Shown piece by piece: positions 1 through 64,000 of a stretch of 64,000 nucleotides of DNA (position 1 is its first letter; each line of letters starts with the position of its first letter). Under the pieces are notes generated by a model. That model was given only the letters and a program-made list of their open reading frames with translations, was not told the DNA's origin and made no database searches. Origin of the DNA: [Phormidium] sp. LEGE 05292 (GTDB lineage: Bacteria > Cyanobacteriota > Cyanobacteriia > Cyanobacteriales > Aerosakkonemataceae). Location of the stretch: NCBI RefSeq assembly GCF_015207735.1, contig NZ_JADEWG010000013.1, positions 1-64,000 of the forward strand, read 5' to 3'. A program made the position numbers and the translations under genes.

Positions 1-76
1 GGACAAGGGGACAAGGGGACAAGGAGAATTTTTACTTCTGCCTTGTGCCTTGTGCCTTGTGCCTTGTGCCTTCTTC
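1..76. repeat. Short tandem repeats downstream of purH
   Basis: Three copies of the 8-mer GGACAAGG are followed, after a short AT spacer, by about five copies of the 7-mer TGCCTTG. The CAAGG and CCTTG cores are complementary, so the two arrays can fold on each other just past the purH stop codon. Such heptamer-type arrays recur in many spacers of this window and are typical of filamentous cyanobacterial genomes. A terminator role is possible but not shown. Confidence 0.8.
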
Positions 77-84
77 TAGTAGTG

Positions 85-1605
85 CTAATGGAGAAAATGA
101 CGGATACCTGTCAATACCATGACTATACCTAATTCATTAGCAGCTTTTATCGAATCATTATCGCGGAGACTTCCACCAGGTTGAACGATCGCCTTAATTC
201 CCGCTGCTGCTGCGGTTCTTACGGAATCATCAAAGGGGAAGAAACCATCACTAGCTAAGAAACCATTTTGGGCTTTTTCTCCGGCTTGTTCTAAAGCTAT
301 TTTAACCGAACCTACGCGATTCATTTGACCTGCACCAACACCAAGAGTAGTGCGGTCTTTTGTGACTACAATAGCATTAGATTTAACGTGCTTACAAACC
401 TTCCAAGCAAACAATAATTCTGCCAATTCTTCAGGAGTTGGTTGCTTGTCTGTCACCACTTTCCATTCACTAGTATTTTCTTGAGCATCATCGGAATTTT
501 GCACCAACAAACCACCAGCTATTACCTTAATTGTTTGTTTTGGCCCTGTTTTCAAATCTGCTAAAGTTAACACGCGCAAATTAGATTTTGCTGCTAATAT
601 TTCCTGTGCTGCTGGTTCACAACTTGGCGCAACTATACATTCTAAAAATGTTTTGGTTAAAGCTGTCGCTGTAGCTGCATCAATTGGTTGATTTAAAGCT
701 ACAATTCCGCCAAATGCCGAAGTAGCATCAGCATTAAAAGCCTTTTCATAAGCTTCAGCTAAACTATTACCTAAAGCTACACCGCAGGGATTAGTATGTT
801 TTAAAATTGCGGCGGCGGGGGTGTCGCTAAATTCAGCAATAATTCTTCTAGCAGCTTCCAAATCTACTAAATTGTTGTAACTTAATTCTTTACCTTGTAA
901 TTTAGTAGCAAATGTCCAACCAGTAGCAACGGTTCCTGTTTGATACCATGCAGCTGGTTGATGAGGATTTTCCCCGTAACGGAGGGGTTGCAACTGTTTT
1001 CCTGAAACATTAAAAAATGAATCATCAGTTGCTAAATAATTAGAAATAGCTAAATCGTAAGTAGAAGTATGTCTAAATGCTGCTAATGCACAAGCTTGAC
1101 GAAAAGCAAAACTTGGTTCTCCATTTTGCCGCAATTCTTCTACATAATTGTGGTATTGATCGGGATTCGATAATACTGTTAAATGAGCAAAGTTTTTCGC
1201 GGCGGCGCGAATCATTGCAGGGCCACCAATATCGATTTGTTCCACTGCTTCTGCTAAAGTTACATTAGGTTTGGCAATAGTTTGTTCAAAAGGATAAAGG
1301 TTGACTACTACCAAATCTATGGGGCGAATTTGGTGAGTTTCTAAATCGTTAATATCTTCTGGTAAATCTTTTCTAGCTAAAATACCTCCATGAATTCGAG
1401 GGTGGAGAGTTTTGACTCTTCCCCCTAAAATTTCGGGAAAACCTGTATAGTCAGAAACTTTTGTGACTGGTAAACCTGCTTCTTTTAAAGTAACAGCGGT
1501 TCCGCCACTGCTGATTAAATCAAATTGAAATTCTTCGACAAGAATTCGAGCAAAGTCTACTAATCCCGTTTTATCAGAGGTACTCAGCAGTGCTAGACGC
1601 GCCAT
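85..1605 (-). CDS. purH: Bifunctional AICAR transformylase / IMP cyclohydrolase
   Basis: This enzyme does the last two steps of purine synthesis: formylation of AICAR with 10-formyl-THF and closure to IMP in the cytoplasm. The N-terminal ~190 residues are the MGS-like IMP cyclohydrolase domain (SSGGTA, GGRVKTLHP). The rest is the transformylase domain, with RYGENPHQ near residue 208 and the catalytic KHTNPCG motif near residue 268. The 506-residue length is slightly under the usual ~510-530 but both domains are complete, ending in IRHFLH. The ATG start matches the family start MARLALLSTSDK. It appears monocistronic, and its 3' side ends in a short tandem repeat array. Confidence 0.97.
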   Translation of the reverse strand: MARLALLSTSDKTGLVDFARILVEEFQFDLISSGGTAVTLKEAGLPVTKVSDYTGFPEILGGRVKTLHPRIHGGILARKDLPEDINDLETHQIRPIDLVVVNLYPFEQTIAKPNVTLAEAVEQIDIGGPAMIRAAAKNFAHLTVLSNPDQYHNYVEELRQNGEPSFAFRQACALAAFRHTSTYDLAISNYLATDDSFFNVSGKQLQPLRYGENPHQPAAWYQTGTVATGWTFATKLQGKELSYNNLVDLEAARRIIAEFSDTPAAAILKHTNPCGVALGNSLAEAYEKAFNADATSAFGGIVALNQPIDAATATALTKTFLECIVAPSCEPAAQEILAAKSNLRVLTLADLKTGPKQTIKVIAGGLLVQNSDDAQENTSEWKVVTDKQPTPEELAELLFAWKVCKHVKSNAIVVTKDRTTLGVGAGQMNRVGSVKIALEQAGEKAQNGFLASDGFFPFDDSVRTAAAAGIKAIVQPGGSLRDNDSIKAANELGIVMVLTGIRHFLH

Positions 1606-1689
1606 GACCTTAAATTTTCCTATCGCTGATTGACCATTAGCGATCTTACCTGATAACCGGGAATTAGAAAGTTATTAATTTATTAAATG

Positions 1690-2940
1690 TTAGAAAATGT
1701 CGTCTAAGATGCGGGGATTTGTTAAGGTAATGTCATAAGTTTCTAAGCTTGCTTGTTTGCGTAACTTTAATAATTGCCTTGCTTGTAAGTCTGCATCCAA
1801 GTTAGCTAATGCTTGAGCTTCTTTATCTAGTAATGGTGATTGAGGGGCGTTTAATACTAGTGATCTAGCATTTTTGAGTAGTTTACTTGCTTTGTCGTAA
1901 TCGCCGCGATCGAGATGGCGTACTGCTTCTTTTTTCGCCCTAGCTACCATCATTAATAATGTTCTTTGTTGGACTTCTAAATGGGGAGGAAATTCACTTA
2001 TTGATGCTGAATTAATTACAGGTAAGCGCAGACTTGTCCAAACTTTTTGCAGTTCTTCCTCTTTGGGATTTTTCCAATTTAAGCGGAAATAGCACAAGTC
2101 TGTAGTTTGTGGTACTGGTGGAACTTGCAATTTTACCACCACTTCCATTGGATTACCCATAATTAAATTTGGTAACTGAAATCTGCCTCTTTGATCTGTT
2201 TCTAAATCGTTAAGTACGTCTTCAATTTCTACGGCTCCTTGCGGATCGATCGCTAAACTAACAGTATGTCCTACTGTTGCCATTAAATCTTGTAATTCAG
2301 TGCGGAAAATAATGGGCAATTTTTCGGGAGATTGGATGTAATAGTAGCCACCATTTCCGCGTTTTCCCATTGAGGTGAGTAAGTCTTCATCATAATGATT
2401 ACCGACACCCATTGTAGTTGTACTTACGCCATGTTGTGCTAAACCATAAACATCTGTAGCGATGACATAAGGATTGTTTTCGCCAATGCTGCTAAAGCCA
2501 TCTGAAAGTAAAATTACTCGGTTTAAATGTTGGGAGTTAAGATGTTTAATAACTTGGATTGCTCCGGCTTGCCAACCTGCGTGTAGAGCAGTTCCATATC
2601 CTGGTTGAATTTGTTGAATTTGATGAATAATATTAGCTTTGTCAACGGCAAATGTACTATCTACTAGGGTACAAACTGCGCGATCGAATACTACTACACT
2701 CACGCGATCGGTAATTAAAAGTTGCTGTACTGCATAACAAGCTGCTCTTTTCACATAATCGATTTTTCTCCCTTTCATGGAACTAGAGCGATCGATTACT
2801 AAGCATAAGTTTAAAGGTGGTCTTTGTAAGTCTTTTTCAGGTGCAGGCGGGATAATTCTAATTAGAACATCCAAATCTGATGGTACGTCTGAACAAATAG
2901 CAGCACGTAAGGGAATTAAGTCAATTTTTGGTACTTGCAT
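1690..2940 (-). CDS. VWA domain-containing protein
   Basis: A 416-residue protein with a von Willebrand factor A domain from about residue 44 to 220. The MIDAS motif is visible as DRSSS (residues ~50-54), with further metal-coordinating positions in the GTALHAGW and LLSDG segments, so metal-dependent protein binding is likely. The C-terminal half is a beta-rich region followed by a helical, Lys/Arg/Leu-rich tail. No signal peptide or membrane segment is seen, so it is probably cytoplasmic. The ATG start is backed by GGAG 8 nt upstream. Similar VWA proteins are common in cyanobacteria, but the partner is unknown and the neighbours do not indicate it. Confidence 0.85.
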   Translation of the reverse strand: MQVPKIDLIPLRAAICSDVPSDLDVLIRIIPPAPEKDLQRPPLNLCLVIDRSSSMKGRKIDYVKRAACYAVQQLLITDRVSVVVFDRAVCTLVDSTFAVDKANIIHQIQQIQPGYGTALHAGWQAGAIQVIKHLNSQHLNRVILLSDGFSSIGENNPYVIATDVYGLAQHGVSTTTMGVGNHYDEDLLTSMGKRGNGGYYYIQSPEKLPIIFRTELQDLMATVGHTVSLAIDPQGAVEIEDVLNDLETDQRGRFQLPNLIMGNPMEVVVKLQVPPVPQTTDLCYFRLNWKNPKEEELQKVWTSLRLPVINSASISEFPPHLEVQQRTLLMMVARAKKEAVRHLDRGDYDKASKLLKNARSLVLNAPQSPLLDKEAQALANLDADLQARQLLKLRKQASLETYDITLTNPRILDDIF

Positions 2941-3506
2941 CCACCGAACTCCATTGGAAACGAAAGGTAAAGATAAATTGAAACAAGAATATCAGCAATA
3001 GATATAAGAAACTACCCAAATAAATTGAGAAGTCTAAGGAAAATATGTTTAATTTTCTAGAAATTCCCATTAAAGAAATCATCGCAATATATTGCTGTAA
3101 GACATATATTGCTTCAGCAATCATTAGTAGATTTACCACCTGAAACTGATAAGTAATACTGACTAGTGAAATCCGTATAATTTCACTACAGGAAAGAGGC
3201 TTCACTGGCTAGTTCATCGTATTTCTACGGTCAATTTTACAAAAAAATATTCAGAAAGATACATTACATCAAGAAACTTCACTGAATCTTCATAAAAGTC
3301 TGGGTTAAGTGAATTTACGTAAGTGAGTTCCTTAAGATTGATTTAATAATATTGTAAAAATAAAAATATTCGATCGCCTAAACCTTTCACTTAAAACCCC
3401 TCAATTTTTATAAGTAAAATTTTTAATTTACCTCTGCTGATGCAAGATGTAGTGAAAATTCTTGGTCTAAAATCAAAGGCGTTAGTCTGAATTTAGGAGC
3501 AAACTT
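2941..3506. other. AT-rich spacer without a supported gene
   Basis: This is the divergent region between the VWA gene (minus) and the esterase gene (plus). It is very AT-rich. One hydrophobic minus-strand reading frame (2921-3205) crosses it but overlaps the VWA start and has no ribosome binding site, so it is not called. Nothing resembling a tRNA or a known RNA motif was seen. An AGGAG at 3495-3499 serves the esterase gene. Confidence 0.5.
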
Positions 3507-4136
3507 CTGTCTCTTCAAGTAATTTCCATTCCACCAACAACCGGACAAGCGCCGACTGGGGTGATTGTCGCTTTGCATGGCTGGGGTGCCAATGCAGAAG
3601 ATTTAGCTGACTTAGCACCTTTTTTGAACTTACCGGATTATCAGTTTCTCTTTCCTAATGCCCCCTTTCCCCACCCTTATTCATCAGTGGGAAGGGCTTG
3701 GTACGACTTTCAGCGAAATGAGGGTATACAAGAGAGTCGCCAACTTCTCACAGATTGGCTTTCTGCTTTGGAGAGTGAAACTGGTGTTCCCTTGTCGCGC
3801 ACTATTTTAAGTGGATTTTCCCAGGGCGGGGCGATGACGCTGGATGTGGGATTAAAATTACCGTTAGCTGGTTTAGTTAGTCTCAGTGGCTATTTGCATC
3901 CGATTACTCAGGGAATAAAACCTGATGCTTTTCCGCCAACCTTGATTGTTCACGGGACAAAGGATTCAATTGTTCCTATAACTGCTGGTCAAAATGCCAG
4001 GGATACATTAACGAATTTAGGGGTAGCGGTGCAGTATCAAGAGTTTAATATGGCGCATGAAGTTATACCAGCAGTCCTTAACTTAATGCGAAGTTTTGTG
4101 TTGCAGGTGATGTCTGTGGAAAGCTCTAAAGCTTGA
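3507..4136 (+). CDS. Alpha/beta hydrolase, carboxylesterase/phospholipase family
   Basis: A serine hydrolase of the carboxylesterase/phospholipase (PF02230) type. It shows the oxyanion-loop LHGWGANAEDL, the nucleophile elbow GFSQGG, the acid residue in HGTKDSIVP and the catalytic His in MAHEV. The first standard start is GTG at 3561 (191 aa), but that would remove the first beta strand. The frame stays open upstream to a stop at 3483-3485 and reads SLQVISIPPTTGQAPTG, which looks like the normal N-terminus of this family. AGGAG at 3495-3499 sits 7 nt before a CTG at 3507, so that CTG may be the true start (209 aa). The substrate is unknown; it is probably cytoplasmic. Confidence 0.82.
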   Translation: MSLQVISIPPTTGQAPTGVIVALHGWGANAEDLADLAPFLNLPDYQFLFPNAPFPHPYSSVGRAWYDFQRNEGIQESRQLLTDWLSALESETGVPLSRTILSGFSQGGAMTLDVGLKLPLAGLVSLSGYLHPITQGIKPDAFPPTLIVHGTKDSIVPITAGQNARDTLTNLGVAVQYQEFNMAHEVIPAVLNLMRSFVLQVMSVESSKA

Positions 4137-4313
4137 GGAAAAAGGTATCTGCGCCTTATTGCAAATAATTGGTAATTATTTACGCATACTGAGGTAAGGG
4201 TAAGATAGTAGCGGTAACTGTATTTTCACCAGTTGACCAATTTTTTAGAGGGAAGGTTGCAGATTGCAGATTGTTGTGACTATATGGTTCACCCTTAAGT
4301 GATCTAATCAGTC

Positions 4314-4348
4314 CGAAATCCGAAATCTAAAATCTAAAATCTAAGATT
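4314..4348 (+). repeat. Heptamer tandem repeat
   Basis: Five heptamers in a row drift from CGAAATC to TAAAATC to TAAGATT. The array lies in the 247-bp spacer between the esterase and the DUF2555 gene. A weaker GCAGATT pair lies just upstream near 4258. This is the same style of short tandem repeat seen at 15237 and 59482. Confidence 0.8.
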
Positions 4349-4383
4349 GATTGACTCTACGCTGGGACGGGAGGTGCCGAGAG

Positions 4384-4596
4384 ATGACAACAGCAAGCAT
4401 TGTGAAGCGCGATATAGCTGCTATGACTCCAGCAGATGTAGCTGAATTAGCGGCACGTTTAGAGCAGGATGATTACATTAATGTGTTTGAAGGACTGGAT
4501 GATTGGCATCTGCTAAGGGCGATCGCCTTTCAGCGTCCAGAGTTAATTGAACCTTACATTCATCTGTTAGATATGGAAGCTTATGATGAAGCCTGA
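4384..4596 (+). CDS. DUF2555-like small cyanobacterial protein
   Basis: A 70-residue acidic protein with no membrane segment. The core runs MTPADVAELAARLEQDDY, then an FEGLDDWHLLRAIAF segment and an ending in LLDMEAYDEA, which I recognise as the DUF2555 type found almost only in cyanobacteria. An upstream in-frame ATG at 4351 exists, but ATG 4384 is chosen because GGGAGG lies about 10 nt before it and the family begins near MTTAS. The function is not known. It lies upstream of coaBC on the same strand, separated by 118 bp that include G/A-rich repeat sequence, so co-transcription is uncertain. Confidence 0.72.
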   Translation: MTTASIVKRDIAAMTPADVAELAARLEQDDYINVFEGLDDWHLLRAIAFQRPELIEPYIHLLDMEAYDEA

Positions 4597-4714
4597 GAAA
4601 GAAAGGCAGAGGGTAGAAGGCAGAAGGGAAGAGGGTTTTAGTTAAGTTTACTATTCCTGACATACTTCTATTTATTTACGCCTTTCTACTGACATCTAAA
4701 TTCCTCAATCTAAA

Positions 4715-5911
4715 ATGGCAAAGGTTCTGATTGGCATTGGCGGTGGAATTGCTGCTTATAAAGTCTGCGAAGTAGTTTCTGCATTGGCAAAATCAGGGGT
4801 CGAGGTAAAGGTTATTTTAACTGCTGCGGCTTGTGAATTTATCACACCCTTGACCCTAGCTACTCTTTCTCGAAATCCCGCTTTTACAGATCGAGATTTT
4901 TGGCAATCAAATCATGGTCGTCCGCTACATATTGAAATAGGTGAATGGGCGGATGTTTTTGTTATTGCGCCTTTGACTGCGAATAGTTTAGCAAAACTCG
5001 CTCATGGCTTTGCTGATAATTTATTAACTAATACTGTGTTGGCTTCTATTTGTCCAATTTTGTTAGCGCCTGCAATGAACACGGATATGTGGGAACAGTT
5101 GACAGTGCAGCGCAATTGGCAAGAGATTTTTCTAAACCAAAGATATCATAGTGTAGGGCCAGGGGCGGGGATTTTAGCTTGCGATCGCATTGGTTACGGT
5201 CGCATGGCTGAACCTTCAGAAATTATCGCATATATTAAAAGTTTATTACACACTAAAGGCAAGAAAGATTTAACCGGAAAACGAGTTTTAATTAGTGCTG
5301 GTGGAACGAGAGAATTTTTAGATCCAGTGCGATTTATTGGGAATCCTTCGACTGGCAAAATGGGATTAGCTTTAGCAACAGCAGCGTTGCATCGAGGTGG
5401 ATCAGTTACGTTAGTTCACGCACCAATAAATGGGGAAATTCCATTAGGTGTAAAAAGCGTGGGAGTGACTAGCGCCGCCGAAATGCAAAAGGCAATGTTA
5501 GACTCTTTTCCTAGTGCTGATTTAATTATTATGTCAGCAGCGGTGGCAGATGTGAAACCTGCTAATTATGCCAGTGAAAAGTTACCGAAAAAATCTCTTC
5601 CTACTTCTTTAGATTTGGAGTTTGTGCCTGATATTGTTGCCCAGTTAGGTAATTTAAAACAACCTCATCAAAAGTTAATTGGTTTTGCGGCTCAAACTGG
5701 GGATATTGTAACACCTGCATTGGAGAAGTTAAAGCGGAAAAAACTGGATGCGATCGCAGCTAATCCCATTGATAAATTAAACAGTGGTTTTGCCAGTGAT
5801 AACAACCAAGCAATTTTATTAGATTCTCAAGGTAGACAAGTAGAAATTCCCCCATGTTCTAAATTAGAAATGGCGCATCTTTTGTATGATTTCGTTCAAG
5901 AGTTAGGCTAG
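4715..5911 (+). CDS. coaBC: Bifunctional phosphopantothenoylcysteine decarboxylase / phosphopantothenate-cysteine ligase
   Basis: This cytoplasmic enzyme carries out two coenzyme A steps: it joins cysteine to 4'-phosphopantothenate and then decarboxylates the product with FMN. The CoaC part (1 to ~180) shows the catalytic His in [10 protein letters not shown] near residue 75, the PAMNTDMW motif near residue 128 and the lid Cys in [16 protein letters not shown]. The CoaB part (~187-398) shows [31 protein letters not shown] and a lysine-rich KLKRKK segment. The length of 398 is normal for a fused Dfp protein. The next gene starts 6 nt after its stop, so the two are likely co-transcribed. Confidence 0.97.
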
Positions 5912-5917
5912 GTTTTT

Positions 5918-6436
5918 ATGACGCAGGAACTCACAGATTTAAGAAATAGCATCCTTGAAGGTCGTTACGAAGATGCTTTGGCACTTGTTGATGAGTTGGA
6001 AGGAATGAGTAAACTAGCAGTTTTACGTAATATCCAATCTTTTCTCGATCGGATAATGATTCATTTGATTAAAAACCAAATTGAACAGCGTTTAACCAAT
6101 TCTTGGGTTGCTTCAATTTCTGATTCTGTTGTGCAAATTAAACGTCTAAATTTAAAGGAAAACAAAACTTCCTGTTACGTAAAAGAAGATGAGTGGGAAT
6201 CAATGCTAGAAGAAGCAGTATCAGATGCAATTCGTCCAGCAAGTGTAGAAGTGTTAAATGGGAAATTGAAACCAGCGCAACTTTCAAATATGCTGGATAA
6301 AATCCAATTAATTAACATAGCAAAACAGTTACTTATGCTAACTTATGAGCATTCAGTAACCGCTTTACCCGATATTATCGATCGATATTTAATTCAGTTA
6401 CCTGGTGGTGAAGATTGGCTGGAAGGTAGAGAATAA
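5918..6436 (+). CDS. DUF29-like helical protein
   Basis: A 172-residue, mainly helical protein without signal peptide or membrane segment. The motif pattern ILEGRYEDALALVDELEGM, then a long helix with LIHLIKNQIEQR and a TNSW segment, is like the DUF29 family that is greatly expanded in cyanobacteria. It ends in YLIQLPGGEDW. Its function is unknown; some DUF29 proteins sit near mobile or toxin-antitoxin genes, but that is not evident here. It follows coaBC by 6 nt and faces the gene ending at 6443 with only 6 nt between the two stops. Confidence 0.65.
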   Translation: MTQELTDLRNSILEGRYEDALALVDELEGMSKLAVLRNIQSFLDRIMIHLIKNQIEQRLTNSWVASISDSVVQIKRLNLKENKTSCYVKEDEWESMLEEAVSDAIRPASVEVLNGKLKPAQLSNMLDKIQLINIAKQLLMLTYEHSVTALPDIIDRYLIQLPGGEDWLEGRE

Positions 6437-6442
6437 TATGAT

Positions 6443-7375
6443 TTATCTTGTACTAGTTATTTGATTCCAAGCTTGGATCACTTCTCGCAAAGATTTCGGC
6501 AATTCACTTTGCACAATATCAGCGTAACGAACAGTACCAGATGAACTAATTAAAGTCACAGTAATATAATCAGCAGCGCCGCTTGGTGCAGGGTAACTCA
6601 AACCATTATATTGCGACAATGGCAGACGGTTTAATAATTTTTGAAATTGGCGCAATTGTTGAGGAGAAATTTTTTTTACGCTGCGTTCTGAATCATTAGC
6701 ATCGCCAATTCTCACTCGCATTAATGACCCATCCTTCATTAAAGTAGTTTGATAAGTACGTCCAGCAAAACCACCACTAGAAATAGCTTGAAACATTATA
6801 CCTTTATCTAAAGCTGGTGGTAGTTCGCTGCTAGGAATTTGTGATGGTTTAGGAGTCGCAGCAATCAGCGTTTCATTACTGATAAATTGCAATGATTTGG
6901 AAGAATTCAAAGAGATATTCTGAGTTTCTAACCGGATATTTCTACCACTATTATCAGTACGATACACCCAAGTTTTTTGACCATCAGTTACAGTAATTCG
7001 CCATCCAGGAACTAATGCTTGAGTACATATTTGATCGGGTTCAGCAATACCTAAACAACCATTAGGCCAAGTTTCTTGTTTATAATCAGTAATCTTCAGC
7101 TTTCCGGGAGGAATTCCGGTACGTTTAGATAAGTCTTTTTTGACAGCATTAGCGACGGTAGCAGGTAAACTATTGGATTGATTTTGGCTAACAAAAGTGC
7201 CTCTAGTATTAACAAATTCGCTATTAACTTGCTCACTACTTTCTGAGTAAGCAGCAGCAGAATTAATCATAGTTAAATTGGCACTTAAAGAAAAGATTGC
7301 AGCTAATACAAAAGTTGGGAAAACGCGCCCTTTAATGGTGGGACTTGTTGTAAATTGATGAGTAAAATGTTTCAT
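6443..7375 (-). CDS. Exported protein with cyanobacterial WVYRT module
   Basis: A 310-residue protein with a basic N-terminus and a hydrophobic segment ending in an AAA-type cleavage site near residue 42, so it is probably exported. Residues ~70-155 form a module with LSKRTGIPPGKLKI, a Cys pair in NGCLG and ICTQ, PGWRITV and WVYRTDNSG. The same module makes up the gene at 11141-11644. The C-terminal ~115 residues are a separate region rich in beta strands (SGGFAGRTYQ, MKDGSL, LNRLPLSQYNG), resembling uncharacterised protease-inhibitor-like domains. The function is unknown. It is convergent with 5918-6436 and appears monocistronic. Confidence 0.8.
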   Translation of the reverse strand: MKHFTHQFTTSPTIKGRVFPTFVLAAIFSLSANLTMINSAAAYSESSEQVNSEFVNTRGTFVSQNQSNSLPATVANAVKKDLSKRTGIPPGKLKITDYKQETWPNGCLGIAEPDQICTQALVPGWRITVTDGQKTWVYRTDNSGRNIRLETQNISLNSSKSLQFISNETLIAATPKPSQIPSSELPPALDKGIMFQAISSGGFAGRTYQTTLMKDGSLMRVRIGDANDSERSVKKISPQQLRQFQKLLNRLPLSQYNGLSYPAPSGAADYITVTLISSSGTVRYADIVQSELPKSLREVIQAWNQITSTR

Positions 7376-7559
7376 GGTAGTGTGGAAAAGTTTTAATTAT
7401 GTAAGTTGGCGATGTATCACTCGTCTACTTACAAACTCTAGACGCTATCACCCCATTCCTGAGTTCCCGGAAATTATTCCTCCCCAAGGAGTATGGCTGA
7501 GAATTGCCGATTAATTAAGATGTCAGAGTAAACATCAGGTAGAAACTAAGGGACTTGAA

Positions 7560-7964
7560 GTGATTAAAGTTACTCAAACTTGGCGGCTGATTTGCCAAAT
7601 ATTTGTCACCGGATTGTTGCTTATTAACATTTGGATGTTCAACGCACCAACTGCAACCGCAGCGGCTAATACTCCTCACGAAGAGACTAATCTCACTCAA
7701 GGAGATTCTAACGTTTCTAAAGCTAGGATAAAACGGATTGACGCTATTGCTGAATGCAGAAAATATTTAGACCAAGGAAATAATAGTAGCACTGCCAATT
7801 TAGACAGACCTTTAGATAAAATGGGAAACGATCGCTTAGTGGGAGCTCTAAAAGCGACAGATAACCCGAATCCGACAGAAGCAGAAGTCGCCTTTAAGCG
7901 TTGTCTGGAAGCGAACAAGATTGTACCTACGCCTACGGAAAGCGATCGCTCTCATATTCTATAA
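7560..7964 (+). CDS. Small exported hypothetical protein
   Basis: A 134-residue protein starting with GTG, with AAGGGA about 5 nt upstream. Residues ~8-38 form a signal peptide (VTGLLLINIWM core, ATAAANT cleavage region). The mature part is charged and helical, with two Cys (AECRKY and KRCLE) in similar settings about 55 residues apart that could form a disulfide in an oxidising compartment. I do not recognise a named family. It lies 24 nt upstream of msrA on the same strand, which suggests a shared transcript and perhaps a role in the same oxidising compartment, but this is inference. Confidence 0.7.
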   Translation: MIKVTQTWRLICQIFVTGLLLINIWMFNAPTATAAANTPHEETNLTQGDSNVSKARIKRIDAIAECRKYLDQGNNSSTANLDRPLDKMGNDRLVGALKATDNPNPTEAEVAFKRCLEANKIVPTPTESDRSHIL

Positions 7965-7988
7965 TTACTTTAGCTAAAACAGAAAAAC

Positions 7989-8468
7989 ATGGAAAAAGCC
8001 ACTTTTGCTGCTGGTTGTTTTTGGGGAGTTGAAGACACTTTTCGTCAAGTTAAAGGCGTTATTTCCACAGCAGTTGGTTACACAGGTGGACATTTTCCTA
8101 ACCCTTGTCATTTAGATGTTTGTGCTAGAATTACGGGTCATGCAGAATCAGTACAAATCGAGTATGACCCGTCACAAATTACTTATAATCAATTATTAGA
8201 AATATTTTGGAATTGTCACGATCCAACCCAATTAAATCGACAAGGGCCCGATCGAGGCGAACAATACAGATCTGTTATATTCTTTCATACCCCAGAACAG
8301 GAAACTGCTGCCCAAGCCTCTAAACAAAAATTGCAAATATCCGGGAAATATGATAAAGATATTGTCACAGAAATAAAACCTGTTGGGGAATTTTATTTAG
8401 CAGCAGAAGAACACCAACAATATTTTGCCAAGAAAAGGCAAAAAAGCAGTAATTACCAAGCTTTATAA
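7989..8468 (+). CDS. msrA: Peptide-methionine (S)-S-oxide reductase
   Basis: This enzyme reduces the S-epimer of methionine sulfoxide in proteins, using thioredoxin to regenerate its cysteine. The active-site GCFWG motif is at residues 9-13. Family signatures [26 protein letters not shown] and [10 protein letters not shown] follow in normal order. There is no signal peptide, so it should be cytoplasmic. The 159-residue length is that of the short MsrA class; the extra Cys residues at NPCHLDVC could act in resolving. It lies 24 nt after the small exported protein gene. Confidence 0.96.
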
Positions 8469-8885
8469 ATTTAAGCTGAGTAGTTGAATATTTCTAGATA
8501 ACGCAAGTCGCTAGTTATTAATTCTTTCGGAGTTCCCCCCTTATTAAGGGGGGCGGAGGGGGGATCAAAAGGGGGGCTAAGAAAGAGACAGACTTGTAAC
8601 TAGCAACTTGAGTTAGATCTCAGGATCATAACCTTTGCTATAGCCAAGGTTTTTTAGCCAAGAATCAAAATTTTCTGCTTACTAAAAAACTTTTAATGGT
8701 AATCTACTGATTGTTTCCCATTACACCAACCAAGTTATCCAACTCTCAAGTCGATTGTAACTAAGAACTAGCATGATTCTCAACACAAGCTGAGAAAGGG
8801 TTTTTTGGGTGCAAAAACCCCGTTTCTGAAACTGTAAGTATTACCTGAAAATTCCTTTCGATGAGGTGTGCGCGGAGTGAAAAAT
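8469..8885. other. Spacer with a G/C-run palindrome
   Basis: This 417-bp spacer between msrA and the SLH protein gene holds a palindrome at 8535-8553, six C, TTATTAA, six G, followed by more G-runs up to about 8577. Elements of this style are scattered in many cyanobacterial genomes. No open frame with a ribosome binding site, tRNA or known riboswitch was found. The rest is AT-rich and probably carries the promoter of the gene at 8886. Confidence 0.55.
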
Positions 8886-11018
8886 ATGTTGAAAAAACGC
8901 AGATGGTTTCCCCTATTAATAGCCTTGAGTATGATAGTAGTGGTGTTAATACCCAGCAAATCCTACTCGCAAACAAAACTTACTGACATTCAAGGACATT
9001 GGGCACAACCTTGCATCGAACAAATTGTGCAAAAGCAAGTTATTACCAGTTACGAAGATGGCAATTTTCATCCCGATTCGCAAGTAAATAGAGCCGAATT
9101 TGCTAATATAATTACTAAAGCTTTTCCTAACAAACCTGTAACTAGAAATGCAATTCGATTTGCTGATATTCCCTCAAATTATTGGGCAGTTAATGGGATT
9201 CGACAAGCTTATCAAACAGGATTTCTTTCTGCTTATATAGGTGAAAATTTTAATCCCCTGCGACGAGTGACGCGAGAACAAGTTTTACTATCTTTGGTAA
9301 ATGGTTTAAAATATTCACCTACTAAACCAGTTGAGAAAACATTAAAAGAACTTTTTGACGATGCACAAGAAATCCCTAAAACTTCTAGAACTGCTATTGC
9401 GGCTGCTAGTGAAAAACTACTAATTGTCAATTATCCGAACGTCCGCCAACTCAAACCAAATCAACTAGTTACCCGTGCAGAAGTAGCCAGCTTTTTATGT
9501 CAAGCATTGGGAAATCCACAACTAATTCCTGAACAGTACATTGCCAGAATTAGTTCTCCTGCTACAACTACAACCGCAGTCGGGAATCAAACTCCTCAAA
9601 CCACACTAAACACAGAAAAAAACCCCAATCTATCCTCAACTACTACCCCAACAACTACAGAGAAAAAACCTACTTTATCCCCAACTTCCGCGACTACTTC
9701 TACATCATCAACTCTTTCTGAAACCACATCTCCAACGTCAATTTCTATTAGAACGCCTACTGCTCAAACTAATATAAATAGAACTGCTGCAACATCAACA
9801 ACTGCTGCGCCAACAAATTCAATGGTTGCCCCAACAGCGCCACAAAATTCTTTAGCTATAATTAGAAAACCTACCCCTCAAACATTACAAGCAACAACAG
9901 AATTGCGAGGTGTTTGGCTGACAAATGTTGATAGCGATGTTCTCTTTTATAAAGATAGGCTTTCTGATGCGATCGCTAGATTAAAATCTCTAAATTTCAA
10001 CACATTGTATCCCACCGTTTGGAATTGGGGTTACACACTTTATCCCAGCAAAGTAGCAGCACCAATAGTAGGAAGTCCGATACGTTTAGTTACACCAACA
10101 GACGAAAACCTTGACCCCGAATTAGGCACAGAGCGAGATGTTTTGCAGGAAGTAATCACCCAAGGACATAAACAAGGTATGGCTGTTCTTCCTTGGTTTG
10201 AATTTGGTTTTATGGCTCCAGCAGATTCTCAAATAGCCAAACTTTACCCTGATTGGATTCTCAAACGTCGAGATGGTAGTCAAATTTGGATTGAAGGGCC
10301 ACATCAAAGAGTTTGGATGAATCCTTTCCACCCACAAGTGCAGCAATTTATTGAAAGTTTAATCCTAGAAATTGTCACCAAATACGATGTTGATGGCATT
10401 CAATTTGACGACCATTTTGGTTTCCCTTCACAATTAGGCTACGACGAGTTTACTGTTGCACTTTATCAACAAGAACACGCTGGACAATCTCCGCCAGATG
10501 ATTTTCAAGACCCTGAATGGGTTCGTTGGAGAGCAGATAAAATTACTCAATATATGCAGCGAATTCAACGAGCAATTAAACAACGTAAACCCAAAATTGT
10601 GATTTCTGTATCTCCCAATCCTCAAGAATTTTCCTACAAATACTATTTGGCTGATTGGCAAACATGGAGAGAACAAGGATTAATTGATGAACTAGTTTTA
10701 CAAGTTTATCGCAATGACCTGAATCGCTTTATTGAAGAAATAGAACGTCCTGAAGTGGAAGCAGCGAGACAGCGCATTCCTGTTGCTATTGGTATTATGA
10801 CTGGAGTAAAACCGCAAGCTATTCCTATGTCACAAGTGAGAGAACAAGTAGAAGTTGCTCGCAACTGGGGATTTTCGGGAGTTTCTTTCTTTTTCTATGA
10901 AAGTTTGTGGAATCTAACGAAAGAACCGCCTGCACTTAGACAGTCGGCTTTACAAAATATATTTCCAAATAAGATGCCAAGACCTAATATTTTTGTTGGT
11001 TGGAAACCTTCTCTTTGA
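8886..11018 (+). CDS. SLH-domain protein with GHL10/DUF187 glycoside hydrolase-like domain
   Basis: A 710-residue cell-surface protein. After a signal peptide (hydrophobic core ~10-25) come three S-layer homology domains at about 33-75, 92-135 and 155-205 (IQGHWAQ, IPSNYWA, and a weaker third). A Thr/Ser/Pro-rich linker runs from ~225 to 335. The catalytic-like domain (~338-690) starts ELRGVWLTNVDSDV and includes DGIQFDDHFG near residue 500 and VSVSPNP, as in the YngK/DUF187 family. It may cut or remodel polysaccharide at the cell wall to which SLH domains bind. ATG 8886 is preferred over GTG 8868 because GGAG lies 8 nt upstream and the signal peptide begins there. Confidence 0.88.
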   Translation: MLKKRRWFPLLIALSMIVVVLIPSKSYSQTKLTDIQGHWAQPCIEQIVQKQVITSYEDGNFHPDSQVNRAEFANIITKAFPNKPVTRNAIRFADIPSNYWAVNGIRQAYQTGFLSAYIGENFNPLRRVTREQVLLSLVNGLKYSPTKPVEKTLKELFDDAQEIPKTSRTAIAAASEKLLIVNYPNVRQLKPNQLVTRAEVASFLCQALGNPQLIPEQYIARISSPATTTTAVGNQTPQTTLNTEKNPNLSSTTTPTTTEKKPTLSPTSATTSTSSTLSETTSPTSISIRTPTAQTNINRTAATSTTAAPTNSMVAPTAPQNSLAIIRKPTPQTLQATTELRGVWLTNVDSDVLFYKDRLSDAIARLKSLNFNTLYPTVWNWGYTLYPSKVAAPIVGSPIRLVTPTDENLDPELGTERDVLQEVITQGHKQGMAVLPWFEFGFMAPADSQIAKLYPDWILKRRDGSQIWIEGPHQRVWMNPFHPQVQQFIESLILEIVTKYDVDGIQFDDHFGFPSQLGYDEFTVALYQQEHAGQSPPDDFQDPEWVRWRADKITQYMQRIQRAIKQRKPKIVISVSPNPQEFSYKYYLADWQTWREQGLIDELVLQVYRNDLNRFIEEIERPEVEAARQRIPVAIGIMTGVKPQAIPMSQVREQVEVARNWGFSGVSFFFYESLWNLTKEPPALRQSALQNIFPNKMPRPNIFVGWKPSL

Positions 11019-11020
11019 GA

Positions 11021-11130
11021 GAGCAGGAGGAAAAGGGGATGGGGAGATGGGGAGATGGGGGGAGTTCCTTAAATTTACATCAACAACTCTCCCTACCTCC
11101 CTACCTCCCTACCTCCCCACCTCTTCTGCC
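11021..11130. repeat. Complementary purine and pyrimidine repeat arrays between convergent genes
   Basis: The plus strand carries GGGGAGAT repeats (about 11021-11074) and then, after an AT spacer, CTCCCTAC repeats (about 11089-11130). The two arrays are roughly complementary and could form a long imperfect hairpin between the convergent stops of the SLH gene and the gene at 11141. It could act as a bidirectional terminator. Confidence 0.7.
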
Positions 11131-11140
11131 TTCTGCTTTT

Positions 11141-11644
11141 CTATCCATTACCAACTGATGAGATATTGTTAGCAAAAGTGTTTCTTTGAGTTTTGTGTTT
11201 GGGTGTAACATTGCCGTTATCTAGTTTCAGCATTGAACCAGATTTATTAGTGTGATACACCCAACGTTTTTTTCCGCTGGCTACAGTTATTTGCCACCCT
11301 GGTATTTCTGATTCAACACAGAGGAAATTAGAGTTTTTGCTAATTAAACAACGATCGCTCAATATCAATTGTTGAGCATCAACTATCTTCAATTCTGATT
11401 TTGGTAAGCCCGATCGCTTAGACAAGTCTTTGACAACCGCATCAGCAACCGACTCAGATAAAGCTGTTGGTGAAGCATCAGGAGCAACAACAACCTTATT
11501 ACTCCTGGTAATTGATGGTCTAACAGCAAAGCATAAAACAGTTGTGAACACTAAAGCTAAAACAAAGGGATTTGGTTGTCTAGTCGTTTTAGTGGTTTTA
11601 TTAAACGTTGCTTTAATAGCGCCAGTATTAATTGTATTTTCCAT
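11141..11644 (-). CDS. Membrane-anchored or exported protein with WVYHT module
   Basis: A 167-residue protein with an N-terminal hydrophobic stretch at about 28-45 (FVLALVFTTVLCFA), either a signal peptide or anchor. Residues ~65-150 repeat the module of the gene at 6443-7375: LSKRSGLPKSELKI, two Cys, PGWQITV and WVYHTNKSG. Here the module is nearly the whole mature protein. The two genes are therefore paralogous single-domain and two-domain forms about 4 kb apart. The function is not known. It is convergent with the SLH gene and preceded by a long spacer. Confidence 0.75.
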   Translation of the reverse strand: MENTINTGAIKATFNKTTKTTRQPNPFVLALVFTTVLCFAVRPSITRSNKVVVAPDASPTALSESVADAVVKDLSKRSGLPKSELKIVDAQQLILSDRCLISKNSNFLCVESEIPGWQITVASGKKRWVYHTNKSGSMLKLDNGNVTPKHKTQRNTFANNISSVGNG

Positions 11645-12265
11645 AGCAAGCTTGGGGAATCTATGGCGTTAACAAAGAGCATTCTCAAAGGTAGAGACTA
11701 CACCCCTATTCTTTAGAACTCCAGAAAACTTTTATAGTTTTTTATCTTCTGTGCTTGTAATGCTGTTGCAATATAGCTTTAAGCTTGATGGAGCGCGGCG
11801 CGATTCAGTCTAAGAGTCGCACTGGCATCACAGAAGGCTTCCAGAAGAGGTAAGCACTTGCACCCCAATAGTAATAGCTCCGCAAAAGGTTGGTTTTTGA
11901 GGAAACATTACCAAAATCCTAATATTAATAGTTTGCTTGTTATTTCAATCTTTTTACACCTAGAAAATACGGAAATTAGTGTCAAAAAGCTTACATTTAA
12001 TAATAAAAAATGTTAATTTAACTGCCATCAATAATTAATAAAAAGAGAGAGCTTACTATATATTTGCTTTTTTGTCAATACATAATTTCGTGTAACCAAA
12101 TTCTCCGTGCGGATTCAACAAAAACGTGAAAATTGAAGAAAGCGATCGTATAGCTTGTTTTTTCTCAGCGATGAAAATAAAGGTGTTTTTGCTAGCACAA
12201 CCTACACAGACCACACAGCAATATTTTTCGCTTCTGTTCCCAACTAGCCAAAATTTTCTGACCAA
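11645..12265. other. 621-bp spacer with no recognisable gene
   Basis: This lies between the 5' end of the 11141 gene and the 3' end of the VOC gene, both on the minus strand. Short frames on both strands in 12056-12371 overlap each other and the VOC gene and lack family features. I saw no tRNA, no known small RNA signature and no strong palindrome. It is unusually long for this window, so an unannotated non-coding RNA or a decayed gene cannot be excluded. Confidence 0.45.
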
Positions 12266-12652
12266 CTACTTTTCGTATATTTCTAAAGGCAAATTATCTG
12301 GGTCTTTAAAAAAAGTAAATCGCTTACCAGTAATTTCATCAACTCGAATATTTTCCACTGGTACACCTTGAGATTGGAGATTAGCCACAGCTGCATCAAG
12401 GTTTTCCACTTGAAAAGCCAAATGTCTCAATCCACAAGCTTCAGGGCTGCTAGGTCTTTGGGGAGGATTAGGGAAAGAAAAAAGCTCAATTCGATCGCAC
12501 TCTCCAACACGCAAATCTAACTTATAGGAATTACGATCGGCCCGAAAAGTTTCCTCGATTACCGAAAAACCTAAAACATCCACATAGAAATTTTTCGACT
12601 TTTCGTAATTTGAGCAAATAATGGCGACATGGTGAAAGCCTGTAGTTTTCAT
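12266..12652 (-). CDS. VOC family protein (glyoxalase I-like)
   Basis: A 128-residue single-domain vicinal oxygen chelate protein. Two beta-alpha-beta-beta-beta modules are visible. Metal-ligand positions are the His in GFHHVAI, Glu in RIELFSF, His in GLRHLAF and Glu in PLEIYEK, so the full H/E/H/E set is retained. It resembles the SMU1112c/YaeR-type branch, whose substrate is unknown; lactoylglutathione lyase activity is possible but not certain. It follows the FAD oxidoreductase gene with 13 nt between, suggesting one transcript. Confidence 0.87.
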   Translation of the reverse strand: MKTTGFHHVAIICSNYEKSKNFYVDVLGFSVIEETFRADRNSYKLDLRVGECDRIELFSFPNPPQRPSSPEACGLRHLAFQVENLDAAVANLQSQGVPVENIRVDEITGKRFTFFKDPDNLPLEIYEK

Positions 12653-12665
12653 AATTGCTAAAAAA

Positions 12666-14294
12666 TTAAGCTATAAAAACATTACCCAATGCAGATTCAA
12701 ATTCGCCTAACCTGGTAGCCTCAGCAATTTTAGGAATGCCAAAAATGCGAGGTAAACGTCTAGTCTCAGCTAAAACTTGTCTAACTTCTCGATTTTTCAC
12801 ATCTGCCAAATTTCTGTTACTTAATAACGCGATCGTTGCAGCAATACCTAAAGCTTGACCGACACCAGAATTATATTCGACAATTCTACCCGAACCTGGA
12901 GCCATACCAGTAAAACCAGAACCCGGACTAACAACTGCTAAGTTACGCACATTCTTGATTAATGAATGTTGAAAACCTACATTATAGATGGGTATCTGAA
13001 AACCAAGTTGGGTAAAACCCTTTGCATAAGCTTTTTCACCAATGCCTTTAATTCCACCGCGAACATCAAAATGATAGCCAAAAGTACCCAAAGCTTCATT
13101 ACTAGAAACACCTCCCATTAACATATTCGTACCATCAAGAGGTTGTACAACATTAGTAATATTCCCAGCGTGTCTAATATAAAGTTCAGTAGCCGGAATT
13201 AAATCACTAGCACCAATACTTTTAAACCATTTTTCCAAGTAATTCATTTCTGACAACATTGGCAAATTTGGTTTAGAACCACCCCTAGCTAAAGCTTCTG
13301 CTGTGGAAGCAGTTACAGCAAATAACAGGGAATTCCAAAATAGTCTTCCTCCGGGAAGAATGGCGATATTTGCTTTATCAAAAACCATTCCCGATTCATA
13401 GAGAGAAAATTTTAAGTTGCGGAAAGAATGGTAAGCTACAGAAAGGGCGGGTGAACGTATTACAATATCATCAGTTCCTACCCAAAGAGTTTTCAACTTT
13501 CCATTAGCATCTACCATATCTTTTCGCAGCTGTTGTACTACCTGGTCATTGTTTCCCGCCGCTGTCCACAACCACTTTTGAGCTTCTATATCCGCGAAGT
13601 TAGTAAAGCGTTTTAGTAGCTGTAATTCAAAATTTTTTAGTTCGGTAACTGTAAGTCCTTGAGTTTCAAAAACTAAGCTAACAGCTAATTCAGATTCAGG
13701 TAAACCAAAAGTTGCAAAACCCTTTAGTTTTGGCACTCCGGCTGCTTGAGCTAGTTCGGCATTGACGGTAGCATCAATAAACTGTTTGGCTGTAAAAGTT
13801 TCGTTATTAAAAGTGGTGATGCTAACCAATTTATCAGCTTGTTTATTAACAAATTTAATTCCCACATTGCTAATGAAATCAATATGAGTTTCGGTTAGCA
13901 TTTGTCTGAGAACGGCATTACCTTTAGCTGGGTCAAGGGAAACTGCACGAACACCAGCTTTTTGCAAAAATTCCTTGTAAATAGCAGGGGGGTCGCCAAA
14001 GGTATCTAAACCAAGAGAATCGCGCAATGATTGCTCAATTTGACTTCTATCTAAACAAGCAAGTCCGCCTCTAATTAAATGACCGCCAATGCCTGCTTGT
14101 AAATCACCTTTGGATAGTAAAAGAACTCTGGGATATTTGTTAGTACGGCGACGGTATTCTCTGGCAGCAGCAACTACAGCAAATACCCCAGGAAGTTCAT
14201 CACCAAAACCGATAATATCGTAGGTACGCACTCCACTGGTGGAAGATTGAATTCGTAGCAAAGAATTAATATCAATCAAGCTAAGTACTCCCAT
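12666..14294 (-). CDS. FAD-dependent oxidoreductase
   Basis: A 542-residue protein of the FAD_oxidored type. The N-terminal dinucleotide-binding fold is atypical: YDIIGFGDELPGVFAVVAAA near residues 25-44 replaces the usual GxGxxG. A later FAD-family motif is VVSPGSGFTGMAPGSGR near residue 460. The segment GIGGHLIRGGLACLDR matches the GG-rich region of this family. No signal peptide is clear. The substrate is unknown. The VOC gene starts 13 nt downstream, so the two proteins may act on related small molecules. The ATG start is not backed by a strong ribosome binding site. Confidence 0.78.
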   Translation of the reverse strand: MGVLSLIDINSLLRIQSSTSGVRTYDIIGFGDELPGVFAVVAAAREYRRRTNKYPRVLLLSKGDLQAGIGGHLIRGGLACLDRSQIEQSLRDSLGLDTFGDPPAIYKEFLQKAGVRAVSLDPAKGNAVLRQMLTETHIDFISNVGIKFVNKQADKLVSITTFNNETFTAKQFIDATVNAELAQAAGVPKLKGFATFGLPESELAVSLVFETQGLTVTELKNFELQLLKRFTNFADIEAQKWLWTAAGNNDQVVQQLRKDMVDANGKLKTLWVGTDDIVIRSPALSVAYHSFRNLKFSLYESGMVFDKANIAILPGGRLFWNSLLFAVTASTAEALARGGSKPNLPMLSEMNYLEKWFKSIGASDLIPATELYIRHAGNITNVVQPLDGTNMLMGGVSSNEALGTFGYHFDVRGGIKGIGEKAYAKGFTQLGFQIPIYNVGFQHSLIKNVRNLAVVSPGSGFTGMAPGSGRIVEYNSGVGQALGIAATIALLSNRNLADVKNREVRQVLAETRRLPRIFGIPKIAEATRLGEFESALGNVFIA

Positions 14295-14437
14295 TAACTG
14301 AAGTAATTATTCACAAGGTTGGGTCACTGCCCCGCATTTAAATTTAGAATTTCGGAAAAACTTTCAAATTTTCTCCCCCGCCCTCCTGCTCCCCTGCTCC
14401 TCTGCTGCCTCAACCAGTAATTTAAGTGATTAACAAT

Positions 14438-15214
14438 CTACTTACCCGGAAGTGCAGGTAAGCCAGTTTTTTGCCAAAATTGATTAAAACTTTGGGGTTG
14501 AATAAAGCGCCATGCTGTTAAACCTAAGACAGCAAAAATGAGCAAACTTACTAAAGTACCAACTATTTTTGTGAGTAAATTATTGCTAATAGACCTTTGT
14601 CTGGTTGATGTTTGGGCGGCTGAAGCAGGACCTGTCATTGCGGGAGAATTTGCGGGAGGCGGGTTTTTTGCCGTAGGTTTTGGTTGAGAAACTGTTGCTG
14701 ATGTTTCAGAATTACTAAAGGTTTCTAGTTTTTGAGTTACTGCTGGGGGGCGTTGTTTTGTGCGTACCCATTGTAATAGTGCTGCTGTGGTGATGCCGCA
14801 AAGATTGGGTTGATTTAAACCGGGGACTCTTTGGAGAATTGGTTGAGAATTGGAGACGAAAACTACTAGGTTATCGGGGTTTTCTTGGGCGAAACCGTAC
14901 ATACATTGAGCTACAGATACTACTAGTCTGGCTTGTTTGCTTAAGTTTTGTCCAGCAGCGGGATTAATTGTGGGATGAACGGCGTGGGCATTGGTTAATT
15001 GCCAACCACTTTCGGGAAAAAAGCGAGTAAATTCTCTGGCTGTTTTTTCCAAATTTGGTTCTGGGGCGCGACCTGTGAGAAATTCGATTTCTTCATAGAT
15101 TATTTGGGGGAGGTAGCAGTTGCCAATGCGGGAATATTCTTGCCATTCGCGGATGCTGCTACCCATAATGGAACTGAGGTCGAGAAGAATTGCTATAGGC
15201 GGTGTTGTTGCCAT
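14438..15214 (-). CDS. PIN-domain protein with C-terminal membrane anchor
   Basis: A 258-residue protein. Residues ~8-150 look like a PIN-type nuclease fold (AILLDLSSIM, YLPQIIYEEIEFL, LVVFVSNSQPIL). An acidic residue set is present but less complete than in VapC toxins, so nuclease activity is uncertain. A Pro/Ser/Thr-rich linker follows, then one membrane helix near residues 217-238 (LVSLLIFAVLGLTAW) and a short tail. The layout suggests an RNA-binding or RNA-cutting domain tethered to a membrane. No antitoxin gene lies beside it. It is transcribed in the same direction as the protease gene upstream, with a repeat in the 91-bp gap. Confidence 0.7.
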   Translation of the reverse strand: MATTPPIAILLDLSSIMGSSIREWQEYSRIGNCYLPQIIYEEIEFLTGRAPEPNLEKTAREFTRFFPESGWQLTNAHAVHPTINPAAGQNLSKQARLVVSVAQCMYGFAQENPDNLVVFVSNSQPILQRVPGLNQPNLCGITTAALLQWVRTKQRPPAVTQKLETFSNSETSATVSQPKPTAKNPPPANSPAMTGPASAAQTSTRQRSISNNLLTKIVGTLVSLLIFAVLGLTAWRFIQPQSFNQFWQKTGLPALPGK

Positions 15215-15236
15215 GACCTTTACACGATTTTAGGTG

Positions 15237-15257
15237 TTAGATTTTAGATTTTAGATT
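15237..15257 (+). repeat. Three TTTAGAT-type heptamers
   Basis: Three tandem heptamers (TTAGATT phase) lie in the spacer upstream of the PIN-membrane gene. The unit is the complement of the TAAAATC/AATCTAA unit at 4314-4348, so the same repeat family occurs in both orientations. Confidence 0.75.
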
Positions 15258-15305
15258 GTTTTTGGTCAGGAATTGTTCGATCGCTAACTGTTCCCGATCG
15301 ATCAT

Positions 15306-16850
15306 CTAAAATAGATTATTTGCGCCACCAATTCCCAACCTTCCTGCAATTCCGGGAGTCAGGGGAATTAAGGCGGTAATCATCAAAAACAAGGCTAACA
15401 AACCTAATGCTGCTCTAGCATCATCTGGTTCGGTAATTTCGTTTAAGCTGGGCCGTTCTAAATCTCTTTGCAGAAACAAAATAATGATCGCCCAATAGAT
15501 GGCAATGGGGTTAGCAAAAGCAGCGATCGCTAAAAAGATAAAAGTTGCTAATGTGACTCTAGAAGCAATTTTCCGCCCATAAATTGCATGAACTATTCGA
15601 CCCCCATCTAATTGTCCCGCTGGCATGGTATTCAGGGCTGTAATTACTAAACCTAACCAACCAATTACTGTTAAGGGATGCACATCAACTAAAGGTTTTT
15701 GTAAAGCTGAACCTAAAATAACTTTGGCTAAAGTTCCGACTAAAATTGAACCTTGAAAAAACTGTGCTGGAACTTGGAAAAAGCTGCCTTCATGGGAAAG
15801 AGTTAAGCCAACAATTAACATTAACAAAGAAACTATTCCCCCGGCGGCTGGCCCTGCTAACGCAATATCAAACATTACTTTGCGGTTAGGTAAAATAGAT
15901 TCAAAGCGAGTAATTGCACCAAAAGAGCCAAGTTGCCAAGCAGGAATAAAATAAGGGAAACTTAAGCGAACATTATGGCGTTTAGCCATTACCCAATGAC
16001 CGATTTCGTGGGCAGCTAAAATTACTAAAATTCCTACAGCAATCGGTAAAACTTCATTAATTCGGCTCAAGTTGTTGTAAAAATCAAAACCCAAGAAGAA
16101 ACCAGCTGTTTCTAAACAGGTTGTTATAGTAGCTACCAGCAAAATCACAGCTAAAAGCTTTTGACTTAGAGTAGAAGTTTTCGGGTCGTTGCTGCTAGGT
16201 AAAACTACAATTGTGGGTTTTCCTTCGGGATTTTCGATCATAAATAACCGATAGCGATCGCCCAATCTTTCCTTTAAAGCAGCAGATAATCGATTATGGG
16301 TAGCTTCAGCTTCGCCGCGCAAATTTCCCTTAAAAATTGCTCCTTCTTGATAGGGAATTGTGTCTGTGGCAAAAAATGTATCAATGCCAAAAATTCCTTG
16401 AATTACTTTCAAATCTTGCTCAGGAATCGGAATTGGTTGTTTAATTCCCAATAATTCTGTCTTCCCCTTACCATTGTCTGATTCAGTTACTTCGGGAGAC
16501 TTTTCTGCTGGTGCTTGTTGAGAATCTTGATTCGCTTGCATCATCTTCGCAGCTTTTTCTCGGAGTAACACATCTTGACCAGCGGCGCGGAGTTGTCTAC
16601 CCAAGAAAATATATAACCCAGTTGAAACTACCAACAGCAACAAAATAGCAGCTAAGTTAAGATAAATTCCTGCGGCAAACAACCCAAAGAATAACAGCCA
16701 AGGAGCCATTAATACCACTGATTGTAACCAGGCTAAAATACCTACTTTACCAAAGGGTTTAGCCCGATAAAATCCCCAAGTTAATATTCCTAAAGCGACT
16801 AGCAAAATTAATGCTATTACAGAAGTTTCTGATGCAGTAAATATTTCCAA
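15306..16850 (-). CDS. Site-2 protease family (M50) metalloprotease, EGY-like
   Basis: A 514-residue intramembrane zinc protease. Two membrane helices lie in the first ~85 residues, followed by a soluble region (~90-220) with LKVIQGIFGIDTFFATDTIPY. The zinc motif HEIGHW is near residue 280, and the second ligand motif ALNTMPAGQLDGG near residue 410. About six more membrane helices follow. The arrangement matches plant and cyanobacterial EGY1-type proteases, which lack a PDZ domain. Role: likely regulated cleavage of membrane proteins in the thylakoid or plasma membrane; the substrate is unknown. No operon partner is evident. Confidence 0.92.
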   Translation of the reverse strand: MEIFTASETSVIALILLVALGILTWGFYRAKPFGKVGILAWLQSVVLMAPWLLFFGLFAAGIYLNLAAILLLLVVSTGLYIFLGRQLRAAGQDVLLREKAAKMMQANQDSQQAPAEKSPEVTESDNGKGKTELLGIKQPIPIPEQDLKVIQGIFGIDTFFATDTIPYQEGAIFKGNLRGEAEATHNRLSAALKERLGDRYRLFMIENPEGKPTIVVLPSSNDPKTSTLSQKLLAVILLVATITTCLETAGFFLGFDFYNNLSRINEVLPIAVGILVILAAHEIGHWVMAKRHNVRLSFPYFIPAWQLGSFGAITRFESILPNRKVMFDIALAGPAAGGIVSLLMLIVGLTLSHEGSFFQVPAQFFQGSILVGTLAKVILGSALQKPLVDVHPLTVIGWLGLVITALNTMPAGQLDGGRIVHAIYGRKIASRVTLATFIFLAIAAFANPIAIYWAIIILFLQRDLERPSLNEITEPDDARAALGLLALFLMITALIPLTPGIAGRLGIGGANNLF

Positions 16851-17029
16851 AATTTTTGCTCCTTAAGAAAAGTTCAAATGATTTTATATGGACGATTTTT
16901 TTGATTTCGGATTTATGGATGGGAAATCAAAAAAATCTACTGGCTCGAAGATCTAAAATAGATTTGTCTTAATTCATTGCCTTGTATCCAATAATCCAGG
17001 TTTGGTCATAACAGTTAAAAATGTAAATT

Positions 17030-17950
17030 TCAAAGTTGGTTTTGAGAGTTTTGTACCGCTTGTCTGATATTTCCTTGATTGTCAATTAAAAGTTTTTCGC
17101 TTTGTTGTCGATCGCATCCTGTCCAGTGCATTAGTAAGGCTAATTTGACATTTTTGCCACTGCGTTCTAGTAAATTCGCAGCAGCATCTCTGTTTAAATC
17201 GGTAAGGTCTTGAATAATTCGCAAAGCTCGATCGCGCAATTTACTGTTAGTAACTGCGACATCGACCATGCGATTGCCGTAAACTTTCCCCAACTGTACC
17301 ATTACTCCAGTGGAGAGAATATTTAAAGCCATTTTAGTCACTGTTCCGGCTTTTAATCTCGTAGAACCTGCTAAAATTTCTGGCCCAACTAACAACCGAA
17401 TGTCAATATCAGCATCGCAGCTAAATTGTTCTTGAGGAACGCAAGCGATAAAAATAGTAGTAGCGCCGCGACTTTTGGCAGCTTGCAGGGCACCGTGAAC
17501 AAAGGGCGTAGTTCCACCAGCAGTGATTCCCACTACTACATCTAACTGAGTGATTTCTTTTTGATCGATCGCAGCTGCGCCATCTTGGGCCCGATCTTCC
17601 AAAGCTTCCGAACTCCGTACCAAAGCATCTGCACCCCCAGCGATAATTCCCTGTACCAAATCTGGAGGTGTACAAAAGGTGGGGGGACATTCTGCTGCAT
17701 CTAAAACGCCCAAACGCCCGCTAGTACCTGCGCCAATGTAAAACAGCCTTCCGCCTTGGCGTAAAGATTTGGCTGTGGTGTCGATCGCTTCGGCGAGGGG
17801 GAGACGGGCTTTAGCGACCGCGGCAATAGTTTGCCGATCTTCTTGATTGAACAGATCCACCAATTCCAAACAACTTAACTGATCTAAGTTTTGACTATTC
17901 GGGTTAATCTGTTCAGTCAAAAGATGACCACGTTCTTCTAATTGTTTCAT
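17030..17950 (-). CDS. murQ: N-acetylmuramic acid 6-phosphate etherase
   Basis: This enzyme splits the lactyl ether of MurNAc-6-phosphate to give GlcNAc-6-phosphate in peptidoglycan recycling. The SIS domain shows GAGTSGRLGVLDAAECPPTF (residues ~75-95), GIIAGG and GITAGGTTPF. The C-terminal helical part with NRDAAANLLERSGKNVKLAL is a normal MurQ ending. The 306-residue length fits. Neither a PTS transporter nor anmK is next to it, so the source of MurNAc-6-P is not evident here. The DUF3110 gene lies 14 nt upstream on the same strand, so the two may be co-transcribed. Confidence 0.96.
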   Translation of the reverse strand: MKQLEERGHLLTEQINPNSQNLDQLSCLELVDLFNQEDRQTIAAVAKARLPLAEAIDTTAKSLRQGGRLFYIGAGTSGRLGVLDAAECPPTFCTPPDLVQGIIAGGADALVRSSEALEDRAQDGAAAIDQKEITQLDVVVGITAGGTTPFVHGALQAAKSRGATTIFIACVPQEQFSCDADIDIRLLVGPEILAGSTRLKAGTVTKMALNILSTGVMVQLGKVYGNRMVDVAVTNSKLRDRALRIIQDLTDLNRDAAANLLERSGKNVKLALLMHWTGCDRQQSEKLLIDNQGNIRQAVQNSQNQL

Positions 17951-17964
17951 TGCATCTCACAAAA

Positions 17965-18396
17965 TTAAAGTAATCCTTCCAGCCTACGGCGAATCTTATC
18001 CAATTCTGCATCTGACATTTCTGATGCTTCAGATTCTTCTGACGCAGCCAAATCTGGTTCTTCATCGAACTCATCATCAAACTCATCATCAAACTCATCA
18101 TCTATTTGCCAATCAGTTTCTTCGACGTTCATATCTGGAGGTAGAGTTAAAGCGCCGTCTGGGACTAGTTCCCAGTCATAATCAGCACTTTCACAAAACG
18201 CCTTAATTTCGCGATCGTCCATTGATTCCACCGATGCAGCTGGAAAATCTTGGGCTTCCAGCATCAAACTATAGCGGGTAGCATCGTCTTCTGACTCGAA
18301 CATCAGCACTTTATTGCGATCGCCAATCTGAAGGGTGTGGATTCCCTCATTGTCTGTACCAGCATTGAATAATAGAACGAATACACGCATGGTCAT
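17965..18396 (-). CDS. DUF3110 domain-containing protein
   Basis: A 143-residue protein. Residues 3-90 are the DUF3110 domain (MRVFVLLFNAGTDNEGIHTL, MFESEDDATRYSLMLEAQDFP), found in cyanobacteria and plastids, function unknown. The tail is highly acidic and contains a three-copy DDEF repeat encoded by a 12-bp tandem repeat, then DEEPD and Glu/Ser stretches, so it is probably disordered. The start could be MTM or the inner ATG two codons later. The murQ start is 14 nt downstream. Confidence 0.85.
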   Translation of the reverse strand: MTMRVFVLLFNAGTDNEGIHTLQIGDRNKVLMFESEDDATRYSLMLEAQDFPAASVESMDDREIKAFCESADYDWELVPDGALTLPPDMNVEETDWQIDDEFDDEFDDEFDEEPDLAASEESEASEMSDAELDKIRRRLEGLL

Positions 18397-18562
18397 TACA
18401 CTTTACTTTTGCGCTCATCAGTTATTTATATTACTAATCAAGGGCGATCTTATTGGTAATTAGTCAAGTTTTGAATTATAGGGGCGGGTTTAGTAATTAA
18501 CTTTCTTGACAAACCATAAATTATTGGTAAAACCTGCCAATACTTCCCCTCGTCCCCCTGTA

Positions 18563-18594
18563 TCCTTGTCTCCTTGTCTCCTTGTCCCCTTGTC
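18563..18594 (+). repeat. Four TCCTTGTC-type octamers
   Basis: Four tandem 8-mers (the last one CCCTTGTC) lie in the divergent spacer between DUF3110 and the toxin-antitoxin pair. The unit is close to the complement of GGACAAGG at position 1, so the same repeat family appears in both orientations. Confidence 0.75.
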
Positions 18595-18681
18595 CTTGAC
18601 TTCTGCCAAAAGTCTCTTGGCTAATTCAATCACTCGACGTATGATAACAGGTTAAAGATTTCTCATAGTTGAGAGAAAGCA

Positions 18682-18912
18682 ATGAATATTGAAGACGCTA
18701 TTTTAGAAAAGCTGAAAATTTTACCTGTAGAAAAGCAACAAGAAGTATTAGATTTTGCCGAATTTTTAGCCCAAAAGGTTGAAGTTACTAACCATTCAAT
18801 TAAAGAAAATTGGCGTGATGAACCGTTTGTTGGGATGTGGCAGCAGCGCGAAGAAATGAGCGATAGTAGTGCTTGGGTGCGTCACACTCGCCAACAGGAA
18901 TGGCGGGAGTGA
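18682..18912 (+). CDS. Type II antitoxin, DUF2281-like
   Basis: A 76-residue protein beginning MNIEDAILEKLKILPVEKQ, with VLDFAEFLAQK, the typical DUF2281 antitoxin pattern in which the N-terminal part dimerises and binds DNA and the acidic C-terminal tail binds the toxin. The segment RDEPFVGMWQQREEM resembles toxin-wrapping tails of VapB-type partners. GAGAGAAAG lies about 9 nt before the ATG. The toxin gene starts 2 nt after its stop, so the two are translationally linked. It probably represses its own promoter. Confidence 0.85.
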   Translation: MNIEDAILEKLKILPVEKQQEVLDFAEFLAQKVEVTNHSIKENWRDEPFVGMWQQREEMSDSSAWVRHTRQQEWRE

Positions 18913-18914
18913 GA

Positions 18915-19307
18915 ATGAGTCAGCGAATCTTGATTGATACGGATGTTTTGATTGATGTTAGTCGCGGCATAGAAGGAACAATCGCTTTATTAGACAATAC
19001 CGCAGCGATCGCTTCTTTAGCTGTTAGCGTTATTACCCAAATGGAATTAATGGTTGGATGTAGGAATAAATCTGAACAACAGATTCTAGAGCGTTTTTTG
19101 CGTAGATTTGAAGTAATTCATATTAATGAATCTATTTCAACTCAAGCGGTTAAATTGTTACTTCAATATCGCTTGAGTCATGGTTTATTAATTCCTGATG
19201 CGTTAATTGCTGCGACAGCTTTAGTAACAGGGTACCCTCTGTTAAGTAAAAATCAGAGTGATTATCGCTTTATTCAAGATATAAATCTTTTACCATTTAA
19301 TCCATGA
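18915..19307 (+). CDS. VapC-type PIN-domain toxin
   Basis: A 130-residue PIN-domain ribonuclease. The acidic residues expected for Mg binding are visible: D in LIDTDVLIDV (residues ~8-12), E in ITQMELMVG, D in LLIPDALIAA and D near QSDYRF. Members of this family cut tRNA or rRNA when free of antitoxin. The frame is open from 18873, but ATG 18915 is chosen because it starts MSQRILIDTD and lies 2 nt after the antitoxin stop. All catalytic residues remain, so it is likely active. Confidence 0.88.
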   Translation: MSQRILIDTDVLIDVSRGIEGTIALLDNTAAIASLAVSVITQMELMVGCRNKSEQQILERFLRRFEVIHINESISTQAVKLLLQYRLSHGLLIPDALIAATALVTGYPLLSKNQSDYRFIQDINLLPFNP

Positions 19308-19396
19308 ATTGTGCAGAAGTGGTATAAAATGCTGTTCAGCTAAATTCTGGTGCTATCTTAAAGGATGTTTGAAAAGATTCTGGCGGTTAAAACTGC

Positions 19397-19484
19397 GACT
19401 ATACAAACTCTCGTCTGCTTGACACGGACTTTTAGAATAGGAGAATTTTGGAACCTGTGAAGGGCAGATTTTGTCTGTATAGCC
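19397..19484. repeat. Decayed inverted-repeat element (MITE-like)
   Basis: The left arm GACTATACAAAC with TCTGC and the right arm, whose complement reads GGCTATACAGAC with TCTGC, form an imperfect inverted repeat of about 21 bp around a ~45-bp centre. Related hairpins with a GCGACTATACAAAC core are, to my memory, scattered in Oscillatoria-like genomes. It sits just upstream of the TamB-like gene and may include part of its promoter region. Confidence 0.55.
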
Positions 19485-19560
19485 AATGACTTTAGTTGCA
19501 GCAGCGACGATAATTACAAATTTTCAGACAACCGCTTAGCTTGTCAGGTGTGAGGTTGAA

Positions 19561-22500
19561 ATGACAAATTCCCCAAATTCGGATAACGAAACCGAACAAA
19601 ATCTAAATCGCCGTGTGTGGCTGTTGTGGCTAAGTCGCGCTGGGCTTGGTTTTGGTATAGTTGTACTGATTGGTGTGCTGGCTGGTGCTTGGTGGGCGTG
19701 GGTTTTTATTAACCGAGAGTTAGCACCGCTGGTGGAAAAAAATGTTAGCGATCTGCTACAAAGACCTGTAAAACTGGGCAAGTTAGAAAATTTTACGTTA
19801 AATAGTTTACGGTTTGGCCCTTCTAGTGTACCGCCAACGGCGACAGATACCGATCGCGCTTCCGCCCAAGCAGTAGATGTAAGTTTTAATCCTCTACAAT
19901 TACTTCTTACCAGAACTTTAAATCTCGATATTACTTTAGTTAATCCTGATGTTTTTATTGAACAAACTCCTGATGGACGTTGGATTAGTACCCAAATTAA
20001 ACAATCTGAAGCAAAAGGGGCAATTACTACTAATGTAGATTCAATTCGGGTTAGTAATGCTAATGTGGTGCTACTTCCCCAAGCGAAATTAACTAATCCC
20101 AGAGTACCAGTTAATATTAATCCGATTTCTGCGACTGTAGACTTTTTAGATAAGGGTCAAAGATTTCGCTTTAATGCTGAAGGGCAAATTGCCCAAAAAA
20201 CTAATAATCAATCATCTCAGACTAATCCAGCTACTTTTAGAACTAATGGCGAATTTTTATTACCATCTCAACAGTTAAATGCTCAAGTACAAGCACAATA
20301 TATTCCGGTTCAAGAGATCGATCGCTTAATTCAAATTCCTAATGCTAATTTAATCGCAGGTCAAGTCAACGGTAATTTAACAGTCAAATATAATCCCCAA
20401 GAAAAACCTTTTGTTTTGGGAGTTGCCAGTTTACAAAATGTTTCTGTCACCAGTCCCCAATTACCAGCACCAATTATTAATACTAATGGGGTAGTTAACT
20501 TTACTGGCAGAGGATTAAACTTAAATAATTTCTCGACATCTTTAGGACAAATTCCCGTTCAACTTGGGGGAAGTGCTGATTTAGATAAAGGGTTAAATTT
20601 AGATGTTATAGTTCCTAATGTTAATGTGGCAAACTTGACGCAAACTTTCAAAGTTAAACCACCAGTTCCCGTGATAGGGGAAATCAAATTAGCCACAAAA
20701 GTAACTGGAACTATTGAATCTCCAACTATTTTAGGACGAGTTAATACAACTAAACAAACCCAAGTTGATAAACTGAATTTTCGGGATATTAGCACTAACT
20801 TTGCTTTCGCACCCCAAACAGGCGAATTAGTAATTTCTAATATTCAAATTTCCCCAATGGCTGGGGGAAAAATTACAGGTAAAGGTAATGCTAAATTAGG
20901 TCAACCTGGGGCAGTAGCGTTAGATTTACAAGCGCAGAATTTGCCTGGTGATGCGATCGCCAAAATCTACAACGTCAATCTTCCGGCTAACATCAATATT
21001 GGCAATGTTAATGCCCAAACTCAAGTCTCTGGCCCTTTAAATAATATTCGCATCGCCACGAATTTTCAAGCACCCCAAGCCACCTATCCTTTAACCGGAC
21101 AAGTAACAGTTAATAATGGCGAAATTCGCTTAAATAATGCGATCGCCCAAGTACCAGGCGGCGATGTTCAAGCATCAGCCAGAATAGCGAATAGGAGTTG
21201 GCAAGCCACAGTGCAAGCCGCCCAACTGCCAGTTAATAGCATCTTAGCAATTACTCAATCAACTAACCAAAACCAACAACAAAAACCACCAGAAATTCCC
21301 CCATCCATCCGCCAAGGAAGAATTAGCGGAACCGTAAACTTAGCCGGAAATCTTGACTCTTTCCAACTAGGAAATATTCAAGCAACCGCCCAAGCAAACT
21401 TGCAAGTAGCAGGGGGAAACATTCGCGTTAGCCAAGCACAATTAAACCAAGGAAAATGGCAAGGTTTAGTCAACGCTTCCGGCATTAACCTAGCACTTTT
21501 CCCCCAAGTTCCCCCACAATTTAGATCCAATTTTAACGGACAATTCCGCGTAGCCGGAAATCTCAACGCCCCCACAACAAATATTCAAGCAACTGGACAA
21601 GGAAACATAAACATTGCAGGTGGAAATGCCCAAATATTGCAAGCAGCATTGAATGATGGCAATTGGAATGCTACAGTTAGAGCTAACAGGATTAACTTAG
21701 GACAATTAGCCCAAGTTCCCCGCGAATTACAAGCACCTTTTAACGGAGAATTCCGTTTATCAGGTAATTTAAACGCAACTGATACTAATAATATTAAAGC
21801 TGTAGGTTCGGGAAATATTCAAGTTGCTGGCGGTAATGTTAACCTTCGCAGTTTAGAACTAAATCAAGGTAATTTCCTGGCAACTATTGCAGCCTCAGGA
21901 GTGCAATTAACCCGTCTTCCTCAAGTACCAAAAGAATTACCAGTTGGCGCATTTAGCGGACAATTTCAAGTTGCTGGAAACTTAAACGATCTTACCGCCC
22001 AAAAAGATCGATCTCCCCTGAATCAAATACAAGTTTCTGGACAAGGAAACGTACAACTTGCTGGCGGAAATGTGCAACTGCGCCAATTCCAATTAAATCA
22101 GGGGAATTTCCAAACTTTAGTTGATGCAAATAACGTTCAAGTAGCGCGTTTTCCCCAAGTACCAAATAATTTCCAAGGTACATTTAATGGACAATTACAA
22201 GCCAGAGGAAATCTAGCCAATTTAACAGCCCAAAATGCTCAATCTCCCTTGAATCAAATTCAAGCGACTGCCAGAGGGACTTTGCAAACTCCCACCGGAA
22301 ATTTACAACTGCAACAAGTTGAATTAAATCAAGGAAATTTCCAAGCAAGAGTAACAGCAAACAACCTGCAATTATCGCAATTTAATCAAGTACCAAAAGG
22401 TTTTCAAGGTATATTTAGCGGTGAATTACAAGCCAGGGGAAATCTTGATAATTTAACTGCCAAAAATGCCCAATCTCCGTTGAATCAAATCGAAGCCAAC

Positions 22501-25500
22501 GCTACAGGAAATCTGCGAATTGGTGCGGGAAATTTACAAATACAACAGTTGCGATTAAATCAAGGCAACTTCCTCGCCAGAGTTAATACAAATAATTTTC
22601 AATTGGCGGCTTTACCGCAAGTTCCCCAAGGATTTAGAGGTGCATTTACCGGACAATTAGAAGCAGAGGGAAATCTGGATTCATTAACGAATACTAAATC
22701 AAATCAATCTCCTCTTGCGGAAATTCAAGCCAACGCCCAAGGAGTTTTAACCATTCCCAATGGTGGCACAGTTCAATTACGCCAAGCAACGTTAAATCAA
22801 GGAAACTGGCAAGTAGCTTTGGATGCTAACCGCTTACAACTAGCAAGTTTACCTCAAGTACCGCCGCAGTTTCAAGGAATATTTACTGGGGAATTGCAAG
22901 CATCGGGAAATGTTGCCAGTTTGACCCAGAAAACCGATACTCCGCTATCAGGAATTGAGGCAATTGGTAGGGGAAGATTACAAATTGCTGGTGGTGTAGT
23001 TGATATTAAAGAAGCACAAGTAACCCAAGGGCGTTGGGCGGCTGCTGTTAATTTAGCCCAAGTGCAATTAAATCAGTTTTCTCAACAATTAAAAGGTGGA
23101 GTTAGTGGTGATTTAAGAGTCGGAGGAAGTTTAGCTGCATTAACTCAACCAAAGGGTTCGCCTTTAACAGATATTCAAGCAATTGGTGATTTAAACTTTA
23201 CCCAAACACCTTATTTAAATCGTCCTTTAAGTGTAGCATTTCAATGGAATGGTCAACAGTTAGAAATTAAACAGGCGACAGCACCAGGACTTAATGCAAG
23301 TGGAACAGTTACAGCGAGTTTTGACCGAAATAATACACCGCAAATTGCTAACCTGAATTTAAATGTTCAAGCGGAAGATTTTAATTTACAAACTCTGCCA
23401 GTAGCGTTACCCAAAAATGTGGCTATAGCAGGTTTAGTTGATTTTAATGGGCAAATTTCAGGTCAGTTAAATGCGTTAAATATAAATGGTCAAGTTGGAT
23501 TACAAAATTTAGTAGTTGGTGAGTTTAAATTTGACCCAGATTTGCGCGGGAATATTACTGCAACAGCGGGTAGGGGAATAAATTTACAATTGCAAGGACA
23601 ACAAGACCAAATTGCTGTTCAGTTAGACCCAAATTACAAACCTGAAAGTTTACTATTCCGCCGGGGTGACATTTTAGCACAGGGAAGAAGACAGGGCGAT
23701 TTATTCTTGTTAGATTTGGCAAATGTGCCTGTAGCAACGGTGAAAAATTTAGCCCAAAATTTTGTCAATTTACCGCCAGATATAGCTACTCAACAAGTTA
23801 GCGGAAACCTTTCAGGAAATTTGGCGATTAATTTTGATACATTAAGTGTAGAGGGGCGAAATGTTGCGATCGCACAACCCAGAATCGGAGATTTACAAGC
23901 AGATTCTCTAATAGCTGATTTCCGCTACGCTAACGGAACATTAGAAATAATTAACAGTCGATTACAACAAGGTGAAAGTATTTATGCCCTCAGTGGTAGA
24001 GCAACTCAACTGTTAACTCAAACTCCCCAAGTCCAAGGAAAAGTGACTGTTGAGAAAGGCAAAATTCAAAACATTTTAGCCGCAGTTGATTGGTTTAATT
24101 TACAAGGTTTTGGTAATCGAGGAGGAAACATTGGTAGCGCCGCTAATGTGCCAACTATCCCAGTAGGAATACCAAATGCTCCTTTAAGGACGCAACTCCA
24201 AAGATTTGCCGAAATTATCTCTTTACAGCAACAAGAACTAGCAGAAAAACAAAGAGCTAACACATTACCAGATATTACAGAATTGCAGGGTAATTTTAGC
24301 GGGACTGTTGATTTTGCAGGAACTTTACCCAGAGATATTCAAGCTAGTTTTAATCTCCAAGGCGATAATTGGTTATTAGGTAATTACAAAGTTGAACAGG
24401 TACTAGCACAAGGAACTTATAATCAGGGTAATTTGAATGTTCAAAGCTTAAAATTAGCATCCCAAAATAGAAGCGTAGCATTTACGGGAACTTTGGGAAT
24501 GGATAAACAAGATGGAGTATTACAAATCCAAAACTTCCCCTTAGAACCAGTCAACAATATTTTACAGTTACCTGTGTATGTCACCGGAAATCTAGATGGA
24601 ACAGTTAATATCAGGGGAGATTTAAATAACCCTTATGCTAGCGGTCAATTAACAGTTAAAAATGGCACTGTAGATGGTACAAAGATCGAATCCGCATTAG
24701 CGACTTTTAGCTATCAAGATGCTCGGTTAAATCTTGATTCTCAAGTATTAATCAATCCACCACAACCAATTGTAATTGCTGGTAGTGTTCCTTTGAAATT
24801 ACCCTTTGCCAAAGTCTCGCCAGCTAGCAATGAAATTAGTCTTAGTGTCAATGTCCAAAACGAGGGATTAGCATTAATTAGCCTGCTGACAAATCAACAA
24901 GTGCGATGGGTAAATGGTACGGGACAAGCACAATTAACAGTGGGGGGAACTTTAGAACGTCCAGTACCAAAGGGATTTGTAAACTTGCAAAATGCTACTC
25001 TTGGCGGTCAATTACTGGCAGAAGATTTGAATAATGTGAAAGGAGTTATCCAATTTGAGGGCGATCGCATCACTGTAGAAAATCTTACAGGTAACTTCAA
25101 GCAAGGACAAGTAATAGCCCAAGGAACCATTCCCATTTTCACACCTTTAGACTCTCAAGACCCAGCCCGTCAAAATCCTCTCAATATCACCCTTGACCAA
25201 GCGAGAATTAACCTGAGAGGATTGTATGGAGGTTTGGTTGATGGTAGAGTAACTATAGTGGGTTCAGCAGTCAATCCGCAAATTGGTGGACAAGTAAACT
25301 TACTTGATGGTCAACTTTCTTTACCGCAAACTCCCGCTACCGTCGCCACTGTATCCCAAACAGCACCCCCCAGTCAAACTTTAGTTATTGAATTTGACAA
25401 TTTCCAAATTGGATTAAGCGATCGAGTTGATATTACCTTACAACCAATTCTCGCCTTCCGAGGTAGCGGTACTCTAAAACTTGACGGTTCTCTCGATAAG

Positions 25501-26259
25501 CCCCGCCCAGAAGGTCAGATCGCATTACGACGAGGTTCAGTAAACTTATTTGCCGCCCGCTTTAGACTAGAACGCGGTTACGAAAATGTGGCTGTGTTTG
25601 TTCCCGAACGAGGTTTCAATCCCTTTTTAAATGTACGATTGATTACTAACGTTTCGGAAGTAACTAGTTTTCGCTTACCTGCACCAGCTTTTAGTTCAGA
25701 AGTTAGTGATATTCCCGCTACAGGTATGGGCAGTTTACAATCAGTCAGGGTAAGGGCAACTGTTAATGGCTGGGCGAGTCAATTAGGTGTAAATCCTGAA
25801 TCTAATACGGCAACATCTCAAATTATTGAACTAACCAGCGATCCTCCCCGCACTGAATCAGAAATTGTGGCTTTAATTGGTGGTAGTTTTATTAATAATC
25901 TCGGTCAAGGTGGGGGTGGTGTTGCCGGGTTAGCCGGACTTGCTAGTTCTGTAATTTTACCCGGTTTAGAAGGATTTTTTGGCGATCTTGGCGAAAGACT
26001 GGGGTTAAGCGAGTTTCGCATCTACCCAACAGCAATAACTTCTGGAAAAGAAAATAGTGACTCAGTATTAGGTTTAGCCGCAGAATTTGGGGTTGATATT
26101 ACTAATAATTTATCAGTCTCAGTCCTGCAAATTTTAACTGAATCTCAACCAACTCAGTTTGGTTTACGTTATCGTTTTAATCCAGAATTTACCTTGCGCG
26201 GTTCCACCGATTTTTCTGGTGATACTAGGGCAGTTCTTGAGTTTCAAAAAAGATTTTAG
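19561..26259 (+). CDS. TamB/Tic236-like translocation and assembly protein
   Basis: A 2232-residue protein with one N-terminal membrane helix (about 27-50) and a very long beta-rich periplasmic part. The C-terminal ~350 residues are the TamB/DUF490 domain, with LSLPQTPA, RGSGTLKLDGSLDKPRPEG and the ending FQKRF with terminal Phe. TamB proteins bridge inner and outer membranes as a hydrophobic groove for lipid transfer or outer-membrane protein assembly; cyanobacterial forms are relatives of plastid Tic236. About eight ~75-residue tandem units occupy residues ~620-1215. GAGG lies 6 nt before the ATG. No Omp85/TamA gene is nearby. The length is larger than in proteobacteria (~1250) and typical of cyanobacteria. 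Confidence 0.92.
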   Translation: MTNSPNSDNETEQNLNRRVWLLWLSRAGLGFGIVVLIGVLAGAWWAWVFINRELAPLVEKNVSDLLQRPVKLGKLENFTLNSLRFGPSSVPPTATDTDRASAQAVDVSFNPLQLLLTRTLNLDITLVNPDVFIEQTPDGRWISTQIKQSEAKGAITTNVDSIRVSNANVVLLPQAKLTNPRVPVNINPISATVDFLDKGQRFRFNAEGQIAQKTNNQSSQTNPATFRTNGEFLLPSQQLNAQVQAQYIPVQEIDRLIQIPNANLIAGQVNGNLTVKYNPQEKPFVLGVASLQNVSVTSPQLPAPIINTNGVVNFTGRGLNLNNFSTSLGQIPVQLGGSADLDKGLNLDVIVPNVNVANLTQTFKVKPPVPVIGEIKLATKVTGTIESPTILGRVNTTKQTQVDKLNFRDISTNFAFAPQTGELVISNIQISPMAGGKITGKGNAKLGQPGAVALDLQAQNLPGDAIAKIYNVNLPANINIGNVNAQTQVSGPLNNIRIATNFQAPQATYPLTGQVTVNNGEIRLNNAIAQVPGGDVQASARIANRSWQATVQAAQLPVNSILAITQSTNQNQQQKPPEIPPSIRQGRISGTVNLAGNLDSFQLGNIQATAQANLQVAGGNIRVSQAQLNQGKWQGLVNASGINLALFPQVPPQFRSNFNGQFRVAGNLNAPTTNIQATGQGNINIAGGNAQILQAALNDGNWNATVRANRINLGQLAQVPRELQAPFNGEFRLSGNLNATDTNNIKAVGSGNIQVAGGNVNLRSLELNQGNFLATIAASGVQLTRLPQVPKELPVGAFSGQFQVAGNLNDLTAQKDRSPLNQIQVSGQGNVQLAGGNVQLRQFQLNQGNFQTLVDANNVQVARFPQVPNNFQGTFNGQLQARGNLANLTAQNAQSPLNQIQATARGTLQTPTGNLQLQQVELNQGNFQARVTANNLQLSQFNQVPKGFQGIFSGELQARGNLDNLTAKNAQSPLNQIEANATGNLRIGAGNLQIQQLRLNQGNFLARVNTNNFQLAALPQVPQGFRGAFTGQLEAEGNLDSLTNTKSNQSPLAEIQANAQGVLTIPNGGTVQLRQATLNQGNWQVALDANRLQLASLPQVPPQFQGIFTGELQASGNVASLTQKTDTPLSGIEAIGRGRLQIAGGVVDIKEAQVTQGRWAAAVNLAQVQLNQFSQQLKGGVSGDLRVGGSLAALTQPKGSPLTDIQAIGDLNFTQTPYLNRPLSVAFQWNGQQLEIKQATAPGLNASGTVTASFDRNNTPQIANLNLNVQAEDFNLQTLPVALPKNVAIAGLVDFNGQISGQLNALNINGQVGLQNLVVGEFKFDPDLRGNITATAGRGINLQLQGQQDQIAVQLDPNYKPESLLFRRGDILAQGRRQGDLFLLDLANVPVATVKNLAQNFVNLPPDIATQQVSGNLSGNLAINFDTLSVEGRNVAIAQPRIGDLQADSLIADFRYANGTLEIINSRLQQGESIYALSGRATQLLTQTPQVQGKVTVEKGKIQNILAAVDWFNLQGFGNRGGNIGSAANVPTIPVGIPNAPLRTQLQRFAEIISLQQQELAEKQRANTLPDITELQGNFSGTVDFAGTLPRDIQASFNLQGDNWLLGNYKVEQVLAQGTYNQGNLNVQSLKLASQNRSVAFTGTLGMDKQDGVLQIQNFPLEPVNNILQLPVYVTGNLDGTVNIRGDLNNPYASGQLTVKNGTVDGTKIESALATFSYQDARLNLDSQVLINPPQPIVIAGSVPLKLPFAKVSPASNEISLSVNVQNEGLALISLLTNQQVRWVNGTGQAQLTVGGTLERPVPKGFVNLQNATLGGQLLAEDLNNVKGVIQFEGDRITVENLTGNFKQGQVIAQGTIPIFTPLDSQDPARQNPLNITLDQARINLRGLYGGLVDGRVTIVGSAVNPQIGGQVNLLDGQLSLPQTPATVATVSQTAPPSQTLVIEFDNFQIGLSDRVDITLQPILAFRGSGTLKLDGSLDKPRPEGQIALRRGSVNLFAARFRLERGYENVAVFVPERGFNPFLNVRLITNVSEVTSFRLPAPAFSSEVSDIPATGMGSLQSVRVRATVNGWASQLGVNPESNTATSQIIELTSDPPRTESEIVALIGGSFINNLGQGGGGVAGLAGLASSVILPGLEGFFGDLGERLGLSEFRIYPTAITSGKENSDSVLGLAAEFGVDITNNLSVSVLQILTESQPTQFGLRYRFNPEFTLRGSTDFSGDTRAVLEFQKRF
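21430..23210 (+). repeat. In-gene tandem array in the TamB-like protein
   Basis: About eight protein-level units of 67-80 residues share the pattern LNQGNF..., then FPQVP, then FNGQFxxxGNL, then SPLNQIxAxxxG, then AGGNVQL. Units 3 to 7 are closest and the first and last are degenerate. Nucleotide identity between units is only partial, so this is an old expansion, not a recent slippage. The insert lengthens the lipid-groove region. Confidence 0.85.
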
Positions 26260-26265
26260 TCTTCG

Positions 26266-26329
26266 GTTCGTTGTGTGGACTTTAGTCCTTTTATTTGAAG
26301 AAAATACGACTGAAGTCGATACAATGAAC
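26266..26329. repeat. Imperfect palindrome with GGACTTTAGTC arm
   Basis: The left arm GTTCGTTGTGTGGACTTTAGTC is 22 nt in two halves GTTCGTTGTGT and GGACTTTAGTC; 18 of 22 positions pair with the right arm ending CAATGAAC. It begins 7 nt after the TamB stop. Related palindromes occur at 37008 and 63454, always at gene 3' ends. It may act as a terminator or be a small non-autonomous element. Confidence 0.7.
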
Positions 26330-26533
26330 CTAGATTTACAAAACAAAATTCTCCACTGTCTTAAAAATGGAACACAACTTGCTTGGTTGATAGATATAAC
26401 TCGCCAACAAATTTGGGTTTGGCAAGCAGATGATTTGCCAAACATTTTTTCCGGCGCAGACATTTTGCCCAGTTTGGGGGAAATACCACCACTTACAGTT
26501 AATGCGATAATGGGAATGACTGGCAGGCATTGA
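26324..26533 (+). pseudogene. C-terminal remnant of an Uma2-family (DUF820) endonuclease gene
   Basis: The 69-residue frame reads KILHCLKNGTQLAWLIDITRQ, then IWVWQADD and a GADILPSLGE segment, which matches the last third of Uma2/DUF820 restriction-like nucleases, a family spread widely in cyanobacteria. The N-terminal catalytic part is missing: upstream lies only the palindrome at 26266 and then TamB. The ATG itself lies within the right arm of that palindrome. The fragment is therefore most likely a truncated relic and not a functional gene. Confidence 0.65.
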
Positions 26534-26837
26534 AGAAAAATTTTGAGCGCGTTTAAATTAAGAAAGTTGATCTTGAGAAATAGGGAACCTGATTTGGCTA
26601 AAGATACGCATTAGTATGGCGATCGGACTGGATATATAGTTGGGGAAATCTGATGTACGTTCTTTTTAACTGAGATCTTGCACAACGAGGCGGAGCCTCT
26701 ATTTCTCGTTACCAGGTTGAACCTGGGAACGAGGTGTTGGGAGGTTCGATCTCCTTACTGGAGGAAGACCTGAGTTTAACTTGGTAATCGTAGATTTTTT
26801 TCACAACATACTCTACAGCGCCCCAAATGAGAAATAA
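26534..26837. other. Spacer containing an interspersed repeat
   Basis: This 304-bp spacer lies between the Uma2 remnant and the hybrid histidine kinase. It contains the interspersed repeat described at 26675-26747. No open frame or RNA gene was found. The kinase promoter probably lies in its last ~90 bp, including ACTTGGTAATC and CATACTCT, but no convincing -35/-10 pair was identified. Confidence 0.5.
26675..26747 (+). repeat. Interspersed ~73-bp repeat, copy 1
   Basis: Starts ATCTTGCAC, contains GGCGGAGCC and CCAGGTTGAACCTGG, and ends GGGAGGTTC. The core CCAGGTTGAACCTGG is itself palindromic. A second copy lies in opposite orientation at 30652-30723. This matches the style of small palindromic elements scattered in cyanobacterial genomes. 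Confidence 0.8.
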
Positions 26838-29243
26838 ATGGTGGAAGATAAAGCTACACGGACTGGATTCTTAAACATACTTTTGAAGTGGATTGCTTCA
26901 AAAAATGGACATCCCGATCGAACATCTTCCAGTTGCCGAACACTTTCACTGCGATCGTATCTTGTCCTGCTTGTGGCAGGTACTTTGCTTCCGGTTGTGT
27001 TATTTGCTGTTGCTGTTGTTTATAAGTTGTCAAGTCAGGAACAGGCAGCAACGGAGCGGCGGATACTTCTAGCTACCCGTAACTTAGCTGCGATTGTAGA
27101 GCGCGAACTTTCCGGCACAATTCGGACGCTTCAGGTACTAGCAACTTCAGAACGGATAGAGCAAGGAAACCTGAAAAACTTTCACCGCGAGGCGAGGCGA
27201 GTCGTACAAACACAACCCTCTTGGATCGCTGTGATTCTCCTCTCACCAGAAGGGCAGCAGGTTGTAAATACTACACGACCGTTTGGTACGCCCTTGCCTC
27301 AAGCTAGAGAGCCAGCCAGCCTACGGCGCGTTGTCGAAACTCACCAGCCGACTGTCGGCAATATCTCCCCTTCAATATTTAAACCCATAAGGTTGGGCTT
27401 CCCAGTTCGTATTCCAGTAATGCGGAATGGCAAGCTTCAATACATACTCACGGCTGTCATTAATCAAAAGGCGATCGCTAATGTCGTCAGCGATCAAACC
27501 AGCATTGATGGAGAATGGACGCGCACAGTAGTTGATGGAAAAGGGGTTGTAGTCGTTCGCACCCGCGATCCAGAACGCTTTGTTGGGCAGCGGGGAACAC
27601 CATCTTTTTTGAAGCGAATCTCAGAGGCAAACGAAGGAATTTACCGCGATACGACCTTAGAAGGAAGGAAGGTCTACGTTGCCTTCAGTCAGGTCGATGA
27701 TACTCCTTGGACAGTTGCTATTACTGTACCCGTTGATGTGATTCAAGGGCCAGCCCGACAAGCGATGTGGCTGGTGATTGGGTCTGGTTTAGCTTTGCTT
27801 TTGGTCAGTGGTATCGGTTCCTTCATTCTCTCCCGATACATTTCTCTGAGCATTACTTCGGCTGCTTTGGCTGCGGAAGCATTAGCAAAAGGTGAGTCTC
27901 CCCAAATCAAACCGCTCTTGATTGAAGAAGTGGTATTTTTAGGGCAGTCTTTGGAATTTGCGGCTAACTTGTTGTCGCAGCGAGAGCAGGAACGGAATGA
28001 AAATTTGCAGCGGGCGGAAGCGGCAAGAGAAGAAGCTGAGGCTGCTAACCGAATGAAGGATGAGTTTTTAGCTGTGTTATCCCATGAGTTGCGAACGCCT
28101 CTCAATCCGATTCTTGGTTGGTCTAAATTGCTTCGAGGTGGAAGATTAGATGCTGCTAAGACGGCTTTTGCTTTAGAAACGATCGAGCGTAACGCCAAAC
28201 TGCAAACCCAACTTATAGAGGATCTCTTAGACGTTGCTCGGATCATGCAAGGTAAACTAAGCCTGAAAACGGTTCCAGTTAACTTGGTATTTACTATTAA
28301 TTCTGCGATCGAAACGGTGCGATTAGCGGCTGAAGCTAAGTCGATCGATTTGCGATTTACCACTTTGGATTTGGGATTAAACAATGGCGACTCCCAAAAT
28401 CCCCAATTTCTAGTTTTAGGAGATTCCGCCCGCCTCCAGCAAGTGATTTGGAATTTACTCATCAATGCGGTTAAGTTCACACCGGAAGGTGGACGGGTGG
28501 AAGTGCGTTTGTTGCGTGTCGCTTCACAGGCTCAAATTCAAGTGATTGATACTGGTAAAGGCATCGATCCGAATTTTTTGCCATTCGTATTTGAGTATTT
28601 CCGTCAGGAAGATAGCAAGACAACCCGTAAATTTGGGGGTTTGGGGTTGGGACTGGCAATTGTGCGACATCTGGTGGAACTGCATGGTGGAACAGTTCAA
28701 GCAGATAGCCCTGGAGAAGAACAGGGTGCAACGTTTATAGTCAGCTTGCCATTGTTAAGAGATGAAGGCATCAAAAACACAGATGAATCAAGTGACTCTT
28801 CATCTTTAACGCTTCAATCCGCACCTCTGAAGGGGCTGCGAGTTTTAGTGGTTGATGACGATCTAGATATGAGAAATTTTCTTATCTTCACCTTAGAGCA
28901 AAATCATGCGATCGTCACTGCTGTAGGATCTGCAAGAGAAGCATTGCAAGCTTTGGAAGAAAAAACTTTCGCTCTGCTGATCAGTGATATTGGTATGCCA
29001 GAGATGGACGGTTATACGTTGATGCAGCAAATTCGTAGCAGGTACTCTCAACAAGACCGACAGGTGAGGGCGGTAGGCAAAGCTATGCCGAAAGCGATCG
29101 CGCTGACAGCTTATGCTGGAGAGCACAATCAACAACAAGCTCTCCAGGTTGGATTTCAGCTTCATCTCGCCAAACCTGTAGAACCGCAAGCATTAGTTAG
29201 AGCGATCGTAGACTTAGTGAACAGTTGCCAAGAAAAGCCGTAA
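26838..29243 (+). CDS. Hybrid sensor histidine kinase / response regulator
   Basis: An 801-residue membrane sensor. A first membrane helix (about 38-62) and a second (about 310-335) flank an extracytoplasmic dCache-like sensing domain (~65-305). A HAMP-like or coiled region leads to a HisKA domain with the phospho-His in [14 protein letters not shown] near residue 415. The HATPase domain shows N (NLLINAVKFT), G1 (DTGKGI) and G2 ([10 protein letters not shown]) boxes. A C-terminal receiver domain (~670-795) has VVDDD and the phospho-acceptor Asp in ISDIGMPEMDG near residue 717. It probably passes phosphate to its own receiver and then to an unlinked partner. No separate regulator gene is adjacent. 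Confidence 0.93.
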   Translation: MVEDKATRTGFLNILLKWIASKNGHPDRTSSSCRTLSLRSYLVLLVAGTLLPVVLFAVAVVYKLSSQEQAATERRILLATRNLAAIVERELSGTIRTLQVLATSERIEQGNLKNFHREARRVVQTQPSWIAVILLSPEGQQVVNTTRPFGTPLPQAREPASLRRVVETHQPTVGNISPSIFKPIRLGFPVRIPVMRNGKLQYILTAVINQKAIANVVSDQTSIDGEWTRTVVDGKGVVVVRTRDPERFVGQRGTPSFLKRISEANEGIYRDTTLEGRKVYVAFSQVDDTPWTVAITVPVDVIQGPARQAMWLVIGSGLALLLVSGIGSFILSRYISLSITSAALAAEALAKGESPQIKPLLIEEVVFLGQSLEFAANLLSQREQERNENLQRAEAAREEAEAANRMKDEFLAVLSHELRTPLNPILGWSKLLRGGRLDAAKTAFALETIERNAKLQTQLIEDLLDVARIMQGKLSLKTVPVNLVFTINSAIETVRLAAEAKSIDLRFTTLDLGLNNGDSQNPQFLVLGDSARLQQVIWNLLINAVKFTPEGGRVEVRLLRVASQAQIQVIDTGKGIDPNFLPFVFEYFRQEDSKTTRKFGGLGLGLAIVRHLVELHGGTVQADSPGEEQGATFIVSLPLLRDEGIKNTDESSDSSSLTLQSAPLKGLRVLVVDDDLDMRNFLIFTLEQNHAIVTAVGSAREALQALEEKTFALLISDIGMPEMDGYTLMQQIRSRYSQQDRQVRAVGKAMPKAIALTAYAGEHNQQQALQVGFQLHLAKPVEPQALVRAIVDLVNSCQEKP

Positions 29244-29480
29244 TTCAGCTTTTTAAGTACTTTTAGCTAATTGGCTATTTCTGCTGCATTCCACTAATTT
29301 GGACTGAAAATTGTCAATCTATTATCCTGTTGATTTGTGAGTTTTAACGTATATAGAAATAGAGTTAAAGTTAAGTTCATATATTTTAGATTAACTTTTA
29401 CTCCCTAAGACAGATGACTTTTTTAGTGTTTTAGCTTTGGTACTGCACTTAAAGTTACATTAGGAGAAAAAATTAATTCT

Positions 29481-30653
29481 ATGGCTAAGATTAATTTTCG
29501 AGTCGCTTTGTTTCTGGGAAATTTTGGAGGCGGAGGAATCGAGAGAGTTACAGCCCGACTTTCCCATCAGTTGGTAAAGTTGGGTATACAAATTGACTTA
29601 ATATTAATTGACGTAGACAGTACACATCTGTGGCAAATGCCATCAGAATCCCGCATCATTAATTTGAAGTCTTCCGGTTTATTCAAAAGTCTTCCGAAAT
29701 TAGTTCGGTATTTGCGTCAGGAACGTCCATCAATACTTTTTGCAGCAGACCATTTTGCTAACGAAGTGGCAATTTTGGCCTGCTCAATTGCCAGAGTTCC
29801 AACTCGCGTAATTGTCTCAGAACGTAATCAGTTGTCCAAAACTGCCCGAAATGGTAGTCAACTCAAAGCTCGGTTAGCTCCTCTGTTAACTAAACTCTTG
29901 TATCCTCTGGCAGACGGTATTCTGGCAGTTTCTCACGGTGTTGCTAAAGACCTAGCTCACGTAGCTTCTTTGCCTTTAGAAAAAATAGAGGTTATTTACA
30001 ACCCCGTCAATCCAGAGATGTTTGTCAAAGCCAAAGAGCCATTGGATCATCCTTGGTTTGCACCTGGGGAATTACCTGTAATTTTGGGTGTGGGCAAATT
30101 AGAAAAGCAAAAAGATTTCCCGACGTTGATTCGAGCCTTTGCCAAGGTGCAACAGCATAAACCATGCCGACTAGTAATTCTCGGTTGGGGGCCAGACCGT
30201 CCAAAGCTAGAAGCACTGATTCAGGAATTGGGGTTAGAGGACGTGGTTGATCTGCCGGGGCACGTCAATAATCCTTATATGTTCATGGCGCGATCGGCTG
30301 TGTTTGCATTATCGTCCGTCTGGGAAGGATTGCCTAATGTTCTGATTGAAGCGATCGCATTGGGGATACCAGTGGTATCAACTGATTGCGAGAGCGGACC
30401 CAGAGAAATTCTTGCAGGTGGAAAATATGGCTACCTAACTCCTGTAGGAGATAGTGAAGCTCTTGCGGAGGGAATTTTACAAGTTTTGTCTGGTAATCCA
30501 AAAACAGTTGATTCAAATTGGCTTAACCAGTTTGATGCAGAAACTGCTACCCAAAAATATCTAAAACTTTTCCAGTTCATTCAAACAAAGCAAGACCACC
30601 AGAGATTACACGGTCTAAAGCCAGACATTATTATGAGTAAAGTGAACTCCTGA
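29481..30653 (+). CDS. Glycosyltransferase family 4
   Basis: A 390-residue GT-B fold glycosyltransferase. The N-terminal acceptor domain starts FLGNFGGGGIERVTARL; the C-terminal donor domain has GVGKLEKQKDFPTLIRAF, GWGPDR and the nucleotide-sugar site SSVWEGLPNVLIEAIALGIP with E..G..E spacing. There is no signal peptide. It probably adds a sugar to a polysaccharide or lipid at the cytoplasmic membrane face; donor and acceptor are unknown. AGGAG lies about 15 nt before the ATG. The stop codon overlaps the edge of the interspersed repeat at 30652. It follows the hybrid kinase on the same strand after 237 bp. Confidence 0.93.
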   Translation: MAKINFRVALFLGNFGGGGIERVTARLSHQLVKLGIQIDLILIDVDSTHLWQMPSESRIINLKSSGLFKSLPKLVRYLRQERPSILFAADHFANEVAILACSIARVPTRVIVSERNQLSKTARNGSQLKARLAPLLTKLLYPLADGILAVSHGVAKDLAHVASLPLEKIEVIYNPVNPEMFVKAKEPLDHPWFAPGELPVILGVGKLEKQKDFPTLIRAFAKVQQHKPCRLVILGWGPDRPKLEALIQELGLEDVVDLPGHVNNPYMFMARSAVFALSSVWEGLPNVLIEAIALGIPVVSTDCESGPREILAGGKYGYLTPVGDSEALAEGILQVLSGNPKTVDSNWLNQFDAETATQKYLKLFQFIQTKQDHQRLHGLKPDIIMSKVNS

Positions 30654-30723
30654 ACCTCCCAAGACTCGTTCCCCGGTTGAACCTGGGAACGAAAAACCAA
30701 GGCTCTGCTCAGGAGTGCAAGAT
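30652..30723 (-). repeat. Interspersed ~73-bp repeat, copy 2 (inverted)
   Basis: Read on the minus strand this starts ATCTTGCAC, contains GCAGAGCC and CCCAGGTTCAACC, and ends GGGAGGTTC. Most positions match copy 1 at 26675-26747, counted by eye. Its outer end overlaps the last two bases of the GT4 stop codon. Confidence 0.8.
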
Positions 30724-30742
30724 GTGAGTTGAAGTCCAGTTA

Positions 30743-31633
30743 TTATAGTCTTGATGGACTAATTTCCGAGGATGAATTGCCAAAGACAATTCGTAAGATT
30801 GACAAGCCTAAAATTATTAGAAATAGAACTAAACCAATTGTGCAAGCGTAACTAATTTCTAAGTTACGAAAAGCTTGATCGTAAAGGTAATATACAACTG
30901 TTTTAGAACTGTTTCTTGGCCCTCCTTGGGTCATAATGTAAACTTCTTCAAAAACTTTGGTTGCGGAGATTGCCGAAATTACTGCTACTAAAAATAGATA
31001 TGGTTTCATTAAGGGAACGGTAATATCCCAATGTTTTCTGAGTCCGTCAGAACCATCGATCGCAGCTGCTTCGTAAAGGTCATTAGGAATAGATTGTAAT
31101 CCAGCTAAATAAATTACCATGTAATAACCTAATCCTTTCCAAATTGTCACTGCCATGACACTAAAAAGTACCCAATTTGGACTAGTTAACCAGGGAATCC
31201 CCTCGCTAAAACCAATTATTTTTATTATTTGATTTATTAAACCATTTTCAGCATAAAGCCATTTCCAAGCTAGTCCAGCAACTACCATTGAAATAATTAC
31301 AGGTGTGTAATAAGCGGCGCGAAACCAACTAATTCCTCGGAGTTTTTGATTAACTAAAATAGCCAATCCCAAAGGTAAAAATACTAAAATTGGCACAACA
31401 ACAACTAAATAAATTAATGTATTTCTAAAGGTTTGCCAAAAGATTTTATCTGCTATTAAACGTTTAAAATTGGCTAATCCTATCCATTCTGGCGCTTGGG
31501 TAATATCATATTCGTAACGAGTAAAACTGAGATAAAAAGCTTGTAAAGCAGGCCAAATTACTGTTAATCCTAAAAGGATAATGGCTGGTAATAAAAATAA
31601 GTAGGGAGTCAGTTGTTTTTGGTAATTATTCAT
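30743..31633 (-). CDS. Sugar ABC transporter permease (MalF/UgpA type)
   Basis: A 296-residue inner-membrane protein with six membrane helices. It carries the permease EAA loop: DLYEAAAIDGSDGLRKHW followed by ITVPLMKPYL, which contacts the ATPase. The family usually works with a second permease, a solute-binding protein and an ATPase; none of these is adjacent, so it is an orphan here, as often in cyanobacteria. The frame extends 13 codons upstream to a TTG, but that stretch is made of the heptamer-like spacer sequence, so ATG 31633 (MNNYQKQLTPYLF) is preferred. The substrate is unknown. Confidence 0.88.
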   Translation of the reverse strand: MNNYQKQLTPYLFLLPAIILLGLTVIWPALQAFYLSFTRYEYDITQAPEWIGLANFKRLIADKIFWQTFRNTLIYLVVVVPILVFLPLGLAILVNQKLRGISWFRAAYYTPVIISMVVAGLAWKWLYAENGLINQIIKIIGFSEGIPWLTSPNWVLFSVMAVTIWKGLGYYMVIYLAGLQSIPNDLYEAAAIDGSDGLRKHWDITVPLMKPYLFLVAVISAISATKVFEEVYIMTQGGPRNSSKTVVYYLYDQAFRNLEISYACTIGLVLFLIILGLSILRIVFGNSSSEISPSRL

Positions 31634-31694
31634 CGGTGATTGGTCATTTATTAAACTAGGAAAAACCTTCAACTTCTCTCCCCTGCAACCTAAA

Positions 31695-33368
31695 CTAGCT
31701 ACTTAAATAGCTAATTCTACTGGCGATCGGCATTCGCCAACCAGTACCAAAGGCGCGATCGGTTATTTTTAATCCTGGGGGCGCTTGGCGGCGCTTAAAT
31801 TCTGCTCTAGAGACTAACTTTACTACTTTTTCGACTACAGCAGCGTCGTGTCCTGAAGCAACAATTTGCGCGATCGATTTATGGTTATGAATTAGCTTTT
31901 CTAAAATATCATCTAATACTTCGTAAGGTGGTAAAGAATCTTGGTCAACTTGTCCGGGTTTTAGTTCGGCGCTAGGGGGTTTTTCTAACACATTTTCTGG
32001 GATAATTTCCCCATAACGGTTTAACCATTTACAAATTGAATAAACGCGAGTTTTGGGTACATCTGCGATCGCAGCTAATCCCCCATTCATATCACCATAA
32101 AGGGTACAATAACCCACTGCCATTTCTGATTTGTTTCCGGTGGAAATTAGCAGATAACCAAATTTATTGGCAATTGCCATTAACAAGTTTCCCCGAATTC
32201 TAGATTGGATATTTTCTTCGGCAATTCCAAACTCTGTTCCGGCAAAAACATTGATTAAACTTTCATCGTAAGCGTGCATTAAATTGGCGATCGGTAAAGT
32301 GTGGGTACTAATTCCTAAATTCCTCGCTAATGCTAAAGCATCTTTCACAGAATGATCGGAACTGTAAGGTGAAGGCATTAACACGCCCAACACATTTTCT
32401 GCACCTAACGCTTCTCTGGCGATCGCAGCGACTAAAGATGAATCAATCCCTCCACTTAATCCAATTAAAACTTTAGAAAAACCACATTTATGAGTGTAAT
32501 CTTGCACGCCTAAAACTAAAGCTGACCAAATTTCCTCATCAGCATTTTCTGGTTTATTGGCTATAGTTCCAGAGACTAAATCTTGATTTTTTTGATCAAA
32601 TTCTATAATTGCTAACTCGGTTTCAAAACTAGCTAAAGCGCAAATTAATTCTCCTTGGCGATTTACCGCAAAACTACTTCCATCAAAAATTAAATCATCA
32701 TTTCCGCCAATTTGATTTGTATAAATAATTGGTTGCTGATATCTAACAGCGCTGTGACTTAACATTGCTTTGCGTAAGTCTGGTTTTCCTACACAATAGG
32801 GAGAAGCTGAAACATTAACGGTAAAATCTACGCCTATTTTTGCTAAATCTGCGATCGGATTTACTGCGTAACTACGCTTTCCCCAAAACTCTTCGTCATT
32901 CCATAAGTCTTCGCAAATAGTTACACCAATGCGAATTTCATCTAAAATTAAGTAATTCGATTCTAATCCTGGTTCAAAATAACGCTGCTCATCAAAAACA
33001 TCATAAGTCGGCAATAACCGTTTATGAAATATCTTTTGTATCTTGCCTTTTTCTAACAATGCGATACTATTAAATAAAGGCTTGCCTCCCGTAAATTCCG
33101 CCTGGGTGTTTGGTTCAACCGTACCCACTAAAACAGCTAATTTTTCTGGTAAATCTTCGGCTAACTTCCCTAATACAGTTGCCATTCCCTCGACAAAACT
33201 AGGCATTAATAATAAATCTCTGGGTGGATATCCACATAGACAAAGTTCTGGAGTTAACAACAACCGCGCACCTGCATCAGCAGCTTTTTTGGCAGCTTTG
33301 AGAATAGCTTGGGCGTTGCCAGTCAGATCACCAATAATGGGGTTAAGTTGAGCGATCGCTATTTTCAT
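31695..33368 (-). CDS. nadE: Glutamine-dependent NAD+ synthetase
   Basis: This enzyme amidates nicotinate adenine dinucleotide to NAD+ using ATP and glutamine-derived ammonia. The N-terminal nitrilase-type glutaminase domain (1 to ~260) shows Glu in TPELCLCGYPPRD, Lys in KRLLPTY and Cys in ITICEDLW-type VTICEDLWND. The C-terminal synthetase domain (~275-557) has the PP-loop LSGGIDSSLVAAIA. The length of 557 is normal. It is the last gene of an NAD block on the minus strand with pncB, nadD and nrtR upstream; a 72-bp heptamer-rich gap separates it from nrtR. Confidence 0.97.
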   Translation of the reverse strand: MKIAIAQLNPIIGDLTGNAQAILKAAKKAADAGARLLLTPELCLCGYPPRDLLLMPSFVEGMATVLGKLAEDLPEKLAVLVGTVEPNTQAEFTGGKPLFNSIALLEKGKIQKIFHKRLLPTYDVFDEQRYFEPGLESNYLILDEIRIGVTICEDLWNDEEFWGKRSYAVNPIADLAKIGVDFTVNVSASPYCVGKPDLRKAMLSHSAVRYQQPIIYTNQIGGNDDLIFDGSSFAVNRQGELICALASFETELAIIEFDQKNQDLVSGTIANKPENADEEIWSALVLGVQDYTHKCGFSKVLIGLSGGIDSSLVAAIAREALGAENVLGVLMPSPYSSDHSVKDALALARNLGISTHTLPIANLMHAYDESLINVFAGTEFGIAEENIQSRIRGNLLMAIANKFGYLLISTGNKSEMAVGYCTLYGDMNGGLAAIADVPKTRVYSICKWLNRYGEIIPENVLEKPPSAELKPGQVDQDSLPPYEVLDDILEKLIHNHKSIAQIVASGHDAAVVEKVVKLVSRAEFKRRQAPPGLKITDRAFGTGWRMPIASRISYLSS

Positions 33369-33440
33369 AAATTCTCATTTGTCATTTGTTATTTGTCCTT
33401 TGTTATTTACCAATGACTAACGATCGATAACTCAGGACTA

Positions 33441-34187
33441 TTAAATAAATACCAAAGGTTTATCCTTAAACGGGACAAAAGCTTCGGCATCAAATCGATA
33501 TAAACTAGCTGGACGACCTGCACCACGAGAAACTTTAATTCCTGTATCGCATAAAAAACCTAATTTTAACAATCGAGAGCGAAAATTGGAATAATCAGAA
33601 AAATTTTCGCCTAATACAGTAGTATAAAGCTGATAAAGGTCATTTAACGTAAAAACATCTGGTAAAACATCAAAAGCTACGGGACTATATTCTAGTTTAT
33701 TTCGTAACCTTTGATAACCGTATTCCAATATTTTCTTATGATCGAAAGCTAATTCAGGAACTTGTTGTATGGGATACCAAGCAATACCACTTACACCATC
33801 AGCAATTAACTCTGCTTCCGCAAATCTCACTAAAGCAAAATAACTTACCGATAGGTAACGAACACCGAAACTATCTGGTGCTTCTCTGGGGTCACGACCT
33901 GGCCCACCAAAGGTATATAATTGTTCTAAATATAGATTTTTGACCCGAATTTTTTCCGCTAAAATTCGATAGGCAGCATCCTCTAAAGATTCCCCCTGTC
34001 TGACTAAAGTTCCGGGTAAACACCACTGACCTAAAAATGGTTCATCATGGCGCATTACTAACAAGACTAACAAGCGATTTTGCGAGGTATCAACGGAAAA
34101 AATCGCGTTATCTACCCCGACTTTAAAATCAGCTAATGCCTGTTTTTTCACCGGATATGCAATTTTTCTCGTGGTGCGTTCTGACAT
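33441..34187 (-). CDS. nrtR: NrtR-like transcriptional regulator of NAD metabolism (Nudix-wHTH)
   Basis: A 248-residue protein with an N-terminal Nudix fold (~20-150) and a C-terminal winged helix (~165-240, FTLNDLYQLYTTVLG to GRPASLYRF). The Nudix box is degenerate: the core reads GESLEDAAYRILAEKI, lacking the REUxEE catalytic Glu pattern. This fits NrtR proteins, which bind ADP-ribose or NAD-related ligands and do not hydrolyse them. Known NrtR family members repress NAD synthesis genes. It overlaps the 3' end of nadD by 40 nt and lies among pncB, nadD and nadE, which strongly supports the call. Confidence 0.88.
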   Translation of the reverse strand: MSERTTRKIAYPVKKQALADFKVGVDNAIFSVDTSQNRLLVLLVMRHDEPFLGQWCLPGTLVRQGESLEDAAYRILAEKIRVKNLYLEQLYTFGGPGRDPREAPDSFGVRYLSVSYFALVRFAEAELIADGVSGIAWYPIQQVPELAFDHKKILEYGYQRLRNKLEYSPVAFDVLPDVFTLNDLYQLYTTVLGENFSDYSNFRSRLLKLGFLCDTGIKVSRGAGRPASLYRFDAEAFVPFKDKPLVFI

Positions 34188-34747
34188 TCGTATAGTTTCT
34201 CTCGATCAATATATTCTTCAATAGTCGGCGTTAAAGTTGTCGGGTCTTTATGTTGACGATAAGCTGTAGAAGAAACATTGGGGCCATTTAGAGACGCGAT
34301 CGCTACTTTCGCCCCTAAATTTTGCAATTCTCCCAAACTAATCTCTTCTATAGGAGATCCTGGACGAGGTACGACCAACAATTCCACTTGCCGCAACAAA
34401 TCTTCAACTCTATACCAACGTGGTAGCTGTGTTACCAAATCCGAACCTATAATTAATGTCAGTTCACCATCAGGCCATAAACTTTTAGCTTTTTCCACAG
34501 TTTCCAAAGTTCGAGGACTACTTAATTCTTGATGTAAACCAATATTATATCTCGGAGGATCGATATCCTTAATTAATAATCGCAACATTGTCGCCCGATG
34601 TTCTAACGGTGTTTGGTGTGATTTAAAAGGATTATCCGAAGCCCAAACTGCTACCCAATCAAAATGTTGAGATAGCCAATTCATGATTGCTTGATGTCCA
34701 GTAGTTGGTGGATCGGCGCTTGTGCCAAAAAGAGCAATTGTTGTCAT
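34148..34747 (-). CDS. nadD: Nicotinate-nucleotide adenylyltransferase
   Basis: A 199-residue cytidylyltransferase-like enzyme that makes nicotinate adenine dinucleotide from NaMN and ATP. The nucleotide-binding motif is IALFGTSADPPTTGHQ at the start, a cyanobacterial variant of GxFxPxHxGH; the C-terminal motif is VSSTAYR. The 3' end overlaps the nrtR start by 40 nt, indicating translational coupling. It lies 35 nt after pncB on the same strand. Confidence 0.95.
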   Translation of the reverse strand: MTTIALFGTSADPPTTGHQAIMNWLSQHFDWVAVWASDNPFKSHQTPLEHRATMLRLLIKDIDPPRYNIGLHQELSSPRTLETVEKAKSLWPDGELTLIIGSDLVTQLPRWYRVEDLLRQVELLVVPRPGSPIEEISLGELQNLGAKVAIASLNGPNVSSTAYRQHKDPTTLTPTIEEYIDREKLYECQNAPREKLHIR

Positions 34748-34782
34748 AGGTAATTGGTATTTGGTAGTTGGTAGTTTAGCTT

Positions 34783-36183
34783 TTAACGTTTGGTTTTTTC
34801 GGTTAATTCCCTGAGTGCTGAAGAAATTTCTACTGGTATCTGTTGGGGTTGATTTAATTTGCGGGTTGCAACTGGTAAACTAGCAACAGAAGTCCTGGTA
34901 CGATCGCGAATTTCCGCCAAACTTGCTGGAGGTTTTACCCTTTGACCTTGCTTCATAAATAGTTGCAGCAAACCTTGTTCTCCCTCTAAACTTTCGTTCA
35001 TTAATCCCAATCGATCGCAGTGAATTTCTCCCTTTTCCCAACGGCGAAAAATTTGTTTTCGACCGGGATAAGTAACTTTATTACTCGATTGTTTCATTGT
35101 GGGAATGCCATCAATTTCCACCAGTTTATAAACACCACCCACAGGCGTTCCTGTAACTAATTTTGTTCCTAAACCATAACCATCAATACAAGCACCAGCC
35201 GCTTTTAATTTAGCAATTTCCCATTCATCTAAATCGCCGCTAGCGAAAATGGCAACTCCTGGTAAAAGCGATCGTACTTCTTGCGATAAACTGGTTAAAT
35301 TCCCCGAATCTAATCGCACACCCGACAATTGCATTTCCCCAGCATCGATCTTTTCTAACAACATTTGGGCAGCAGCAACAGTATCGTAAGTATCTATCAG
35401 TAAAGGTGCATCCGGAAAATATTCATGAAACGCCTTAAAAGCTTCTTCCTCACTACCAGAAGTCGCCGTTAACGCCATCACAAAAGCATGAGCCATTGTA
35501 CCACTAGGCTTTTGCCCCAACTTCAGCGCCGCCAACACATTCGATGTCCCATCAAATCCTGCTGCTAAAGCCGCTCGCGCTGCCCACAACGCCCCTTGAG
35601 GACTAAAAGCCCGTCGCGTGCCAAATTCCAGCAAAGTCGCCTCTGAGCCAGCTATATCTCTGATTCTCGCCGCCTTAGTCGCAATCAAACTTTGATAATT
35701 CAGTGTATTTAATAGATAAGTTTCCACAATCTGCGCTTGCCACAACGGTGCTTCCACCCGCAACAAAGGCTCATTAGCAAACACAGCCGTTCCCTCTGGT
35801 ACCGCCCAAATATCCCCAGTAAAACCGGATTCTGCTAAAAGTGACCAAAATTGGGCAGGCGCTTGCCGAAAAATCCCTGTCGCCCGTAAAGCATTGATTT
35901 GGGCAGGGCTAAAGCGAAACCTCTCCAAATAATCTAAGGCTTGTTCTAAGCCCATTGCAATTAAATAACCAAAACCTTCTGGTAATTGGCGCACAAATAA
36001 CTCAAAACTAGCCCGCTTTTGATCTAATCCTTTACCAACATAACAAGCCGTCATCGTCAGTTGGTAAAGGTCAGTCAACAAGCTATAATCTTCAGGTGAG
36101 AGCGCCAGTTCCCTATCCTCAAAGGTTTCTGCCACTTGAGTTTTTTCTGGAGCTAAGCATTTCCAGTCCGGGGCAACAGTCAT
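34783..36183 (-). CDS. pncB: Nicotinate phosphoribosyltransferase
   Basis: A 466-residue type II phosphoribosyltransferase that makes nicotinate mononucleotide from nicotinate, PRPP and ATP in NAD salvage. Family motifs are LLTDLYQLTM, EFGTRRAFSPQGALWAARAA, GTMAHAFVMA and DTYDT, with the phosphate-binding VRLDSGNL region. The start is well supported: AGGAAG lies about 8 nt before the ATG. It is the first gene of the minus-strand NAD block; a promoter-like pair lies just upstream. Together with nadD and nadE it completes the route from nicotinate to NAD+. Confidence 0.96.
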   Translation of the reverse strand: MTVAPDWKCLAPEKTQVAETFEDRELALSPEDYSLLTDLYQLTMTACYVGKGLDQKRASFELFVRQLPEGFGYLIAMGLEQALDYLERFRFSPAQINALRATGIFRQAPAQFWSLLAESGFTGDIWAVPEGTAVFANEPLLRVEAPLWQAQIVETYLLNTLNYQSLIATKAARIRDIAGSEATLLEFGTRRAFSPQGALWAARAALAAGFDGTSNVLAALKLGQKPSGTMAHAFVMALTATSGSEEEAFKAFHEYFPDAPLLIDTYDTVAAAQMLLEKIDAGEMQLSGVRLDSGNLTSLSQEVRSLLPGVAIFASGDLDEWEIAKLKAAGACIDGYGLGTKLVTGTPVGGVYKLVEIDGIPTMKQSSNKVTYPGRKQIFRRWEKGEIHCDRLGLMNESLEGEQGLLQLFMKQGQRVKPPASLAEIRDRTRTSVASLPVATRKLNQPQQIPVEISSALRELTEKTKR

Positions 36184-36490
36184 AGCCCAACTTCCTAGTT
36201 AAATTTGATTAATCTAATTATAGTAAATTTCACCAAAATATTGTCAAGGTATTTTTGTAAATTTTGTATGAATTGGGGATTGGGGACTGGGAAATAGAGG
36301 AAATGTTATTTAATTTGTAAATTTCTCTCTTTCTTCTCTCTCTCTTTCTTTCCTTCGTGTCCTTCGTGTCTTCGTGGTTCAAAAAAAATCTTTGTCACAA
36401 ATCGATAAGATTGCTATAGATTTAAAATTAATAGGGAGCAAAAGAAGAATATAAATTTCTCCCAGTCCCCAGTCCCCAATCCCTAAAATT
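36184..36490. other. Divergent promoter region between pncB and the 36491 gene
   Basis: This 307-bp spacer contains the pncB promoter-like sites on the minus strand (36217-36247), then GGGACTGGG and CCCAGTCCCC repeat units and a TTCGTGTCC repeat on the way to the gene at 36491. No RNA gene or open frame was seen. Confidence 0.55.
36217..36247 (-). promoter_or_regulatory. Sigma70-like promoter for pncB
   Basis: On the minus strand a perfect TTGACA (36242-36247) and a perfect TATAAT (36217-36222) are separated by 19 nt, slightly long. They lie 34 nt from the pncB start at their nearest edge. An imperfect palindrome centred on GATTAATC overlaps the region just after the -10 box (about 36205-36218) and could be an operator for NrtR, though no consensus could be checked. 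Confidence 0.55.
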
Positions 36491-36904
36491 ATGGAAAGAG
36501 GTCTTTTTTGGTTGCCGTTGCTAGCATTATTTATTTGGTTAGCTTGGGCGGGTTGGAATGAATATCAAAAATTAGAAGCTTACCGTATTTGGGCCGAAAA
36601 GTTCGATCGCGCCAAGTATGATATTTATGCTGTGCTTGGGCAAAAGGGTTGTGATGTAACTTGGGGAAAACCGACGCGCCAAGAACCTGCAAATCTGCAA
36701 ACTTTTTCCTTGAAAGATGTACAAGAGATTCGGTTAATTGTGGACGATCGCATATACAATTTAGCAGATCCCCCAGCAAAAGGTCGGGCTATTGCTTTGG
36801 AATTTCTATTTTTTAATTCTCTTAATTCGGTGCGAATTCCATTTACAGAACTTGCTTTGGCTGTGGAATGGGGAAATGCTTTACAGCAAGATTTGCCTGG
36901 TTAG
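36491..36904 (+). CDS. Membrane-anchored hypothetical protein
   Basis: A 137-residue protein with an N-terminal membrane helix (about 5-20, WLPLLALFIWLAWAGW) and a ~115-residue soluble part. The soluble part has one Cys and a beta-rich pattern (RLIVDDRIYNL, IALEFLFFN). I recall similar short proteins in other cyanobacteria, but no named family. It probably faces either the periplasm or the cytoplasm with a single anchor. Its 3' end is convergent with the 37043 gene, with a hairpin between. Confidence 0.7.
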   Translation: MERGLFWLPLLALFIWLAWAGWNEYQKLEAYRIWAEKFDRAKYDIYAVLGQKGCDVTWGKPTRQEPANLQTFSLKDVQEIRLIVDDRIYNLADPPAKGRAIALEFLFFNSLNSVRIPFTELALAVEWGNALQQDLPG

Positions 36905-37007
36905 TTGAGAAGGCAGAAGGCAGAAGGAAAGAAGGGTTTTATTTAAATTGAGCCTTTTTTAGCTGTGTAATTTATAAAGTGCTGCATTGGTTAATTAAGT
37001 TTAAAAA

Positions 37008-37034
37008 GAGGACTATAGTAGGACTAAAGTCCTC
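37008..37034. terminator. Hairpin between convergent genes
   Basis: GAGGACT (37008-37014) pairs with AGTCCTC (37028-37034) over a 13-nt loop. The right half, read on the minus strand, is GTTGTGAGGACTTTAGTCC, related to the palindromes at 26266 and 63454. It lies between the stops at 36904 and 37043 and may terminate both genes. Confidence 0.55.
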
Positions 37035-37042
37035 ACAACTAA

Positions 37043-37387
37043 CTATTGTTTTCCGGTGGCTTTTTCTACGAGTGATTTTGCTTCTTGAATTATGCCTTTA
37101 TCTGGTTGGGTTTCTTCGTAAGCTTCTAAGTTTTCTTTGTATTCTTTTTCTAAACCTTGGGGATTGTTCAGGGCGTTAATTTCTTGGTCGTAAGCTTTTT
37201 CCCGTGCGGTTTCTGATTGATTAGAATTGTCTTTTTGTGTTTGTATTGGCTGCCTTAGTGAGGGGGCTGCTGCTAAACTGTTTTGTGCTGGAAAAAGTAC
37301 GAAAACTGATAGACTTAGTAAAACTATTAAAGTTGAAACCAAAACTTTGTGCAAGGATTTTTGTAAGTTAGAAAAAAGGTGGTGCAT
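37043..37387 (-). CDS. Small exported helical protein
   Basis: A 114-residue protein with a signal peptide (basic start, hydrophobic ~16-34, cleavage near SLAAAP). The mature part is charged and helical, with AREKAYDQEINALNNPQGLEKEY and a C-terminal VEKATGKQ. Such short lumen or periplasmic proteins are frequent in cyanobacteria, with unknown role. It appears monocistronic; the upstream spacer has an AT-rich region but no clear promoter pair. Confidence 0.75.
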   Translation of the reverse strand: MHHLFSNLQKSLHKVLVSTLIVLLSLSVFVLFPAQNSLAAAPSLRQPIQTQKDNSNQSETAREKAYDQEINALNNPQGLEKEYKENLEAYEETQPDKGIIQEAKSLVEKATGKQ

Positions 37388-37482
37388 ATTAACTGGCTCC
37401 TAATTTTTTTGCCCAAAATTATAGTATTTTTGATTAAAAAATTTTGCTTCTACCAAAAGATACATTCAACCTGCCGAGAAAA

Positions 37483-39075
37483 TTACAGATTGTTAACTAA
37501 AGGTAGTTTTACTGTGAAGGTTGCGCCTTTTCCTTCTCCTTCGCTTTGGACGTAGATCACTCCGCCATGTAATTCTACGATATGGCGGACGATCGCTAAA
37601 CCAAGACCTAAACCACCGTATAATCTAGTAGTTGAACCATCCGCTTGACGAAAACGATCGAACACGAAAGGAAGAAATTCTGGTTTAATACCTATACCTG
37701 TATCTGTCACTTCAATAACTACAAATTTGAGATAAGAAGATGCACAAGCAACTTTTTGTTCTTCAGTTGTCTTTTGCCACTCTTCTACTCTCAAATTAAT
37801 CGCAATATTGCCTCCGGCTGGTGTAAACTTAATGGCGTTAGATAGCAAGTTCCAAATCACTTGTTGTAGACGATCGCTATCTCCTAAAATTTTCTCTTTA
37901 ACTTCATCGTGGACAAATTTAAATTGAATTTGTTTAGCTACAACAGATGGCAGACAGATGTTAATTACTGTTTCTATAATTGGGACAACATCTATTAAAC
38001 TAATTTGTAGATGTAGCTTTCCTGTAATAATTTCAGATACATCAAGGATATCTTCAATTAACTGTTTTTGTGACCTAGCGTTGCGTTCAATTGTTTCTAA
38101 AGCTTTGGCAACAATGCTATCACTTAGTTTACCACTACGCAAAACTTGCGACCAACCAAGGATGGCATTTAATGGGGTGCGTAATTCATGAGAAACTGTG
38201 GTTAAGAAATCATCTTTAATGCGATTTATTTGAGCTAATTCTTCAGATTGTTTAATCAAGGCTTCTTCCATGTTTTTGCGATCGCGTAGCGCCGCTTGCT
38301 GTTCGCTAATTTCTGTAGATATACCACAAATTCCGTATAGTACTCCATCGCAATTATAAAGGGGACATTTTAAAGAAATAAATGTCACAGATTGAGAGTT
38401 AAATATACCAAATTCTTCAAATTCTAAAGCTTTTCCCAATTCAATTACTTTTTGCTCATTATAACGATATGTTGCTGCTATTTCATCAGGTAAAAAATCA
38501 TAATCTGTTTTACCTAAAACTTGTCCTCTAGAAATATTGAAAATAGTTTCACATTTGTGGTTAAATAATAAATAACGCCCCTCTAAATCCTTAATATAAA
38601 TGGCAGAGTAAGAGTTTTCTACTATTCTATCTAACCAAGATTGACTTTGCCACAATGCTGCTTTTGTTTCCTCAAGTTTAGTGATATACTCAAGACATAG
38701 TTTTTGATCTTGGGGAATTTCTACTTTAGGTTTTAAGGAAATTTTGCTTTGTAATAGAGTTACTGGAGTGATGAATAAAAAGCTTTGAATTAAGAAAAGA
38801 GAAGCTTGAATGAATTCTTCTCCCCCTAAGAGTAAGGAGTTGAGGGGAGGTAGGAAAAAATAGACGATCGCCAATCCTGTTAATAGAGTAGCAAAAATTG
38901 CTGCTTTTAATCCACCATACCAGGCAGTAATAATTATTGGACAAAAAAACAGCACGAAAGCACTTGTTGTCACATCAATTACTTGATTCAGTAAATACAT
39001 TATTGACAAAACAAGTATCTCTATTACAAGAGTTAATCCATATAGGTGAAAGCCGGAAAAAGCGATTCTCTGCAT
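37483..39075 (-). CDS. PAS-domain membrane histidine kinase
   Basis: A 530-residue kinase. The first ~110 residues hold about four membrane helices of the KdpD/DUF4118 type. A PAS domain follows (~145-265, [20 protein letters not shown]). HisKA has its phospho-His in [14 protein letters not shown] near residue 295. The HATPase domain shows [17 protein letters not shown] and [10 protein letters not shown]. No receiver domain is fused and no response regulator gene is adjacent. The signal is unknown. The length and domain order suit a cytoplasmic-PAS sensor with a membrane module, possibly sensing redox state or ions. Confidence 0.92.
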
Positions 39076-39303
39076 AAATCTCTCTCTAATAAATAATGGT
39101 ATTTCATCCCATATATTCTATGTTTTCCTAAACACAGAGAGCTTTTACATCAATCATAAAGATGATTTTTTATGGGGGCTTTATCTTCCTATTGGGAGAG
39201 TTATTATTTTGGTTCTATAAAATCCAGAAGTAAATAAATTAATTTTTAGTTAATTATGGGCAGTTTTTTTCTATTATATCCATAATAACTCTATTTAACG
39301 AAA

Positions 39304-40653
39304 TTATTGAAATGTTGCTTCACAGATTCGCCGGAAATGGTTGCCTCTTTCTTCAAAACTTTTGTATTGATCGAAACTAGCACAAGCCGGAGAAAGGAGA
39401 ACAACTTTAGCATGATATTGTTTTGCTAGTTCAGCAGATTTAGGAATAGCACGTTCCATCGTTTCAACTATTTCATATCTCGTATAACCAATTTCATCAA
39501 GACGTTTGGCAAAGGCGTTTGCGGCATCACCAATGAGTAAAACTGCGGCTGTTTTGGCTTGAATCATACTCATCCAACCTGTGTCATCTCCGGCTTTTGC
39601 TTCGCCGCCTGCGATGAGTATTGCTGGGGCTGAAACTGCATTTAATCCTACTTCTGCTGCATCATAATTGGTGGCTTTACTATCGTTAATAAAATCAATT
39701 CCTTGCCATGTACAGATGTGTTCTAAACGGTGGGGAACTCCGGGGAAATTGTCGATCGCTTTAGCGATCGCATCTTTTTCAATCCCCGCCAAACAAGCCG
39801 CCGCTACCGCCATAAGGAGATTTTGTTGGTTATGATCTCCCACCATTTTTAAAGCATTAGCTGGAACAATCTTCTCTTCGTCAAAAATCACCCAGCCATC
39901 TTCGATATAAGCGCCTTTACCATTAATTAACTCAGCTTTTCCTTTAACATTTGTCCAGTAAGCATTAGGAAAACGGCTGGGTGCATTATTTTGTAAATAA
40001 GGATCGTTTCCGTTAAAAATTTGCTGCTCAGATTGCGCTAATAAATGAGCCTTAATGTTAAAGTAATTTTCTAAGGTTTTGTGACGACTTAGGTGATCGG
40101 GAGTGAAAGTTGTCCAGACACCAATGCGAGGTGCAACTGAAGCGGAAGACTCGATTTGATAACTGCTAATTTCAGCAATTACCCAATCGGGGGGAGTTTC
40201 GGCTAATGCTAATTCACAAGCGGCAAAACCGATATTACCGCAAGCGGGAGCATTCAATCCAGCAGCTTGAAATATCGCTGCAATTAAAGCGGTAGTTGTA
40301 GTTTTTCCGTTAGTTCCAGTAATAGCTACCCAAGGAATATTTCGCAGATATCGCCATGCTAATTCCATTTCGCCGATCGCTTCTATTCCCAACTCTCTGG
40401 CGCGGATTAAAATTGCTGCATCCCAAGGAACTCCGGGACTAACTACTATTAATTTTGGTAATTCGGGACTGTCCAATTCTAGGGAATAACCTAATTTAAC
40501 CTCAATTCCTTCGCTAATTAGCTGTTCTGCTTGCTGTTGTAAGTTGGGGTTGTTGTTGCGATCGCTTACTGTAACTTGCCAACCTTCTCTTTTCAGCAGT
40601 CTTGCAGCAGCATTTCCCGACCTTCCCAAACCAATGATATGAGCAATAGGCAT
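39304..40653 (-). CDS. murD: UDP-N-acetylmuramoyl-L-alanine:D-glutamate ligase
   Basis: This cytoplasmic enzyme adds D-glutamate to UDP-MurNAc-L-Ala in peptidoglycan synthesis. The Mur ligase P-loop [15 protein letters not shown] is near residue 115; [17 protein letters not shown] and [10 protein letters not shown] are MurD signatures, and the C-terminal domain has [11 protein letters not shown] and [19 protein letters not shown]. The 449-residue length is standard. It is not in a mur operon here, which is common in cyanobacteria. Confidence 0.97.
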
Positions 40654-40775
40654 AAGTTAAATGGTAATTCCCAGATTTTTCCCGTTTATAATATTACAGC
40701 CTAATGGGCTTTTTGCAATTCATTCTGTTGAAACCGAAGGGAAAACCTCTAAGTTTTTAGGGATAAGGTGTAACT

Positions 40776-41054
40776 ATGAATACCAATCGTCCAATAATTA
40801 ACCCAATTATCACTACCACCCTCCATCTATTTAGTTTAATCTTGCTGCTGAGTACCTCTGTAACTAATGTGTTAGCAAAAGAGGCAAATTCATTGCCAAA
40901 GCAGCCAGAGTTAAAGGAAAATTCTTCCGAACAAAAGTCAGTCATTCAAGAAAAGCGAAATAAAGATGATGACAAGAGAGGAATTTCACAAGATAGAGAT
41001 GATGACGATGACGATGATGATGACGATAATGATGATGATGACAAAGATGATTAA
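40776..41054 (+). CDS. Small exported protein with poly-Asp tail
   Basis: A 92-residue protein with a signal peptide (about 10-35, LHLFSLILLLSTSVTNVLA). The mature part is charged, then ends in an almost pure Asp stretch (residues ~74-92) encoded by a GAT/GAC repeat. AAGG lies about 9 nt upstream of the ATG. Such tails bind divalent cations in other proteins, but no function is known here. The repeat probably expands and shrinks by slippage. It is monocistronic, after a divergent spacer from murD. Confidence 0.65.
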   Translation: MNTNRPIINPIITTTLHLFSLILLLSTSVTNVLAKEANSLPKQPELKENSSEQKSVIQEKRNKDDDKRGISQDRDDDDDDDDDDNDDDDKDD

Positions 41055-41098
41055 AAACCGCTGAGACGCAGAGGACGCAGAGAAGAAGGAGAGAAAAA

Positions 41099-41127
41099 TG
41101 TAGAGACGTTCCATGAAAGTCTCTACA
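41099..41127. repeat. TGTAGAGAC palindrome, copy 1
   Basis: Arms TGTAGAGAC (41099-41107) and GTCTCTACA (41119-41127) flank an 11-nt centre GTTCCATGAAA. A related palindrome is at 43414. Preceding sequence has GACGCAGAGGACGCAGAG, another common cyanobacterial spacer repeat. It lies downstream of glyS. Confidence 0.75.
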
Positions 41128-41174
41128 TTTTTTGGTCTAAAATTTAAAAGGGAGTCATCAATGCAGATTTAGGA

Positions 41175-43325
41175 TTAACTCTTTACAATCGGGCCAAAAT
41201 CCGCCAATACTCGTGCATGATTTCGTAACAATCCTAAGAGATTTAACCGATTGCGGCGAATCTCTAAATTTTCATCCATTACTAACACACTTTCTGGCCC
41301 ATCAAAAAATGTGCTGACTGTGGGTGCAATGTTACTTAAAGCATCAACTAATTGTTGATAATTCCGTTGTGCTTGGGATGCTTTGGTTTGGGGAACTAGT
41401 TGAACGATCGCATCATAAAAAGCTTGTTCTGATGACTTTTGGAATAGCTTAGAATCTACCACAGAAGTAGGTTCTAATTCTTGCTTATCTAAATCCCCTT
41501 GTGCTGCTAAACGAGTGGAACGGTTGACAGTTTCGTAAATTTTATCTAACTGACCGTTTTTACGAATTCGTTGTAAGAAATCAGCCCGATTTCTCACATC
41601 TAATAAATCTTGCAAGGCGCGTTCTGTATATTCTGGATCATTTTCTCCCAAAACTGCATTTACTAAATCGTAATCAATTCCTCTTTCTTCTTGTAACAGA
41701 GTGCGAATGCGTTGAATAAAGAAATCTTGCAATTGAGATAATAATTCAGTCGAGTTAGTTTTGGGAAATTTGGCGGCAAAGTTGGCTACATTTTTTTCAA
41801 TCAATTGTTGTAAATTAATTGTTAATTCTGCTGCCCAAGTAATGTTAACAATTGCATTGGCTGCCCGCCTTAAGGCAAAGGGATCGGAAGAACCAGTGGG
41901 TAACATTCCTAAGCCGAAAATACCGATTAAGGTGTCTAGGCGATCGCTAATTCCCACCACTTGACCTGTAACGGTTTCCGGCAATTTATCCCCTGCACCA
42001 CGAGGTAAATAATGCTCAAAAATCGCCGTCGCTACTGCTTCTGTTTCCCCACTCGCAGCGGCATATTTTTGCCCCATTACTCCTTGTAACTCCGGGAATT
42101 CTCCTACCATTTGTGTAACTAAATCTGCTTTACATAATAAAGCCGCTCGTTGAATATTGTTGCTAGTTTCGGAATTTAATTGCAGTTGTTCGGAAATCTG
42201 TTCAGCTATTTTTTGAATCCGAGTAACTTTTTCACGTACCGAACCCAAATCTTCTTGAAATGTAACTTTTTCTAATTGCGGCAAATAACTTTCTAAAGGT
42301 TTCGTTGAGTCAACTTTATAAAAATATTGCCCATCAGCTAACCTAGCTCGAATTACTCTTTCATTTCCTCTAGCAATGATATTTGATTTTGCTGGATCGC
42401 CGTTAGAAATGGTGATAAAATAAGGTAGTAATTCTCGATATTCAGCATTTTTAAAAATGGGAAAATAACGCTGTTGAGTTACCATTACCGTAGTAATTAC
42501 TTCGGCTGGTAATTTCAAGAATTCGGCATCGAAATTTCCAACTACAGCATTAGGGAATTCCACTAAATCAACTACTTCAGCTAACAAATCAGGATAAATT
42601 TCAGCGAAACCATTTTGTTGATTCCCTGCGGTTTGAATTTGTTCTGTAATTTTAGTTTGTCGCTGTTCGGGACTAACTAGGACAAAAGCAGATTCTAGAG
42701 ATTTAACGTAATCTGTGGCGTGGGAAATTGATACAGGTTCGGGATGTAAAACCCGATGTGCTTGAGAAATGCGATCGCTTTTTACCGTCTCCGAACCATT
42801 CACTATTTCAATAGGTAAAACTGCATCATCTAATAAACTAACCAACCACCGAATTGGGCGAGAAAATCTAATATCACCATCGCCCCAACGCATTAACCGC
42901 TTACCTTCTAACTTAGAAATCCATTGAGGAATTAACTGGGTTAAAATTTCTGCTGTGGAACGTCCGGGAATTGTTTTCCGAACAAAAATGAAATCACCTT
43001 TTTCCGTCGGACGAACTTCCAAAGCATCTAATTCTACACCTTGCTTTTTGGCAAAACCTTCTGCTGCTTTTGTTGGTTTGTCATCCTTAAAAGCCGTCGC
43101 TGCTGGTGGCCCTTTTACCTCTTCTACTCTATCAGCTTGCTGGGTGGGCAAACCTTGAATCAGAACGGCAAGGCGGCGCGGAGTACCGTAAATATCAATT
43201 TTCTCCGTATTTAAGAATTGTTCCGCCAGAGTGTTCGGGATGATGCTTTGCCATTGTTGGATGGCGCTGGAGACAAAGCTGGCGGGGAGTTCTTCTGTAC
43301 CGACTTCTAATAGGAAACTAGACAT
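41175..43325 (-). CDS. glyS: Glycyl-tRNA synthetase beta subunit
   Basis: A 716-residue protein, the beta chain of the heterotetrameric (alpha2beta2) bacterial glycyl-tRNA synthetase. It begins [18 protein letters not shown], the family start, and contains RMRWGDG-type [19 protein letters not shown], an HD-like segment and the C-terminal tRNA-binding DALR-like region ([25 protein letters not shown]). The alpha subunit gene glyQ is not in this window, so the two subunits are encoded apart. It appears monocistronic and is flanked by two related palindromes. Confidence 0.96.
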
Positions 43326-43413
43326 AGACTGAAATGTTAGTACACTAGCTAAAACAGTTTATCGTGATTTGATGCCTGATATTATGTCTGGCTAATCAGC
43401 TAACTCAACATCT

Positions 43414-43443
43414 TGTAGAGACGTTATATATAACGTCTCTACA
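43414..43443. repeat. TGTAGAGACGTT palindrome, copy 2
   Basis: A perfect 30-bp palindrome: arm TGTAGAGACGTTATA and its exact complement. It shares the TGTAGAGACGTT start with the element at 41099-41127. It lies in the 282-bp spacer between the glyS start and the pentapeptide gene, which is otherwise empty of genes. Confidence 0.85.
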
Positions 43444-43607
43444 CAGAGTAATTCCAATTTAGAGATTTGATTGGTAATTTTCCCAGTTTAAGTTGCTATT
43501 TTCGGTGTGCGATCGCTTGTTTGCTAGTCGCATCTCCCATCCATTCCTGACAGCAAGTGAACCAAGCCGTATATCTAAGTAGAAATTAGGCAAAAAGGGC
43601 GACACTT

Positions 43608-44807
43608 ATGGCTAATTGGTTACACAGCACCTTGCTCTGGATGGGGGTAAATGTTTGGAATAGTTGGCGCAAAAATTTTCCAGATATAGAGCCAGATTTA
43701 TATGGAATTAATCTCAATGGAGCCAATCTTAAAGGAGTTAACTTCAGCGGCGCTAATCTTGGCCCTGCTGGACTGTTCAGTGCCGATTTACAAGCAGCAG
43801 ACCTAACTGGAGCGTACTTAAATGGAGCCTGTTTAAATCGAGCTAACTTGAGTGAAGCTAAGTTAAGCGGGGCATTATTACGTGCCGCAGACCTCACCAG
43901 AGCTAACCTTACAGGCGCAAACCTCAGCGGGGCATACCTCAACAGAGCAGACCTTTCTACGGCATTGCTAAGGGTGGCAAATTTGGCGAAAGCAGACTTG
44001 ACCGGGGCATTTTTGCGTGGCGCATACCTGACAGGCGCAAATCTTCGAGGTGCGTATCTCAGTAGAGCCGACTTTTCTGGCACTTATATGCGAGCAGCTA
44101 ACTTGAGCGAAGCCGATTTAACAGCTGCTTCTTTCAAAGAAGCTGACTTAACTGCTGCTTTTTTAATCAGAACTCAAGCACTTTATACAAATTTTAATAA
44201 AGCCAAATTTACGGGAGCTTGCATTCAAGATTGGAATATTAACAGTGCTACTTTATTAGATGATATTTTCTGCGATTATATTTATTTACAGTATCATCAA
44301 CAAGAGCGCCGCCCAATTATTGGAGAGTTTGTATCAGGAGAATTTAGTAAGTTATTTCACAAAGTTTTTGCTACTGTTGATTTGATTTTTTTGCATGGTA
44401 TTGAGTGGCAAGCTCTTTCACTTGCTTTGGAAAAATTCAATACAGAAATGGTAGGAAATGAAATAGCTATTCAAGCAATTGAACAAAGATTAGATGGGGC
44501 TTTTGTGATTCGGTTTAAAGTTCCTTGCGAGACTGATAAAGCCAAAATTGAAAAGCTTTTAAAATTACAATATGAACTGGCATTGCGAGACATTGATAAC
44601 CAATATGGGGAACAATTACAAAGCCAATCTGATGATATTGCCATTCATCGCCAACAAGGTGCTAATTTAATGGAAATTGCTAAGACAATGGCTAATAGAC
44701 CGATCGACCTAAAAAGTCTCACAAATTCTGAAAATTTTAATCTCTCAGAATCTGCTTTAGAAGATGACAATCAGAATAATCATGCCCAAGATTTTTACTT
44801 TAATTAG
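43608..44807 (+). CDS. Pentapeptide repeat protein with C-terminal helical domain
   Basis: A 399-residue protein. Residues ~30-185 are about 30 pentapeptide units of A(D/N)LxX type (GANLKGVNF, RANLTGANL), expected to fold as a right-handed quadrilateral helix. The last ~170 residues (LFHKVFATVDLIFLHGIEWQ, FVIRFKVPCETDKAKIEKLL) are a separate domain that I have seen with pentapeptide repeats in other cyanobacteria; the function is unknown. A short hydrophobic N-terminal start may associate with membranes. It is transcribed alone and is convergent with the ABC ATPase gene. Confidence 0.88.
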   Translation: MANWLHSTLLWMGVNVWNSWRKNFPDIEPDLYGINLNGANLKGVNFSGANLGPAGLFSADLQAADLTGAYLNGACLNRANLSEAKLSGALLRAADLTRANLTGANLSGAYLNRADLSTALLRVANLAKADLTGAFLRGAYLTGANLRGAYLSRADFSGTYMRAANLSEADLTAASFKEADLTAAFLIRTQALYTNFNKAKFTGACIQDWNINSATLLDDIFCDYIYLQYHQQERRPIIGEFVSGEFSKLFHKVFATVDLIFLHGIEWQALSLALEKFNTEMVGNEIAIQAIEQRLDGAFVIRFKVPCETDKAKIEKLLKLQYELALRDIDNQYGEQLQSQSDDIAIHRQQGANLMEIAKTMANRPIDLKSLTNSENFNLSESALEDDNQNNHAQDFYFN

Positions 44808-44823
44808 TGGGATTGGGTACTGG

Positions 44824-44989
44824 GGACTGGGGACTGGGGGACAAGGGGAAATTCATTAACTCAACACTTGGATCAGGATTTATGGATTTACATGATGAAC
44901 AGGATTTATGAGCAGGGTTAATGAATAGGATTAATCAAGGAATCTGGTAAATCTGTGTATTACGATCGAATTTCCCCAGTCCCCAGTCC
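44824..44989. repeat. Long inverted repeat of CTGGGGA heptamers
   Basis: Left side: heptamers GGACTGGGGACT (44824-44835) and GGGGAAATTC (44845-44854). Right side: GAATTTCCCC (44968-44977) and AGTCCCCAGTCC (44978-44989). The arms pair across a ~110-bp centre that contains a doubled ATTTATGGATTTACATGATG-like stretch. It lies between convergent genes and touches the last codons of the ABC ATPase gene, whose C-terminal QGTGD is encoded by the same repeat. Confidence 0.75.
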
Positions 44990-45892
44990 TTAATCCCCAG
45001 TCCCCTGTTTAGTAACTTCTAAATAAATATGCTCTAATTTGATAGGTTGGCGAGAAATTGAAGCAAGAGAAATCCCATCAAAAGCAGCAATAATTTCTTT
45101 TAGTTCTAAACTTTCTGGTAGCCAAAAAGCTAATTCATTGCCATAGTGTCGATGAATAAAACCTAATTCTATGGCGCGTGCGATCGCTTTTTCCTCTTCT
45201 GCCGTTTGTACCGTTACTATCTCCTTTGCCGGAATTAATTTCTGTAATTCCGGCAAAGTTCCTTCGGCGACGATTTGCCCATTTTTCAGAATGCCAATTT
45301 TTTGACAAAGACGTTCGGCTTCATCGAGTAAATGTGTAGTTAACAAAATAGTAATTCCCTGATGTCTCAATTTGCGAATTAATTCCCAAATTTCATAACG
45401 TGCTTCAATATCTAAACCAGTCGTCGGTTCATCTAAAATGACTAACTTTGGCTGATGTACTAACGCCACTGCAATATTCAAGCGCCGTTTCATGCCGCCG
45501 CTGAGAGTTTCTACGGTGCTGTTTGCGCGATCGAGCAAATTGACAGCTGCTAAACAATTATCAACTTGTAACTGACGGACTTTTCGCCGTAAACCATAAA
45601 TTTGAGCAAAAAAATCCAAGTTCTCTTTACAACTCAGCCCTTGATAAAGTAAATTTTCTTGAGGTGCTACACCAATAATTGATTTTGTTTTTTCTGAAAC
45701 AGGTTGATTGTTAATTTTAATATTGCCACTATCAGCTTTCAGCAAATTACATATAATATTAATCGTCGTCGTTTTACCTGCCCCATTTGGCCCCAGTAAA
45801 CCGTAAATTTCGCCAAAATTAATTTGTAAGTTTAAATTTTGCAGAACTTGACGTTTTCCGTAAGACTTATTAATATTTTCAATTAACAGCAT
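44990..45892 (-). CDS. ABC transporter ATP-binding protein (drug/lipid exporter type)
   Basis: A 300-residue ATPase. Walker A is GPNGAGKTT near residue 36, the signature LSGGMKRRL near residue 137 and Walker B LVILDEPTTG follows. The C-terminal ~80 residues are the extension seen in ABC-2 export ATPases (CcmA/NatA-like). It should energise the permease encoded just upstream at 45975-46778. The gap between the two genes is 82 bp and contains a strong hairpin, so expression of the two may be uneven. The last residues come from a spacer repeat. Confidence 0.93.
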   Translation of the reverse strand: MLLIENINKSYGKRQVLQNLNLQINFGEIYGLLGPNGAGKTTTINIICNLLKADSGNIKINNQPVSEKTKSIIGVAPQENLLYQGLSCKENLDFFAQIYGLRRKVRQLQVDNCLAAVNLLDRANSTVETLSGGMKRRLNIAVALVHQPKLVILDEPTTGLDIEARYEIWELIRKLRHQGITILLTTHLLDEAERLCQKIGILKNGQIVAEGTLPELQKLIPAKEIVTVQTAEEEKAIARAIELGFIHRHYGNELAFWLPESLELKEIIAAFDGISLASISRQPIKLEHIYLEVTKQGTGD

Positions 45893-45945
45893 TATATTCC
45901 TCGATCGAGTGTAACAGTCTAATTTTTTCCCAAGTAACTTTTTAG

Positions 45946-45972
45946 CTAGAACCCCTAGAGTAGGGGTTCTAG
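45946..45972. terminator. Strong 12-bp hairpin between the two ABC genes
   Basis: CTAGAACCCCTA (45946-45957) pairs perfectly with TAGGGGTTCTAG (45961-45972) over a 3-nt loop. It starts 3 nt after the permease stop on the minus strand. No good U-run follows on that strand, so it may stabilise or partly terminate the transcript between permease and ATPase. Confidence 0.6.
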
Positions 45973-45974
45973 AT

Positions 45975-46778
45975 TTATAATCTTCTCTCTACTCTCAACA
46001 TCCGACGATAAGATAACCAACCTGCACCAATCATCAAAATAGCAAACCCAAATAAAAACCAAAAATGGAAAGAAATTTCTGTTAATCCATTTCCATTAGC
46101 AGACACACCAAGTAGTGCTTCAGTCATGTGATAAATTGGATCAAATGTAGCCAAGTTTAGCAGAAATTGCGGAAAGATAAAACTGGGAATAAATGCACCT
46201 CCTAAAATTAATAAAGGTACGCCAAAAGTTGCTACTAAAGCATTAATATCATCAGCACGACGCGCCAATTGCGTACCGAGAACAAATCCAACACCAACAT
46301 AGGAGATAATACTGAGTAAAATAATTATTGCTCCCAAAAGGAGAGAGCCTTGAAATTTAGCTTTCCAGAAAGATGCGATCGCATACACCAAAAAACTCTG
46401 ACCAACACCTATACAACAATGAGCAACGAAAATGCCCAAAAAATAAGAAGTTCCACTCAAAGGAGAGATAAACAACCGCTTGAGCGTTTGCTGCTCTCGT
46501 TCCGCTACCACTGTAGTGACAGTACCACCCAAGCAGCTAAAAAACAGCGCCGCACCTACTAAAGTAGTTGGTGCAGCATTTTCAAAAGCCAAAGTAGTCG
46601 GTGTAGCATTTTCAAAAGCAAAAGCCATTGACTGTTGAGCGCGTTCTGCAAAAATAAATCCGTTGAGTAAAAGCAGAGCAATGGGAAAAACACTCCAAAA
46701 AATCAGGCTACGTCGCCGTCGGAATAACTCAATTAAAATTCGCTGAGCCACAGCCAGCGTTTCTCGCCAATATTTCAT
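45975..46778 (-). CDS. ABC-2 type exporter permease
   Basis: A 267-residue membrane protein with six predicted helices (LIFWSVFPIALLLLNGFIF, then four more up to FLFGFAILMIGAGWLSY). It has the ABC-2 core features EREQQTLKRL and the GGAFIP segment. With the ATPase at 44990 it should form an exporter. A perfect-phase 30-bp tandem duplication doubles AFENATPTTL at residues ~54-73, in the first extracytoplasmic loop. The start codon lies only 29 nt from the divergent flavoprotein start, so the two genes share a very small promoter space. Confidence 0.9.
   Translation of the reverse strand: MKYWRETLAVAQRILIELFRRRRSLIFWSVFPIALLLLNGFIFAERAQQSMAFAFENATPTTLAFENAAPTTLVGAALFFSCLGGTVTTVVAEREQQTLKRLFISPLSGTSYFLGIFVAHCCIGVGQSFLVYAIASFWKAKFQGSLLLGAIIILLSIISYVGVGFVLGTQLARRADDINALVATFGVPLLILGGAFIPSFIFPQFLLNLATFDPIYHMTEALLGVSANGNGLTEISFHFWFLFGFAILMIGAGWLSYRRMLRVERRL
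46561..46620. repeat. 30-bp tandem duplication inside the permease gene
   Basis: 46561-46590 and 46591-46620 match at 27 of 30 bases and keep the reading frame, giving AFENATPTTL and AFENAAPTTL. The close match points to a recent duplication. Confidence 0.92.
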
Positions 46779-46807
46779 CGTGATATGAGGAGTTAGTAGA
46801 GTAGTTC

Positions 46808-48757
46808 ATGAATCAATTATCAAGATACGCCCAATTGCCGACAATTTCGCGACGTACTTTCTTCAAAATGTTTGGTGTCGGTGCAGTTGGCGGTGTAGTA
46901 GGGTATTCGCGTTTTTCTAAGCCACAGCCAACCATTTTTCAACAGGATACCCTCGATTTACCCCGTTGGACAAATAAACCAGTTAGTGTCACAGTAGTCG
47001 GTGGAGGTTTAGCTGGATTAGCTTGTGCTTATGAACTAAGTCAACGAGGTTTTCAAGTTACGCTATTAGAAAAATCGCCGCAATTAGGAGGAAAAATTGC
47101 CAGTTGGCCTATTCAAGTTGGCAATGAAAGTTTCATGATGGAACATGGGTTTCACGGTTTTTTCCCTCAATATTATAACCTGAAAAGTTTAGTTAAAGAA
47201 CTGCAAATCGCTGATAATTTTCTGGATTTGAAATTTTACTCAGTTGTCTATCGCGATCGCAAATATCAACCCGAAGTATTTCGCCCCAGTCATTCGGCTT
47301 TCCCCTGGAATATAGTTGATTTAGCAGTTGCTTCTCATAACCGTTTACGCTGGGGAATTAATTTGACAAAATGGGAACATTGGCAAGTTTTCCGCGCCAT
47401 TACCGGATTTCAAACCGAAAAAACATTTCAACGTCTTGATAATATTTCAGTTGCGGAATGGGTAGAAAATGGATTTCCCCAAGGATTATATGATTTATAC
47501 TTTCTTCCCTTTGCCAAATCTAGTTTAAATGCTCCCGATAGCATGAGCGTTGGCGAGTTAATGCAATTTTTCCATTTTTACTTTTTTGGCAATCCCGAAG
47601 GTTTAGCTTTTAATGGTACTAAACAGGACATGGGAACAAGTTTAGTGCAACCGATCGCGCAAGCAATTCAAAGTAATAATGGCACCATTATCACTGATGC
47701 AACTGTTAAAGAAATTAGCGTATCACAAGGCAAAATTGATTCCTTAACTTATTATCAAGGTAACAATAGTTACGATGTGCCTTTTTGGGTAAGTCGCAAT
47801 CAATACATTGCTGATAATCAAGTAGAATATTTTGGTGCAGGCGATGAGGTGTTTGCTGTAAAAAACAATAGCGATGAAGCGATTTCCTTAACTTGTACTC
47901 ACCAAGGTTGTACAGTACAAAAACAGTCAAATGGTGAGTTTCACTGTCCTTGTCACGGTGCAGCTTTTGATAAAAATGGTAAAGTTATTAAAGGCCCTGC
48001 TCAAAGAGATTTGGCGAAGTATAAAGTTGTCGATCGCAAATCCGATCGACTCCAACTAATCGCAACCACAAACAACCCCAACTTAACCGCATCAACCAAA
48101 ACAATTCAAACAGATTACTACGTTTTTGCCACCGATGTTCCCGGAGTACGCCAACTATTTACCCGTATTAACGGCGATGTTAATGAGAAAGTAAAAACCC
48201 AAATTGAAAAACTACCAGTAGCAGATCCATTTGCGGTTTGTCGTTTTTGGTTCGATCGCGATTTTGAGTGGAAACAAAGTTGGTTTACCTCTCTATCCGG
48301 TTATCGCCTAACTGATAGTATCACCCTCTATCATCGCATTCAAGACCAATTTATTGAATGGGCAAAGAAAACCGGAGGAAGCGTAGTTGAATTACACGCT
48401 TATTGCTACAAAGAAAAAGACTTTCCCACCCAAGAAGCATTACTCACAACCTTTGAACAAGAACTATACGAAATAGTCCCCGAACTTCAGCAAGCAAACA
48501 TCCTCCATCGCGAACTAGTAAATCAAAAGAACTTCTCCGGTTATCCTCCGAATAGTTATAGCGATCGACCTCAAACTACCACTGAAATTCCCAACCTTTT
48601 ATTCGCCGGAGATTGGGTAAAAATGCCCTTCCCTTGTGGTTTAATGGAAAGAGCAATTAGTAGCGGACTACTAGCAGCAAATGAAATTTTGCACCGCCAA
48701 GGATTGCAAAGACGCACCTTGTTCACAGTCAACCCCGAAGGGTTACTAAAAATTTAA
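46808..48757 (+). CDS. Carotenoid-desaturase-like flavoprotein with inserted Rieske domain
   Basis: A 649-residue protein. An N-terminal twin-arginine-like signal or anchor (SRRTFFKMFGVGAVGG) is followed by an FAD fold (VVGGGLAGLACAYELSQRGF near 64). A Rieske [2Fe-2S] site is inserted at about 362-384 (CTHQGC and CPCHG), after which the phytoene-desaturase-type fold continues to GDWVKMPFPCGLMERAISSG. The architecture resembles Synechocystis Sll0254, which I recall as a proposed lycopene cyclase/dioxygenase in carotenoid synthesis. The exact reaction is uncertain. It is followed by a Rieske oxygenase and faces an ABC exporter across 29 bp. Confidence 0.85.
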   Translation: MNQLSRYAQLPTISRRTFFKMFGVGAVGGVVGYSRFSKPQPTIFQQDTLDLPRWTNKPVSVTVVGGGLAGLACAYELSQRGFQVTLLEKSPQLGGKIASWPIQVGNESFMMEHGFHGFFPQYYNLKSLVKELQIADNFLDLKFYSVVYRDRKYQPEVFRPSHSAFPWNIVDLAVASHNRLRWGINLTKWEHWQVFRAITGFQTEKTFQRLDNISVAEWVENGFPQGLYDLYFLPFAKSSLNAPDSMSVGELMQFFHFYFFGNPEGLAFNGTKQDMGTSLVQPIAQAIQSNNGTIITDATVKEISVSQGKIDSLTYYQGNNSYDVPFWVSRNQYIADNQVEYFGAGDEVFAVKNNSDEAISLTCTHQGCTVQKQSNGEFHCPCHGAAFDKNGKVIKGPAQRDLAKYKVVDRKSDRLQLIATTNNPNLTASTKTIQTDYYVFATDVPGVRQLFTRINGDVNEKVKTQIEKLPVADPFAVCRFWFDRDFEWKQSWFTSLSGYRLTDSITLYHRIQDQFIEWAKKTGGSVVELHAYCYKEKDFPTQEALLTTFEQELYEIVPELQQANILHRELVNQKNFSGYPPNSYSDRPQTTTEIPNLLFAGDWVKMPFPCGLMERAISSGLLAANEILHRQGLQRRTLFTVNPEGLLKI

Positions 48758-48795
48758 AATTACCTCCAGATGAACACAGTAAATATATAAATATT

Positions 48796-48835
48796 ATCTG
48801 CGTTCATCTGCGTTTATCTGCATTCATCCGCGTTT
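48796..48835 (+). repeat. Four ATCTGCGTTC-type decamers
   Basis: Four tandem 10-mers (ATCTGCGTTC, ATCTGCGTTT, ATCTGCATTC, ATCCGCGTTT) fill most of the 111-bp gap between the two Rieske genes. A slippage-type cyanobacterial spacer repeat. Confidence 0.85.
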
Positions 48836-48868
48836 AAAATTTTAGCTTTTAATCAGGTTTATAAACTT

Positions 48869-49927
48869 ATGACTTCCCTCTCTTCAATCAACAATAACCG
48901 CGACATTCGGAAGTTAGGAATTAATTTCAACCATTGGTATGTCGTTGCCCAAATTAGCGAATTAAAAAACCAACCTTTAGGTGTTACCCTGTGGAATCAA
49001 GCAATAGTAATTTACCGAGACAACACAGGTAACATACACGCCTTAGAAGACAGATGTCCCCATCGCCAAGTAAAGCTAAGTCACGGAAAAGTTATCAACA
49101 ATCAATTAGAATGTGCTTATCACGGTTGGCGATTTGATACTGCTGGTGAATGCACCGAAGTTCCTTATTTAGCAGCAAATCAAAAATTACCCAATTGTAA
49201 ACTTCGCAACTATCCCGTACTTGAAAAATATGGATTTATCTGGATATTTCCTGGCGATGAAACCTTATCAAATACAGTTTCACCTTTAGCATTACCAGAA
49301 TGGGAACATCTTAATTATATTGTCAGTTATACAGGTTTTGAGTGTCCATCTCACTATTCATTTTTAATTGAAAACCTGATGGATATGTATCACGGACATT
49401 TGCATCAAAATTTGCAAGCTTGGGCAAATCCTGTGTTACAACATATTGATGAAGACGAAAATAAAGTTCATGCTCATTATGCAGCACAAAGTTATTACCG
49501 AATCAATAGAGAATGGGCAGTTTTACAATTATTTATTCCCGCCTTGCGACAGTTGCATCCTGAACCTTTAGATGTGAGTTATATTTATCCTAATTGGGTA
49601 GCAACGTTAGGGAATGATTTTAAAATTTGTTGTTTGTTTTGTCCAGTAAATGAAACAACAACCCGCGCTTATTTAATTCATTTCACTTCATTAAATGCCT
49701 TTGACAAATTACATATATTACCTGTGTGGTTTCGCCGCTTTGTCAAAAACATTTCCTTTAATGCAGCCAAAGGTTTACTTAATAACTTAGTGCGTCAGGA
49801 TTTGGTAATGATTGAAGAAGAACAACAAGCTTATTTGCAACATCCTGAAAGGAAAAATTATGAGTTAAATAAAGCCTTGGTGAGCGTACAAAAACTAATC
49901 AGAATCAAGGTTGAAAAATCAATATAA
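48869..49927 (+). CDS. Rieske-type non-heme iron oxygenase
   Basis: A 352-residue oxygenase. The Rieske cluster is CPHRQ (residue ~62) and CAYHGW (~82). The mononuclear iron site is ENLMDMYHGHLHQ (~168-180). It is of the pheophorbide-a-oxygenase/vanillate-demethylase-like group, which act on cyclic or aromatic substrates with electrons from a ferredoxin or reductase. No reductase gene is adjacent, though the upstream flavoprotein could be a partner. The C-terminus is hydrophobic only in parts; membrane association is possible near VWFRRFVKN. It lies 111 bp after the flavoprotein gene and 29 bp before a toxin gene. Confidence 0.88.
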   Translation: MTSLSSINNNRDIRKLGINFNHWYVVAQISELKNQPLGVTLWNQAIVIYRDNTGNIHALEDRCPHRQVKLSHGKVINNQLECAYHGWRFDTAGECTEVPYLAANQKLPNCKLRNYPVLEKYGFIWIFPGDETLSNTVSPLALPEWEHLNYIVSYTGFECPSHYSFLIENLMDMYHGHLHQNLQAWANPVLQHIDEDENKVHAHYAAQSYYRINREWAVLQLFIPALRQLHPEPLDVSYIYPNWVATLGNDFKICCLFCPVNETTTRAYLIHFTSLNAFDKLHILPVWFRRFVKNISFNAAKGLLNNLVRQDLVMIEEEQQAYLQHPERKNYELNKALVSVQKLIRIKVEKSI

Positions 49928-49956
49928 CTATAGGGTGCGTTAGCGCAGCTGAAATC

Positions 49957-50298
49957 ATGGAAGTTCAACCAAGGGAAATTCGACGTTACATTACGCTAAA
50001 TGGCAGAATTCCTTTTTTAGAATGGTACTATTCGCTGCGCGATCGCAAAACTCAATATAAAATCGATACAAGGCTTGAGCGAGTTGAATTAGGAAATTTA
50101 GGAAACTATCGTTCAGTTGGAGAAGGTGTATTTGAACTAAAAATTAATTATGGCCCCGGTTATCGAATTTATTTTGGACAAATAGGAACAACTATTGTAC
50201 TTCTCCTTTGTGGAGGAGATAAAAGCACTCAACAAGAAGATATTAACCAAGCTAAGGAGTATTGGGCAGACTATGAAAAACGTGAAAATGCCAACTAG
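49957..50298 (+). CDS. HigB-type toxin (RelE/ParE superfamily), copy 1
   Basis: A 113-residue protein beginning MEVQPREI, with the core SVGEGVFELKINYGPGYRIYFGQIG and ending in KEYWADYEKRE. This is the addiction-module killer type related to HigB, which cuts mRNA on the ribosome. Basic residues RLERV and R in GPGYRIYF fit the expected active surface. The antitoxin gene overlaps its 3' end by 26 nt, with toxin first, the usual HigBA order. A near-identical pair lies 705 bp downstream. Confidence 0.88.
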   Translation: MEVQPREIRRYITLNGRIPFLEWYYSLRDRKTQYKIDTRLERVELGNLGNYRSVGEGVFELKINYGPGYRIYFGQIGTTIVLLLCGGDKSTQQEDINQAKEYWADYEKRENAN

Positions 50299-50596
50299 TG
50301 ATAGCTACCGTGAGTTTCTAATTGAATGTCTTAAAGATCCAGAACACGCTGCTGGTTATATTGAAGCTATTTTAGAAGAAGAAGATCCTGAACCGGAACT
50401 TCTCCGAAATGCGCTGAGAAAGGTTATTGAGGCTTGGGAAAAAAGCGATCGTCGCCTTTCCGAATCAACAAAACAATTGCATGAAAAGCTCGATCGAATA
50501 CTCACAGAAAGTAATGCTTCAGAAATTTACACTTTTGTAGAATTACTAAATGCACTAGGTTTTCAAATAGCTATTTCCCCGAAAGAAACTGAATGA
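50273..50596 (+). CDS. HigA-like antitoxin, copy 1
   Basis: A 107-residue protein. The pattern AAGYIEAILEE, LRNALRKVIEAWE and FVELLNALGFQIAI matches HigA-type antidotes, but the helix-turn-helix is divergent (ESTKQLHEKLDRIL in place of the usual QxAxxxGxSRxxLYR pattern). AAGGAG lies 13 nt before ATG 50273; an inner ATG at 50288 is also possible. It overlaps the toxin by 26 nt. Whether it still binds DNA is unclear. Confidence 0.8.
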   Translation: MKNVKMPTSDSYREFLIECLKDPEHAAGYIEAILEEEDPEPELLRNALRKVIEAWEKSDRRLSESTKQLHEKLDRILTESNASEIYTFVELLNALGFQIAISPKETE

Positions 50597-50661
50597 GTTC
50601 CCGATTTTGATATGATGCGATTTATCGTGAAATCAGACAATTCTGGAACTACAATAAAATC

Positions 50662-51006
50662 ATGGAAGCCCAACCAAGGGAAATTCAAAACTATGTCAAA
50701 GCTGACAATAGCAGCCCCTTTGAAGATTGGTATAACTCTTTACGAGATAACAAAGCCAAAAACCGGATTCAGTTAAGACTTGATAGAATTCAGCAAGGTA
50801 ATTTAGGAGATTACCGTTCAGTCGGAGAAGGAGTTTTTGAGTTTAGAATTGATTATGGCCCTGGTTATCGAGTCTATTTTGGACAAATAGGATCTATTAT
50901 TGTACTTCTCCTGTGTGGCAGAGATAAAAGTACTCAAGATAGAGACATTCGCAAAGCTAAGGAGTATTGGGCAGATTATGAAAAACGTGAAAGTACCGAC
51001 AAGTAG
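50662..51006 (+). CDS. HigB-type toxin, copy 2
   Basis: A 114-residue paralogue of the gene at 49957, with the same landmarks: MEAQPREI, YRSVGEGVFEF, GPGYRVYFGQIG and KEYWADYEKRE. Differences lie mostly in the N-terminal third and near the C-terminus. The antitoxin frame again overlaps, by 29 nt. The 705-bp period between copies and the shared overlap layout show that the whole pair was duplicated, with enough divergence that antitoxin specificity could differ. Confidence 0.88.
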   Translation: MEAQPREIQNYVKADNSSPFEDWYNSLRDNKAKNRIQLRLDRIQQGNLGDYRSVGEGVFEFRIDYGPGYRVYFGQIGSIIVLLLCGRDKSTQDRDIRKAKEYWADYEKRESTDK

Positions 51007-51301
51007 AAGCTATCATGAGTTTCTAATTGAGTCTCTGGAAAACCGGGAAGAAGCTGCTGGTTATATTGAGATAGTTCTGGAAGAAGGGGGCGATCAACCA
51101 GTATTATTGCGAAAGGCAATTAGAAATGTGGTTGAAGCTTGGGAAAGGTGCGATCGCATCTCCGAATCAACAAAACAATTACATGAAAAGCTCGATCGAA
51201 TGCTAACAGAAAGTAATGCTACCGAAATTTACACTTTTTTCCAATTACTAAATGAACTGGGTTTCCACATTATAATTACACCGAAAGAAACCCAATCCTA
51301 A
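50978..51301 (+). CDS. HigA-like antitoxin, copy 2
   Basis: A 107-residue paralogue of the gene at 50273, sharing MKNVKVPTSRSY, AAGYIEIVLEE, STKQLHEKLDRMLTESNA and YTFFQLLNELGF. The most divergent part is around residues 15-45. AAGGAG lies 13 nt upstream of the ATG, as in copy 1, and the start overlaps the toxin end by 29 nt. The DNA-binding segment is equally atypical. Confidence 0.8.
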   Translation: MKNVKVPTSRSYHEFLIESLENREEAAGYIEIVLEEGGDQPVLLRKAIRNVVEAWERCDRISESTKQLHEKLDRMLTESNATEIYTFFQLLNELGFHIIITPKETQS

Positions 51302-51321
51302 CAAGCAAATAACTCGAAAAA

Positions 51322-51930
51322 TTATCGTTTAATCAATAGTGGGCGCATAAATAAATAGCCAGCGCCAAAAGCTGTGACTACAATTAAGACGATCGCCAAA
51401 GTCAACCACCAACCATTAATTTCCGCATTGCGGTCTAACTGACTATTCCGCCGATAACGTCCTTGTGCTTGTTCTGTTACCAAGTGTTCTTGAAAAATGG
51501 GCATCATTGGCTCGCCATCGTCAAAAGCTTCTACTCCCAAGGGTGGCGGATTTACTCCAGAATGGGGCACAGAACGCTGATTTAATTGTCGCAGATAAGA
51601 TATATCAATCGTTTCCGATCGCATTTCTGGATGAATAAAATCAGTCTGACGAATTCCCGGACTCGAAGCATCAGCTAGCTGCTTTAGATATATAGCCGAA
51701 TGAACCACCTTTTCAATTTCCCGGCGCAATTGTTGATTTTGTTCATACAACTGCTGATTTTGGTTATTCAGTGATTCCAGCATTACCCTTGTCGCTTGCA
51801 ACTCGGCTGCTAGTTCGCGATAGATAGAAATTGGTACTGACCGAGCATTGTTTCCAGCTGATGTGGGAATATTCTGACCACCATTTCCCGCATTTTGATG
51901 GGGTTGCTTGGGATTGAAATTTGGCATCAT
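51322..51930 (-). CDS. Coiled-coil protein with C-terminal membrane helix
   Basis: A 202-residue protein. A low-complexity Asn/Gln-rich start leads to a coiled coil at about 35-75 (YRELAAELQATRVML, NNQNQQLYEQNQQLRREIEKVV). A flexible segment follows, then one membrane helix at about 175-196 (WWLTLAIVLIVVTAFGAGYLF). It is probably a tail-anchored inner-membrane protein with its bulk in the cytoplasm. Similar proteins occur in other cyanobacteria; no function is assigned. It is convergent with the toxin-antitoxin tandem. Confidence 0.75.
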   Translation of the reverse strand: MMPNFNPKQPHQNAGNGGQNIPTSAGNNARSVPISIYRELAAELQATRVMLESLNNQNQQLYEQNQQLRREIEKVVHSAIYLKQLADASSPGIRQTDFIHPEMRSETIDISYLRQLNQRSVPHSGVNPPPLGVEAFDDGEPMMPIFQEHLVTEQAQGRYRRNSQLDRNAEINGWWLTLAIVLIVVTAFGAGYLFMRPLLIKR

Positions 51931-52081
51931 AAGTTTTGCTCTAACTTAAAGTTAGGTCAGCCAGCGGCAACCTGTTTAACAGTTTCTCGACTAAGCTTAA
52001 TTGCTTAGATTTCAACTATGCCTAAAATATAGTCCCAATCAGGATAACATAAGAGCGATCGATTACATAAAATTGTTTTTA

Positions 52082-52909
52082 TCACTCGGTAGTTTTGGGT
52101 AACAAGGGAAAGAAGTGTCCTACTGGCCCTTGACCTTTACCAATACTGAGTGCGTATTTTAAGGCGGTAGTAACATAATTTTTAGCTAATTGCACGGCGG
52201 TTAATAAATCTTTTCCTTGTGCTAAATTAGCGGCGATCGCAGCTGCTAAAGTACAACCAGTACCATGAGTGTTGGTTGTTTCCACCATCGATGTGGTTAA
52301 AGTTAAAAGCTGCTCGCCATCAAACCAAACATCCACACCCCGCAAATCTCCTAACATTCCCCCACCCTTAACCAAAACCGCTTGTGCCCCCAATTGGTGA
52401 ATGCGTTGAGCCGCTTCCTGCATATCAACTAAACTTTCAACTGCCAAACCGCTGAGCATTTGCGCCTCGTAACGATTAGGAGTGACAATTCTAGCTTGGG
52501 GAATCAACTGCTCTCGCAAACAAACAACTGCCGCATCATCAATTAACTGAGCTCCGGTGCGGGATACCATTACTGGGTCAACTACCAAATTGGCAATATT
52601 TAACTCTCTTACCTGTTGAGCTACCGCCTGAATAATCTCCTGATTGAGCAACATTCCAGTTTTTGTAGCTTGCACCCCAATATCCCCTACTACTGCCTGA
52701 ATTTGCGCTACTACAGCCGCCGCAGGCAGAGCATCAACCCTATATACCCCTAAAGTGTTTTGTGCTGTTATACAGGTAATGGCGCTGGTTCCGTGAACGC
52801 GGTGAAAGGCGAAAGTCCTTAAATCTGCTTGAATTCCGGCACCGCCGCCACTATCTGAACCTGCGATCGTCAAAGCTACTGGTATACGCAATGCAGTTTC
52901 TTTGGTCAT
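52082..52909 (-). CDS. thiD: Hydroxymethylpyrimidine/phosphomethylpyrimidine kinase
   Basis: A 275-residue ribokinase-fold enzyme that phosphorylates HMP and HMP-phosphate in thiamine synthesis. Family motifs are IAGSDSGGGAGIQADLRTF at the N-terminus, PVMVSRTGAQLI and the anion-hole region TNTHGTGCTLAAAIAANLA with the catalytic Asp region. The length is standard. It lies 153 bp after ftsZ on the same strand; a strongly folded element fills most of that gap. No other thiamine gene is adjacent. Confidence 0.96.
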   Translation of the reverse strand: MTKETALRIPVALTIAGSDSGGGAGIQADLRTFAFHRVHGTSAITCITAQNTLGVYRVDALPAAAVVAQIQAVVGDIGVQATKTGMLLNQEIIQAVAQQVRELNIANLVVDPVMVSRTGAQLIDDAAVVCLREQLIPQARIVTPNRYEAQMLSGLAVESLVDMQEAAQRIHQLGAQAVLVKGGGMLGDLRGVDVWFDGEQLLTLTTSMVETTNTHGTGCTLAAAIAANLAQGKDLLTAVQLAKNYVTTALKYALSIGKGQGPVGHFFPLLPKTTE

Positions 52910-52940
52910 ACCGGAGGAAGTTTAAAGTGGTTGAAGCAGG

Positions 52941-53038
52941 TCGAGAAACCCAAATCCTCTCTGTTTTTCGGTAACACTCAGCCAGGGTTACTCCCCTGAG
53001 AAATTACCAACGAAAACGCAAACAAGGTGGTTTCTCGA
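52941..53038 (-). ncRNA. Candidate structured RNA in the ftsZ-thiD gap
   Basis: On the plus strand TCGAGAAACC (52941-52950) pairs with GGTTTCTCGA (53029-53038), ten perfect base pairs. Inside it are nested stems GGTAA/TTACC, CTCAG/CTGAG and GGG/CCC around a TTACT loop (about 52970-53008). On the minus strand it starts 24 nt after the ftsZ stop and ends 31 nt before the thiD start. Parts read GGGGAGT and GGCTGAG, which recall the 5' half of a THI box, but the 3' half is not seen. It could be a thiD leader, an ftsZ 3' element or a small RNA. Confidence 0.5.
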
Positions 53039-53062
53039 TAACAAACTGCAAGAGAAACAATT

Positions 53063-54349
53063 TTAGGTGTCTCTCTTGGGACGATTTCTTTGGAGAAACT
53101 CTGGAATATCTAATCCAGGTGGTTGTAATGGTGCTTGTCTTTCGGGTTCAGTCCTCACATTAACGGAAGTTGGGGGTTTAACTGCTGGCTGAGTTTGATG
53201 CCTCGCTGCTGGGCGTGTTTGCTGAGCCGTTTGTGGCTGAGCTTCCCCACTAAACCCAGTGGCAATTACCGTAATCCTAACTTCCCCTTGCATTTCTTCA
53301 TCAATCACCGCACCAAAGATGATGTTAGCGTTAGGATCAACAACGTCGTAGATAATTTCTGCTGCGGCATTAACTTCATGCAAGGTGAGGTCTCTACCAC
53401 CCGTAATGTTGAATACTACGCCTCTAGCACCTCTGACAGAAGATTCTAGGAAAGGAGAAGAAATTGCGGTAGTAGCAGCTTCGGTAGCCCGTGATTTCCC
53501 AGACCCTTCACCGATGCCCATCAAAGCCGATCCCGCATCTGCCATGATTGCCCGGACATCAGCAAAGTCTACGTTGATTAATCCGGGGATGGTGATGATA
53601 TCGGAGATCCCTTGTACACCTTGACGGAGGATGTTATCGGCTTCGCGAAAAGCGTCTTGCAGGGGAAGATTTTCGGGAATTACGTCGAGGATGCGATCGT
53701 TCGGGATAATAATCAACGTATCCACCCGACTTTGTAAAGCCGCTATTCCTTCTTCCGCTTTGTTATTGCGTTGCCGTCCCTCAAACTTAAAAGGACGAGT
53801 TACTACACCTACTGTCAAGGCACCTGCTTCTTTCGCTACATCAGCTACGACTGCGGCTGCACCCGTACCTGTACCACCGCCCATGCCAGCAGTGATAAAC
53901 ACTAAATCTGAGTTACCAATAGCATTAGCTATTTCATCACGAGATTCTTCTGCTGCCTTTTGTCCAACTGCGGGATTACCGCCTGCGCCTAAACCACGAG
54001 TTAATTTTGTTCCGATTTGCAAGCGTTGGGTGGCAGATGATAAAGCCAAGGCTTGAGCATCGGTGTTAATTGACCAAAATTCTATTCCTGAGAGATTGCT
54101 GGCGATCATGCGGTTGACGGCATTGCTGCCACCGCCACCAACACCAATCACTTTAATTTTGGCTACCCGACTGGGTACAATGTCGCCGCTGCGTGCTTCT
54201 TCAGGCATATCTTTGGGTTCGCGAACTTGACCAAACTGAAATCCAGTCATCATATAAGGATTACTGGCATCCATTCCTGGTGCCAAACCCTGTTGTCCCT
54301 CTGCTTGGGAAACTTTATTTGCGAGCCCCTGTCTATTATTAATAATCAT
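53063..54349 (-). CDS. ftsZ: Cell division protein FtsZ
   Basis: The bacterial tubulin homologue that forms the division ring. The GTP-binding motif GGGTGTGAA and [17 protein letters not shown] are present, and the C-terminal tail ends [15 protein letters not shown], the FtsZ-tail docking peptide. A ~55-residue N-terminal extension precedes the GTPase domain, as in other cyanobacteria. The frame reaches a TTG at 54376, but ATG 54349 (MIINNRQG) is preferred; neither start has a strong ribosome binding site. The length from ATG is 428. ftsQ lies upstream on the same strand. Confidence 0.97.
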
Positions 54350-54483
54350 TGGAATCAAAAAATAGTCCCTAAACAACTTTTCAATTCTAGGTAGCTCAAG
54401 TCAACTATAGGCTAAGGTGGTTGAAAAACCAATAAATAGTGACAAGCTGATTGATTATATAGCAAGTTTTGCTAACCTATAGC

Positions 54484-55452
54484 TTATCGCTGTCTGTCAA
54501 GCTTTAGTGTTCGTTTTGAGCGAATCTTCAGGATTTGAGCCGACTCTGAATCAAGTTGAGTTGTTGGATATTGTAATTGAACAGCGGGTGAATTGGGGTC
54601 ACTCAAGTCAATGTAAGCTATTGGGTGTCCATCAACTTGGTTTGACAATTGGCGCATTTGGTCTAAAATTGCGAGTTGGTCGGCGAAGTGAGAACCATAT
54701 ATTCCCAGATGCACGGTGCCGATGTCGGTTTTCAAGATTACATTGGTGGGATTTTGCCAGTCAATTTCGGAAATTTTGACGGGGGAGCGACGCAATATTT
54801 GATAGAGTTGTGCCCAATGGGGTAAATATTGTTGGCGATCGCCGATAATTCGCAATGTGGGCAGAGGTATTGGTTGTCCGGCAGAGTTGGAGTTTTCTAT
54901 TGGTATCCAAGTTCCTTTAGCATCAATTAATCCCACTGGTACTATTTGCGGTGGGGGAGGGGTGGTTGGTTCTAGTTGATTTGTTTGATTGGGATCGGCT
55001 GGATTTGTTGGGGATGATATGGCGGGAGTTGGGGGTACGCTGGGATTTACTGAAACTGCGGTTGCTACAGGTTCACGTTCCTCGACTTTGACCGTTAAAC
55101 TCGGTGGAAATAGCTGGCGGCTGACTGATGCTTTGGCGATCAATGTTTGCTTTGTTTCTAGCTGTTGAGCTAATGTTTTCGGCTCAATTCGCAGTAATGA
55201 CTGGGGATAGGACAAGGATAATAAAGAGCGAACTCCTTGGTCGGAAAGAATGTGATTGCCTTCGATGTTAATTTGTTCGGGTTGTTCGATCACCCAAACT
55301 GGTTGGGTGGCTACCCAGCTTAAACCACCTGCCAAACTAGTAATTGCTACAATGCGCCAAATTCCACAAACTAGTTGCTGTCTTCTTTGACGACGCAGAG
55401 TTTTTCGCCTTTGAGACAATTCTGCTGAACTAATCGATAAGATGTTGGTCAT
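54484..55452 (-). CDS. ftsQ: Cell division protein FtsQ/DivIB
   Basis: A 322-residue bitopic inner-membrane protein. One membrane helix near residues 32-50 follows a basic N-terminus (RRKTLRRQRRQQL). The POTRA domain (INIEGNHILSDQGVRSLLSL) lies at about 58-130, then a Pro-rich linker (~135-170, PTPAISSPTNPADP) and the FtsQ domain ending near residue 320. It links the divisome proteins in the periplasm. It precedes ftsZ by 134 bp, the usual cyanobacterial order. Confidence 0.93.
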   Translation of the reverse strand: MTNILSISSAELSQRRKTLRRQRRQQLVCGIWRIVAITSLAGGLSWVATQPVWVIEQPEQINIEGNHILSDQGVRSLLSLSYPQSLLRIEPKTLAQQLETKQTLIAKASVSRQLFPPSLTVKVEEREPVATAVSVNPSVPPTPAISSPTNPADPNQTNQLEPTTPPPPQIVPVGLIDAKGTWIPIENSNSAGQPIPLPTLRIIGDRQQYLPHWAQLYQILRRSPVKISEIDWQNPTNVILKTDIGTVHLGIYGSHFADQLAILDQMRQLSNQVDGHPIAYIDLSDPNSPAVQLQYPTTQLDSESAQILKIRSKRTLKLDRQR

Positions 55453-55888
55453 GCTGATACCTTAAATGCCTAAAGTAAAGCGGCTAATTAATTTTCTGTT
55501 TTTGAGTTTTAGCGGGTAAATGCTCTGGGGGTGTTTTTGATTTTAGGTGGAATAGGGTGGGGAAATCCCAAAAATTTGCTTTGTTTAGGTGATATTGATA
55601 GGGATCGATCGCTATTCATGCTCTCCCTAATATCCGGGTTTAGGGCAAAGTGTACAAGTTGTTTGTTCCTGATTTGGAGTTTTCCACCAAAAATCTTAAT
55701 TCCTCACTACTCAGTTCAATCCCTCAAGAGTTGTTTAAATAACAGAAGTATTACTTAATTATTTCGTCATCTACCTGTTGATTGATTTTCTATAAGTTTG
55801 GTAATTGGGGATTTTCGATCGTCAGCGATCTTCAGCTAAAATCACTTTGATTGTAAGTTTACTAAATTTCCGGGAGACTAAGACCAAA
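55453..55888. other. Divergent spacer between ftsQ and the SafE-like gene
   Basis: A 436-bp region with no convincing gene. A short open frame at 55531-55758 lacks homology and a ribosome binding site. It holds the promoters of both ftsQ and the 55889 gene; no clear -35/-10 pair stood out. No RNA gene or strong hairpin was seen. Confidence 0.45.
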
Positions 55889-57118
55889 ATGCTCGACTTG
55901 CTACTGATGACTGCTTTGGGTTTTTTGGGAAGTTTTGGTCATTGTATTGGAATGTGTGGCCCTTTGAGTGTGGCTTTTTCCTTTTCCCAGAAGCCAAAGC
56001 CTGGTGCGAGTTGGCGACAACAGTTATTTTTTCATATTTTGCTCAATTTAGGGCGAATTCTCAGCTATGCCTTGGTGGGTGCGGCTATTGGGGCGTTTGG
56101 TTCGGTGTTGATTGCTAGCGGACAGATGGCGGGGATCGATAGTGTGTTGCGGCGATCGATCGCTATTTTGACGGGGATCATGTTGATTTGGTTTGGTTTG
56201 GCGCAGGTAAAGCCGGATTTCCTGCCTCCGATCCCGATTTTTCATCCTTTGACTCAGGGGAAGTTGCACGATCGCTTAAGTAAAATTATGCTAAATCTCT
56301 CATTCCAAAATCAATGGTGGACTCCGGGAATTTTGGGGATGGTTTGGGGTTTTATTCCCTGCGGTTTTCTTTATGCGGCTCAAATTAAGGCAGCGGAAAC
56401 TGGTAATCTTTGGGTTGGTGCGGCGACGATGTTGGCTTTTGGGTTGGGAACTTTGCCGATGATGTTGGGGGTGGGGGTTTCGATTTCTGGTGTGAGTGCG
56501 AGTCGGCGCAGTCAGTTGTTCCGTATGGGTGGCTGGATTACGATCGCGATCGGTGTTTTAACTTTATTACGCACTGGTGATACTATGGTAGACTTCACCA
56601 GTCATGGCGCTTTATTATTTTTAATGTTGGCTTTAATTGCCCGTCCAGTTAGCAGAATTTGGCCTCATCCTTTGCGATATCGCAGGGCTTTGGGTGTGGG
56701 TGCTTTTGTGTTAGCTTTGGCTCATGTTTCTCATATTTTAGATCATACTTTGAGTTGGAATGTAAATGCGGTTTCGTTCATGTTGCCTTTGCATCAATTA
56801 GGTATAGTGACGGGCATTGTAGCGTTAATATTAATGATTCCGGCAACGGTGACGAGTTTCGATCGCTTTCAGAAAAACTTAGGCAATCGTTGGCGACAAA
56901 TTCATTTATTAGCTGTGCCAGCGTTTCTGTTGTGTGCGATTCACGCTGTAGTGATTGGTTCTCATTATTTAGGTAATTTGCAATGGAATTGGGAAAATAA
57001 GTTAAGAACGGCAATTTTAATAGTAGTTACTGTTTGTGTGTTGTTAGTGCGATCGCGTCAATTTTGGTCAATTTTATCTTTAGAAAAATTCTATGCTGCA
57101 CCACTCAAGTCTGAATAA
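55889..57118 (+). CDS. SafE/TauE-like membrane protein with ferric-reductase-like C-terminus
   Basis: A 409-residue protein with about 11 membrane helices. The first ~220 residues are a SafE/DsbD_2-type region with GHCIGMCGPLS near residue 16 (a Cys pair and His used in metal or thiol handling) and MVWGFIPCGFLY in the second repeat half. The last ~170 residues resemble a ferric-reductase/cytochrome b module (HVSHILDH, FLLCAIHAVVIGSHYLG) with His pairs suited to haem. ATG 55889 is chosen over 55805 because GGGAG precedes it and the family starts MLDLLL. Likely role is metal transport or cytochrome assembly; it overlaps the next gene by 26 nt. Confidence 0.82.
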   Translation: MLDLLLMTALGFLGSFGHCIGMCGPLSVAFSFSQKPKPGASWRQQLFFHILLNLGRILSYALVGAAIGAFGSVLIASGQMAGIDSVLRRSIAILTGIMLIWFGLAQVKPDFLPPIPIFHPLTQGKLHDRLSKIMLNLSFQNQWWTPGILGMVWGFIPCGFLYAAQIKAAETGNLWVGAATMLAFGLGTLPMMLGVGVSISGVSASRRSQLFRMGGWITIAIGVLTLLRTGDTMVDFTSHGALLFLMLALIARPVSRIWPHPLRYRRALGVGAFVLALAHVSHILDHTLSWNVNAVSFMLPLHQLGIVTGIVALILMIPATVTSFDRFQKNLGNRWRQIHLLAVPAFLLCAIHAVVIGSHYLGNLQWNWENKLRTAILIVVTVCVLLVRSRQFWSILSLEKFYAAPLKSE

Positions 57119-57740
57119 AAGTTTGGCGACTATACTATTTCTAGGATTAGCAATTACTCCTGTTTACGCACATAATGTACAAGTTGCCGCAGATGTGGGC
57201 GGAACTTTACACATTGAACCAAATGATAATCCCAAAGCAGGTGAATCTACTCAAATTTGGATAGCATTAACTCGTCAAGGTGGAAAACTAATTCCGCTCA
57301 AAGATTGTAACTGCCAAATGGCAGTTTACACAAAACCGCGTCTTAAAGGTTCTCTTCCTCTGCTGAAACCTGCTTTAAAACCTATCTCAAATTCTCAATA
57401 TCAAGGCATTCCCGGTGCTGATCTAGTGTTTCCTAAAGTGGGAAATTACGAAATAGAAATCAGCGGTACTCCTAAAGCAAACGCTAATTTTAAACCCTTT
57501 AAATTAACTTTCCCAGTTACTGTTGCTGCTGGTAGAACTGCGGCAGCACCAACAGCTAGCCCCAAAGCGATAAATTCGCCTAGTCAAAACCTGCAAAGAA
57601 ATACCTTACAAACAAATAAGAATGCTGAATTAAATTCCCAGACAAAACCAAGAATTAATCCAGCATTACCTTTGATTATTACTGGCGCAAGTCTCACCGG
57701 AGTTGGAGTACTTGGGGCAGTTTTGCAAAAGAAAAAATAG
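57093..57740 (+). CDS. Exported protein with C-terminal anchor, partner of the SafE-like protein
   Basis: A 215-residue protein with a signal peptide (LATILFLGLAITPVYA, cleavage near residue 27) and a mature beta-rich domain (~30-150) that begins HNVQVAADVGGTLHIEPND and has a CNCQM pair. After a Ser/Pro/Asn-rich linker comes a membrane helix at the C-terminus (LPLIITGASLTGVGVLGAVL) with basic tail. The domain is reminiscent of CopC/YtkA-type periplasmic metal proteins, but this is not proven. It overlaps the preceding gene by 26 nt, so the two are co-translated. Confidence 0.75.
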   Translation: MLHHSSLNKSLATILFLGLAITPVYAHNVQVAADVGGTLHIEPNDNPKAGESTQIWIALTRQGGKLIPLKDCNCQMAVYTKPRLKGSLPLLKPALKPISNSQYQGIPGADLVFPKVGNYEIEISGTPKANANFKPFKLTFPVTVAAGRTAAAPTASPKAINSPSQNLQRNTLQTNKNAELNSQTKPRINPALPLIITGASLTGVGVLGAVLQKKK

Positions 57741-57745
57741 GCAGA

Positions 57746-57790
57746 AGGGCTGGGAGGCTGGGGAAAATTTCCCCTTTGCCTCCTAGCCCT
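57746..57790. terminator. Bidirectional hairpin terminator
   Basis: AGGGCTGGGAGGC (57746-57758) pairs with GCCTCCTAGCCCT (57778-57790) with one mismatch, and the inside adds GGGGAAAATTTCCCC. It lies between the convergent stops at 57740 and 57826, so it probably ends both transcripts. The GGGAGGCTGGGG style also resembles other G-rich spacer repeats in the window. Confidence 0.7.
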
Positions 57791-57825
57791 TACTTGGAAC
57801 AGTGAAGTGTTCACAACGAACAGTG

Positions 57826-58305
57826 CTAAATTTCAGAACCACCCGCTGGTTCTGTTCCCATTGGTAAAACTGCACCACGCAGAAAATCAATTTGTTCTTG
57901 AAAACCTAAGCCTTCAATTTTGGCTAATAAATCTTTTCCTGCTTGGGGAAGTTCATAGTTTGGAGGCATGGGGATAATGGTAGCGTTCTCCATTCCTTGC
58001 GCTAAGAAATACCAAAAAGCTAACTTTGTTTCGGGACTCAAAGAACCATATTCCCGGCTAATTTGAGTGTTAGTTTTTGTAGCAATATCCCGCATTACTT
58101 GCAATTGTTCCTGATGGGGAAGTGCTTTAACTTGGTTGAATAAACCTTGAGCAATTTCCGATCCTGAAGCCCCTGGTGCAGCTGGTGTAATTGATTTTCC
58201 TAGCTTGGTGTAAACAACCCAAAGTAAGCCTAGTTGGTCGTCTACATTCAATTTTTTTAGTGCTTCTTTACCTTGGTCGTAGGCGCTGATATCACTGACT
58301 GTCAT
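57826..58305 (-). CDS. Helical carotenoid protein (OCP N-terminal domain homologue)
   Basis: A 159-residue all-helical protein matching the N-terminal carotenoid-binding domain of the orange carotenoid protein: LNVDDQLGLLWVVYTKLGKSI, then QEQLQVMRDIATK, LSPETKLAFWYFLAQGM and PMPPNYELPQ. The C-terminal NTF2-like domain of OCP is absent and no such gene is next to it, so this is a stand-alone HCP. HCPs bind a ketocarotenoid and quench singlet oxygen; some also quench phycobilisomes. Trp and Tyr positions lining the carotenoid tunnel appear kept. It has its own terminator-isolated transcript downstream of the COG0523 GTPase gene. Confidence 0.9.
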   Translation of the reverse strand: MTVSDISAYDQGKEALKKLNVDDQLGLLWVVYTKLGKSITPAAPGASGSEIAQGLFNQVKALPHQEQLQVMRDIATKTNTQISREYGSLSPETKLAFWYFLAQGMENATIIPMPPNYELPQAGKDLLAKIEGLGFQEQIDFLRGAVLPMGTEPAGGSEI

Positions 58306-58365
58306 GGGTGTTTTGCTGAATTGTTAACGAACATTTACATTTTGAAACAAACAGCTAAATTAAAA

Positions 58366-58396
58366 CCCCTACAAAAGGACAGAGACTTCGTAGGGG
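58366..58396 (-). terminator. Terminator after the COG0523 gene
   Basis: On the minus strand CCCCTAC and GTAGGGG (58390-58396 and 58366-58372) form a 7-bp stem followed by TTTTAATTT. It lies between the GTPase stop and the helical carotenoid protein start, so the latter is probably transcribed from its own promoter. Confidence 0.65.
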
Positions 58397-58436
58397 ATCA
58401 AAAAAAAGCAAACCTTTCTCAAGACAGATGAAGTTA

Positions 58437-59477
58437 TTAAACGGCGATTTTTTGCAGTTCAGCAGTAATTTCTGTAGTTTCTAAATCCCGCCCAATTAGG
58501 ACTAATTTGGTTTGTCTTGGTTCGGTTTTTTGCCAAGGTCGGTCGTAAAAGTATTCTAAGCGATCGCCAACTCCCTGCAATACTAAACGCATGGGTTTGT
58601 TCGGTACGGAAACAAATCCTTTAATGCGGTAAATCTCTAATTTTTGCACTAGGTTTTGTAATTTGTCTACTAATGTTTGGGGTTGGAAGTTGCCTTCTAA
58701 GACAAAGTGAACTGAGTTAATATTGTCGTCGTGTTCGTGTTCTTCTTCTGTGTCATGATGGCTAGGACGAGTTTCTAAATTATCTTCAACTGCGGCATTA
58801 AAACCTAACAATAATTCCGAATTAATTTCGCCTTGTTTACAAGGAACTAATTTGACAGCAGAACGTAATTGTTGTTTTAACCATTTTTCAACTTGAGTTT
58901 GAGTTTGGTTGTCTATTTGGTCAACTTTACTCAGCAATACTAAGTCAGCACAAGCTAATTGGTCTTCAAATAATTCTTCGATCGGTGTTTCATGATCTAA
59001 ATTGGGATCGGCTTGTCTTTGAGCATTTAAAGCGTTGAGATCGCCGACTAAATTTCCTGAAGCTAGGGCTTCGCAGTCTACTACTGTAACTACACCATCG
59101 ACGGTGGCACCTGTACGAATTTCCGGCCAACGAAATGCTTGAATTAATGGTTTAGGTAAGGCTAATCCTGATGTTTCAATTAAGATACAATCTAAGTTTT
59201 CCCGACGTTTTAATAATTCTTGCATTGTGGGCAAAAATTCTTCTTGAACGGTGCAACAAAGACAACCGTTGGTAAGTTCGACAATGTTGTTATTTGCGTC
59301 TTCTTCTTCACAAACTTGGCAGGAACGGAGTAATTCTCCATCTATTCCTAATTCGCCAAATTCATTGACGATAACGGCAATTTTTCGACCTTGATTATTT
59401 TGTAATAAATGGCGAATTAAAGTGGTTTTGCCACTGCCGAGAAATCCGGTAATAACTGTAACGGGGATTTTGTGCAT
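58437..59477 (-). CDS. COG0523/CobW-family metallochaperone GTPase
   Basis: A 346-residue G3E GTPase. Walker A GFLGSGKTTLIRHLL is at residue ~10, the metal-binding CxCC motif appears as GCLCC near residue 73 and SKVDQID is the guanine-specificity region. A His/Glu-rich segment HHDTEEEHEHDD (about 238-249) can bind metal. The C-terminal CobW_C domain ends the protein. Family members deliver zinc, cobalt or nickel or act in metal limitation. It lies between a HupE/UreJ transporter gene and the helical carotenoid protein gene. Confidence 0.93.
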   Translation of the reverse strand: MHKIPVTVITGFLGSGKTTLIRHLLQNNQGRKIAVIVNEFGELGIDGELLRSCQVCEEEDANNNIVELTNGCLCCTVQEEFLPTMQELLKRRENLDCILIETSGLALPKPLIQAFRWPEIRTGATVDGVVTVVDCEALASGNLVGDLNALNAQRQADPNLDHETPIEELFEDQLACADLVLLSKVDQIDNQTQTQVEKWLKQQLRSAVKLVPCKQGEINSELLLGFNAAVEDNLETRPSHHDTEEEHEHDDNINSVHFVLEGNFQPQTLVDKLQNLVQKLEIYRIKGFVSVPNKPMRLVLQGVGDRLEYFYDRPWQKTEPRQTKLVLIGRDLETTEITAELQKIAV

Positions 59478-59481
59478 TTTG

Positions 59482-59592
59482 GGTTATTGGTTATTGGTCA
59501 TCGGTCATCGGTCATTAGTTCTTGGTGAAGAACTACTCATTGATATTACAACTAACCATTAACAAATGACTAATGACTAATGACTCATGACT
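59482..59592. repeat. Paired complementary heptamer arrays
   Basis: Five heptamers GGTTATT/GGTCATC/GGTCATT at 59482-59516 face four AATGACT-type heptamers at 59565-59592. The units are near-complementary, so the array can fold back. It fills the gap between hupE-like and COG0523 genes. Confidence 0.8.
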
Positions 59593-59593
59593 A

Positions 59594-60301
59594 CTAACTA
59601 ATTAAGGAATTAGTAAGGAAAACTACGCCAATGGCGGATATGGCAAAGCCTGCTAGTCGTAGGGGTGAAACGGTTAAGTTGGTGAATTTTTGAGTTAGGA
59701 GGTTTCCAGTTGCTAGGGCGGTGAGGGCGATCGCATATTGAATGATGCTAAACCCCAAAAGATAAGCAAATAATGGTGTCATTTCTGCGCCGACAATTGA
59801 TTCTCCGTAAGCGTATCCGTGAAATAATCCAGCAACAGCAGCTAAGGCAATTAACCAAGTAAAATTTAGCTGTTTTTGGGCTACAAGCAGGATACCAAAA
59901 ACTATCACTGAACAGGCAATAATGATTTCGTTTCCTGGTAAGTTAAGTTTCAGTAAATGTAGTCCGGTTCCTGCTAAAGAAGCGATAACAAAACCTGCGG
60001 GAATTAATGCGCCTCTTGATAATCCAACTGCTAAAAATCCGATCGCAACGATGAAAGCAAAATGGTCTAAGCCAATAATTGGATGTGCTAAACCTGAAAT
60101 AAAACCTTCAAAGAAGTTAGCAGGCATTCTACCGCCCATTGCGTGGTGCGCCATTGCTTTTTGGGCAACGCTAAAAAATCCAATTACCACTAAACTAAGG
60201 GTGGAAATAATGCTAAGTTGTGGAGGGAATTTTTGCTGACGCGGAAAGAGGGGAGTTGAAGGGGTGGAAGATTTACAAAGTGAAAGGGAATTTTTGGACA
60301 T
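59594..60301 (-). CDS. HupE/UreJ-family metal transporter
   Basis: A 235-residue protein with a long N-terminal signal or anchor and about six membrane helices. The family motif HPIIGLDHFAFIVAIG is near residue 80, and the second FHGYAYGES motif near residue 155. HupE/UreJ proteins import nickel or cobalt. The frame reaches 60331, but ATG 60301 is chosen because GAGGA lies 7-8 nt upstream. The histidine-rich HHAMGG stretch right after the signal peptide may be an extracytoplasmic metal site. A foldable leader lies upstream, hinting at RNA-level control. Confidence 0.9.
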   Translation of the reverse strand: MSKNSLSLCKSSTPSTPLFPRQQKFPPQLSIISTLSLVVIGFFSVAQKAMAHHAMGGRMPANFFEGFISGLAHPIIGLDHFAFIVAIGFLAVGLSRGALIPAGFVIASLAGTGLHLLKLNLPGNEIIIACSVIVFGILLVAQKQLNFTWLIALAAVAGLFHGYAYGESIVGAEMTPLFAYLLGFSIIQYAIALTALATGNLLTQKFTNLTVSPLRLAGFAISAIGVVFLTNSLIS

Positions 60302-60332
60302 AATTTTTTCCTCGCAAGAGCGATCGCACAAT

Positions 60333-60409
60333 CACTGTCGATGGGTATTCTGATTACAGTGTCTACCTGCCGACAGCACCGAATGAGCTTCGGTATTTTA
60401 CCGCACTGT
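60333..60409 (-). promoter_or_regulatory. Foldable leader upstream of the HupE/UreJ gene
   Basis: The stretch has three mutually exclusive partners: CACTGT near 60333, ACAGTG at 60356-60361 and CACTGT at 60404-60409. Inside are two competing small hairpins, ACCGAA/TTCGGT and CGGTA/TACCG, that share bases. Such alternative pairing is the hallmark of attenuators or riboswitches. A cobalamin aptamer was considered but its conserved core is not present. Confidence 0.35.
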
Positions 60410-60533
60410 TACTTCTTTGGGAAAGTGTCGAGGACATTTTTATTAATATAATGTTGCAAATAGTTTTTTCAGGGTCATCTGATGTGGAACTATTATGATT
60501 GATTTAGCTTCAATATATTTGTAGATTGAAAAA

Positions 60534-61436
60534 ATGAGGAATCCTATCAATTTGTTTCGATCGTCTAGGGCGGCATTAGCTTTATTGTTAATAGCAGGTA
60601 TTTTACTAGCCATTTCGTTTCCGATTTTTGCTGGGGGTCCACCCAGGCGAAGTCAACAACAAATCAGTCAAGAACGTTATTTGGAATGTACCGAGGTTAG
60701 TGGCGATGTGACTTATTACAAAAATGGATTTCTCAAACAAGTCCAACGTCAAGCAAAAGTTGGCGATCGCATTTCTCGTCCAGGTGAGGGAATTAGAACT
60801 GGGGTTAATTCTAGTGCCAATTTAGCAACTGATAATGGTATTGCGAATAGTAGGATGTCGCAAAATTCTAATGTTTCAATTAAAAATTTGGGTAGGCAAT
60901 CTAATGGTGCTACTACTACAGAATTAAGGATGAATCAAGGGCAACTTCGCTCAAAAGTTCGCTCTTTTACAAATCCTCAGTCTAATTTTAAAATTCAAAC
61001 ACCTACTGGAGTTGCTGGTGTAAGAGGGACGGATTTTATAGTCATAGTTAAGCCAAATGGCGAAACACAAGTTATCACAGTTGAAGGGTTAGTTGCGGTC
61101 AGTGGAGGTACTGGCAATCAGCAAGTTACGGAAGTAGTAGGGGCGGGAAATTATACGATCGTCAAGCCAGGAAATCCACCGACAAAGCCTACTCCATTTA
61201 ATGGCGATGCTAGAGTTAGTTTAGAAGTTTTACCAGCCCCGGAAACTGGAAAAGTTCGGGTAAGTGGTGTAGTAAATCCAATCAATTCAGTTTTTCTCGA
61301 AGGTCAGAGTTTGCCAATTAGTCCTACGGGTGAATTTGAAACTGTTGTTTCTTTTCCTCCACAAGGAATTCTCAAGTTACTGGTGCGTACTCCTTTAGGT
61401 GACGAACAAGTTTATGAATTGAAATTTCCACAATAG
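60534..61436 (+). CDS. FecR-domain protein
   Basis: A 300-residue exported protein. Signal peptide at about 12-33 (ALALLLIAGILLAISFPIFA). The FecR domain (~50-185) has GDVTYYKNG, VGDRI and TPTGVAGVRGTDFIV. The C-terminal ~80 residues form a beta-rich region (VSGVVNPINSVFLEGQ). In cyanobacteria such proteins often sit next to CHASE2 cyclase genes, as here: the cyclase starts 162 bp downstream on the same strand, so both probably serve the same envelope-sensing pathway. No sigma factor is adjacent. Confidence 0.88.
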   Translation: MRNPINLFRSSRAALALLLIAGILLAISFPIFAGGPPRRSQQQISQERYLECTEVSGDVTYYKNGFLKQVQRQAKVGDRISRPGEGIRTGVNSSANLATDNGIANSRMSQNSNVSIKNLGRQSNGATTTELRMNQGQLRSKVRSFTNPQSNFKIQTPTGVAGVRGTDFIVIVKPNGETQVITVEGLVAVSGGTGNQQVTEVVGAGNYTIVKPGNPPTKPTPFNGDARVSLEVLPAPETGKVRVSGVVNPINSVFLEGQSLPISPTGEFETVVSFPPQGILKLLVRTPLGDEQVYELKFPQ

Positions 61437-61498
61437 AAAATGCAAAATTAACTAATCATATTTTGCATAAAATTGTCAGGGTTGCATTGAAATTGCCC

Positions 61499-61553
61499 AT
61501 TTAAGATGTTTAATCGCCAAAGATTATTAATTTAGCGATTAAACATCTTAAAT
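61499..61553 (+). terminator. Perfect 19-bp inverted repeat between FecR and cyclase genes
   Basis: The arms (61499-61517 and 61535-61553) are exact complements, with a 17-nt loop. The sequence of the left arm begins ATTTAAGATG and ends TTTAATCGC. It is AT-rich and has no clear U-run, so it may be a terminator, a transcript-stabilising hairpin or a binding site. Confidence 0.65.
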
Positions 61554-61598
61554 TTCAAATAATCATAATTTACCAGCAATTTCAACGTAGTAAAATTT

Positions 61599-63464
61599 AT
61601 GGTAGCTAAAAATTTTATTGGTGGACTGCGCCGTTACTTTTGCAATAGTTCGCCCTGGCTTACTGGTGCAGCAGCAACAATTTTATCTTTGGGAATGTGG
61701 CATTTAAATATTTGGCTACCTCTGGAAAGAGTAGGTTACAAATTGCTATTTCAAGTCCGCGAGACGGGAGTTTTACCTAAACAGCAATGGGATAAAAGAA
61801 TTGTTGTAATTGCGATCGATGAAAAGAGTGTGCAGAAATACGGTCAATTTCCTTGGCAACGCGATCGCTATGTTCCCTTATTAAATTATTTACAAAAAGC
61901 CCGTCCAGCAGCGATTGGATTTGATATTAAATTTGTCGATCGTAGTGAGAAAGATGCTGAATTTGCGAAAGCGATCGAGCAAAGTGGTAATGTAGTATTA
62001 GCTAGAGCATGGGATGATCTAGGAAACCCTTTAATACCTGTACAAAAATTAAGTGAAGCTGCAAGTAATCAAGGACATATTTCTCGTCAAGTTGATGGGG
62101 ATGGTATTACTCGTCAAGTACCAATTTGGATAAATAGCGCCGAATTTTCTCTTCCTAGTTTGGGTTTGGCGATGATTGAAGTGTACAATTTAAATCAGAC
62201 AAAAGAACCAATTTCTCTGCCACAGCCCAGTAAATATGAACCTTTACAAAATATCTGGTTAAATTGGCCGGGAAAAGTCATTTCTTTAGCCAATAATTCC
62301 CAGCAATCATCTCCGATAACCTATTCTTTTGTAGATGTAGCTGAAGGTAAAATACCTAGTAATCAATTTACAAATAAATTTGTGCTAATTGGTTTTACTG
62401 CCATAGGTTTAACCGATCCATTGCGAACGCCTTACAATACAGAACCGCCTACATCTGGAGTTTACTTTCATGCTGCTGTAATTGATAATTTAGTCAAGAA
62501 AAGTTGGTTACAAACTTTACCGGATATACAGGTATTTGGGTTATTAATCTTGTTACCATTTGGTGCTAGTTGCCTATTTTTCGGCAGCGATCTAAAGACG
62601 CGGATAGTTCTAATTTTTATTTTACCGATCGCTTGGTTTGCGATCGCTACTGTAGTTTTTGTTTTTTGTCAATTGTGGATACCGATCGCCGCCCCAATTG
62701 GCACAGTATTAATAGCAGCAGTTGGTTTACAATTGCGAGAACAGTATGAAAAACAACAATTAATGAACTTATTTGCCAAGCACGTTTCCCCAGAAACAGC
62801 AGCATTAATTTGGCAGCGCAAAGAAGAAATAATCGAAGATGGAAAACTGCAAGCGCAAGAATTAATCGCTACTGTATTATTTATGGATATTCGAGGATTT
62901 ACTACTATTTCAGAAACCCTGAAGCCGCGAGAATTGCTCAATTGGCTGAATGAATATTTGGATGCGATGACTGATTGTATTATGGATAATGGTGGAGTCG
63001 TAGATAAATATATTGGAGATGCAATTATGGCGGTTTTTGGTGTACCTTTTCCTAACGCAAAACCAGAGGGAATTCGCCAAGATGCGCTAAATGCGATCGC
63101 AGCTTCTCTTGCCATGCACAAACGATTAAGACAACTAAATAAACGGTTAAAATCCCAAGGTAAACCTGTAATTAAATTTGGCATTGGTATTCATACCGGA
63201 ATGCTAATTGCTGGGAGTGTGGGAGGAACAAGACGCTTGAATTATTCCGTAGTTGGAGATACGGTTAACGTAGCATCTCGATTAGAATCAATGAATAAAG
63301 AGTTAACTGCTGATAAACCATTCAAAATATTATTAACCGATGAAACTTTCAGTTATGTTAGCGATCGCTACCGAGGAGAACAAGTAAAAACAATCCAACT
63401 CCGAGGTAGACAACAAGAAACAATGATTTACACTATTCTAGGTAAAAAGAAACGTTCGTTGTAA
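61599..63464 (+). CDS. CHASE2-domain adenylate/guanylate cyclase
   Basis: A 621-residue membrane signalling enzyme. One membrane helix (~20-35), then a CHASE2 extracytoplasmic sensor (~40-300), then three membrane helices (~305-385) and a class III cyclase domain (~425-610) with FMDIRGFTTISE, VVDKYIGDAIMAVFG and GDTVNVASRLE. The metal-binding Asp pair is D in FMDI and D in IGDA. The transition-state Asn/Arg lie in VNVASRLE. It should make cAMP (or cGMP) in response to an envelope signal. It follows the FecR gene on the same strand. Confidence 0.93.
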   Translation: MVAKNFIGGLRRYFCNSSPWLTGAAATILSLGMWHLNIWLPLERVGYKLLFQVRETGVLPKQQWDKRIVVIAIDEKSVQKYGQFPWQRDRYVPLLNYLQKARPAAIGFDIKFVDRSEKDAEFAKAIEQSGNVVLARAWDDLGNPLIPVQKLSEAASNQGHISRQVDGDGITRQVPIWINSAEFSLPSLGLAMIEVYNLNQTKEPISLPQPSKYEPLQNIWLNWPGKVISLANNSQQSSPITYSFVDVAEGKIPSNQFTNKFVLIGFTAIGLTDPLRTPYNTEPPTSGVYFHAAVIDNLVKKSWLQTLPDIQVFGLLILLPFGASCLFFGSDLKTRIVLIFILPIAWFAIATVVFVFCQLWIPIAAPIGTVLIAAVGLQLREQYEKQQLMNLFAKHVSPETAALIWQRKEEIIEDGKLQAQELIATVLFMDIRGFTTISETLKPRELLNWLNEYLDAMTDCIMDNGGVVDKYIGDAIMAVFGVPFPNAKPEGIRQDALNAIAASLAMHKRLRQLNKRLKSQGKPVIKFGIGIHTGMLIAGSVGGTRRLNYSVVGDTVNVASRLESMNKELTADKPFKILLTDETFSYVSDRYRGEQVKTIQLRGRQQETMIYTILGKKKRSL

Positions 63465-63505
63465 GGACTTTAGTCCTAGAAAGCACTAAAGTGCTTACAA
63501 CAAAC
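63454..63505. terminator. Palindrome with GGACTTTAGTCC between convergent genes
   Basis: GTTCGTTGTAAG (63454-63465) pairs with CTTACAACAAAC (63494-63505); inner arms GGACTTTAGT and ACTAAAGTGC continue the stem. It spans the cyclase stop and touches the stop of the convergent gene at 63506. Same family as 26266 and 37008. Confidence 0.7.
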
Positions 63506-64000
63506 TTAAATACTTTCATTAAGATACACTATCATTTGTTGTACGGTAATTCCTAAAGGTTGCCAATTAGGATTTGATGAAGAGAAAGTAGAATCTCCCA
63601 TAACTGCTTGATATTGGCGGGGATGTTTCTTCGCTGCATCAGGTGAAGCTGCTACCTGCAAGATTAATTTGCCTTTGTAATTTGCTAATTTAGTATTTTC
63701 TAGCAAAATTGTACCGCTATAATCCCAAGCGAGTCCGTAAAGTTTAAACTCACCTAATTGTTTTCTTAATTCCGCAAGGGAAGTACTGACACCAATGCCT
63801 TCAGGCGTTTTCCAAGCAGAACCAAAATCCCGAATAGTAGCAGGTTGAGTACGTTTTTCATCTGCCCAAACTACTGTAAATGAACGTTGTTGTCCCAGGT
63901 TAACGCGAGTAGCAGCAAATTCTCCGATTCCTTCAGGGCCAAAAATCTTTTTGTCTTGCAAACGTGACGCGCCAAAAAGTTTAGCTAGTTCTTGACGGCT
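63506..64000 (-). CDS. Conserved hypothetical protein (cut by the window edge)
   Basis: The last 164 residues of a longer protein whose start lies beyond the window: the frame stays open to base 64000 and reads SRQELAKLFGASRLQ before the first internal start-like codon (TTG at 63961). The visible part has WADEKRTQPATIRDFGSAWKTP and GISTSLAELRKQ-type GIGVSTSLAELRKQLGEFK, then YGLAWDYSGTI. I recall similar uncharacterised secreted-type domains in cyanobacteria. No catalytic motif is seen. Its 3' end is convergent with the cyclase gene across the palindrome. Confidence 0.7.
   Translation of the reverse strand, partial: SRQELAKLFGASRLQDKKIFGPEGIGEFAATRVNLGQQRSFTVVWADEKRTQPATIRDFGSAWKTPEGIGVSTSLAELRKQLGEFKLYGLAWDYSGTILLENTKLANYKGKLILQVAASPDAAKKHPRQYQAVMGDSTFSSSNPNWQPLGITVQQMIVYLNESI

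Follow-up and report, generated by a model that had tools for sequence, protein, structure and literature searches.

The spacer between the division gene ftsZ and the thiamine gene thiD of this cyanobacterium, whose 7.5-Mb genome belongs to the same GTDB family as Argonema, contains a 98-nt sequence (52941..53038) that is predicted to fold into a long hairpin, and the question raised by the locus is whether this hairpin belongs to ftsZ, to thiD or to neither. In the window, by which we mean the whole 64,000-nt stretch of DNA analysed here, ftsZ (53063..54376; Pfam Tubulin and FtsZ_C) and thiD (52082..52909; Pfam Phos_pyr_kin) are both encoded on the minus strand, as is the Pfam-confirmed ftsQ (54484-55452), such that the hairpin lies in a 153-nt spacer between co-directional genes and its sense strand is the minus strand. 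In its own species as well as in G006, the one congener among the ten family genomes searched, the hairpin begins 24 nt past the ftsZ stop, while its distance to the ATG of thiD differs, being 31 nt in the former and 35 nt in the latter (counted on the spacers). Because the first distance is constant and the second is variable, the hairpin seems to be tied to ftsZ rather than to thiD. The preliminary description had considered a thiamine-linked leader, a 3' element of ftsZ or a small RNA, and the second of these fits best with the constant stop distance and with a sense-strand fold that is kept in both species. We propose, with a probability of about 0.5, that the element is a genus-specific, cis-acting intercistronic hairpin that would protect the 3' end of ftsZ or guide its processing. 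As such, we infer transcription of the spacer, a common transcript for ftsZ and thiD, selection on the RNA and a step of protection or processing.

The architecture claimed at the outset, a perfect 10-bp outer stem (TCGAGAAACC / GGTTTCTCGA) closing nested inner stems, was recovered at 52941-53038, with 37 predicted base pairs on the minus strand. Both arms of the outer stem, UCGAGAAACC on the 5' side (53029..53038, minus strand) and GGUUUCUCGA on the 3' side (52941..52950, minus strand), are identical in G006. The middle stems, in which 53013..53025 pairs with 52955..52967 on the minus strand (alignment columns 16-28 with 74-86), are common to both species, and the inner stem with its hexaloop (52968..53010, minus strand; loop at about 52988-52993) is the most diverged part, its pairing being kept partly through a shift of register. 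In the predicted fold the inner stems are stacked into a single rod and a multibranch loop is absent.

Folding energy by itself does not set this rod apart. The minus strand reaches -37.7 kcal/mol (z -4.13) and the plus strand -31.1 kcal/mol (z -4.37), with none of 200 shuffles as good in either case; the z score depends on the boundaries, however, as 149 nt of spacer on the minus strand give a z of only -1.67, with 12 of 200 shuffles as good. When 98-nt windows were scanned in 10-nt steps (12,782 windows, both strands of a site counted), composition-corrected energy placed the minus strand of the hairpin at rank 38 and, among 40 selected windows, shuffle z placed it at rank 23, and thus equal or stronger folds exist elsewhere in the window. 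Foldability alone would leave the hairpin unremarkable, and its distinguishing feature is the retention of the fold in the sister species rather than its energy. The abundance of equally strong hairpins also speaks for the main rival explanation, namely a functionless spacer palindrome, a formerly mobile hairpin or repeat that would have landed before the two species split and been kept by chance or by arm-to-arm mutational repair.

The position in front of a thiamine gene calls for a separate answer. The words GGGGAGT and GGCTGAG had been noted on the minus strand and are indeed present there; in this species only, they resemble the 5' half of the TPP riboswitch (RF00059), which likewise lies upstream of thiamine genes. 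On these grounds the element could be read as a 5' leader regulating thiD, be it a riboswitch or an attenuator, possibly for thiamine compounds. The searches lend no support to a thiamine-linked leader. Rfam gave no match in the whole window at gathering score, and for 52850-53120, with E values up to 10, TPP was absent and the one match, ST7-AS1_1, fell below its gathering score. In G006, the sole relative with the element, GGGGAGT...GGCTGAG reads GGGAAAA...TGGGGAG, and the apical loop is changed as well. Unlike the TPP riboswitch, the rod has no junction, and it ends 31-35 nt ahead of the thiD start, which is hence not covered by the hairpin. In addition, one TPP riboswitch over cut-off was found in each of the two genomes, elsewhere than the element, and that of the own genome precedes thiC (the gene being named by eye from its protein). 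Identity with a TPP riboswitch was rejected on the combination of the missing Rfam match, the unconserved words and the riboswitch at thiC, so that the apparent hint at a new thiamine riboswitch proves misleading, and we regard any thiD leader as highly improbable. The TPP riboswitches of the two species are nearly identical in sequence, and such similar copies would make an uninformative positive control if the mutation test used below were applied to them.

Where else the element occurs bears on both the proposed role and the palindrome. A DNA search of the own genome returned one match, the hairpin itself, and an arm-pattern search hit, besides the hairpin, five other places on each strand, the control with the reversed pattern hitting 12. 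Among the ten family genomes, the own genome included, the DNA search found one further copy, in G006, at 78% identity. A covariance model built from these two sequences, run at E 0.01 over 388 sampled genomes of the order with stricter filters (for the results listed, 10 candidates were scored in each genome), hit 2 genomes only, the same two, at the orthologous place. BLAST against 291 genomes of the order (E up to 1) gave two long matches, again in these two species, and among the matches listed all others were short, with E values of 0.007 or worse. The search for the same element as a repeat in unrelated spacers, which would have spoken against a specific role, was thus made by DNA, arm-pattern and covariance methods and found no such repeat. 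Outside chromosomes, a plasmid search gave no match, the exact pattern was not found in viral contigs, and a phage search covering 68 records produced, among the matches listed, 27-base matches at E 0.1.

The orthologous spacers of other species were also covered. Out of 313 thiD loci found in GTDB species, 80 were kept, of which 9 also held ftsZ; the ftsZ-thiD spacer was shorter than 200 nt in four of these nine (L033, L048, L056 and L071), L048 being the same genome as G004 and L056 (Argonema antarcticum) the same as G002 (shared 60-base stretch). Applied at E up to 1 to these 80 loci, all from other species, the covariance model did not find the element, nor did it do so at E up to 10 in 17 loci (the nine with ftsZ and eight other family loci). 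Seven of the eight family genomes outside the genus have ftsZ upstream of thiD, with unrelated spacers. The other genera of the family do without the element, which counts against the role that we propose, and the restriction to one genus speaks for a functionless palindrome. The palindrome also draws support from the strong folding of some of these unrelated spacers (L125, g2, z -4.25; L126, g5, z -5.02), while those of g3 (Argonema: L121, L123 and L124) and L122 (g4) show no strong fold; L127, whose contig starts at thiD, and L128, whose spacer was cut to 12 nt by the start rule, were left out of these folds. The L125 spacer, from another genus of the family, contains a nearly perfect A+T-rich hairpin.

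MITEs and other dispersed palindromic repeats are a known class in cyanobacteria, and the element resembles them in its size of about 100 bp, its terminal inverted repeats and its confinement to one genus. It differs from them in being present once per genome at an orthologous place, with its pairing retained and no target duplication apparent by eye, the minus-strand flanks TTA and CCT being different. A dispersed repeat or MITE was rejected as a class, several copies being expected and one copy being found by DNA, arm-pattern and covariance searches. The single copy and the missing target-site duplication likewise weigh against an ex-mobile palindrome.

The evidence that carries our reading comes from the comparison of the two species. 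The copies differ at 19 of 97 aligned bases and by a 5-nt deletion, and each forms 37 pairs on the sense strand, 6 of them G-U, with the G006 homologue folding to -41.3 on that strand. We randomly mutated the own sequence by 19 substitutions and a 5-nt deletion, refolded it and compared it with the G006 energy: the mutants averaged -24.9 (sd 4.8), and as good a fold was reached in 3/2000 cases for the sense strand and 153/2000 for the antisense strand, which means that free mutation would for the most part have destroyed the fold, a point against a functionless palindrome. When random bases were placed at the observed sites, 6/3000 sense and 330/3000 antisense sequences were as good. In the reverse test, with G006 mutated towards the own sequence, the counts were 8/2000 sense and 6/2000 antisense; the antisense fold is thus retained too in this direction, so that the strand preference is not clean and holds in one test direction only, a point in favour of the palindrome. 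Keeping the outer arms constant left a modest signal for the sense strand (31/2000), against 989/2000 for the antisense strand, and this contrast favours an RNA over a DNA palindrome, as such a sense bias would not be expected from arm-to-arm repair.

The distribution of changes points in the same direction. Of the 69 aligned columns that are paired (74 minus the 5 deleted), 8 carry a substitution, as compared with 11 of the 28 unpaired columns (Fisher p 0.004). Only 24 of the 37 pairs use the same alignment columns, the inner stem being re-registered, and in consensus folding both sides have changed in 1 of 28 pairs. The preliminary description had called for covarying homologues in relatives: conservation is found, in the one relative G006, and classical covariation is almost absent because there are only two sequences.

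The value of the mutation test lies in separating a retained RNA fold from abundant spacer palindromes, and it was run on control sites chosen, like the element, for strong folding. There were 16 other sites, 13 of them reliably aligned to G006, as 6281 and 19081 lie between syntenic blocks, where the alignment is unreliable, and 11031 is absent from G006. For 11 other strongly folding windows (nine sites) in the syntenic stretch no fold was retained, and the element run in parallel with them gave 0/600 sense and 45/600 antisense. Among seven further sites, which include 6281, 19081 and 11031, one fold was retained, that of 59491-59588 on the plus strand (0/300), antisense to its neighbours, and the next best was 16591 on the minus strand (27/300). 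At 59491-59588, a strong hairpin lies in the spacer that separates two minus-strand genes. A strong plus-strand fold is likewise formed by the G006 spacer, in which the 85-nt counterpart differs at 39 aligned bases, the sequence being a low-complexity repeat. The retention at this site is due to repeat turnover and not to descent of a related hairpin. Spacer hairpins can therefore recur without shared descent, which again favours the palindrome. Strong hairpins at 26251, 36001, 57741, 61471 and 63411 and some others of the 40 lie outside the control set; the gene between 61471 and 63411 has as its best G006 match only a 30% relative. The hairpin at 11031-11128, which is of repeat type and located where gene ends converge, folds very strongly (-49.9 kcal/mol) and has no counterpart at the corresponding position of the G006 alignment. 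Taking these points together, we consider a functionless palindrome a serious contender, if a somewhat unlikely one.

Since the hairpin lies directly behind ftsZ, it may instead end the message, as a non-canonical ftsZ terminator made of a strong hairpin without a U-run. Cyanobacteria lack Rho, and in Synechococcus elongatus most transcription units are reported not to be ended by known pathways (PMC13289151), as would suit such a device. The rod itself is not followed by a U-run and no terminator was called there in a terminator scan. The stems of intrinsic terminators are compact and G+C-rich, and the element, although likewise a hairpin behind a gene, is a long rod of 37 bp with A/U-rich parts. 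If the hairpin were a terminator, thiD would need its own promoter, and a consensus scan found no minus-strand promoter in the spacer. A terminator thus appears unlikely. The scan did call a terminator-like small hairpin over the ftsZ stop codon (53049..53078, minus strand), and terminator-like sites in the region numbered 2, as compared with 2.5 in shuffles. The fold of 53041-53138, which includes this small hairpin, was not kept in G006.

The rod is stable on the sense strand and, judged by eye, has no conserved open frame, and it could also be freed from the 3' part of ftsZ as a small RNA; small RNAs derived from 3' regions are an established class (PMC9438474). This possibility is barely probable, as conservation is lowest in the apical loop and the inner stem, the parts that might contain a seed, and no Rfam family matches. 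A coding leader was also rejected, the TTG-started frame in the spacer being unconserved in G006 (by eye).

Intercistronic hairpins that stabilise or process messages are well established, as exemplified by REP-type 3' stabilisers and by RNase III sites in spacers. The element is like these in being structured, in standing behind a stop codon between co-directional genes and in lacking a U-run, and it is predicted to set two RNA levels apart as they do; it differs from REP-type stabilisers in being a single copy and not repeated, and its own role in processing or stabilisation is one that we propose. For the intercistronic hairpin that we favour, transcription of the spacer would yield an RNA rod of about 37 pairs beginning 24 nt past the ftsZ stop codon and, given the size of a ribosome footprint, probably outside the footprint of the terminating ribosome. 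There, the rod would punctuate a message running from ftsZ towards thiD. It might mark or protect the ftsZ 3' end against 3'-to-5' exonucleases, or it might be a cleavage site for a nuclease specific to double strands, for instance RNase III, of whose family two matches over cut-off are found in the genome. Through either protection or cleavage at the rod, the RNA levels of ftsZ and thiD could be set separately.

Published work gives this proposal a mixed background. Canonical intrinsic terminators are reported to close only 22% of the transcription units of S. elongatus, and transcript-stabilising or processing-guiding hairpins are named there as possibilities; according to the same source, however, stabilising structures at defined ends without a U-tract are largely absent, which counts against the role (PMC13289151). 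The ftsA-ftsZ message of E. coli is described as being processed by RNase E (PMC10783494). The record found on ftsZ with thiD and cyanobacterial operons concerns alpha-proteobacterial small RNAs, and the titles and abstract starts of the records on ftsZ, small RNAs and RNase III, as well as those of the best 12 of 71 on hairpins and RNase III, contained nothing on the ftsZ-thiD spacer. The locus may represent a small and testable example of the way in which an essential division gene might be set apart from its metabolic neighbour in a cyanobacterium without Rho, in a phylum where, for the species studied, most transcription units do not end by known pathways (PMC13289151).

A more elaborate version is conceivable from the sequence, in which a genus-specific regulatory RNA would have arisen in the fast-changing ftsZ-thiD spacer and would control the amount of ftsZ RNA, possibly as a switch that has the rod and an alternative pairing as its two states. 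The motif GAGAAAC in the 5' arm can form 7 bp with GUUUCUC just behind the ftsZ stop (by eye), a match that is kept in G006 with one G-U (by eye) and is unused in the minimum-energy fold. From the retention of this match, we speculate that folding could be controlled by whether ftsZ is translated as far as its stop, and we consider such a switch very unlikely. The GUUUCUC segment forms the 3' side of the small hairpin at 53049-53078, and its complementarity to the 5' arm of the large hairpin was noted by eye.

Elsewhere in the window, a small overlapping gene pair is present in two tandem copies at 49957-51301, of which the first protein of copy one has a weak Gp49/DUF891 match below cut-off and the proteins of copy two have no Pfam match. 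This arrangement looks like a duplicated locus of the toxin-antitoxin type.
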